Shown piece by piece: positions 1 through 51,454 of a stretch of DNA of 51,454 nt. The notes under the pieces are model-generated. The model saw only the letters and a program-made list of their open reading frames with translations, had not been told where the DNA came from and did not search any database. Position 1 is the first letter of the stretch. The number at the start of each line of letters is the position of its first letter. Source of the stretch: Saccoglossus kowalevskii (lineage: Eukaryota; Hemichordata; Enteropneusta; Harrimaniidae). A program made the translations under genes and the position numbers. Where the stretch lies: positions 390,585 through 442,038 of the forward strand of contig NW_003140813.1 in the NCBI RefSeq assembly GCF_000003605.2. The letters are read 5' to 3'.

Positions 1-1589
1 TTCTTTATTTGCGGGCATTCTTGACTTTTGACTGCAGTTCTTTTTTATATTTTAGAGTAAATGTTTCTGATATGCTCTTAGGTTTCTTAATATCCGTCTG
101 AAATTCTGGACTGTGGTCATATTTTTCGATTAGGAGTCGTATATTTAAATAACTCACCGTGACTAATGTTTTGCATTATGAAGTATATTATTATGAAGGT
201 CAACACACTGTACTTTAGGTAAATATTTACCATCTCGTTATTTCATTATTTCGCTTTCCAGCATTTACAGGAAACGCTTCATTCTAGAAAATGCTATCGC
301 AAAACGGTTGGAAATAATAAATGTAACAGCAGAATACGTCCTAGCACAGTCACTCTACGAGGAGAGTGAATGTGGTCCTAGTAATAAACTAAGTGACTTC
401 TAAAGACTGAATGGTGTTTGCGAACTTCGTATTAGTTATAAACCGACGTTAGCTTCACGTTTAGGTCACACCATGGAAACAGCCAAAAACATGGTGCTTG
501 TTTTTGAGCGGAGCGGATCGCCAACCAGCCTACCGGCTTGTTGTAGTGTGTATGATATTTGATTTGCCATTTCTCCTTTATATAACACTGCAAATGTATA
601 TACTTTTATCTATTTTGTGTTTCTTACTAGTATTATGAATCAGCAATTTTGAACTAAGTAGACCACACTGTATATCTTAATGTTTTAAAATATGACGCAT
701 TTTGCCCCCTAAAATTACTTTAAAACAGTACTTTCTAGCAACATGGAATTATTATGACCATGAATATTATTTTATTTATAATTTATAAATTATAAATAAA
801 TATCAAAGGACAGTTAAAAATAACTTGACCAATCACAATCATTGGCGTTCACAAACAGGGAATATTTTTTTTTTATAAATTAAACGTTTGGTGTAGAACT
901 GTAGTGACGATACTACTTTAGTCCCCGTTTCAGTTGTAGCCTAAAAAAAGGGGAGTATTAATTTGAGCTCAGTCCATATGTCCTTCCAGCATTCCGTCCA
1001 GATGTCTGTGCTCGTCTTCAACATTTTCTCAGAAATTCTGCAGCAGTTATCAATGAAACTTGACAGGTTGATGAACAATAATCTGATCAAAGAACTCTGA
1101 TTCCCCTCCCCCAAATCTGACAGTCCTAAGTGGTATATTGATTATAGACTCACAAGTTTTGTCTTATGTATTTGATTCTATATTAATCAATAACAGAAAC
1201 ACAGTTGGTGCTTTGCATAGAAAATACAGAGCTGTTATAAACAAACCAAATACATTTAGGACAACTAAGACTAACAATTTATATTAAAAACATAGCAAAA
1301 CTATTGAAACCTTGTCCGCAAGGGAATAGTTGATACAACTGGTTAAGTTGAGACCAAGAATTGTCTAAATTCTTGAAATAGTGAAATTTTATAAAATGAT
1401 TTTCATTTCTTACTACCAAACATCACTCTAAGCTATACATTCGAGAAGGGATGTTGATTTTGTGTTCTGCTTCCATTGATTTTTAGTTTTCTCTAGCATA
1501 GTGGTTGATCATTATGTCCTTCAGATACATCTCTCTGAAATTCATTAATGAGTTCACTAAATCGATAGTTTCCAACTGTATTTTTACAT
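1..1589. other. AT-rich non-coding stretch
   Basis: I see no exon, RNA gene or recognisable mobile element here. The sequence is AT-rich with short poly(T) and poly(A) runs. No reading frame on either strand looks coding. Confidence 0.5.
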
Positions 1590-2100
1590 TTTTTTTTCAA
1601 TCTCGTAGCATTACACTTTTCCTCAAGTTGTACATTTTTTCTTGTTAATCTCTTTGCATTCTTCTCCTTCTCCAGCTGTTCTATATTTTTCTACTTGATC
1701 TCTTTGCATTTTTCTTTTTTTTCCAATTGTTCTATATTGTTTCTACTTAATCCGTTCGCATTACGCCTTTTCTCAAGTTGTATACATGTTTCTTCTTTAA
1801 TCTCATTGCAGCATTTTTCTTCTCTGATTGTTCAAAATTTTTCCTCTTTAATCTCATTTCATTTTTCCTTATCTAATTATTCTATATTTTTCCTCTTTAA
1901 TCTCATTACATTCTTCTCCTTATCTAATTATTCTATATTTTTCCTCTTTAATCTCATTGCATTCTTCTCCTTCTCTAGTTGTTTTACATTTTTCCTCTTT
2001 AATCTCATTGCATTTTTCTCCTTTTTCAATTGTTCTATATTTTCCCTACTTAATCTCTTTGAATATCTTTCCTTCTCCAGTTGTGAGATTTTTTTACTCT
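1590..2100 (-). repeat. Degenerate 51-bp tandem repeat, coiled-coil-like on the minus strand
   Basis: The plus strand is T/C-rich and repeats about every 51 bases; the core tttaatctcattgcattctt recurs roughly nine times. Because 51 is a multiple of three, the minus strand reads as 17-residue units of the type NAMRLKRKNIEQLEKEK, which are charged and coiled-coil-like. Stop codons and one-base shifts between units break that frame. After the last unit the minus frame stays open for about 25 residues, to a TAG near 1496. The 135-residue plus-strand frame here has no complexity beyond the repeat. It may be a decayed repeat-protein exon or a simple minisatellite. Confidence 0.6.
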
Positions 2101-2985
2101 GATTTATTTCATCAAGCTTAATTTACCTGTGTAATATTTTACTTAACATATATTGAAGAGATCTTTCACATCAGGAGATAAATCTTGTGACATGGTTCTA
2201 TGACTGTAGTTGGTGGATTCATAAAAATTACTATTTATTTTTATATATTATTACTGTTAACGTCATATTGTTCAAATATATCAAATATTATCACAAGAAA
2301 CTCATGGGCATTATTTTCAACAAAGGGATTAATTAATTCTGTACTTTTAATTTATTTTTGTAACCATGCTGCACTATTAAAACTGTTGTTACCCAAATAC
2401 ATCTGGATTATAAATAATTCTTATTCACATAACAAACAAGATAGTGTTTTATTTTTCTGCATTGATGGGTTTTTGATTTCGTAAGAATGTAGATTGCAAA
2501 TGCTGGAGTATGTATTAATAACATTTTGATAACATGAAAGTCCAAGGTTTTGTGAACCAGCACCATTTCCAAACATCCATCCAATCAGTACTTCAAATAT
2601 TCTTTTGATACAGATGAAACTGGTTTCATTAGTAATTACATTACAATTGAAGATACTTAACTTTGATTTGTTAGTCTGTCAAGTTTGTTCATTAATTGGT
2701 CCATAAAATTATCAACTTCATGTGTAACAACATCTAATTCTACATGATTACCTGACTGAGGAAATATTTCACTATTTTAACTTCAAGGTTTTGTTGTTGA
2801 GGCTATGAATCACATGCTCTTATTTCCTGCATGTATTTTATTTTTTGTTCGCGTTTTAGTCTAACACTCTTTCTTAATCCGAGGCTAATATAATTCTAAA
2901 TAATGATAATATTCGAATGACACTTATATATTTGTGCAAAGTTAACTCAATAGTCTGGGTATTAGCAAATACTGCTCAGTTAACA
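2101..2985. other. Non-coding stretch
   Basis: AT-rich sequence with no recognisable gene, repeat or RNA. A 94-residue plus-strand frame at 2200-2484 has biased composition and no recognisable domain, so I do not call it a gene. Confidence 0.45.
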
Positions 2986-2987
2986 AC

Positions 2988-3215
2988 TACTATATATGCC
3001 AACTTATAATATAAATATCTTATGTGACTTAGTAGGATGTAACTGATTGTACAGTAATAACTTATTGCACTGAAGAATACTGAATATGCTTTATAGCAAC
3101 TTATAGTATAATTATTTTATGTGAACTCTAGGATATAACTGATTGTACATGTACAGTAGCAACTTTACAAAACTTATTGCACTTAGTTCACTGAACAATG
3201 AGGACTAGTACTGAG
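2988..3215 (+). repeat. Tandem duplication of about 100 bp
   Basis: Two diverged copies lie head to tail. Each has a caacttata start, a tatgtga segment, a tagga(t)gtaactgattgtaca core and an acttattgcact end. The first covers about 2999-3075 and the second about 3098-3190. Confidence 0.6.
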
Positions 3216-3340
3216 TACAACTGCTTACAGTAGAATACTATCTTATAAAGTTTAACCACAGTCCCTCACGACTGTAGTTTAACAAGCCAAGTAAACTAAA
3301 AGAATGTACAAGCAGTCGTTGACAACTGAGCTTGGATATA

Positions 3341-3680
3341 AACCTTGACCAGATCTAATTACCATACAATGACTTCTCACAATGATCAAATGTTAACTAA
3401 AGTATAAATAGAAGGCATTTTCTAATAATGAACTCCAGATGGCTTTGACTATAATGAGATGGGAAAAACATACTCGGGTCACACAATGAAAATGAAATGA
3501 CACACGAAGTTGTACAAAGTTAACCCTATGCAGCGATTTGAGAAGATTACTGCTCACAGTATAAACCGACAAATGTGTTTGAAAATAAACAGATCTAATT
3601 ACCATACAGCGACTTCACACAAAGGTCAAATATTAACTAGAGTAAAAACAAAGGCATTTTTTCTATAATGAACTTAAGAT
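3341..3680 (+). repeat. Direct repeat pair about 240 bp apart
   Basis: The segment with agatctaattaccatac followed by gacttc, a caaa(t)g(t)taact core and aggcattttct occurs at about 3352-3425 and again at about 3591-3668. The two copies differ by scattered substitutions. No coding content. Confidence 0.6.
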
Positions 3681-3959
3681 GGCACTAGTTCCAATAAGAT
3701 GAAAATGTATACATAATGTCTTTTTGGGATGAGAGTTTTGGACGGAACTTGGCTCAGTGATTTGGAACTAATTACGAGATAACCGTCGCTATTCCGACTA
3801 CTCATTTTGACAGTTGGTATCCGTAGTTATTAATGTAGTGAACGATTAATCAAAAGATATGACGTATTCAGTACTTAGTGTGATTGGCTTTATGATTGAA
3901 GGTTACGCCTAGAGTCCTTTTACTGCTTTGTAATTGGTTAGAGTTTTGAAAATGAATAC

Positions 3960-4300
3960 AGTTGTTTTAGTTGGTCTTGGGGAGTACAGCAGAACAGACT
4001 CAGTCCTGGAGAGACTTGGGGCGAGCCTTGACGCAGTCTAAGAGAGTCTTGGTTCAGCCTTGCGATAGTCTTGGGGATTTTTCCCCAGGGCGCTGTGTCT
4101 GATAGAGTGCTCGATTGACCGACTAAGACGAGAGCTGAAACGGATTTCGTTGTGTGTGTCTTATTTGACTGTAAAGCTTAAGTGACTTTCCCGATCCCGC
4201 ACCTCAAGGGGACGTGACAGAGAGACGAGACGAGATTCCCTCCTGACAAGTGTGGAGAACCCCGGAGAGAAGAATTTTCCCCCTGATATTTCACACTTGC
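3960..4300. other. CpG-richer block of unknown nature
   Basis: This block is clearly richer in G+C and CpG than its surroundings and repeats a short agtcttggg/agacttggg motif about every 30 bases between 3970 and 4075. It could be a promoter-associated segment or part of a retrotransposon LTR. I see no paired LTR, primer-binding site or polyprotein frame, so the identity stays open. Confidence 0.3.
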
Positions 4301-4789
4301 ATCAAATTGTTGCTCGATGTTTGTACGCTGTAAAGATGAACATAAAATCAGGATTAGCAATTTGTGAACTATCAATATTGTTATATCTTTACACAGTAAA
4401 AGTAGCTCCAGGGCCTGCACACAATACTGTATTGGCCACTATCCGAATAATATCTAGTTTTGCCTTAACAATTAATCTTTCACAAATGAACAAATTGGCA
4501 CCTCTGGTCCGCTGCACAGTGAATAGATTTTGTTTTGATTCTATGAGGGAGAATCATACTATTCTATCCATTTTATTTGCAAAAACACCTGATAACCTGG
4601 TAACACCTGGTAACAATGTATTCGCTGATTGACTACTAGAATTTCGCATATGGTTCGGCAGTCGTTGCCAGTACGATAATTAAATGTGTTTATACAGTAA
4701 ATTTATGACTTTTGGTTTCAACTACACGTATTTAGTTTGCCAGGTGTAGGGTCCCACTAGTGGGCTGAATTTAAATTAAAAGAATTTAC

Positions 4790-5025
4790 CTTGTACGATC
4801 TTATAGCAGAGCTTGGGTGACCCGTTTTTTCAGCGATAACGTGTTCATCCACTTTACCCCTGTACAAATGTGTGGCTGCAGCTGCTCGCAAACTGATTGG
4901 TATAATATCCTGAAATTCCCGCATTTTCAGTCTTCCCATTGTCTTTGTAAGCAGGTGTGATTGAATACCAATAACTCGCTTTATTTTTCGGGCTGGCTGC
5001 AAATAGTACGCTTGTTCTGGTAGAT
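4790..5025 (-). CDS. Exon encoding the C-terminal half of a Crypton-type tyrosine recombinase domain
   Basis: Read on the minus strand, this 236-base segment encodes about 78 residues matching the end of the Crypton/DUF3504-type tyrosine recombinase domain. That domain is found in Crypton transposons and in domesticated proteins such as ZMYM2 and QRICH1. In order: an AYYLQP element near the start, SLRAAAATHLY (arginine box), VDEHVIAEKTGH (GH box) and AIRSYK with the tyrosine. The histidine usually two residues before SLR is isoleucine here (IPISLR), so catalysis may be lost. The tyrosine codon is followed by AAG and then a good donor, gtaaat, at 4789-4784. A CAG acceptor ends at 5026, and an alternative TTTAG acceptor would start the exon at 5033. 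The frame stays open past the donor to about 4757, so read-through is also possible. The rest of the recombinase was not found; the exon may be a domesticated gene fragment or a Crypton remnant. Confidence 0.6.
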
Positions 5026-5139
5026 CTGGTGGACTAAATAAGGTAAAATGTTATTTAAACGAAATTATTGCACCATTAACACAAGTATATATCAGAAGGA
5101 GGCATGTGTTCATTACGAGTGGAATGAATGTTGACAAAC

Positions 5140-5389
5140 CTGAAGGAAGTACAGTTTCTATCGAAGTTGCCATTTCCACATTTTCTACCAATAATTTTCC
5201 GAAATCCCGAATTAGCCAGTCATTGTCATCTGTATCAACGTGTTCTTTAATTTCGGTCTCATTTCGGAAGGTATTTGCGGTAATGAAAACGCCATCAACA
5301 GCACTATCATAAAACATGATGCTTACAGTTTGAAGGCAATCTGACAAATAAAGCGGGTCTGAAAATAGTATCGGAAACAGTGTGTCCAC
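5140..5389 (-). CDS. Candidate exon upstream of the recombinase exon, unknown domain
   Basis: The minus frame is open from 5458 to 5051. The inner part 5389-5140 is bounded by a tgcacag acceptor and a CAG/gtttgt donor. It encodes about 83 residues of balanced, acidic composition (for example VDTDDNDWLIRDFGKLLVE) that I do not recognise. Joining the donor at 5140 to the CAG acceptor before 5025 keeps the frame across a 114-base intron and gives ...VLPSDLPEQAYYLQP. The upstream residues do not resemble the expected middle part of a Crypton recombinase, so the join is a hypothesis. Confidence 0.3.
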
Positions 5390-5614
5390 CTGTGCATCAC
5401 ACGTGACTACATGCAGCCAATGAGATATGTCATATACAGGTGTCCGTGTTAAAACCAATCATTGGCTGACAACAACGCATTGCGTGTGGCGTGATTGGTC
5501 AGTACCTTTTGCAGGTGTTATCAAATCGTGTTGTAAGCCGGATAATGTACTCGTGTCGTGCAATCGTTCAGATATTGAACTTCACGAGGGCCTTCATCCT
5601 ATACTTACAACATA

Positions 5615-5716
5615 GACATGCAATAGGTTGGCATTGTCTTGACATTTTCGTATTGTCTTTGCATTAGGTTCGCATTGTCTTGACATTGTTATATTGTCTT
5701 TGTATTAGGTGGGCAC
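5615..5716 (+). repeat. Short imperfect repeat of gcattgtcttgacatt
   Basis: The motif gcattgtcttgacatt followed by ttgtctttg(c/t)attaggt occurs twice in about 100 bases. It looks like a small local duplication. Confidence 0.6.
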
Positions 5717-7735
5717 TTTGCATTTTGATTTTTTTTTTAAATTTCATATAGAAATTAAAGTAATTTTGGCACTGATCTCACCCCATATAAATATGTTCGT
5801 TATGAAAACAACTTTTAATAAACTCTTCAAAAAAACTCCGACCTGAAAATTGATATCGTTAATAGGAGAACCAGATTCCGAACCAGTCATCGGATTTCAG
5901 AAGAGTGAGAGATGTCGAGTATATGTTTTAAATAAATTAATTCGAATTTTGCTTGTGATATGGAAATCAATCCGTCGCTCTAATAGGAAATTACATACTT
6001 GCTAATTGTTTTGCAATTTCATTGTCTAAACATTTCTGAATTTGTTCGATGATTGGTCGAATGGCGACTTCACACCTTTTTCTTGCAACTTGATCTGCGT
6101 AATAGGTTAGAGAATACGAATCCGGTCAATGATTTGCAGCCAAGCAATTATTAGTGAATAAAAGTTAGGCGTCAAACTCGATTTTAACAAGCATGACAAA
6201 CATCGACGGAGACGCGGGATCGCGGAGAGTTCTGTGGCTATAGATGACAGCACTTCGACAACTTCATCGATCATACAAGTGATTGTGCAATACTTCGTTC
6301 ATCACGACGACCAGCTACGCCAGAAAGGACATATTTCGCATATAACTCAACCCTATACGATAAAATTGACAATACGTGTTCTTTGTGGTCTACTCTTCCA
6401 CGAACAAGTACATAATTGTCAATTGTCATAATTCAATAAGAAATGTGCCTTATGTCATCGTTCCCCGGGGACGGTGCTTATATACATTATCGGTAATGCA
6501 CGCTGACCGGTAAGTTTCCCTGCACGTCACCAGAGGTATTTGTGTATACAAATGAGAAGCCTCGTTTTAAAATACACGAGAACAAAATTGGCGTTGCGAC
6601 TTCCAACAACAGATAATTTGAATATAATTGCAATTTGTATGAGATATACGGTGGGCGAAAGTTTCGGCCATCATTTCCACCCAGAAGTAGTTGGTTGATT
6701 ATCTCGCTATATTTTTTCATGGCACCACTAATGCTCCATTTGATGACCAAACCACACGGAGAAAAATTGCATCACTTTTAACAACAAGAATGACATTTAG
6801 CAAAACTAGCTTCCAGTCAAATAACGTTCTGAATCACTTAAAATTGAGCTATAGAGTTTAGGGACAGGTTCCTTGCTTTTCGAGGCCAATGGAGTAGGAA
6901 AAACATTCTTAGCAGTTTTCGCAGTTAATTAGTTGTATAATCCTATTAGTGTGAGCTCTTGGCACCAATGTTACCAGTAGACAAGACAAGATGAACCTAG
7001 TTCAGTGTAAAAAAAGTAAAATAATTTAATTGTAGTGTTAAGGACTTTATTTCACTAACGTCTACTGATCAGCAAATTGAAAGTTGTTGGCCACATGGCA
7101 TTTGACTTCCAAAACGGGATTTATGTATGGCAAATACAATTGTGCCTGATACATGTAATACTAGGATACAAATCAGTTATTCCGTGAGGGTGAAATAAAC
7201 TTAGACTTTTACGTAGAATTACACTATTTTGTTTAGCTTTCACAATCTAAGGAACTATTTTATCGAGGTGAGTGTATATATATATTTCTTGAAGATATAA
7301 TTTTGCTTTAAGATATTAATTGTGTGCCAATATGACACTAACAATTTTTGACCTCTGCCCCTGTAAATTATTATTATATTTAAATTGATCAAATCACGGA
7401 TAGTTTCAAGTTTATATAAGATTGAAGTATTCAATTGGAACCTAATAAAGTTTAATTAAAATTGTGATGGACAAGTTGAAAGGATCGCAAAAAGAAGTAA
7501 CAGACTTGTCTAATTCAACTGGTTGGTAATGATAGTTATTACAACTATTCTGAAAGAACACATGTACCAGACAAGAATTGTGCAGTACTGGTAAACCTGA
7601 AAGAAAGACAGGTATGGTGCTACTGCGAAAGGTAGGAGATGATGACATCACTAAGAAAGGGTGCAACCAGTCTGTTCTGTGAACTAAGGCATAAGTGTAC
7701 GTAGGGAAATTTATACCCACTAACATTAACGATCG
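5717..7735. other. Non-coding stretch with a small CpG-richer patch
   Basis: I find no supported gene. A patch near 6180-6440 has more CpG than its neighbours. An 87-residue minus frame (6750-6487) and a 94-residue minus frame (7726-7442) have no recognisable domain, family match or convincing splice context. Confidence 0.4.
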
Positions 7736-7759
7736 TAGATATTTATGGCAACTCCCCGC

Positions 7760-8425
7760 TTACACAGAAATTTGTGTGTGTTTATGCGTGTCTGTCTGTT
7801 CCACTGATATCTCAAGAACCATACATTGGTTTTCAATGAAACTTAGTGCATAGATGCTCTGGTCCAATGCGCAGATTTGATTAGGTTTTGGTAAAAATCC
7901 ATGCATATTAATTATCTGATTTGCATGATAATTAGCCAATTATTAGCTTTTCCACTGATATCTGAAGAACTAGCCATTGGATGCTGATGAAACTTGGTAC
8001 ATAGATGCTCTGAACTAATGCGCAGATTTGATTAGATTTTGGTGGAAATCCGTGCATAATAATTACCTAATTTGCATAATTAGTTATTTTTCAGCTTTTC
8101 CACTAATATCTCAACTACCGGGTACTAATAATCACATTTCAATGAAACTTTGTACACAGATACTGTAGGACTATGCAAAGATCTATTGTTTTGGAGTAAA
8201 TATTTGGGTTAAAATCTGTTCATATTATTTCCATAATTACAATGTAGCATAATAATTTATATTTTTTTGGTTCTAATCACAGTTCAATGAAACTTGGTAC
8301 ATAGATGGTCAGTAACATTGCGCATACATTCTTAATTATATACTCAAATCTGTTCATACTGATTACCTGATTTGCATAATTAGCTTTTCCATCAATATCT
8401 CAAGTAGAAGTAATTCTGAATGTGT
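7760..8425 (+). repeat. Interspersed repeat family B, multi-module copy
   Basis: A module of roughly 190 bases recurs about three times: ttccactgatatctcaagaa, then caatgaaacttggtacatag, gatgctctg, gcgcagatttgattag, and a tail of tgcataattag(c)t type. The block starts next to a tgtctgtctgt stretch. Inverted, diverged copies appear near 46360-46700 and 48960-49190. No protein is encoded, so this is probably a non-autonomous mobile element. Confidence 0.65.
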
Positions 8426-11400
8426 CTCCAATACTCTCAGCATACGGGAGTTTTTTCTAAGCTTTCTTTGATTCCAACTGGCTTTTTTGAAGAAAAATTA
8501 GCAGTAACCAAACTAGTTTTTAAAATATAACTTACAATTCAAAATGAAAACTATAGTGAAGATTAACAGTTCAGAGGAAATCAGTCATTGCTTCCATGGA
8601 CTCCATGTGATCATGTTAGAAGCTGCTTACAACATACTAGTAACCCAATCTTTCCAGTATTACCTCAGAAAGTTAACCTGCATAAGAATACATCATTGTA
8701 CAACTTATATTGTATTTATTCTATTTGTAGTACCGTACTTCCCGATATGTAAAATTATGTTTTAGTGACCTAGTATGCAACATGTTTATATGTTCTTTTG
8801 TTGAACATACTCTTCTAATAGAGTAAATACATGCAATATACGTTTAGAAAGAGACACAATACCCACCAAATGTAAATCCCATGCACTAATTTACTGTAAA
8901 TTTTATTTATTGCATTCACTACAACTTACGTCCATAATATTCAATACAATTTAATTTAGTTTAATTTGTGTATGTTATATTAAATAGTATCTTCAGCCTA
9001 AGCAAAACAAGTACAATCAGTTGGGGCTATACACTTCTGTGATCAAGGTGAGACAGGATTAAGTGAACTATATTGACATATCATGCATTCCAAGTAAATA
9101 TTCAATTCAAATACGTCAAATCTGTGGTCATCCATTAAGCCTTGTCTAAAATCAGCTACTATTGTTGTGAACCCTGACCAATAGGCGCTCCCAGCAAATA
9201 TTAACTCGAGCAAGATTTGCAGTTTTGAATTCTCTTCACGAATGAAACTCCCTACAGGTGGTGACGAAAAAAACAAAGCACAATGATTCAGATCTGTGTA
9301 GACTAGTAATAAACTTTGTTTTTACGGACCCTTTTACAGTTCTTGGTTAAAGTTCCATTTTTAGCATTTCGAAAAGTCCATGTTCCAAAAGAAAAAAAAC
9401 CTAGAAAATTGTGTCACTGAAAATAGTTTTATTTTAAGATTGTCACAGTGACTTTTGTCTGGGTGAATGAATGTCCACATGTTTATGAAATTTTTTAGCG
9501 AGAATCGGTTTTGAGCATTTCACAAAATAGTTCAGTATAAAATACAGAAAGACCCATTTGCCATGCATGGCAATGTTTGTAAGGATGAGTACACTGTATT
9601 TCCTCTATTACAGACATATATCTAAGTACACACACAGTAAAGTGCTGTTACGACTGTGATTCAACAACTTTTCACATCAAAAAATTGTAAAAAAAAAAGT
9701 TAATTTGTACATGTAATCAACAATAAATTGTGCGCTGAAACATTACATGCCCATTAAAAAACACACTTGCAATATAGAGGAAACACAGTGCATATTTCAC
9801 TATATATTATGCCTCAAAACCATGTTACCTAAAGCCTACACAATATTAACTAGAATAACCTACTTCGACACAAGCTGTGTTTTAAACACCATTTTCTTTC
9901 AAATCTGTCAACCCATATAATACTCTAGATCTATCTGTCTATAGTTTGCACATAATGATATTTGGTTCATGTGATTTCATTTGGTTTTACAAAGGTCATT
10001 TCGACTTATCGGTAGTATTTCGTGGATTGAGAAAAATAAGAAAACAGCTAATGCTATTCTATTCGCAAAAGCGAACATGTATGAACACAGCCTTTAAACC
10101 ATCAATTGTAACATCATTTACAGCATTTTCGGTTCAATTTTTCCTACTACCTGAGAATTAGTGGAAGAGGTTTTACTAAATATCGCCATAGAGGGCATAC
10201 TTTTAATATCGCTACTGGTAGATTCCGCTTAGCATTTTCTTCTGTTTCATTGAAAAAATACTTAGAAAGTTCAAGGTAACTAACTAATTTTGGGCATTAA
10301 CTTGTCTCCTTCACAAACAGAAAACAGTTTCCATGGAAACAAAGCATTGTACAAATGTGCACACCAATATAATTATAATCCCCACACTTTTAAAATTTGA
10401 AATTGAATATAATTTTTTTTTTTATGAAAGGTGTCCCATTGAGGATTAATCATTATCAGTGATAAAACCCTCAATCACCACAGTCCAACGAGGACAAATG
10501 ATATTTCTTGCAGGGAAAGTTTATAAAGAGATTAGAGAGGGGTCTAGTTGGCATAATAGGTTTTGGGTCATTCACAATTAAAAACAAAACTAATGTACTT
10601 TGGACAACTAATAAAAATAAGCGACATTAGGTTACATTTACATTGCAGTAGAGACAGTAAATCATTTCCACCTGCTTTACACATTGTTAAAGAAAACAGC
10701 TAGAGAGCCCTGAAAGACCCCTTTGCATACCTGAAAAATGTAATATGGCTGCTTCAAAGCGAGAGGGCAGTCACCTGCGCACGTGCGGTAATTGGGTCCC
10801 AAGCGACTATAACAACACACACTAAAATGCAAAGGCTCATGGGTAAACACTTGTTTGTAAACAATGACACGCTATGGCCATCTGACGCATGCGCAGGTGA
10901 TGACTCCCCCGCTTTAACTGACAGAAAAAGACTAGTAACAGCGCATAGATAGCCATAAATAAAACTGAGACGATCCAAAATGACTATTATGGAATGAGAA
11001 ACTTGCACAGTATAAATTAAAACTGAAAAAAAAAAGTGAAAAACAAAATAAGTTGTGGTAAATATACCTAAGCTTAACTCAAATCACTTGATGATGCGTT
11101 TTGAGTAACATCACATAAAATAAATTGGTCCACAGAAAGCAGAGAAAATCAACCTGCGGAATGGTGTAAAATACAATGTTCATATTAAATAGGTACATAC
11201 TAAGCTCTGCAATAAAAAATACATTTATATATTTAAAGCTCAAAATGAACTGGAAGCAAGCTGCGCCAGTCAACTAGTATACAAAATACGGAAGCATGTG
11301 ATGTCAGAAAAAAAATGTAAATTTTATCATCACGGTAACATAATACACACGTGTACATTACATAAAGTTTTCAGTAAAAACCAAGGTGGTACGTGTCCAT

Positions 11401-11601
11401 CTGATGTTGCTATGGAAACCACAATAATCTGCTAAAAAAATTGTGGCCAGCACAATGTTCTTGCCTCCAGAGGGCAGCATTTGCCTCTAGCTGGCCTCCT
11501 TCATACAAGGGCTAGCCTACGGCCATAGGAGCTTCTTATACTATATTGCAACATTTTTATATTTAGAATTTCAACCCTTTAAAATAAGAGTCGCTTAACA
11601 G
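8426..11601. other. Non-coding stretch 3' of the TMCC gene
   Basis: No supported gene. Reading frames of 71-84 residues at 8544-8765 (+), 9276-9043 (-), 9946-10161 (+) and 11008-10754 (-) have no recognisable domains. Part of this stretch nearest 11.6 kb may be TMCC 3' untranslated sequence. Confidence 0.4.
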
Positions 11602-11607
11602 TTTATT
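11602..11607 (-). promoter_or_regulatory. Candidate polyadenylation signal of TMCC
   Basis: The minus strand reads AATAAA 47 bases after the stop codon at 11655. The signal is canonical, but a 3' UTR this short would be unusual, and other AATAAA-like hexamers lie further downstream. Confidence 0.25.
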
Positions 11608-11654
11608 TTCAGCCATACATTTTGCTCAAATAAGCATATTATTTGAGTGCTTTG

Positions 11655-11781
11655 TCATAGCTCTGGTAAAATATGTCCATAATCCCGTCGAAAAGTCTGA
11701 ACGGTGCTCTGTATTGTGTCCCAATTCCTTAAAACGATCGTCACGCTGACTACAAACATTGTTGTACTCGCTATTCTCATC
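11655..11781 (-). CDS. TMCC: TMCC exon 15: second hydrophobic segment, C-terminus and stop
   Basis: The acceptor is ttgtccag. With the carried CG it encodes Arg, then [41 protein letters not shown] and TGA. The TRxRxxSTxxFVVxxxxxLxxWD pattern matches the TMCC C-terminus, which forms the second half of the ER membrane hairpin. The last 15 residues differ from vertebrate forms. Confidence 0.93.
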
Positions 11782-14648
11782 CTGGACAATGGAGGAGAAA
11801 AAAAAAAACATATCAGCTTTTCATTTAGTGACATCATGTGACATTTGTAACATCATTGACAGGTAAAGACCATTTTCATACAATATTGTGAGTACTGTAC
11901 AAGGTAATTCTGGAATACGTTTGTAATTCCATTTCTATTGTGCTGTTCATGAAAATGAAATTGCAGAGTATGTACGACTAAATTGAGTCTCATCAGAACA
12001 CTAATAATATATAATTAAGTGTGTCTACATAATCTTATCAAGTAGAACAACATGGAAGACATATTGTGAGGTTCTATGTTTTTGTATGCACTTGAATGTT
12101 TTTTTATATAAGCTATCCTGATGAATGCAGAAGTGAGTTGTTATACTACTGTGTTATCAGCAATGACAACCATATTTAAAATCATCACTAGAGCAAGTCA
12201 TAGTTCAGCATGTGTTTGAATCACCCAATGTACAATTGAAAAACCATTTTGAAAATGAAAAATGAGTGAGTCCTGAATTAAGTCACTGTTTCTATAAATT
12301 GTTCAAGGAAGGATTAACATATTGCATTGGTTATGTTCATAAAAGGGGGAATAATGAACAAAGTATAGTTCAAGAAGGGACTTGAATAACTCACTTTCGA
12401 CAGTTTATTAGCAGGCCAAAAGAAAAAAAAAATATTTGAATTATGAGCCTTATTTGAAGGCTTGTTGATGAATTTTCAATTCACAAGTAATTTCATTACA
12501 TAGTCCCTGTGAGTTCTTAGGTTTAAGAAATATATTTTTTTTTAGTCAGAGATATGCTCTAAAACTGCAATGACTGAAGCAAGATAGCTACCAGTCAAGC
12601 ACTTTGAGGCTGATCTGACAAACAAAGTTACGATCCCATAAAGTTCAAATCTAGGGAAAATGATGTGCGCTAAGGTCCCCTTCTGTTCAATGGACATACC
12701 AAGTTTGAACAAAACCTGTCTATGCATGACCAAATCCGATTTCGATGAATTTTTAATATTAACTGCGATTAGATCATCTTGAATCGGATAACTAAATGAA
12801 TGAATAAGCACATGTGCGACATGATGTATATTATAAACTTTGAATATGATCAGTCAGGACATGTTGGAGGTATATTCATTAAAAATAAACTGGCCACCAG
12901 CTGGCAATTTTGAATCCAATCTGAAAACCATGTACATCATGGTCCTATATTGTTCAATATTTGTACCAAGTTTGAAATCCGGTTCAGTAAAATGGTTGTC
13001 TTTCAGCTACCTTGAATCGGGTCATGAAACAAATTGATGTGCATGTGTCACCCAAAGTATGTGATGTATTTGTAATCAGATATGTCTGAGATGGAAATGG
13101 AACTACACACACACTTGCATGTACGCATACACACACAGAGGTCAAAGCATAAGTTCCATACAGGAACTGAAAAGCCCAAGTAGGACTGTAAAATACTTTA
13201 TTTTTGATGGAAATAATTTTCCTTGAATAGACTTTTTGAGTGTTTTGTATGGATTTTATTTTCACTGATTTTTGTAATCAGTTTGGAATGTGAAAAATAG
13301 AATAAAAGGGTATATTAATTGGATTTTATCTCACTGAATTATTCCTTCAGCGAAAATAAAGCATTCTACAGTATTTACCATTATGGGAGAATCACAAAGT
13401 TCACCTGCTCTTTGTCATTTATTTGATAGAGCTTTCACTCAGGGCCCAACATTTGTAGCATTTTTAAATTCCCCCATTTGTTAGTCATGTCAATTCATAA
13501 GCATTAAAAGATCAAAATCCGCACTCACCGTGTTTTCATAAATGGAGTTATAAGATTAGCTACGGTTGATACAAATACTAAAATTACTGCTAGTACTGCT
13601 AGTATGACGTTAATCAATTTGGTTAATAGTGCCCTTGCATTGGCATTTTCATACCCCTCTAATGTAATAACCTGCTGTTGTTGTTGGGCAAGTTCCATTT
13701 TGGAAATCTACAAAAAAAAAAGAACATCATTAATTTTGATTGTAATGTCTGGAATAGATGAGTGGCATGTTAAAGGGGAACCGCTCAATCTTATGGATTG
13801 CACCACGTGCTCATGGGTAATTAACTCTGCCTCTGTCCACTAAGTAAATGAATGCTTATTATGCTCGCTTACTCAAACTGTAATTGACAGGCATTTTGCA
13901 TACATTAGCCGCCATTTTAAACTAAGGATTTTTACTTGTCGCGGCACGTTTTGACCGAAAACAACAACATTTATACATCAAAAGCCCAACCAGAGGAGTG
14001 TAATTGCCAGCATACATATTCATGTCCCCGTAGAAATGTGTTTCAAATCACAGCTTGATCTCTAAACATGGTAAATGGCACATTTCCAGGAGCTCTCGCC
14101 ACGATAAGAGCGGCTTGGTTGGGATTAGCATACTAATTGTACTAATAGTATCGTTTTCCCCTTTTAAACTTGCACTTTGGAATAGTATTCAGTTTTTTAT
14201 TTCCAGTGTTTTAGCTAGATATATACTTTCTTATGATTTTAGATAATGTTCACACACATGAATTCAGACATAGATGCAATACTGGAAAATAGAAGGTCGG
14301 ATCTGGTTGACCGCCTCAAATATATTCCATAATTCATGCATATTCATGTCTTGAAATACATAAAGTGCAAATTTAATGATGTATGATCTTGAAGAAGGAA
14401 CAAATCCTGCATCTTTTCGTACTGGGATTTAATGCAATCAGCAGTTCAACTACTATTAGAGTGTCTCTATGGTAACATAGTGAAATGTGCTTACTCTTTG
14501 TTTGACATTGTTCTTAAAGCATCCTGTATATCTCTTTGGCACGTTCATCAGATTGATACTCCACTTTTTTTTCCATACTTGAATTTTTGTTTTAAATTCA
14601 TCATTTCATTTTGAGAAGTTCAGATAAATTTTAATTGTTTTTCAAGCC

Positions 14649-14696
<48 letters not shown>

Positions 14697-17600
14697 CTGT
14701 GACAAGCTGGCTGATTAAGAATGGTTAACCCACTTTTGATACAGGAATTTCATGAAACTTGTGACTGCACCAAGGATTGAATATGGTTTTTTTTTTCATA
14801 GAACCCCAATTCTATGTATTTTAACCATTTTTCAATCCAAAATAACTACCAAAATAAGGCTACCAGAAACAAAATGACATAGTTTCCATGGAAACAAGTT
14901 TAAATGCATCCTCTTTTTCTTTGCCAGTTGATGGAACCTTTAACTCAATTTTCAGAAAATAAAACCTGTATAATTTTTTTTCTTCAAAAATTTTGAGCAA
15001 TTATGTACAATTATTACAAAATTAACCAAGAAATTACAGATGAATACATACAAATGTGTAAAATGTTTGAAAAAATTAGTATTTTTGACCTATCCACTGT
15101 GTCACACTACCTGGCACTAATAAGTATTTTGGTGGCCATGCCTGTATTTTATGAAGATACAAGTCTTCAACTTTATATAACAAAACATTATAATCAGGTT
15201 ATGTCAACCATCTGTTTTTATTGAGAAAACAGAATTTGTAAAGTTTGAAAACAGAGTAACATAACTGACCTCATATCTATATCTTTCTTCCTGTAATGAC
15301 TGGTTGAAGAATGTAAATTCCTGATCCATATGTACCTGAAGAACAAAGTGTGATTGAGTAAGGGATTTTTGTAGGCAACAAAATTTCTTGGGATTTCAAA
15401 TCACTGAAAAACCATGCAAAGTAACCCAGTTGAAAATGTCCTTATTCATCTGCACATGTTGTGCACATTTCACATGCTGAACAATAATCTATGGTTTTGT
15501 CTGGTGTATTTTTAGTAAGATCTTGTGACAAACCTTACAATGTATATATAAAAATTTCACTCTACTAAATAGTAGTGTAAGTAAGCAATGGTGGTGTAGG
15601 TTTAATAGTAGGCATTGTACGTGTAAGTTGGCAAAGGTGGAGCAGTTTGCATTGGTAGTGTGTAATTAGTAATGGTGGTATACGTGGCAATGGAAGTATA
15701 GCTGGCATTGGTGGTGTAGGTGGCATCTGTTGTATAGTTGGCAATGTATGTAGGTATAGTTGGCAATAGTGTGTAGGAGACAATAGTGATTTAGTTGGCA
15801 ACAGTGATTAGTTTTGCAGTTTACAATGGCTTTGTATTTGGCAATAGAGATTTAGTTGGCTTTGGTGGTATAGTTGGCAATGTTGGAATAGTTAGAAATG
15901 GTGGTGTAATTGGCAATGGTGGTTTAGCTGACACTAGTGGTATAGTTAGTAATGGTGGTGTAGTTGACAACGGTGGTGTAGTTGACAACGGTGGTGTAGT
16001 TGACAACGGTGGTGTAGTTGGCATTGGTGTTGTAGGTGGTGATGTAGATACAGATGGCAATGAGGTAAAGATGGCAATAGTGTGCAGGAGACAATGATGG
16101 TTTAGTTGGCAATGGTGGTATAGTTAGCAACGATGGTATAGTTGGCAATATAGGTGTAGTTGGCAATGGTGGCATACAATGTAGTTAACATTGTAGGTGT
16201 ACCGGGTAGTTGGAAATGTAGGCATATTTGGCAATGCATGTGTAGTTGGCAATGGTGGCATAGTTGGTAATGTAGGTGTAGCTGGAAATGTAGGCATAGT
16301 TGGCAATGGTGGCATAGTTGGTAATGTAGGTGTAGCTGGAAATGTTGGTGTAGTTGGCAATGGTGGCATAGTTGGTAATGTAAGTGTAGCTGGAAATGTA
16401 GGTATAGTTGGCAATGGTGGCAAAGTTGGTAATGTAGGTGTAGCTGGAAATGTAGGCATAGTTGGCAATGGTGGCCTAGTTGGTAATGTAGGTGTAGCTG
16501 GAAATGTAGGCATAGTTGGCAATGGTGGCCTAGTTGGTAATGTAGGTGTAGTTGGCAATGTAGATGTAGTTGGCATTGGTGGCATAGTTGGTAATGGTGG
16601 GTAGTTGGGAATATAGGTGTGGTTGGCAATGGTGGCATAGTTGGCAATGTACATGTAGTTGACAATAGTTGTAGTGTAATAATACATTGCATTCAAATAA
16701 AATGTACAAAACTCACACGTATCTTGTTACAAGACAAACAAACAAATCACTCACCTTGACCGTTTCCAGTGTGTGATGAAGCTCACTTTGTGCTTCTCTT
16801 ATTTCTTGTAATTCATTTAGCAATGGTTCTAAAGTCATTGTGCTACCATTTTGGTTGATGATTGGTGACGGTAAAACATTTGCAACAGACCCTGAAGTCA
16901 CACTACTGGTATCATCATGGTCATCAAGATCATCTCCAAATTTTGGGCTACAAAAAAAGCAACTTTGTTAAAAACATATTACCCCAAAATACTTGTTTCA
17001 AACGGGCCAGAATATTAAACACTTTATTTGGAAGATATAAATCGAACAGCTGAATGAACGCAGTGTGTAAAGACAAAGCTTCTTTGATGCCACATCATTG
17101 TGGACATTATTTGCCATTGGTTACAGAATTTGATCAAAAATTATTGGAAACATTTGGGAAATATTCTGTGAAATGACAAATGACTGACAAATATTAGTGT
17201 TTATAGGGTTAAAGATTAAATGTGCGCAGGCTTTCAACAACAAATTGTATGACTGCCGTACATGTACAAAAGCTGGTACACTAAAAACACATAGCAGTTT
17301 GCATCATGTGAACTAAACATAAACATTTGTTCTAAACACAGAATGGCAACTAACAAGCCATGCATGGCACAGTCCCTGTTAGTTACCATATTTAAGATAT
17401 ATTTTTTTTTTATTTATAGTAATATAGTTGGAACATAAACATGTCAGTGATATGGATCCAGAAGCTGATGCTTGATTATGATGACTTTTGAACATTAAAA
17501 TGGTTGATATTCAGACATCTTGTATCTGATCATCAAACAAGTACTTGTCCATATTGACAGATGGAAAAGCATTAATTAAACTGAAATAGCCACTGGTCAG

Positions 17601-20600
17601 CCATTTTGAATACATCTGTATAGCTACAACATAATGTATAATGAATATATAAAATTTGAACATAATAAGTCAAAGCACGTCAGATATGGCATTAGAACCA
17701 CATTCATTAAAACAAAATTTTGAAACCGATCTGAAAAACACAATGATGTGCATCAAGGTCCCATGTCGAATGTATGTACTAAGTTTGAACAAAATTCACC
17801 AGCAAACAGCTGAGATCCGATTCCAGAATGCCAGAAATGCTTTATTTTGATAATTTTTCAGTACAAAAATGGCCACCGTTCAGCTATCTTGAATCCGACT
17901 GTGAAACAAATTGATGTACATATGTATAATTTTATATATGATGTAAGTGTAAAGTTTAAATGTATTGGTCCAGGCTTGTCTATTAAAGATATAGATCCAG
18001 ACGGACGGACGGATGGACAGACGGACGGACGGATGGACGGAAAGACAGACGGACACACACACACCTTTAAATGTATCACATGCACAGATGACACTGCCTT
18101 TAAGTGTATCACATATACAGAAGACGCTGCCTTTAAATGTATCACATATACAGAAGACACTGCCTTTAAATGTATCACATACACAGATAACACTGTGCCT
18201 TTAAATGTATCACATGCACAGTATACACTGTGCCTTTAAATGTATCACATGCATAAATAACACTGCTTTTAAATGTATCACATGTAGATAAAACTGAGAT
18301 TTTAAATGTATCACATGCACAAATAAAACTGTGCCTTTAAATGTATCACTAAACAGAGAAAACTGTGCCTTTAAATGTATCACGTGCACAGATAAAACTG
18401 TGCCTTTAAATGTATCACATGCACAGATAAAACTGTGCCTTTAAATGTATCACATGCACAGATGACACTGTGCCTTTAAATGTATCACATGCACAGAGAA
18501 AACTGTGCCTTTAAATGTATCACGTGCACCGATAAAACTGTGCCTTTAAATGTATCACATGCACAGATAAAACTGTACCTTTAAATGTATCACACGCACA
18601 GATAAAACTGTTCTTTTGAATTTATGTAGAGTATGGTCAATAAAATGTTTCAGTTAGAAACAATAGTTTATGGCATTCCCAGAAAAATATGGACATAAAG
18701 TCCAAATACAGTGTATAGGGCAATATAACTTATTTATAATTCAATATCAGGCACATACAACAATGCCCTTTTTAAGAACACATGATATCATTTTGATATG
18801 AATACATTATCACAATGCATCACTTAAACTTGTGTACAGCATTCAAATGTCAACTCATAGCTCTCATCTGCAATACACTGTCCAACACTACAAAAATTAA
18901 TTTTTAAAAAGTGATTATTCAAAAGGAGCCATTTTACGAACTCTTCAATCAATTTGCATACCACCATCTAGTTGACATTTTTCCTTTTATACACACAGCT
19001 ACTACAGAAACTTTCTGAAACTTCCCATTGACTATCGATATGAAAGTCCAAAAAAAAATTGAGGTAACCAGACGAGTACTTGAATGATAAACCTCAGCTG
19101 TATTTATTTTGATCAATTTTCAATTAAAAAATGGTCATTGTAATGTTTCCATGTAAACATGTTCGGGTACAGCTAATTTAAATTGGTTTCTAGTTATTTA
19201 TTTGATGGAATCTTTCTCTGAACAAAATTTTCAAGAATTTGCAGTTATTTTAAATTTTCTGCATATTTACTGGCTAGCAGCATCTTTCAGTGGCAGTGAC
19301 ATAATTAGTGAATTACAAATATTTCTGAAATAATATTTATGAGACAACGAGGAATATACAAAACTGTAAATATTCATAATAACAAAAATATTACAAAAAT
19401 GGTTCAAGAAATAAATTCCACTGATAGTTAATGCAAGACGAACCACCGTGCAAGCACCCTTAAATCTATACCATAACAAGAAATCCAAGAAAAGATACAT
19501 TATCAAGTAAAATGGATAATTAAGTCACACAAGAGAAGACTAAAGAACAAATCCTACTTTGCATGGCTAGATGCATTTTATTTTAATTCAGTCAAACACA
19601 TTCTATGAATGGTCATGGACATGATAGCCAATCAGAACAAGAGTGGTTTGCTATATTTGGATGTGGATGTAGTAGCCAATCAGAACAAGAGTGGTTTGCT
19701 ATATTTGGATGTGGATGTAGTAGCCAATCAGAACAAGAGTGGTTTGCTATATTTGGGCATGAATGTGGTAGCCAATCAGAACAAGAGTGGTTTGCTGTAT
19801 TTGGGCATGGATGTAGTAGCCAATCAGGACAAGAGTGGTTTGCTATATATTCGGGCATGAATGTGGCAGCCAATCAGAACATAAGTAGTTTGTTATATTT
19901 GGGCATGGATGTGGTAGCCAATCAGAACAAGAGTGGTTTGCTATATTTGGACATGGATGTGGTAGCCAATCACCTTATACAATAATACACATGTTACATG
20001 CCCATATATAGACATTTGTCTTGAAGATGACATTTGCCATCATAAAGAACATAAGCCAAGATGTATCCGCACAACTGGTGACCTAATGTTTTAAAGTGTA
20101 GTAGATATCAGCATGTGTGGGATACGAATGGCAATGAATGATTATTGAACATAACAAACTACAACAACCAGCCATGCAAAATAACTGTTCAAACAAAAGA
20201 ACAAGTTTTCAATGAAAAGATAATATTAGTATACATAGTAGACAGAAAGATTTCTCTTGAATGTTAATTGCTTTATGAGCTTTTTTCAGCAAAAAAAACA
20301 ACAAAACATTGATATTTTGTTCAGCATACATACGTAGTAATGATAGGAACGCTAAATCCACGACTGCGGCTCACAGGTATATTTAGAGAAGGTGTTACAT
20401 AAAACGTGCTTCTTGCAACGACTCTAAATTGGAAAAAAATGTTATGTAGGTCTGACAGACATTACCATGATGAACAATCAGGCATCTTCATTGATAAATA
20501 TAAATGTCAAGTCATTTCTTGCCACATAGCACGGCATAACAAAATAATGTGTTTTCAACAAATTTTAAAATTACAGTCATGCCTAGCTATATTACAGACA

Positions 20601-23600
20601 TTTCTTTTCCCAGTGCTTTGTGTTCAGGTCAACATTTTTTGGAGGAAAAAATGAAGCATGAGTCGAGAGAAAAGATAATAGACAAATGTACATTAATCGG
20701 AACTGGGAAAAAAATTAGGAACATGCAGAAATAGGAAAAGACAAATCACATTGAAGTACATGTAGGTGGAGCACCAGATGAACCTTATAATCAATTACTC
20801 ATACTGTGTGGGTGAGATCATTTCAAGGGAATAGGGGTGATAGGTTTGGTGCATGTTTGCTGGGAGACCAAGCATGCTCAAAAAGGCTAAGATACAAAAT
20901 GTATGTTGATTAAACCCCAAATTTACAGGAGATCTTGATGAATGACATGAACATTCTAGAGTCAGGAAACATAGTAGTCTGGAATCTATGCAATCCTAAC
21001 ATCTGAAACCTCTTCATTATGCCAAGCATTGATGACTATTTTAACTCATGAAATATTCAGATTATTCAGAATTGGCAGTCATCGATGAAATACTCTCCAC
21101 TCATTGGCCAGTTTAATTGTTGCATGCTGGGAAATTCCCCCAAATCATGTGATTTATGAATAAATGACACCGCAGACAATCAAATCTATGGTCAAAAGAC
21201 AAACTGCAATCAATGGGCGTCGATGCTAGGCAAGTTGTAGAGGTCTAAGACTATGGAATGTGCATTGATTCTAGAATTGGAAGCGTACTGATAATTGAAT
21301 GAGACAACACAAATGGTATCGTACCTAGTTGGAATTGGTCTTTGCTGGTCTGTACTGTCTTCGTCTAAATCTATCAGGTGAAAAATCATAATTTGATGAA
21401 AATTAAGAAATGACTCTTAGATGTGCGCCAGTGAGGTGCTCAGTGGCAGCAGACTCATACCAGTGAGGTGCTCAGTGTCAGCTGACTCATACCAGTGTGG
21501 TGCTTAGTGGCAGCTGACTCATACCAGTGAGGTACTCAGTGGCAGCTGACTCATACCATTGTGGTGCTCAGTGGCAGCTGACTCATACCAGTGAGGTGCT
21601 CAGTGTCAGCTGACTCATACCAGTGAGGTGCTCAGTGTCAGCTGACTCATACCAGTGAGGTGCTCAGTTGCAGCTGACTCACACCAGAGTGGTGCTCAGT
21701 GGAGACTCATACCAGTGAGGTGCTCAATGCCAGCTGACTCATATCAGTGAGGTACTCAGTGGCAGCTGACTCATACCAGTGAGGTGCTGAGTGGCAGCTG
21801 ACTCATACCAGTGAGGTACTCAGTGGCAGCTGACTCATACCAGTAAGGTGCTCAGCGGCAGCTGACTCATACCAGTGAGGTGCTCAGTGGCAGCTGACTC
21901 ATACCAGTGAGGTGCTCAGTGGAGACTCATACCAGTGAGGTGCTTAGTGGCAGCTGGCTCATACCAGTGAGTTTACTCAGTGGCAGCTGACTCATACCAG
22001 TGAGGTGCTCAGTGGCAGCTGACTCATACCAGTGAGGTGCTCAGTGGCAACTGACTCATACCAGTGAGGTGCTTAGTGGCAGCTGACTCATACCAGTGAG
22101 GTACTCAGTGGCAGCTGACTCATACCAGTGAGGTGCTCAGTGGCAGCTGACTCATACCAGTGAGGTGCTCAGTGGCAGCTGACTCATACCAGTGAGGTAC
22201 TCAGTGGCAGCTGACTCATAACAGTGAGGTGCTCAGCGGCAGCTGACTCATATCAGTGAGGTGCTCAGTGGCAGCTGACTCATACCAGTGAGGTGCTCAG
22301 TTGCAGCTGACTCATACCAGTGTGGTGCTCAGTGGAGACTCATACCAGTGAGGTGCTCAATGCCAGCTGACTCATATCAGTGAGGTACTCAGTGGCAGCT
22401 GACTCATACCAGTGAGGTGCTGAGTGGCAGCTGACTCATGCCAGTAAGGTGCTCAGTGGCAACTGACTCATACCAGTGAGGTGCTCAGTGGCAACTGACT
22501 CATACCAGTGAGGTGCTCCGTGGCAACTGACTCATACCAGTGAGGTGCTCAGTGGCAGCTGACTCATACCAGTGAGGTGCTCAGTGGCAGCTGACTCATA
22601 CCAGTGAGGTGCTCAGTGGCAGCTGACTCATACCAGTGAGGTACTCAGTGGCAGCTGACTCATACCAGTGAGGTGCTTAGTGGCAGCTGGCTCATACCAG
22701 TGAGGTTACTCAGTGGCAGCTGACTCAGACCAGTGAGGTGCTCAGTGGCAGCTGACTCATACCAGTGAGGTGCTCAGTGGAGACTCATACCAGTGAGGTG
22801 CTCAGTGGCAGCTGACTCATACCAGTGAGGTGCTTAGTGGCAACTGACTCATACCAGTGAGGTGCTCAGTGGCAACTGACTCATACCAGTGAGGTGCTCC
22901 GTGGCAACTGACTCATACCAGTGAGGTGCTTAGTGGCAGCTGACTCATACCAGTGAGGTGCTCAGTGGCAGCTGACTCATACCAGTGAGGTGCTTAGTGG
23001 CAGCTGACTCATACCAGTGAGGTACTCAGTTGCAGCTGACTCATACCAGTGAGGTGCTCAGTGGCAGCTGACTCATACCAGTGAGGTGCTCAGTGGCAGC
23101 TGACTCATACCAGTGAGGTACTCAGTGGCAGCTGACTCATACCAGTGAGGTGCTCAGCGGCAGCTGACTCATACCAGTGAGGTGCTCAGTGGCAGCTGAC
23201 TCATACCAGTGAGGTGCTCAGTGGCAGCTGACTCATACCAGTGAGGTGCTCAGTTGCAGCTGACTCATACCAGTGTGGTGCTCAGTGGAGACTCATACCA
23301 GTGAGGTGCTCAATGCCAGCTGACTCATATCAGTGAGGTACTCAGTGGCAGCTGACTCATACCAGTGAGGTGCTGAGTGGCAGCTGACTCATGCCAGTAA
23401 GGTGCTCAGTGGCAACTGACTCATACCAGTGAGGTGCTCAGTGGCAACTGACTCATACCAGTGAGGTGCTCCGTGGCAACTGACTCATACCAGTGAGGTG
23501 CTCAGTGGCAGCTGACTCATACCAGTGAGGTGCTCAGTGGAGACTCATACCAGTGAGGTGCTCAGTGGCAGCTGGCTCATACCAGTGAGGTTACTCAGTG

Positions 23601-26600
23601 GCAGCTGACTCATACCAGTGAGGTGCTCAGTGGCAGCTGACTCATACCAGTGAGGTGCTTAGTGGCAACTGACTCATACCAGTGAGGTGCTCAGTGGCAA
23701 CTGACTCATACCAGTGAGGTGCTCCGTGGCAACTGACTCATACCAGTGAGGTGCTTAGTGGCAACTGACTCATACCAGTGAGGTGCTCAGTGGCAGCTGA
23801 CTCATACCAGTGAGGTGCTCAATGTCAGCTGACTCATACCAGTGAGGTACTCAGTGGCAGCTGACTCATACCAGTGAGGTGCTCAGCGGCAGCTGACTCA
23901 TACCAGTGAGGTGCTCAGTGGCAGCTGACTCATACCAGTGAGGTGCTCAATTGCAGCTGACTCATACCAGTGTGGTGCTCAGTGGAGACTTATACCAGTG
24001 AGGTGCTCAGTGGCAGCTGACTCATACCAGTGAGGTGCTCAGTGGCAGTAGACTCATACCAGTGAGGTGATCAGTGGCAGCAGCCTAACACCAGTGGGTG
24101 CTCAGTGGCAGCTGACTCATACCAGTGAGGTGCTTAGTGGCAGCAGACTCATACCAGTGAGGTGCTCAGTGGCAGCTGACTCATACCAATTATGGTGCTC
24201 AGTTGCCAGCTGACTTATACCAGTGAGATGCTCAGTGGCAGCTGACTCATACCAGTGAGGTGCTCAGTGGCAGCTGACTCATACCAGTGAGGTGCTTAGT
24301 GGCAGCAGACTCATACCAGTGAGTGTTCAGTGGCAGCTGACTCATACCAGTGAGTGCTCAGTGGCAGCTGACTCATACCAGTGAGNNNNNNNNNNNNNNN
24401 NNNNNNNNNNNNNNNNNNNNNNNNNNNNNNNNNNNNNNNNNNNNNNNNNNNNNNNNNNNNNNNNNNNNNNNNNNNNNNNNNNNNNNNNNNNNNNNNNNNN
24501 NNNNNNNNNNNNNNNNNNNNNNNNNNNNNNNNNNNNNNNNNNNNNNNNNNNNNNNNNNNNNNNNNNNNNNNNNNNNNNNNNNNNNNNNNNNNNNNNNNNN
24601 NNNNNNNNNNNNNNNNNNNNNNNNNNNNNNNNNNNNNNNNNNNNNNNNNNNNNNNNNNNNNNNNNNNNNNNNNNNNNNNNNNNNNNNNNNNNNNNNNNNN
24701 NNNNNNNNNNNNNNNNNNNNNNNNNNNNNNNNNNNNNNNNNNNNNNNNNNNNNNNNNNNNNNNNNNNNNNNNNNNNNNNNNNNNNNNNNNNNNNNNNNNN
24801 NNNNNNNNNNNNNNNNNNNNNNNNNNNNNNNNNNNNNNNNNNNNNNNNNNNNNNNNNNNNNNNNNNNNNNNNNNNNNNNNNNNNNNNNNNNNNNNNNNNN
24901 NNNNNNNNNNNNNNNNNNNNNNNNNNNNNNNNNNNNNNNNNNNNNNNNNNNNNNNNNNNNNNNNNNNNNNNNNNNNNNNNNNNNNNNNNNNNNNNNNNNN
25001 NNNNNNNNNNNNNNNNNNNNNNNNNNNNNNNNNNNNNNNNNNNNNNNNNNNNNNNNNNNNTCATACCAGTGAGGTGCTCAGTGGCAGCTGACTCATACCA
25101 GTGAGGTGCTCAGTGGCAACTGACTCATACCAGTGAGGTGCTCAGTGGTAGCTGACTCATACCAGTGAGGTGCTCAGTGGTAGCTGACTCATACTATAAC
25201 AGAATTACATTATTTCAACAATTTTAGCAGCCGAGATATGAAATATGAAAAACACACACAACATGGTGATGTGTTTTAGTCAAGAAATGAAAAAAAATTA
25301 GGTTACTTATAACCAAATATTAGCAACGATGTCAGCTGATGCTACCTTGACTTCTAGTAAAATCTGAATATGTTTGTATATGGATTTCAATGACATAGCT
25401 AGCATTGTGTGATGAGTTTTATATGTTTACTGAATATTTTGGTTGTTATAGAAACAAAGTAGCATTGACATTCCAAGTAATAGGTGGAATGTTAAATACA
25501 AGCATGAAGAAAATGCATTGTATTTTTCCATAATTGTTTTGGTGATTTTGAATCAAATGAATCTTGTTTTCACTGGCTACAGGACTTGATCAACATTTGT
25601 GAATAAATATGGAATAATCAAAAGCACTTTATTTTGTGAAAAATTGACTAAATTCAGCACTCTGCAAAGTGTTGGGTGACTGCTAAAATCAAAGAAATAA
25701 TATCAGGACCACTCAATTATTTTATTGGTCTGATAAACCTGCAAAATTTCAAACCCTGGCAGATTGTAGATGTGTTAATGAGAGAAGTGTCTTACTTACT
25801 CATTGTGTCAATATTGTCCGCACTTCCAAATTTATTCTTTATAAGATGAGCAAATTCTTTTGGTTTGGAGACAACAGCACTGTAGTAAGAATGAGAAAAA
25901 CTCCCAACTTAGGTGGCTTCTTATTTTTGACAGTGATGATTTATTTATATATTTATTTATACCTCTTGCCAAGTTATTGATTGCAATATACTGAGGACAG
26001 GGTGAATACAGCGCCCTCAAACTTCAAGTCTGTATTATTATTGTGCCTGTCACACTCGTACATGCATTACAGACAGGATACAAACTAGAGTCAGTTGCAG
26101 CTATCTGCACTCATATAAAAAATCACAAAGCAAATCTTGTGTATGTGTATGGCATGACATGGTGTCTGATTTACAGTATGTGTAAAGTTTGAAATTCATC
26201 CCTCAAGGCAAGTCAGAGATATGGATCAGGAACTGCAATCCAGCAGCCATTTAAAGATGTGCAACATGGATCATGAACCCATTGTGTTTAATGTATGTAC
26301 AAAATTATAGCTAAATCAGTCCACACATCACTGAATTCGGGAATGGCAAAAATGTGTGATTTTGATGTACTTTTGGTTTAACAATGACTGATATTTAGCT
26401 ATATTTGCTAACATGCCCCATGTACACATGAACTTTGGAACTTGATCGTTCCAGGAATGTTCAAATTACAGAGGTTAATCCACAATTCCCAGTCTTCATA
26501 TGGATACTCACAGTCGTTCACAAGACCAGTATGTGCAGGACTTGACATGGGGCAGCATAAATCACTAGTCCACAGAACTAGCAATAAGAAATTAGTAGTT

Positions 26601-27820
26601 CTGACTGAGCAAAGTGAAAACTGCTGAACCCACCTGAAAACCTGCGATTCCTTCCTTTACTCTGTCTGAACATTATACATTAGACTTTATTATTCATGGT
26701 ACTGACACTCATGATATGACAGACATATTACAGCCATTTGTCTAACGCTTTCTTTACATTTGTACTACATTTTATGAAATTACAATAACAAAAATGCTCA
26801 TTTCAATGAGTATATATTGATATGATATGCACACAGAAAGGACTAGTCAGAATTATATGTTATTGAGCAGTCTTCTATAAAACAAGATGGCGGCAATTCA
26901 GGAAAACAGAATTACATGCCGGAGGGATGATGTTTATTGTATAGACCAGGTTTAAATTAAATTAATTTATGAGTATATTGAAAACCAGCTCCAAAATACA
27001 TGTCCTTATGTGTGATGTGTGAAGTTTAAACTTCATTAGTCCCAACAAGTATGTGATGTCTGTGAACTGCAATCATTTAAACAAGATGGCCACCAGTCAG
27101 CCATCATCAATTTGATGATGAAAAAAAAATGCATGTTGAGATGAGGTGTGTCAGAAATATGAATCCACTCTTCAGCTGCCATTTAAACCATTTTAGACCG
27201 ATCCGAAAACTTAATAAAAGGTACCCATTGAGTGAAAAATATTCAAGAAGTTCAAACAAAATCTGTCCACACACGACCATGATTCGGTTCAGGAATGGCA
27301 GAAATGCTTGATTTTTAGCACAAAAATGGCTGCCATTCAGCCATCTTGAATCAAATCATGAAACGAAAGGACGTGCATATGTGATGCATTTGTGAAGTTT
27401 GAATGTGATTGATGATCTTCATCTCCTACACTTACGTTTGATAAATTCTTGTATTGTTAGAAACTGACTTAAATAAAAAGATTGTGGCTATATAATAAAC
27501 TTAATAGTTAATTAATAGCAAACAAAAGAAAATATACAAAAAAAGCAATTAATTATACAAAGCTTGAATGATATTGGTTCAAAACAAATCATTGTGCATA
27601 ATTACACCTTGTATCTATGTGAACTATTTGTGATTGTAACCACATAATATTGTATATGTCAAATCTCGTATTTGTCATCATGTTTCAAATTTAATTAGAA
27701 TTGAGCTTAGAATCTAGACTTTTATATACAAAACGGACAAATATATAGACAGACAGACAGACAGATATATAGACAGACAGACAGATATATAGACAGACAG
27801 ACAGAGACAGACAGACAGAC

Positions 27821-27865
<45 letters not shown>

Positions 27866-27974
27866 GACAGACAGACAGAGACAGACAGAGACAGACAGAG
27901 ACAGACAGACAGAGACAGACAGACAGAGACAGACAGACAGACAGACAGAGACAGACAGACAGACAGAGACAGAC

Positions 27975-28023
<49 letters not shown>

Positions 28024-31000
28024 GTAACACTTTGCACTAGACACAGAGAGATGAAAGTAAAGATAACATATTCAAATTATCAACTTTATGTATTATTAAG
28101 AATTATTTAACAAATATGGTATGAATGTATGCATGAAGAATTATTAAATATGCCTTTGTTTTCCTCTTCAATTGTTTAAATATTATGTTTAATCTGGTAA
28201 CTTATCACCCCCCTACATCACATCCTAGTAAAATACTCTCCCCTCCTATATCCTAGAAAAATAAAACATGCGCAGCAACTAACTAACAAAGCCTACTGAC
28301 AACTATTATTATTCTACCTCTGAAATAAATACCCCCCTCTGCACTTCTAAGTAATTACTTGGTCTGTTCCAAAACACTTGTCCTACAGGCTAATCTACTA
28401 TGGAATGGGGAGGGCTTACCTTCCTGCAGTGTGTGCAAATTCTGAAAGGCCAGTAAGACCACCTCTAATGTTGTCAGCCATACCACTGTGAAAATATGAA
28501 AGATGATGCATGCAATGCGTACTGTACCAATTTCGCATATTAAGGCCACATTTGTGTCAGAAAATAAAACAATGAAATGTTATCAAGAAATTGCCAAACA
28601 AAATATAAAAAGTAATATCAACATCACTGCCAGAGTATAATTTGGTGTGATCAAAATGGCCCTAAACGTGTCAGCTTATTTTCACAACTATTGGAGTTTT
28701 AGTTAGTTTTTAACATTACCAATTTGATTTATGCGAAAATGGTACTATGACCTTCCACCAGTTAAACATAAATAAATGGATGAAAAAAAACAGAAATAAT
28801 CAATCCTATTGAGAGTATGTAAAGTTAAAATATAAATAAACAAGGTGATGATGATGATAGGCTTTAAACAGCGCCCTCACAGGCATTAATGACATTTGAT
28901 TTTTAAAGAACGTGGCTGTATTAATCAAATGGGACCTTTATTTACTAGTCTTGAATTAAACAAGTTTATAACATATACCCTAGTAATCGCCCAGAACCTA
29001 ACTTCAGAATGACTGTACTATTCTATTTTTCTTTGTGAAATCAGACACTGCAAGGAGAAGGCAGACTTCCAATATGGCTGCTCACCATGACAACATAATG
29101 ACAAAGATCCACTGGCAGTCACCAACAAGTTAAATGGTCCTTGAAATATGCCTCAATTTTCTCAATAAAATGTTATGTGCGTGGGCCTATGTTAAATATG
29201 GTATCTATGAGAGTGATGCGTGTTGGACATTTATTGATATAGATTTGCGGGTCTGGGCATTTTACACTTCTAGACTAGATGGAATTATGCTGACTAGCAT
29301 TGACTTGCTGTGTGACATCATAGAACACACAGGATTTCAGCTTTAAAGGCTGCTATTGAGTTATCTACAGCTAGCAAAGGAAACTCAAAAAGAGCACAAA
29401 CAAACTACCAGACACTGTTCTCTACAGATAAAGCATTTCAGCATGAAAGCAAATTTACATAATATTAAGCTAATATACATATAATTTGCATAATACAGAA
29501 CAATGTGTGTCATTATATTACAAGCTGCCTCTGTTATTATGATAGTGAGGACAACAACACCAACATGCTTAAAATGTGTGAGGACTGTGTTTATTCGCAT
29601 TCATGATCACTTTGTTTGTCATTTCTCAATCATAATATCATTCCCAGATTCCACATCACCTTCGTCATGATGACCAACTTACCCAGAAAACCCTGATATT
29701 CCATCACGAATATTAGCACCAACACCCCTGCAAAAATAATAAGTATCATTTACTGGATTGTTGTATAACGAGCACCACAATAAACTGATCAGAAAAATTA
29801 CTATCTCCCTCGAAATATTGTTAGCAATGTCTGTTATGACTTCAACCATAAATTGGAAAGTGAGAACACTCATTTACACTATATTTGACAGAAGTTCTCA
29901 AAATTTATAATAAATGTTTGTAATATGTCTCAATTTTTCTGATAAAATGTTATGCGTGAGGGTATCTATGACACTGGTGAGTGTTGGATATTTATCGACA
30001 TAGAATTGTGGGTCTGGGCATTTTACACTTCTGTTTTTTTTACTTTTCACACAATACTTTTGCTCAAGATCTGACTTTATTTGAATTCAAATAAATCTAT
30101 AAAACCCTTTTGAAAATGAGTTCATCAACTCTCAACGTACTGAGATTCAATCAAAGTTGTTTTCACTGCAATTTAGTTACGTGAATCCTTTGTGAAAATG
30201 GATGTGTCCAAGGAGTATAAGGAGATTTGGATTGAAAGTACTGAAGACCGCTGGGAATGTTCTCAGGAACATCGCAATGTTGCAAGAAAAACTGATAGAG
30301 ATAGCGGTATATCTCAAGAGTTTATTTTGTCACTCCTAGTACTTTATTCAGTATTCAAACAACAGATGACTGCTGAATATGATATAAAGTAGATAATATT
30401 TAGTAGTCCTTGTCCTAAATAATCATTCAAAATAGCTAGACGTTTCGCGCAATACCTCTTTATTGATAACATTTTTAAAATTGTCAACTATTGTAAAATC
30501 TGTATTAGAAGCTGCGGTTTCTGTTAAAATGGTACAATGTTTAAGAAAGTGATGCAACATCTATTAGAGCGTCTACACATATGGGAAATGATGAATTTTT
30601 TGTTTTCAATTGTTCAAAAAGAATAGGTGCAAATTCTATTAGAAATATGGCTTCTAATACAGATTTGCAGTATATATAATTTTTATAGGTCCGAGTAGCA
30701 TTTAATTATTTTATTGTCGGATATAATTTATATTGCCTGCTTACTTACTTGAGACCTTGATGCATTCCTTGAAGAACCTCTTTAGGTTTCCTTGGGGGTG
30801 CTCCGTTTGCTTCCAAACCTCTTATTCGCTCCTGGTATTTTTCTAATTTTCTTTGTAACTGTGCGATTACAGAATTTGATTTTTGATTTTTCTTTTCAAA
30901 AACTGTTTTGATCCTGGCAATCTGTTGTTTGTCAGCATGTTCAGCTAACTTCAAGTACTCGTTAACGTTTTCTGAAATTGAAGAAAGACTGCAACCGTGA

Positions 31001-34000
31001 AAACCCATAATGCGACAGTGAAAATATCTTCTGTCATGAACACATCAGATATAGGTACACGTACCATCTCGTTGTGTCTGTTCCGCCTTTATTTGCTCCT
31101 TTATTCGTAAAATCTTTTGTTGATATTGTTCGATCATTCCCTTAGCTCGTAAGGGGTCCGGCGTATGTCCCGAGTCAGCCTCATCCAATGTGGAGAAGTC
31201 TGCATCGGTACTATTGGACACCGCAAGATTCTCACACTGTAAGAGAAATCACAAAATATATGACAGATGTATACATAGGTGTGTCCCCTTAATAGCATCA
31301 AAGAGAGGAAATATCATGCTTGATTACCTTAATATTTTTCTTACATATAAAAATTGAAGTAAAAAAACACAACGAATACCAGTTCTTCAACAAACCCCAA
31401 GCTATATGCAACTTTCAGTATGGACGGATGCAGTGGTTTTTTGAGACAATCTTTACCACCTGTCGCAGAATTTGTCGAAAAATTTCACGATAGTGGATGA
31501 ATCAACGTCCAAGCAAAATAGATTGAAACTGTAACCACTTGTCACCTTAGAAACCGTGAAGATGCGTTGTAGTCGCTTAACAGACATCAGATTATTGAAG
31601 GTTATTCAAAAAGCACTGAGAAATGTCCAATAGTCTTAAAACCTTTTTTTGCATATATGAGATAGAAGCAAAGCTCAATTCAACAGATGTTAATTTTAAT
31701 CTCATTTCAGGTATCAGCAGCCTGAAGTAGTTGGTAATTTATTTTTAGATTTTACTATTTGCTTCCAGGCACAGCATTTGTACAACATACCAAATATGGT
31801 GATATTACATTGTATATCACATGGATAACGTCACTGAGACTACTACGCAGCGATATTGTGCATAACAAATTGTCTTTGCTGCACTGCTGCTGTCCCGGTC
31901 GTTGTTGCTTTCAAGGTTTTGAAGGAACTTCAGCCATCCAACATAGAGAGCAAACGTGCCAGAAGATAGTAAGATAATCTGTTTTTGTGTTTAGGCTATT
32001 CTTTATCTACAGCAAATATGTACAGCCGCCACTGAAACGACGCATCCGGGATCGATGCAACACTTTATACACTGTTAGTGTTCTGCATGTGCCACGCTGA
32101 TGCTCACCGAGAACGCTCAAAACTTGTGACTTGTGAATGCAGATAGAAGGTGTAGTACGTTCTCATTGCAGTCACTTCCACGCCGTTCTGACATTTTTAT
32201 CTGACGAGTGGCAAAATAACTTGTGTTTAAGAATTTCTCAGTTCATTTCAATAATTTTATACTCAACATTTAATTCATACTACTCAAAGTAACATTTACT
32301 GTGTATTTCGCAGTTTTTTTTCAAACAATGTATGTAAGTATGCTATTGAGTAATGTGTCACTTGTTATAATAAATGAAATACAAAAATTGCATTCAAATA
32401 TAAGTGTTGTTATTTTGTGGGATAGCTGATGTGAGGGATGTGGTGAATGCCTGTTCGATGTGATAAAATAAATAACACATGGTCATGGGGCAATGCCTGA
32501 GGGATGATGGTCATGACCAGCAGCCTGAGATATTACCCTCATAAACATGTGTTATTATTTAAATAAGGATATTGTGCAAATTGAAGTAACCACAAGAACT
32601 GTGAGATGACACACTGTTCCCTTGATCTATAATTCAATGATCATGCAATATATCACTTTTCAGATTTGGTTTGGTTTTATATGCTGAGCTTGTTCCTCCA
32701 AGCCATAATCATTACATTTGACAACGTCCTTTCAAGACAACTTACTGATTCCTCCTCACGATCACTGGAATGTCTACTATCAATAAAATCAGCTGCTGAA
32801 GAACTACCAGCTCGTGATCTGTTGCCATCACGACTGACATCACCGCTATCACTTCCTCCTGACTTGGTACGATGTACTGGTAATGTGGCCGCTTTATTCC
32901 CGGCGCTAGGTGGACGACTTGATTTGGTATCTATTGCTTTCCTCCTACAACAGTGAATAAATGTAATACCAGTTAAACAAGCCATGCATGGCACAGTTCA
33001 TGTTAGTTATCAAATTTAAGATATATAGTTTTGTTTATAGTAATATAATTTGAACATAAAAATGTCAGAGATATGATTCCAGTAGCTGATGCTTGATTAC
33101 AATGATTTTTTAACATTCAAATGATTAACATTCAGTCATCTTGTATCTGATCTTCAAAGGAGTACTGATTGAGAGATAATGCTCTGGAACAGCATTAATT
33201 AAAACAAAATGGCAACCGGTCGGCCATTTTAAATCGTGTTACATGTATGTGTAATATGGGACCCAAATGTGTATATGGTGTTATGTGCAGTATGGGTCCC
33301 ACATGTGTATATGGTGTCATGTGAAATATGGGACCCACATGTGTATATGGTGTTGTGTGTAATATGGGACCCACATGTGTATATGGTGTTATGTGAAATA
33401 TGGGACCCGCATGTGTATATAGTGTTATGTTATATGGGACCCACATGTGTATATGATGTTGTATGTAATATGGAACCCACATGTGTATATGATGTTATGT
33501 GTAATATGGGACTCACATGTGTATATGATATTATGTGTAATATGGGACCCACATGTGTATATGGTGTTGTGTGTAATATGGGACCCGCATGTGTATATAG
33601 TGTTATGTGAAATATGGGACCATACTAAATACACACAGTTGCAATCACCTTATGTACCTTTACATAGACAACATGATTAAACTACTGTAACAGCAAAATT
33701 TACTAGAATATCTTTCAAAGTGCCTTCATTAGTTCAATGTACATCAATCAGCACAACAATTCTATTCCAGCTCAGATCAGGAGTTTGAATTCAACTTTTA
33801 TAGGACAATAATACATCTGAAACACCGTGCCTGTGTTAGCATATGATACGTGTATACATGTACCCCTAAGTAGCGGCTTTGCGCAACGCTACATGTAGTG
33901 AATTACCATGAGTGTATTTTAGTGTGGTGGTTGAGGTGAATTGTAACTGTACCAGCAAAAAACAAAAAGCGTTGTATGCAAATGAAAGAGGAAAATTTTG

Positions 34001-37000
34001 TAAGCCCAAATATTCCCAATGCAAGTTGCTGAATTTTTTTTTGCTAGGAAAAAAGTTGAAACTTGATTGTAAAGTTAAAGATAATTATATAATAGTGGAG
34101 CTGGAAAATTATGGTGAAGTCAACAATCTGAAAAATTCAAAACTGTATCAACCTTTTGAGGGAAAACTATAAAGTGAGAATACATTGTACTGACATGTTT
34201 GGCATGCTGCGTATTTGTTGCAATACTCTGACAAATGCTGGTGGTCTTGGTGGTAAATCCAGAAGATTCTCTGCATACGACACCCGCTGGGTCTCTGGTG
34301 AAGAATCACCTTGTAGACCTTTTAGATTTGATGTAGAATCATTTTCCTTCTTGCGTTGAAATAACCGACTTCGGATTCCTAAGTAAAACAAAACAATAAA
34401 CAATGGTTTACTTCTTTAGTATTAGTATTATGAGTTATTTTGACACTGAGCATCTTAATTCTCATTGTTTCAATTCTAACCACATTTTAACAAGTCATGA
34501 CATGACCCAGTCCTTGTTGGTTCAATAGTTAACAAAACTGAAATGAAGGTATGTAATGGCAATCTATATCAGTACTGCTATAAATTTCCCAAGCTCAAGT
34601 TGAAGCTCAGGTTGGAGCTCAGAGTCGGCACCCAAAACTTTGTTTTGAGCTTCTGCTGTAAGTAATTTCCCAAGCTCAGGGTGACTCTGAGCAAGCTCAG
34701 GTTGAAGCTCAAGATTGCCATTACATACCTGTGAAATGAGTCAGCCATTTTGAATCACAAGACAAGGAAAAAAAAACATGGGAGTAAGAACGTAAGAGTA
34801 ACAACTACAAGTTTCTGCTTTCTTTTCATGTCATGTACTTGTAAAGTGTCATTGCGATCAGAAGAATGCAGCCATTTTGAATCCGATATAAAAACAAGCA
34901 GCCAGTCGGCTGAGATAGCTCCGCTGTTAGCAATGCACATTTCAATTAAAGAACAGAAGATATCATTAGAAAATGAACAATATGCATAGTATCAATGCAA
35001 TGAGACTTTATGTTTTCAACAAGAATTCAAAAATATCATTTTTCACCATAAATGATTGTGGTTTTTAACAAGAAGAAAATATCAGTTTTTACCAAAAATG
35101 ACAAAAATATTCATCAAAATTAGAGAATTGAAGATATCATCATGAAATGAACAAATTTGATAGTTGTCCACATGTAGTACCTAATATATGTAATATCAAA
35201 GCAATCGGACTTGTCACTTGTAACAAGAAGTCGAAAATATCACTTTTTACCAAAAAGGACAAAAATATTCATCAAAATTAGAAAATTAAAGATATCATTA
35301 CAAAATGAACAAATCTGAGAGAGGTCCATATGTAGTACCTATATATGTAATAATAAAGCAATTGGACTTGCGGTTTTTAACAAGTTGAAAATATCACTTT
35401 TTACCAAAAATGACAAAAACTGGTAGCATAGTGGTTGTTGCATCAGACTCATGATCTGTAGACCCAAGTTCAAATCCTACCTTAGGCTGAACATCAAAAG
35501 GGTCGACCCCTACCCTGGGTGAGTGTGCCACAGACTCAATGGGAAGGCCAATTCCACTGGCCGAGATTCATTCACTAACGAATGCGACTTTAAAGAGAAT
35601 TAAAGATATCATTACAAAATGAACAAATCTGAGAGAGGTCCACATGTAGTACCTATAAATGTAATATAAATGCAATTGGACTTGCGGTTTTTAACAAGAA
35701 GTCGAAAATATCACTTTTTATCAAAAATTACAAAAATATTCACCAAAATTAGAGAATTAAGGATATGATTACAAAATGAACAAATCTGAGAGAGGTCCAC
35801 ATGTAGTACCTATAAATGTAATATAAATGCAATCGGACTTGCGGTTTTTAACAAGAAGTCGAAAATATCACTTTTTATCAAAAATTACAAAAATATTCAC
35901 CAAAATTAGAGAATTAAAGATATCATTACAAAATGAACAAACTGAGAGAGGTCCACATGTAGTACCTATATATGTAATATAAAAGCAATCAGGCTTGCGG
36001 TTTTTAACAAGAAGTCGAAAATATCACTTTTTACCAAAAATGACAAAAATATTCACCAAAATTAGAGAATTAAAGTTATCATTACAAAATGAACAAATCT
36101 GAGAGAGGTAGTGTAGTACACGCAACAGCAGAAATATTTGATTTTGATATATATATGTTCATTGTATGCACCCATAGATGGGCAATAGCTGTCAAAATAT
36201 AACCAAGATCTGGGTCCGGAATGGCAAAAATGCTTTTGATGAATTTTAAATGTAAAATGACCGCCATTCGGCCATTTTGAATCAGGTTGTGAAATGAATG
36301 GACAAGCATATGTACCTATCCCAAAAGGTATGATATATGTGTGAAGTTTGAATGTGATCGGCCCAGGCAACTCTGAGATAGAGGTGGGCATGCACTGAGG
36401 TCAAACCATACATGTATGTCCCTTTTTTCAGACTGAATCTGAACAGGAACTAATAGACATATAACTCCAAGGATAATATGGAAAAATAGAAGTTATCCTC
36501 TTATGAATACTGGAGGATCAATAACCTTCCTCCCATTTGTGTCCCCTCCCACTCACAGTAAGAGTAGACCTGATGAGGTTACCACAGTGAAACTAGAGCT
36601 GCACACCAATAGGTATGATTTACTAAGTCAGAAAATTTGACTCCCATTCTTGGGAAATCAGGAAATTAAAAAAAAATTGTCACCTGATATTCCTTATTCA
36701 CAGAGTGGTTTATTTGCACTGCAAATAAGACAAATACGATGTATATTACATGTACAGACTCTCAAATTTTTCTGCACTTTTTTCTTATATTTCCAATATT
36801 TTTGAAAATAAATCCTAATTTTGGAGCCAACAAACAAAATTTGAGTCAATGTTCCATTTTTAGTAATTTTTGTCCAACCATCTGAAAATGCAGACTATTT
36901 TGTGAATTTGTGATAAAAAGAGGGAACTGGTGGTGAGAAGGTTAGAAGCACACTTCAAATAGAAGCATGTACTGTACCCATGAATCCAAAATATTTTTTT

Positions 37001-40000
37001 TTTGCATACTGAATTATTGAAAAAAGTATAATTTTGACCATGGACACACCACTGTCATACTTTGTAACTAAAATTTTAGCACATGCACTGATACGGCAAT
37101 GTACATGTACATAATAAATCTAAACCTGCTACACATACCAAGACTGCTTCACAAACTGGGATGAATACATAAGGTAACGAGAGAGACATAATGAAAGAGA
37201 CGATATCCACTCTGTGTATCATGTACGCACACATTACTGTGATAAACAGAACCACGATCAATAAAGATCAATATTTGTAAGCTGGTAAGTTTCACTTTCT
37301 AACAAAAATACATTTTCGACAAGTGGAACAGAGATACGATGGAGATCGATGGCAATTATCATAAGTGAGATCATTTGTAAAAATGGGAATGTAAACAATG
37401 CACTTTCATCAACAGCCAAATTTAACGCAAATGCATGAAAAGTTCCCTACTTTTACAAATAGTTTACTTGAATGTTCTACAACGACAGTGTCATGAGTTT
37501 GCTGTTGAATAACATCAGTATTGTCTACAACTGATATGCTAATGAGTCATACAATGTAAAATAGTTCCATCTGAAAGTGAGTTTTTTATGCATTCTTGCG
37601 CAAATTATCAAGAGCCATGAAATAACTAATGTAAATTAGTCATGTGTCTATTATGTAATTCTAAGTATTTTCACAGCAAATTCAAAACTTTAAGTAATTT
37701 TGTTCTGTTTCACTGTATCTAACACACTATTTCACATGGTAGATTTAAAAAACAAAATACTTCTCATAACACAAGAATAAACCTGTTCTGATCAGTAAAT
37801 ATTAAAACATAGCAATGCAACTTTCTTCCACTGTTGCCACAGTTGTCAAACCAGTCTCATTTGATGAGGCCACTGGAACGCAATCTCAGCTACATGTGCA
37901 TCCCATGCATATCATAGTGATACTGATGATTGGTCTGATCGGTAAATTTAGATAGCATGCCTGCCGCTAATCCGGTGTCGGTCACATGACCCATGTCAGG
38001 TCACATGATCCATGTCATGCAAATAGCTAGAAATAAATTGTTATTCAAACACAAATTCACTAGCAACATGTGAATAGACACTGTTTACATTTGTATAGAC
38101 ACTGTTTAAATTTGTATAGGCACTGTTTACATGCGTATAGACAGTGTATACATGTGTTTAGGCACAGTTTACATGTGTATAGGCACAGTTTACATGCGTA
38201 TAGGCAGTTTACATGCGTATAGGCACAGTTTACATGTGTATAGGCACAGTTTACATGTGTATAGGCACAGTTTACATGTGTATAGGCACAGTTTACATGC
38301 GTATAGGCAGTTTACATGCGTATAGGCACAGTTTACATGTGTATAGGCACAGTTTACATGTGTATAGGCACAGTTTACATGTGTATAGGCACAGTTTACA
38401 TGTGTATGGACACAGTTTACATGTGTATAGACACTGTTTACATGTGTATAGACACAGTTTACATGTGTATAGGCACAGTTTACATGTGTATAGGCACAGT
38501 TTACATGTGTATGGACACAGTTTACATGTGTATACTATACACATGTGTATGTCTATACAGTATAGACACTGTTTACATTTGTATAGGCACTGTTTACATG
38601 TATACATGTATAGGCACTGTTTACATGTGTATATGCACTGTTTACATGTGTATATATACTGTTTACATGTATACATGTATAGGCATGTTTACATGTGTAT
38701 ATGCACTGTTTACATGTGTATATGCACTGTTTACATGTATACATGTATAGGCACTGTTTACATGTGTATATATACTGTTTACATGTATACATGTATAAGC
38801 ACTGTTTACATGTGTATATGCACTGTTTACATGTGTATATATACTGTTTACATGTATACATGTATAGGCACTATTTACATGTGTATATATACTGTTTACA
38901 TGTATACATGTATAGGCACTGTTTACATTTGTATATATACTGTTTACATGTATACATGTATAGGCACTGTTTACATGTGTATATATACTGTTTACATGTA
39001 TACATGTATAGGCACTGTTTACATGTGTATATATACTGTTTACATGTATACATGTATATGCACTGTTTACATTTGTATATATACTGTTTACATGTATACA
39101 TGTATATGCACTGTTTACATGTGTATATGCACTGTTTGCATTTGTATATATACTGTTTACATGTATATGCACTGTTTACATGTGTATATATACTGTTTAC
39201 ATGTATACATGTATAGGCACTGTTTACATGTGTATATATACTGTTTACATGTATACATGTATAGGCACTGTTTACATTTGTATATGCACTGTTTACATGT
39301 GTATATATACTGTTTACATGTATAGGCACTGTTTACATGTGTATATGCACTGTTTACATGTGTATATATACTGTTTACATGTGTATATGCACTGTTTACA
39401 TGTATACATGTATAGGCACTGTTTACATGTGTATATGCACTGTTTACATGTGTATATATACTGTTTACATGTATACATGTATAGGCACTGTTTACATATG
39501 TATATGCACTGTTTACATGTATACATGTATAGGCACTGTTTACATTTGCATATGCACTGTTTACATGTATAGGCACTGTTTACATGTCTATATGCACTGT
39601 TTACATGTGTATATGCACTGTTTACATGTGTACATATACTGTTTACATGTGTATATGCACTGTTTACATGTGTATATATACTGTTTACATGTATATAGCC
39701 TGTACACCCCATGTAATTTAATTTACATGTATGCATAAATTAAAAATTTCCCCAAAACAAGCAAATAATGCAGCTCATCTTTTTAACAAGATTTGTGAGA
39801 GTGGAGAGAAAGAATACCAGACACATGACAGCACAATTCACAAATGACGTCACAAAGCAATACATAACATGCTTAATTATTCATAAAGTTGTTTGATTCA
39901 GACAAACCAATAGGTACAAAAACTATACGTAGAATAGTGACAGATGTATTTTATCAATGTAGCATTGGAATAACTTGACAAGAGCTTAATTCCTCAAAGG

Positions 40001-40281
40001 CATTTGCAACAAGACACAGAAACGCCACAGCAATGTAAAGTAATGTAGTTGTGCGTTTGAAAGATCACCAACGTTTATGCACGTGGTCCACATATGATCA
40101 TATTCTGAACAACGTGCTATGGTTACGTCAGTTTTATTCTTCAGAAAATCTCATAACTGGGACAAACACTAATTACCTTGAGGCCGCTTGGAAGGAGAAG
40201 GTGCAACAGGAGTTTGTCCATCGGCACAAGAGAGCAAACAGTCAGAGTCAGAATTCTCTACACTACCACTCGATGCCCGAT
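11655..40281 (-). CDS. TMCC: TMCC family ER membrane coiled-coil protein (15 coding exons, 5' end missing)
   Basis: The joined minus-strand exons give about 635 residues, close to vertebrate TMCC1. In order the product has an N-terminal Ser-rich segment, a basic LFQRKKE and VLQQIR region, a Ser/Arg linker, a first coiled coil ([20 protein letters not shown] through [13 protein letters not shown]), a [19 protein letters not shown] module, AVVSKPKEF and NKFGSADNI, a PKFGDD...[10 protein letters not shown] linker, a second coiled coil ([21 protein letters not shown], then [12 protein letters not shown]), and two hydrophobic segments at the C-terminus. In vertebrates TMCC proteins are ER membrane proteins anchored by the C-terminal hairpin; TMCC1 acts at ER-endosome contacts during endosome fission. 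Exons run 40177-40281, 34195-34378, 32746-32944, 31065-31236, 30749-30971, 29683-29727, 28420-28464, 25800-25879, 21325-21370, 20334-20423, 16755-16947, 15270-15335, about 14495-14649, 13529-13707 and 11655-11781. The start-codon exon was not found. Exon 13 is damaged as written. Confidence 0.93.
12541..13135 (+). repeat. Interspersed repeat family A, copy 1 (intron 14)
   Basis: It shows two successive modules with the family A landmarks: tgaatcggat/tgaatccaat after an agctggcaattt-type segment, caaggtccc-like and accaagtttgaa stretches, and cagctaccttgaatcgggtc near the 3' end followed by gatgtgcatgtgt. It ends with an acacacac run and gaggtcaaagcataag. It is in plus orientation. Confidence 0.65.
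13529..13707 (-). CDS. TMCC: TMCC exon 14: end of coiled coil and first transmembrane segment
   Basis: 179 bases between a ttttttgtag acceptor and a gtgagt donor. It reads [32 protein letters not shown], then the hydrophobic [20 protein letters not shown] and ITPFMKT, leaving CG. It matches the family ISKMEL-poly(Q) and [25 protein letters not shown] sequence. Confidence 0.97.
14495..14649 (-). pseudogene. TMCC: TMCC exon 13: coiled-coil exon, frame broken as written
   Basis: About 155 bases, where 156 are expected from the family. Similar blocks appear in the right order but in shifting frames: [17 protein letters not shown], then [20 protein letters not shown], then a TAA, then EQCQTK before a gtaagc donor. 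I count three places where the length is off by one or two bases, plus the TAA and one extra base at the end. The acceptor next to the long poly(T) tract (14655-14693 on the plus strand) is also imperfect. Flanking exons are intact and join in phase 0. Local assembly or consensus error is the simplest explanation; a truly decayed exon is the alternative. Confidence 0.8.
14655..14693 (+). repeat. 39-base poly(A) run (poly(T) on the TMCC strand)
   Basis: An uninterrupted run of A. On the transcribed strand it is a T tract directly before exon 13, where a polypyrimidine tract would sit. Homopolymers of this length are prone to assembly error. Confidence 0.95.
15270..15335 (-). CDS. TMCC: TMCC exon 12: 66-base coiled-coil exon
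   Basis: The acceptor is ttcttcag and the donor gtcagt. It reads [20 protein letters not shown] then YE, phase 0 at both ends. It matches the family YxxxYxxxxQxLQEERYRCE stretch. Confidence 0.95.
15590..16690 (+). repeat. 18-bp minisatellite with a 54-bp higher-order unit (intron 11)
   Basis: Units are gttggcaatggtggcata, gttggtaatgtaggtgta and gctggaaatgtaggcata. In 16230-16560 these three alternate regularly, giving a 54-base higher-order repeat; elsewhere the order is irregular. Because 18 is a multiple of three, long frames open on both strands (Gly/Val/Asn-rich on plus, Pro/Thr-rich on minus). I treat them as repeat artefacts. Confidence 0.9.
16755..16947 (-). CDS. TMCC: TMCC exon 11: SGSV linker and start of the second coiled coil
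   Basis: 193 bases between a ttttttgtag acceptor and a gtgagt donor. It reads [20 protein letters not shown], then [18 protein letters not shown], then [20 protein letters not shown] and TLETVK. The PK(F/Y)G, SSxTSGSV and LLxExQEIRExQ patterns match TMCC1. It ends in phase 0. Confidence 0.96.
17350..18060 (+). repeat. Interspersed repeat family A, copy 2, with a GACGGA-type tail (intron 10)
   Basis: This is the most complete copy. It starts aacaagccatgcatggcac, continues through taagatatat, gtcagtgatatggatcca and gcttgattatgatga, then has gccattttgaa, catcaaggtccc, gccaccgttcagctatcttg and a tail of gacggacggacggatggac plus an acacac run. The first 260 bases match 32979-33235 closely. Confidence 0.75.
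18061..18615 (+). repeat. 35-bp minisatellite (intron 10)
   Basis: The unit is cctttaaatgtatcacatgc followed by acagataaaactgtg, in about 15 copies with small indels. It starts directly at the GACGGA tail of the family A copy, suggesting it expanded from that element's end. Confidence 0.9.
19612..19975 (+). repeat. 48-bp minisatellite, one CCAAT box per unit (intron 10)
   Basis: Eight gccaatca motifs begin at 19627, 19675, 19723, 19771, 19819, 19869, 19917 and 19965. Spacing is 48 bases except one step of 50. Units continue gaacaagagtggtttgctat and attTgg(a/g)catg-type sequence. Each has the sequence agCCAATCAg, which fits the NF-Y consensus. Confidence 0.93.
20334..20423 (-). CDS. TMCC: TMCC exon 10: linker exon
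   Basis: The acceptor chosen is tttttttccaatttag, the best pyrimidine tract; the donor is gtatgt. It reads [20 protein letters not shown] then RGFSVPIIT and leaves AC. Two further AG acceptors, giving starts at 20411 and 20408, keep the same frame. I see no strong family match for this segment, but its phases fit both neighbours. Confidence 0.78.
20424..21324. other. TMCC intron 9, no other feature
   Basis: Unique-looking AT-rich intron sequence. Short frames at 20406-20734 overlap exon 10 on the opposite strand and have no domain. Confidence 0.5.
21325..21370 (-). CDS. TMCC: TMCC exon 9: 46-base acidic linker exon
   Basis: The acceptor is cctgatag and the donor gtacga. With the carried A it reads [15 protein letters not shown] and leaves AG. 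It corresponds to the acidic linker after SADNI in TMCC1. Its acceptor lies only about 58 bases from the 32-bp tandem array. Confidence 0.85.
21429..25190 (+). repeat. 32-bp tandem array with AP-1-like/E-box unit (intron 8)
   Basis: The consensus unit is cagtgaggtgctcagtggca followed by gctgactcatac. About 92 units precede the gap and about four follow it. Each full unit has TGACTCA overlapping CAGCTG. Variants include a short ggagactcat unit, ggcaactgac, gctccgtggc and ggtactcag; groups of variants recur, showing duplication of multi-unit blocks. The array starts about 58 bases from the exon 9 acceptor. Confidence 0.97.
24386..25060. other. Assembly gap of 675 N inside the 32-bp array
   Basis: All bases are N. 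Both sides are array sequence, so the true array length is unknown; 675 may be an estimate. Confidence 0.99.
25800..25879 (-). CDS. TMCC: TMCC exon 8: VSKP and NKFGSADNI module
   Basis: 80 bases between a tactacag acceptor and a gtaagt donor. It encodes [20 protein letters not shown], then DNIDTM, and leaves one base. This is nearly identical to the vertebrate [21 protein letters not shown] block, so identification is firm. Confidence 0.97.
26165..26465 (+). repeat. Interspersed repeat family A, copy 3 (intron 7)
   Basis: Landmarks in order: tgtgtaaagtttgaaattca, caaggcaagtcagagatatg, aatgtatgtacaaa, then ttcgggaatggcaaaaatg. It is plus-oriented, diverged, and lacks the microsatellite tail. 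Confidence 0.55.
26975..27435 (+). repeat. Interspersed repeat family A, copy 4 (intron 7)
   Basis: Landmarks include gatggccaccagtcagccat, ttcggttcaggaatggcaga, gctgccattcagccatcttg and tgtgaagtttgaatgtgatt. It is plus-oriented. The GACA microsatellite begins about 300 bases further on. Confidence 0.65.
27742..28023 (+). repeat. GACA/GACAGA microsatellite (intron 7)
   Basis: About 280 bases of gaca repeats with interspersed gacagaga and gatatata units. The opposite-strand frames reading VCLSVCLS are a direct consequence of the repeat. Confidence 0.97.
28420..28464 (-). CDS. TMCC: TMCC exon 7: 45-base exon, [14 protein letters not shown]
   Basis: The acceptor is aacattag and the donor gtaagc. 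It reads [14 protein letters not shown] and leaves AG, matching the family GGFSSFSQATHSAAG segment. It is the same size and phase as the exon before it. Confidence 0.9.
29140..30035 (+). repeat. Diverged direct repeats flanking exon 6
   Basis: Copies at about 29140-29272 and 29920-30032 share cctcaatttt/tctcaatttt, ataaaatgttatg, ggtatctatga, gtgttggacatttat and gggtctgggcattttacact. The second copy lacks about 20 bases. Both are plus-oriented and sit on either side of the 45-base exon at 29683-29727. Confidence 0.75.
29683..29727 (-). CDS. TMCC: TMCC exon 6: 45-base exon, [13 protein letters not shown]
   Basis: The acceptor is ttttgcag and the donor gtaagt. After completing Lys it reads [14 protein letters not shown] and leaves GG. 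It matches the Gly-rich segment after MHQGLK in TMCC1. At 45 bases with phase 2 at both ends, it could be skipped without breaking the frame. Confidence 0.92.
30749..30971 (-). CDS. TMCC: TMCC exon 5: core of the first coiled coil
   Basis: 223 bases between a tttcag acceptor and a gtaagt donor. It encodes [17 protein letters not shown], then [34 protein letters not shown] and [12 protein letters not shown]. This is the most conserved block of the family and by itself identifies the gene. It leaves AA, completing Lys with the next exon. The reading frame continues upstream through the acceptor to an ATG at 31008, which I treat as intronic. Confidence 0.97.
31065..31236 (-). CDS. TMCC: TMCC exon 4: start of the first coiled coil
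   Basis: 172 bases between a ttcttacag-type acceptor and a gtacgt donor. It begins in phase 0 with [20 protein letters not shown], continues [20 protein letters not shown], and ends [17 protein letters not shown] plus one base. The segment from DPLRAK onward aligns with the TMCC coiled-coil start (QQKIL-ITEQIK-EQ-ARD pattern in vertebrates). Confidence 0.95.
31237..32745. other. TMCC intron 3 with a CpG-richer patch
   Basis: No repeat or gene is evident. CpG dinucleotides are locally frequent around 31850-32200, upstream of exon 4 on the transcribed strand. An alternative promoter is possible but not shown. Confidence 0.35.
32746..32944 (-). CDS. TMCC: TMCC exon 3: Ser/Arg-rich linker
   Basis: 199 bases after a ctgttgtag acceptor, ending at gtaagt. 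The first base completes the Met codon; 66 codons then read [17 protein letters not shown] through [12 protein letters not shown] and end in phase 0. It is rich in Ser and Arg, probably disordered, and may be phosphorylated (inference). Confidence 0.85.
32979..33240 (+). repeat. Interspersed repeat family A, copy 5 (intron 2)
   Basis: It starts aacaagccatgcatggcaca like copy 2 and follows it base by base with about 15 percent change through gcttgattacaatga and caaccggtcggccatttt. It is plus-oriented and is followed at once by a 36-bp minisatellite. Confidence 0.8.
33241..33622 (+). repeat. 36-bp minisatellite (intron 2)
   Basis: The unit is gtgtaatatgggacccacat followed by gtgtatatggtgttat, in about ten copies. 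Frames on both strands (for example [12 protein letters not shown]) are repeat artefacts. Confidence 0.95.
34195..34378 (-). CDS. TMCC: TMCC exon 2: basic region and VLQQIR motif
   Basis: 184 bases between a tttacttag acceptor and a gtcagt donor. It encodes [13 protein letters not shown], then [19 protein letters not shown]. The LFQ-basic stretch and the VLQQIR motif followed by a methionine-basic turn correspond to the N-terminal conserved part of TMCC1/2. It enters in phase 1 and leaves AT, giving Met with the next exon. Confidence 0.88.
34490..34935 (+). repeat. Interspersed repeat family A, copy 6, split by an inserted element (intron 1)
   Basis: The left part has aacaagtcatgacatgaccc and aacaaaactgaaatga. 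After the insertion the copy resumes with gagtcagccattttgaatca and later cagccattttgaatccgata. It is plus-oriented. Confidence 0.65.
34547..34731. mobile_element. Short inverted-repeat element, hAT-like MITE
   Basis: The ends are perfect 19-base inverted repeats: aggtatgtaatggcaatct at 34547-34565 and its complement at 34712-34730. The interior carries repeated aagctcag motifs and no protein. The flanks carry an 8-base direct repeat, tgaaatga (34539-34546 and 34732-34739). The right terminus reads CAGGTATG inward; the left lacks the first C. An 8-base duplication and CAGG-type ends fit hAT elements. Length is about 185 bases. Confidence 0.75.
34990..36115 (+). repeat. Satellite-like array with a unit of about 157 bp (intron 1)
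   Basis: About six units share gcaatcggacttgcggtttt, aacaagaagtcgaaaatatc, aattagagaattaaagatat and gagagaggtccacatgtagt. The gcaat...gactt anchors lie about 155-159 bases apart, except for one doubled step caused by the SINE insertion. A single related unit occurs at 50380-50545. Confidence 0.85.
35419..35597 (+). mobile_element. tRNA-derived SINE inside the 157-bp array
   Basis: The head looks like a tRNA: an A-box-like tggtagcatagtggttgttg, an anticodon stem-loop cagactcatgatctg (4-base stem, 7-base loop with CAT centrally, as in tRNA-Met) and a B-box-like gttcaaatcc. The body (gggtcgacccctaccctggg, then caattccactggccgagatt) is not tRNA-like. It interrupts the array unit, and part of that unit is missing. 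I see no clear target duplication. Confidence 0.75.
36125..36425 (+). repeat. Interspersed repeat family A, copy 7 (intron 1)
   Basis: Landmarks: gggtccggaatggcaaaaat, accgccattcggccattttg, gaatggacaagcatatgt, gtgaagtttgaatgtgatcg, and the end gaggtcaaaccatacatg. It is plus-oriented and directly follows the 157-bp array. Confidence 0.7.
36426..38070. other. Intron 1 sequence without recognised features
   Basis: AT-rich sequence with short homopolymers. No exon, RNA or repeat that I can name. Confidence 0.45.
38077..39692 (+). repeat. 21/27-bp minisatellite (intron 1)
   Basis: The left block (to about 38530) repeats ggcacagtttacatgtgtat plus one base. The right block alternates units such as tgtttacatgtgtatatgca and longer ones holding catgtatacatgtatagg. 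Units are multiples of three, so several frames stay open on both strands, the longest being 370 codons (38213-39325). These have no complexity beyond the repeat. ACATGT palindromes and TGTTTAC motifs recur throughout the right block. Confidence 0.95.
40177..40281 (-). CDS. TMCC: TMCC exon 1 of those found: N-terminal Ser-rich segment
   Basis: The 105-base exon follows a tgtctccag acceptor and ends at a gtaatt donor. It enters in phase 1, reads [14 protein letters not shown] then [14 protein letters not shown], and leaves one base (G) that completes a Gly codon with the next exon. Low-complexity, Ser/Asp-rich and probably disordered. Family support comes mainly from the phase fit and position, not from similarity. 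Confidence 0.7.
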
Positions 40282-43200
40282 CTGGAGACAAAAAACGAGA
40301 GAAGACAGAGAAACAACACACATAAGTCATACAAGAAATAAATGAAATGTAATATACAACACAATTAACAAAGAACATACCAAAAATAATATTAAAGAAA
40401 AACACAGTGTATGTATTTGGTTTTAGAGAAAAATAGATATACCGTGGTGGATAGTGAAATGAGTTGTGTGTGTTGTGTACAATGAATGAAATACCACCAG
40501 CATACTTGCATCTATTGAGGATTAAAATATTAAGAACACATGAAGGATTCCAGATAAAACAGCAATACACAGATATGAATAGCACTCACACAAATTTAGA
40601 AATACTTCCCAGAATGCAATTGCCAAGGTTACATTAAATACTCAATGAATGATGCATACTAAAATAATCAAGTCTAATAAAACAGTAAGAGTACACGCAC
40701 TCAACTTAGAATTACAGTGAGGGGCATTGAACACAGTATAGAAAAGGTAATTTAATCTCCATCACCTAAAATGCCTTTCCCAAAGTTGCCAACAGAGGGC
40801 ACATATCAGCAATAATTGCAATTACCAACAAGCTTCTGTTTTTCATTAAAAGGTCCATGGAAGAGGTTATTTGTACATCAATAAAAAATCAGTCAATATT
40901 TAAACTCTTTACTCTCACAGAAATAATTAGTGTGGCATGTTTCATTGCATAAGCCCACTACGATAAATGTCATTTCATACTGTTATATGTGTCTTGGATT
41001 GATGTGATTTAAGTGACCACGTTTTTATACAATTTATCTTAAATAACAAGTATCATAATACCGTTCACCATAAAAAACAAATTATATAAACTATATATCT
41101 GTCAGTCATTGATACTGTAAGTCCTTATTTGGAAACAAGAATTCGATTACATGAACAAACTACAAGGATTAAACACATAAATCAATCATTTCACGCAAAC
41201 AATTAATTTGTTAAACAAATCCTGAGTAGCCACTTGAGTCAGTTAAAATCATCAGGCTGCGTAGTAATTTTATTAGCCAAGTATACGATTATACGTGCAC
41301 AGTTACTTGACCTACAATGTATGTGGTACTGTTTTACGCAGTTCTTTTAAATACATTATGCAAAAACCTCACAATTAGTACATAGAACACTCTCGGTAGT
41401 CATGTATGTAGGAAAGACTCACTCACTCAAACACTATTAAAGGTGTACACAAAAAATACACTACAATCATCATGAATTGTGTGTCCAGATATGGTATATT
41501 TTAAACAAACAATTTACATCACATGAGAACGACCGTGAACATGAATGAGTGTGATGACTATGTTGCTTTCAAAAAGTATGGCAACAGAAAAAACAATTAT
41601 GTTAGTGAGTTCTAAAGTAATATTTGTGTGATAACTGCTGGGATTAAATTCTGGTGAAAAATTTATAATGACCAACTACTATGGATAAATATATACACAT
41701 GTATGCTAGCTATGTGCAGGAAACATAAACAAACAAAATGATAACACAAACATGGATGAGAAAACTGAAAAAAGCATACAAATAATGTTATTTACACTTA
41801 AAGTTTACACATGTACATAGAACATATTAATAAGCTAAAAGGTCAGGGGTCAATATTAGGCCCTCTATTAATATGAATATTCTGGTTTGGTGAAATCTTG
41901 AGAAAATATAAGTATAAATAAACTACTGGTACAAGTATACTGTATTGGTGATCTGGTGCACATTGCAGTAGTTAGTTTGTGTTTTTGAGACTCTTTTTAA
42001 ACTGCATTTCAATCACTGTGACTGCCTCTGGGAAAATACATATTACATATTTCTTACTAGCAAGCTTTAGACAGGGTTTCTAAGTTTACACATAGAATGA
42101 TTACCCAACAAACCTGAAAGTAATATGAAATGAATTGGTGTTGTGGGTTTGTTACAAAAAAGGCCACAAAAATCAAACCAACCCCCTAGAGATTTGTACG
42201 GTCAAACTAAATTAACTTTAATTAAGATATATACATGTAAACTAATCTGTAAATGCAAAAGGTCATTTATTTACTTCCAGAGACTATCCATAGTCAATAT
42301 TAAGTATGTGTCATTTTTTATTTATAGATTATCAATTCATTTTAATCCGGTAAGCATGTTTTTCTTGCTAGATTACCGGTACTCAGGCAAGCAGCTGGCA
42401 ATAAACATTTTTCTGCAATTTTATTATTTTCTTGTCATAAAAAATGAATATCAGGGTATGATACGATAATGTGGCATGGCGGTGATGTTCAAAATTACAG
42501 TATGGGGGCGCTATATGGAATCAATACATGTACACAATTGTAGCAGTACTACATGTACACGGGTGCTGTTCGAGATGGTACACACACAGACAGATGGATA
42601 GACTGACAGACGTACATGCACATGCACATTCATGTATGGATCCTCAGACAAAATTATTTGGAAAGGTATAGATGTAGCCATGGAGACAGTTTTGCAAGAA
42701 TGCCTAGGTGATTGCTACACATTTTATGTGATACAATGAGTTGAGATAGATCTTCTAGCTCCGGCCCATTATGAACCTTTTTTTAGCAAAATGAATTACT
42801 TACACTGACAAGCAGGTTGACATAAATGGTATAGAACAGATAACAGGAAAGCTGTGACAGGTGTAAGTCAAACGAGAGTTGAATAAACTTTTTATACAAG
42901 ATCGAACAATATATAATTAAAAGACCTATCTAGGCATGTAAAATAAGTTACACCATCTGATGTTATTGGACAAATACATTAAAGGTCAAACGAGGTTCAA
43001 CCATGTGACTCTCCTCGCCCTAAAAAGAAACCCCAGCATTACCTTATACGTGGAAGCTTAATCTGTTCACGTAGTACACACAATAAATGCCTGATAATAT
43101 TTCAGTATTTTTTTTTATAATATTACATACTCAATTTGAAAAAAAAATTTCATGAAAATATTGGAAAACACGTCATAATTTGATAATTATGGTAAATATA

Positions 43201-44060
43201 CTGACTACCAAAAGAGTCTATGTTTGACAGGCAATATGTAAAATCTACATGTATAAACAGTAATATATTTGAATAAATTCACCTGCATATAGCGATTAGT
43301 GTACAATAACATGAGCGCAGTGGTAGGCATGGGATATTATACATATATATAGTCCAGCATATATTACATGTAATACTGGAATCATAGAACATCATAGTCA
43401 TTTAAATAAATGCACAATATTTGCATTGTAAATTTAATGCTATAAGAGCTATGTCATACAGTGTGTGATTTAGATCTCACTCACATTATTATGTTTTCAA
43501 TGATTTTCAGAACATTCAAAACCATTTATTTCCACTTCCTGCTGAATAAAATTTTGAATTTGACTTTTGAATGGAGTTCTGACAGGATCAAAGGTGAAAC
43601 CTAGAATATTTTCCAAAATTTATATATTCATCCCAATAATGTCATATCATATTCCCAAATTTCTAATATAGAAATGTCAATTTACTGATGTAGACATAGA
43701 CAACATTTTTGTATTCTGACTACTCAAACATATTTTCCATGTCCGGTGGAAAAATGTCTCAGCATACAAGAATAGTTATTCACACATGCACTTTTATTGG
43801 TAGTGTTTTTAATAGAGCAAATATGGTACATCCCCCCCCCCCCCTTCCAGAAAAAAATGATTGACAAACCCTACACTAATCCTACTAAAAATGTATACTT
43901 TTCAATCTGACTGACAACATTGTTACATATATGTTGGTATTTTTTATAAATGACATTTTATTTGGCACTGTCATTAGAGTAGCATAATGTTGTATAACAT
44001 GTAGTCCGAGAGAGTTCTACTTAGCATTATGGTTCCTCACTGGGTTCTGATCTGGTACAG
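40282..44060. other. Region upstream of the first exon found
   Basis: This should be intron or 5' flank of TMCC. I could not identify a start-codon exon ending in phase 1 on the minus strand. A short run of acacacagacagatggatag type lies near 42576-42615. No other gene seen. Confidence 0.4.
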
Positions 44061-44066
44061 TTGTAA

Positions 44067-44270
44067 TTCAACCGGGCCTGAATTAAGTGCTTCATCAAGG
44101 CCTGAATTCAGTGCTTCAACCGGGCCTGAATTCAGTGCTTCAACCGGGCCTGAATTCAGTGCTTCAACCGGGCCTGAATTCAGTGCTTCAACCGGGCCTG
44201 AATTCAGTGCTTCAACCGGGCCTCAATTCAGTGCTTCAATCGGGCCTCAATTCAGTGCTTCAACAAGGCC
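44067..44270 (+). repeat. 24-bp minisatellite
   Basis: The unit is gcttcaaccgggcctgaatt followed by cagt, in about eight copies, with an EcoRI-type gaattc in most. A plus frame reads STGPEFSA repeats, which I treat as an artefact because no gene context is visible. Confidence 0.93.
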
Positions 44271-46355
44271 AGTCACCATGGAAACATATACTGGTACAAG
44301 CATTATATAATGATGGGGTACATGTACACAATGATGTACATTGCCCAATTCTAATTTATCTGTTGGCATGGAAATGTGTAATATACTTAGTAAGTAATAT
44401 AATTTACCACAGCAATTTAATTGTGGTAACATTTATGAGGGAAATTTACGAGATGAAATTAAGTTTTTTCATGAGAATTCTTATAACCATTAAAAAAACA
44501 ATGATCTATGCAACTGTTGTTAAAAAAAAAAAAAAGTCAACCTGGATTTGGATGGGATGAGACAAATGTGCGGTTAATCATTTCAGGGAATTGGATATAA
44601 ATCATAAATATCCTAAAAACATAAATCTGAAAAATAAGTATAATTTATGTTCAAGTTGACATGCACTAGATTTTGGCAATGTCATATGATTATTATAGGC
44701 CAATAACTGTTAACAGTGACAGACGGTTTGAAACTTCAAATCAAAACCTTTTTCATAGCTACAATTTTGTTTCCAATTTTACGTTATGTGTTTTTGAAGA
44801 CATGTAAAGACAACAGTACACCTTAACGGGTACATACTCACTGCATTTGATGTTTGCTTGCAATTAGCAATTATAATTGCATCACAACTACTAACGAAAA
44901 TAAACAGATCGTTATCAAACCCCTATTAGATCACTAAGAAATACAGAATTTCTCAGATAACGTGCCACAAAGATATTTCAAAACATAAAATTATGTGTGG
45001 ATCAAAAGACATTTCTTCATCATTATCCAACTGTCAGCCGAGAAGACTCAATTACAGCAGCTCGCCACTCTAAATATAGCAGAGTAACAAAATCACTGAC
45101 ACTGGGAATGGGCAAATTATCTGTAATTGAGTTATACTGCTGTCACATACGAGTATGGACTGAAATCAGGAAACTATTACAATGTTTTCATGTCTAATTA
45201 GGACAGGAACCATACAAAATTTACTGGATGGAACACACATACATGTACACACGTGGGCAGGCAAACAGGACGAATTGCAGGTCACTGATGAAATATTACC
45301 ATGGTTACTCCCCATGCTCTCATAATGTAATCAAACCTTTACTATTCAACTTTCATCCCTGTTAACTGCCATCATTTTTTCCGCCAACATTTTTTTACAT
45401 TTTCATCTATTCTTTGATCATTTTTGAGGTCTATAATAGACATATAACATGAAATATGCAAGTTTATTTTGTGACAAAAGATGACTTAAGAGTTAAGTAA
45501 AAATGACTGTCGTCGACAGGATGATACACTACAGGGAATAAAACACACAATTTTGAAACTGTATGTATAGATATGGATACCTTTAAAATTTACTTCACAT
45601 AAGTTATTTTGACATAAAATATTTTGAAAACCCGCAATTATTAACACAGAAGTGCAGCACTTTAACAAAATTCTAAATTGAGTACGGTAATACAATAATA
45701 GTGTTGCTAAGGGAAACTGAATTGCACACAGAATCAAGTATCCCTAGTAAGATTTGTGATGAAGACTGGAAAATACACTTATACATTTGCAATATCAAAA
45801 TAACATCATTGAGCATTTATGAGACTCCCTCTAGAGATGAGAAAAAATAACAAATCTACCATAAAAACTCTCGCACCCAATTCATTTTAAAAAACTAACA
45901 AGTCCCTGTTCTATTATTAATGTCAGAAGTGTGGGTGTAAATTTGACTAAAAAATGTGACCAGTCATTGCTCACAATGTACTATAAAGTGGCTGAGTATA
46001 TTTGATTGAATCACTAAATCAAAGAAAACTTAGGAAAGAACTCCCATGTGCTTGAGAGTATTGGAGACGTATTAAAAATGAATTCAAAATTTACGATTAG
46101 ACTTTCAAACAAGAAGCTTGGCAACTCGTATTTGTCTACTGTTTGAGATGCACAATGTGAAAACAATGTGATTAACATTATTAAAGTTACATTGAAGATA
46201 CAGAAAATAAATTCGATTGTACATCTGTGGTTTGCAGTCTGATTTATTTCCACAGTAGCTCTACCACAACTTCAATTTAAATCTGATTTTTTGAGATATC
46301 AGAAATTTGCTAATAATAATTAAATAATCAATATACATGTTTTCCCACATTAAAC
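44271..46355. other. Non-coding stretch
   Basis: No recognised gene, RNA or repeat. Frames of 61-83 residues have no recognisable domain. Confidence 0.4.
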
Positions 46356-46359
46356 TAAT

Positions 46360-46700
46360 CATGTCTATGGACTATCCCAGAGTATCTATGAATCACATTT
46401 CAATGTGAAGATTATGCACACAAATTAGGCAATTAGTAGGTTTGAATTTCAATCCAAAACTAATTGGGTCTTTAGCATTGTTCCTGAGACTTTATATACC
46501 AATTCTTATTGAATGCAATAATTGTAGAAAATTGGGTAATTATTATGCAAATTAAGTAATTATTATGCATAGATTTCAATCCAAAACTAATGTCACAGAC
46601 CATCTAAGTACTAGGTTTCATTAAAATGTGACTAGAACTTGGATGGACGAATGGATGGATAGACAGACATACATATGCACTAACTGCAAAGACTCCCATT
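46360..46700 (-). repeat. Interspersed repeat family B, inverted copy with a GACA-type tail
   Basis: The plus strand holds attattatgcaaattaagta and ctaagtactaggtttcatta, which are reverse complements of the 7.8-kb copy landmarks. It ends gatggatagacagacata. So it is inverted relative to the copy at 7760-8425. Confidence 0.65.
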
Positions 46701-48775
46701 GTGGCTTCACACACAGGAGTCAACAATGTAATGTGCAATACATTAACGAGGAATCAGCATAGACATGGTTCACTAATATCGGATTTAGTGCAAAAAACAA
46801 AAGAAATAACAATTACACAGCATCCTCTATCCATAAATCCCAGCAGTATTGATAAATAAAGCCTTATTTTTAATTTGGAAATGTCAAGCCATGCAATGGA
46901 TTTATTTTTGTTACTTGTATGTTACCACTTTTTTGAAAACATTAATAGTGTGTGTATAAAAATAATATCTACATGTAGATGTAAATGTATGCTTAGTATG
47001 TGAATGCTTCAATGGAATAATAACAGACAACTGTCAAACTATTGAATATATCGTTACATGGACACAGTAAGCATAGTGAAATACATGTATCATATTTACT
47101 CTAATAGTCATGCAGATATGTGTTTACATTAATGAGAGGTGTGAGTCTATAGTCATATTTTAATAGTTAATAAATGCAAATTTGATTCACATGCAGTTCT
47201 ATTAGAGGTGCGCTTCTGATGGTAGCGCAAATATGGTACTACAAATGGACAAAGAAATATACATCACACCAGGCAGAAGAAACAAATGCATCCTTTGCAA
47301 TATTCTGCAAGGTACAAGCAACCTCCGTCCAAAATCCCCCTACACACCACACCAAAACAAAAAGAAGAGATTTTAAATTAATTGTCTTGTTGAATCCAAA
47401 CTGGGTCTTTGGTGGTTAAAATCATGCATGACCTGGTTGTCATAGAGATGATTTAATATATGCTCTACTGATATCACCATAGCAACTAACTGCAACAGTG
47501 TGTATGTCCTAATATCAGTTCATTGTCAATGTTGTTAGGTTCTAAATACATACTTAGAATTGCCAACCTCCAGGGAAGCATGTGTTCATAAATGGCATGC
47601 ACTGCAGTGTCCAACTCCAAGGCATGCATGGCAGACTCAAAGTACAGACCTTAAACATGAAGTCGAAGGTGAAGAATGCACATTTTTGCAAAGACATTTG
47701 GTAACCATAGTTGTCTGAGCCCAGATAATGTTTTTTGTAGAACTATAACACTGCACATGATTTAACTTTTTGTTCAAGCGGGCGGGCACTCTCTGACTGG
47801 GCATTATCTACCAGGTAGATAGATGTACATGTAGATGTGAAGCCTGTCTGCTCACATGCCATCTAGATACATTTAGTCAACTCTTTAGAGACTAAGACTG
47901 TCTGTGACTCTTTATATTTATAGAAAATACCAAATTTAGAATTTATGGTATGCAACATTCGCAATTAGATTCAAACACACAACTCCAAGCACATTGTCTT
48001 TTGATCTACCAGGAATTTGATGTCAGTTTTCAAATCTTGTGTTGGTCAAATATAAACATTTATCCACTTTCAATCAGTATAACTTATAGATATGATTTCT
48101 GGCCAAGTTGCTCAAAATTGAAAGGTCTTACAACTAAGTTTTGCCAAATAAATAAATATAAAGCTGATCTAACATAAACATGGAATCTGTGCAGCGTTTT
48201 TTTATTATATTGGAGAAAATAAAAAAATATCAATTATAATTTTGTTAAGTATATTTGTTCTCAACTTAATAAAACAGTATTGCTTAGGCATAAAGAATAA
48301 TGTCTAATCAACAAACTCATATGTTAATTACCTAATTAATATGCATAAGTTTGTATAAATGGAAAACAACATTTCAGCTGTCATTAGAAATCTGATCAAA
48401 TTCCACTACAGGTACTGACTGCATTTACCAGTAATTATGATCTTTAAAGACATGTGACAAAACTAATATGCAAATCACATTCACCTTTCTGAAAACATTT
48501 CTCAACCAATTAGAGAGTGCATCACTTGAGAGCAGTCTGAAACATCATTTCTGATAGGTTGCTGATCCTACATGTATGACACCTGATTTGCATATGTAGT
48601 TGTCAAATCAGGTGATGTACTAATGGTGGCAGTTTATTTTTAGTAGAATGCTACTCAAAAGTAAAAATTCCATTTTCTTGATTTCCACATATGTGACATT
48701 TCATGAAACAAGAAGATTACAAAAATTTGGGGATACAGTACTCAGAGAAAATTAATGTACGCAAATCATGCCACT
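46701..48775. other. Non-coding stretch
   Basis: AT-rich, with no recognised gene or repeat apart from short tgcaaatta-type fragments near 48320-48360 that may be family B debris. Confidence 0.4.
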
Positions 48776-48777
48776 AG

Positions 48778-48935
48778 TCAACAAAACCGAAATGAATCGG
48801 CTATTTTGTATCAGAACATGGAACAAATTACATGATGTATAATGTACATGTAGTTGTAAAGTTTGATTGTGATCAGTCGATGTATGTCAGAGACATGGCT
48901 GTAAAACAGCATTTGCATTCAGCCATTTTGAATCA
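48778..48935 (+). repeat. Interspersed repeat family A, copy 8 (empty-site copy)
   Basis: It begins caacaaaaccgaaatgaatc and continues ggctattttgtatcagaaca, gtaaagtttgattgtgatca and cagccattttgaatcaagca. It matches the flanks of the inverted-repeat element at 34547-34731 but has no insertion. It is plus-oriented. Confidence 0.65.
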
Positions 48936-48959
48936 AGCATTAGTGCATATTGTGGAAAT

Positions 48960-49156
48960 ACAGTACTTGCGAGAACATGCTGAAATTAATGGTTAATTAT
49001 TATGTAAATTACCTAATTAATATGTACAAATTTGTACCATAAACTAATCAGGTCCAATGTTCACTATAAAGTATCATGTGTCATTCCAATCTACCAAGCC
49101 ACTCTTGGGATATTGGTGTTTAAAAAAAAACATTTGACATCCATCCATCTTCATGA

Positions 49157-49187
<31 letters not shown>

Positions 49188-49190
49188 TCG
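48960..49190 (-). repeat. Interspersed repeat family B fragment with GACA tail
   Basis: It holds attattatgtaaattaccta and related segments, then a ccatccatcttcatgaacag stretch and seven gaca units ending near 49187. Its orientation matches the 46.4-kb copy. Confidence 0.55.
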
Positions 49191-50375
49191 GTATGACATC
49201 AGCCTTGTTATATGCTCTATACAACATTTACATGACCTCAAATCCATGTTTACTGGTTGCCATGGTGATACATACCGTACTTAATTAAGACTACCCATTG
49301 TAAAAGTAAAAGTACACTTTGCAACAATACATGTTTTTATCAATTGTATTATAAACACACCGACCCACATTTTGTGTTACATGCACTACTGAGGACTCGT
49401 AATTTAACAATTCAACATTTGAGTTGAATATCAGAATGGCACAAACACCTGAAACAATGAGTGGCTGGCCAATTATTAATAGCAAGCATGGGAACACTCA
49501 CAGGTGTGTGTGAATTTCACTTGCAACTTGTAACAACCTGATACATCGATAAATTAGTAACAAAGCCGGAATTAAATCCTAGCCCAAGGCACTCAGACTT
49601 TTAAATGTCCAGAAATTACAAATTTCAATAGAAGTTCAGATATCATGTACATGTACTTTGCTATACATTATACAAAACAGAAGCTGTTTATTATGTGATG
49701 GAAGGTTAATATCACCCTCGCTTTTGATAATTAGTAATTAGCAAAAATGTTTGAGTAGAAAAAAAATGAAGATAAAAAAATTTGCAGTAATTTTTTCTAG
49801 ATTCTTTGTTAATTTCAAAACAATGTGATGTTTATATTTTATTGTAACATTTCAAGTTCTGATTAGCATTAGCATTTTTTTTAATGAAGCTGATTCTGAA
49901 TCAATCTTTATCTTGTGGAAAGTGACAAAAGTTCATGTACCGTAATACATGTATACACAGACAGAACACACATGTATAACTATTTTTGTTGAAGGGTTTC
50001 TGATATGCAAATTAAATAATTAAAATGCATAAACATGACTGAGTGAGTACCAGTGGACAACATCAGGCCATAAATTATACATTGAATCAAGTAGTTGTTG
50101 ATACAAGTGTAATAAACTTTGGACATTTTCAGGAAGTCAATTCATGATTATGATTCACAGTGCAGGAACACATCAATTATGGATACACTGTTGTCTACAG
50201 CAGTAATACCACATGGGGATTTACAGTAACCTTGTCAAATAGTTAATGTCGCAACAGTACTTAAATATTTAAGGAGTACAACTATAATCCACATAGAAAA
50301 GAAACAAACCACAGAGGTCAGCTCATATATACGCTGTACTATTAAGTATCAGGAAAAGCATTTATTACACAAAAT
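49191..50375. other. Non-coding stretch
   Basis: No recognised gene or RNA. A short tgcaaattaaataattaaaa segment near 50005 may be family B debris. Confidence 0.4.
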
Positions 50376-50379
50376 AACA

Positions 50380-50545
50380 AAAATATTGGCTATAAAAATA
50401 TTGGAATTGAAAACATCATCACGAAATGAACAAATAAGACCCTTAGTACCTACATACATGTATCAAGTATAAAAGCAATTGAGCTGGTAGTTTTCAAGAA
50501 AACAAGGAAAATGTAATTATTGACAGACAGATGACGACGGACAGT
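50380..50545 (+). repeat. Single dispersed monomer related to the 157-bp array
   Basis: It shares the landmarks aatattgg-type start, acgaaatgaacaaat, agtacctac, aaaagcaattgagct and gtagttttcaagaa with the array at 34990-36115, and ends in gacagacagatgacgacgga. So the array unit also exists as one module of an interspersed element with a GACA/GACGGA tail. Confidence 0.65.
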
Positions 50546-51454
50546 TACATATACAGAACAGTTCTACTCTGTCATCTATGATGTCATCCAGCGGAGTGAA
50601 TATTGCGAGTTTTACTAGGTCAAAAGGTCACTAGATCATGTGACTAATGGCCATGGAAATAATAATAACATGGAAATACAGTCACATGTCACAGTCTAGT
50701 GTCCAATGTCTTCACTGTTTGAATGTCTTAATCTGCAATATTACTCCACATACAATGCATGAATTCACCAGGAAAGACAGATGAACAGACAGACCCTGGT
50801 AACCACTGTATCTCCCGAAGCAGGGGGGTTAATAAATATTTATTTCATATGTGTACATTTATCATAGACCATATTTCAAATTTTAGTGCATTGTGAGATA
50901 CCGGTAGTTCAGGTTGCATGATCATGTACACTATGTAATTGGCAGAATTGTGTTTAGTCAGTTTGATGCAATTAAAAGTATCTTACAATGCACTAAAATT
51001 TGGAATTATGGAATATTCTATGACGTGCAACAATGATATACAAATTACCTAATTACAGTGAGCTCATTTGATGTAAAATGATGAAGATCCCAGTTTGAGC
51101 AGTAAGAACCAGAGTGTTATAATTCAGGTGCTGAAACAGTAGACACACCCATGCTAAATCCACAGTAATAATGTTTGGCTAAAACAATACAGTTAGAAAA
51201 TAACTGAATTTATCATATGAATTACATTTTACTGAAAATATATTCTGAAAGCTGCAATTCATACTAAGGAAATGTGTAGTACAAATAGTAATCGATCAAA
51301 AATGTGACGTAATCATGAGGAGAAATTTATTGAATAATTGACAACTTTTTAAGAATAATTATGAAAGCAGCCACAATATCAAGATTAGAATATTAATTCA
51401 TGCATTTCCTGTCGGCAGATAAAACATTGAAATAACAAGTCATGAATTACACTG
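50546..51454. other. Non-coding stretch to window end
   Basis: AT-rich sequence with no recognised gene. The segment gtgcattgtgagata near 50888 has an inverted partner, ttacaatgcactaaaatttg, near 50984, giving a loose inverted repeat of about 130 bases. Confidence 0.4.

Follow-up and report, generated by a model that had tools for sequence, protein, structure and literature searches.

Small insertions and deletions left in a consensus sequence can mimic pseudogenes by putting frameshifts and early stop codons into coding sequence that is otherwise conserved, and the excerpted text of three reports describes cases of this kind (PMC12007338, PMC8812927, PMC11017572). The locus studied here shares that signature. 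As excerpted, those reports concern small or bacterial genomes, whereas here only one exon is affected, exon 13 of a gene of the TMCC family. For the human member TMCC1, the excerpted text of PMC3891740 describes a protein that is cytosolic when it lacks its membrane segments. We propose that this TMCC-family gene is ordinary and presumably works, and that its broken exon most likely reflects an error in the local consensus, with a probability of about 0.75. This explanation fits best because the exon carries several indels but shows no substitution decay, and because a rare homopolymer of a gap-prone type lies only five bases away.

The window, that is, the whole 51,454-nucleotide stretch of Saccoglossus kowalevskii DNA analyzed here, carries on its minus strand the sole TMCC-family (PF10267) gene seen in the 572-Mb assembly. 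A search of that assembly (4830 contigs) with the PF10267 profile returned three matches at E ≤0.001, all of them exons of this gene, which exceeds the curated family cut-off of 32.8 bits. When six exons were scanned singly, two cleared the cut-off on their own, three fell below it and the last coding exon gave no match. The coiled-coil exons and the C-terminal hydrophobic exons match the family in order; the gene departs from it in that exon 13 is frame-broken in this assembly, the rest being ordinary. The features on which the analysis draws are as follows.

31065..31236, minus strand: exon 3, preceding the exon at 30748..30972; intact; PF10267 22.1 bits, below the cut-off alone
30748..30972, minus strand: conserved coiled-coil exon as scanned ("exon 4"); intact; its first base is the G of the acceptor; PF10267 99.3 bits
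28420..28485, minus strand: small exon; a splice-bounded open segment
25797..25880, minus strand: exon with approximate ends; open; among the matches of the genome family search
16755..16947, minus strand: upstream exon; intact; PF10267 13.6 bits, below the cut-off alone
15270..15332, minus strand: in-frame part of exon 12; intact, with phase 0 at its end; PF10267 17.4 bits, below the cut-off alone
14655..14693, no strand assigned: homopolymer A39, read as T39 on the coding strand; 5 bases upstream of exon 13
14496..14649, minus strand: exon 13; reading frame broken in the assembly; placed by frame-tolerant alignment
13528..13707, minus strand: exon 14 as scanned; intact; starts in phase 0; first hydrophobic segment; PF10267 90.1 bits
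11655..11781, minus strand: last coding exon; intact; second hydrophobic segment and stop codon; no Pfam match alone

Ten exons were placed besides exon 13, and all ten are open. An earlier note, which counted fifteen exons, had described all 14 others as clean; this holds for the ten for which it was checked. Frame-tolerant alignment of six of these exons found no frame change in five, and in exon 3 it introduced two cancelling operations that sum to one codon. Exon 3 reads straight through in one frame, and the two operations are a weakness of the alignment method. Against a human TMCC1 sequence entered by hand, exon 14 is identical at 45 of 60 residues and positive at 51 of 60, the exon at 30748..30972 is identical at 49 of 74 (zero frame changes in either), and exon 12 is identical at 10 of 21. 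The hydrophobic stretches, one in exon 14 and one in the last exon, were judged by eye, and the membrane region of that human sequence is where exon 14 aligns.

Exon 13 was aligned to the corresponding region of the same hand-entered human TMCC1 sequence. The frame-tolerant alignment is identical at 35 of 49 residues (71%) and positive at 46 of 49, contains no internal stop, and passes through five frame changes, near 14631, 14614, 14583, 14536 and 14514. It scores 154, whereas 200 base shuffles of the exon reach at most 46 and the reversed protein 27, which excludes a chance match. Stops are present in all three frames, while the conserved blocks, EQCQTK among them, align across the frame changes to the human coiled-coil region in the correct order, as the earlier note had described, and spread over more than one frame. 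The number of changes depends on the frame-change penalty. Each of the four penalties from 4 to 12 gives five, a penalty of 16 gives three and a TAA, and penalties of 20 to 40 give a single change and two stops, so that the three length changes and TAA reported earlier are right as to the breakage but as a count hold only at penalty 16.

Both boundaries of the exon are also irregular. The in-frame acceptor boundary lacks its AG; at the donor, GT comes one base late, with base 14495 sitting between the in-frame exon end and the GT. The exon runs from 14649 to 14496, and the span of 14495-14693 given previously was too wide, taking in the homopolymer and the base before the GT. Neither an N gap nor a contig end lies at the site. 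Phase is 0 both at the end of exon 12 and at the start of exon 14, and the frame would therefore survive the skipping of exon 13, as had been predicted.

When constraint is lost, substitutions normally far outnumber indels. Among human variants, single-base changes exceed indels by about one order of magnitude, according to the excerpted text of PMC5543596. We simulated the decay of 156-base stretches from two intact exons and kept the runs with at least five detected frame changes. A loose test, which exon 13 passes, asked for no stop, at least 46 aligned residues and a loss of at most about six similarity points. With indels only, 355 of 421 and 344 of 378 simulated decays passed. The passing fraction fell to 115/376 and 194/380 at a substitution:indel ratio of 2, to 36/385 and 56/355 at 5, to 6/331 and 21/286 at 8, and to 3/294 and 13/228 at 10; with up to 7% passing at a ratio of 8, and more at lower ratios, the loose test is not absolute. 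Under a stricter test, in which 93% of the intact score had to be kept, 162/421 and 204/378 passed with indels only, against 0/331 and 1/286 at a ratio of 8; placing exon 13 itself on this test needs its intact score.

Exon 13 retains 3.76 match points per residue, compared with 3.69 and 3.29 in the stretches of the two intact exons. Its conservation is therefore comparable to theirs, and the excess of substitutions that would mark an old neutral pseudo-exon is absent from it. What it has is what consensus errors would leave, indels in a conserved coding exon without substitution decay. Neutral decay at the usual ratios of substitutions to indels seldom yields this pattern. Taken together, the simulation and the score per residue make an old pseudo-exon unlikely and leave two readings, an error in the consensus and a real lesion that is very recent and made up mostly of indels.

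No A/T run in the window exceeds 14 bases other than the homopolymer beside exon 13, which the earlier note had correctly placed next to it. Across the assembly, A/T runs of 32 or more number 48 by one count and 50 by a mirror control, and runs of the class of A39 occur about once per 11.5 Mb. Flanks were taken for 48 runs, excluding the window's own, with 2 kb on each side for 14 and 350 bases on each side for 34; among the 14, one flank was shortened by a contig end, and the run L036, which abuts an N gap, is known from the listing alone. An N gap lies within 350 bases of 6 of the 48 long runs and in 1 of 114 control tiles (Fisher p 0.003). The tiles, of 738 bases each, came from the window and from nine readable baseline stretches, three of the 12 stretches drawn having been dropped as all N; two stretches just before the window were left unused, one being all N and the other having 4102 N among 10000 bases. 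This excess of gaps suggests that such runs tend to mark places that are hard to assemble.

Long runs can nonetheless lie near coding sequence that reads cleanly. An intact bHLH exon lies 42 bases from a T33 run (L072), an intact pyruvate-dehydrogenase-kinase-like exon 109 bases from a T45 run (L088), and an intact F5/8 type C (discoidin-like) exon 132 bases from an A32 run (L086). The Pfam match of the kinase-like exon is weak (E 0.047), and solved PDK structures match it at 2.5e-7; the discoidin-like exon reaches 23.3 bits, below its family cut-off of 27.8. They come from seven scanned run-adjacent candidates, all open, splice-bounded segments, of which the other four, including an open one 22 bases from its run (L044), gave no family match; no recognized exon lies as near as 5 bases. 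A search of open segments misses broken exons, so the three are counter-examples and not a rate. They indicate that a long run need not bring errors at distances of 42-132 bases.

Several further features of the long runs were recorded. Run L036 abuts a gap of 50 N, and run L048 stops 57 bases short of a contig end. By eye, the pairs L065/L076 and L079/L089 are long poly(A) runs with similar flanks, as if they belonged to interspersed repeat families. A T49 run in L045:1460-2068 lies inside a tandem repeat array and seems, by eye, to interrupt the repeat unit. A retroposon origin of A39 was also considered and rejected as a candidate, there being no exact target-site duplication, and the sequence after the run recurring in the window as a mere 10-mer 27 kb away.

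A real and recent lesion, in which small indels have shredded exon 13 in the species or in the sequenced haplotype and exon 12 joins exon 14, is unlikely in our view but fits several of these observations. Its product would have a shorter coiled coil and keep the membrane anchor, phase 0 at the two junctions would preserve the frame on skipping, and the in-frame acceptor AG is missing, as expected for a skipped exon. The three recognized exons that remain intact near other long runs also mean that homopolymer-linked error is not established as a rule. However, such a lesion would have to comprise some five indels and hardly any damaging substitution, in an exon as similar to its human counterpart as this one, and it would strike the only TMCC gene seen in the assembly. 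It would also remove part of a region with a known role, since the excerpted text of PMC3891740 reports that the coiled coil adjacent to the C-terminus is required for TMCC1 self-association, and the 52 residues would not, we infer, amount to a whole number of heptads. The more specific scenario, that a very recent shower of indels beside the T39 tract destroyed a coiled-coil exon of a single-copy TMCC gene and that exon skipping now gives a shorter protein, is slightly more doubtful again. A real lesion here would make an elegant example of an exon being lost next to a long homopolymer.

Two other explanations are much less probable. Decay of duplicated exons is common, and exon 13 could be an old relic, with the working copy residing in a second exon of the same introns, in a paralogue or in a haplotype copy at another place. 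We regard this as highly improbable, given that substitution decay is lacking in the exon and that the searches turned up no second copy. The exon 13 DNA matches one place in the assembly, itself; the peptide finds the broken exon alone (E 0.22); no further match to the exon-13 part of the protein was seen in the window below E 1; and introns 12 and 13 contain no N gap. A copy in an unassembled stretch is possible. The least probable explanation is that a retroposon inserted here, left its poly(A) and broke exon 13. The resemblance of A39 to a poly(A) tail and the paired runs with similar flanks elsewhere speak for it, but the blocks of exon 13 hold their places and their order although the run is just 5 bases away, and an insertion would leave the indels within the exon unexplained.

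A consensus error at this site thus remains our preferred reading. In the animal, exon 13 should encode about 52 residues of conserved coiled coil directly before two membrane segments. Sequence beside the 39-base T run may have been hard to read, align or polish, so that errors were retained, and these would have left several one- or two-base length errors in the exon 13 consensus, together with the damaged acceptor and donor boundaries. Both the technical origin of the error and any stage to which it might be traced are inferred. The earlier note had already pointed to consensus error near the poly(T) tract; indels without substitution decay support such an error, whereas the homopolymer is a candidate cause, the three intact exons near other runs speaking against it as the sole one.

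These alternatives have different consequences for the protein. If real, the frame-broken exon 13 would end the protein before its membrane segments, while skipping would keep the frame at the cost of about 52 coiled-coil residues. Annotation from this assembly calls for caution, as it might list the TMCC protein as truncated or exon-skipped, or the gene as a pseudogene.

The introns hold repeats of several kinds. Those of intron 12 were tried as a local gauge of error and set aside, the intron matching 12 other places in short fragments of 70-88% identity that are too diverged for the purpose. A satellite with a 32-base unit occupies 21428-25194 within an intron of the gene, with about 93 copies and about 4 more beyond a 675-base N gap that interrupts it. 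Long minisatellite arrays lie between exons of the gene at 15673-16666 and 38066-39698, with units of about 18 and 21/48 bases, respectively. An open frame on the minus strand at 4757-5050 resembles, by eye, the end of a tyrosine recombinase, presumably of the kind found in Crypton-type mobile elements.
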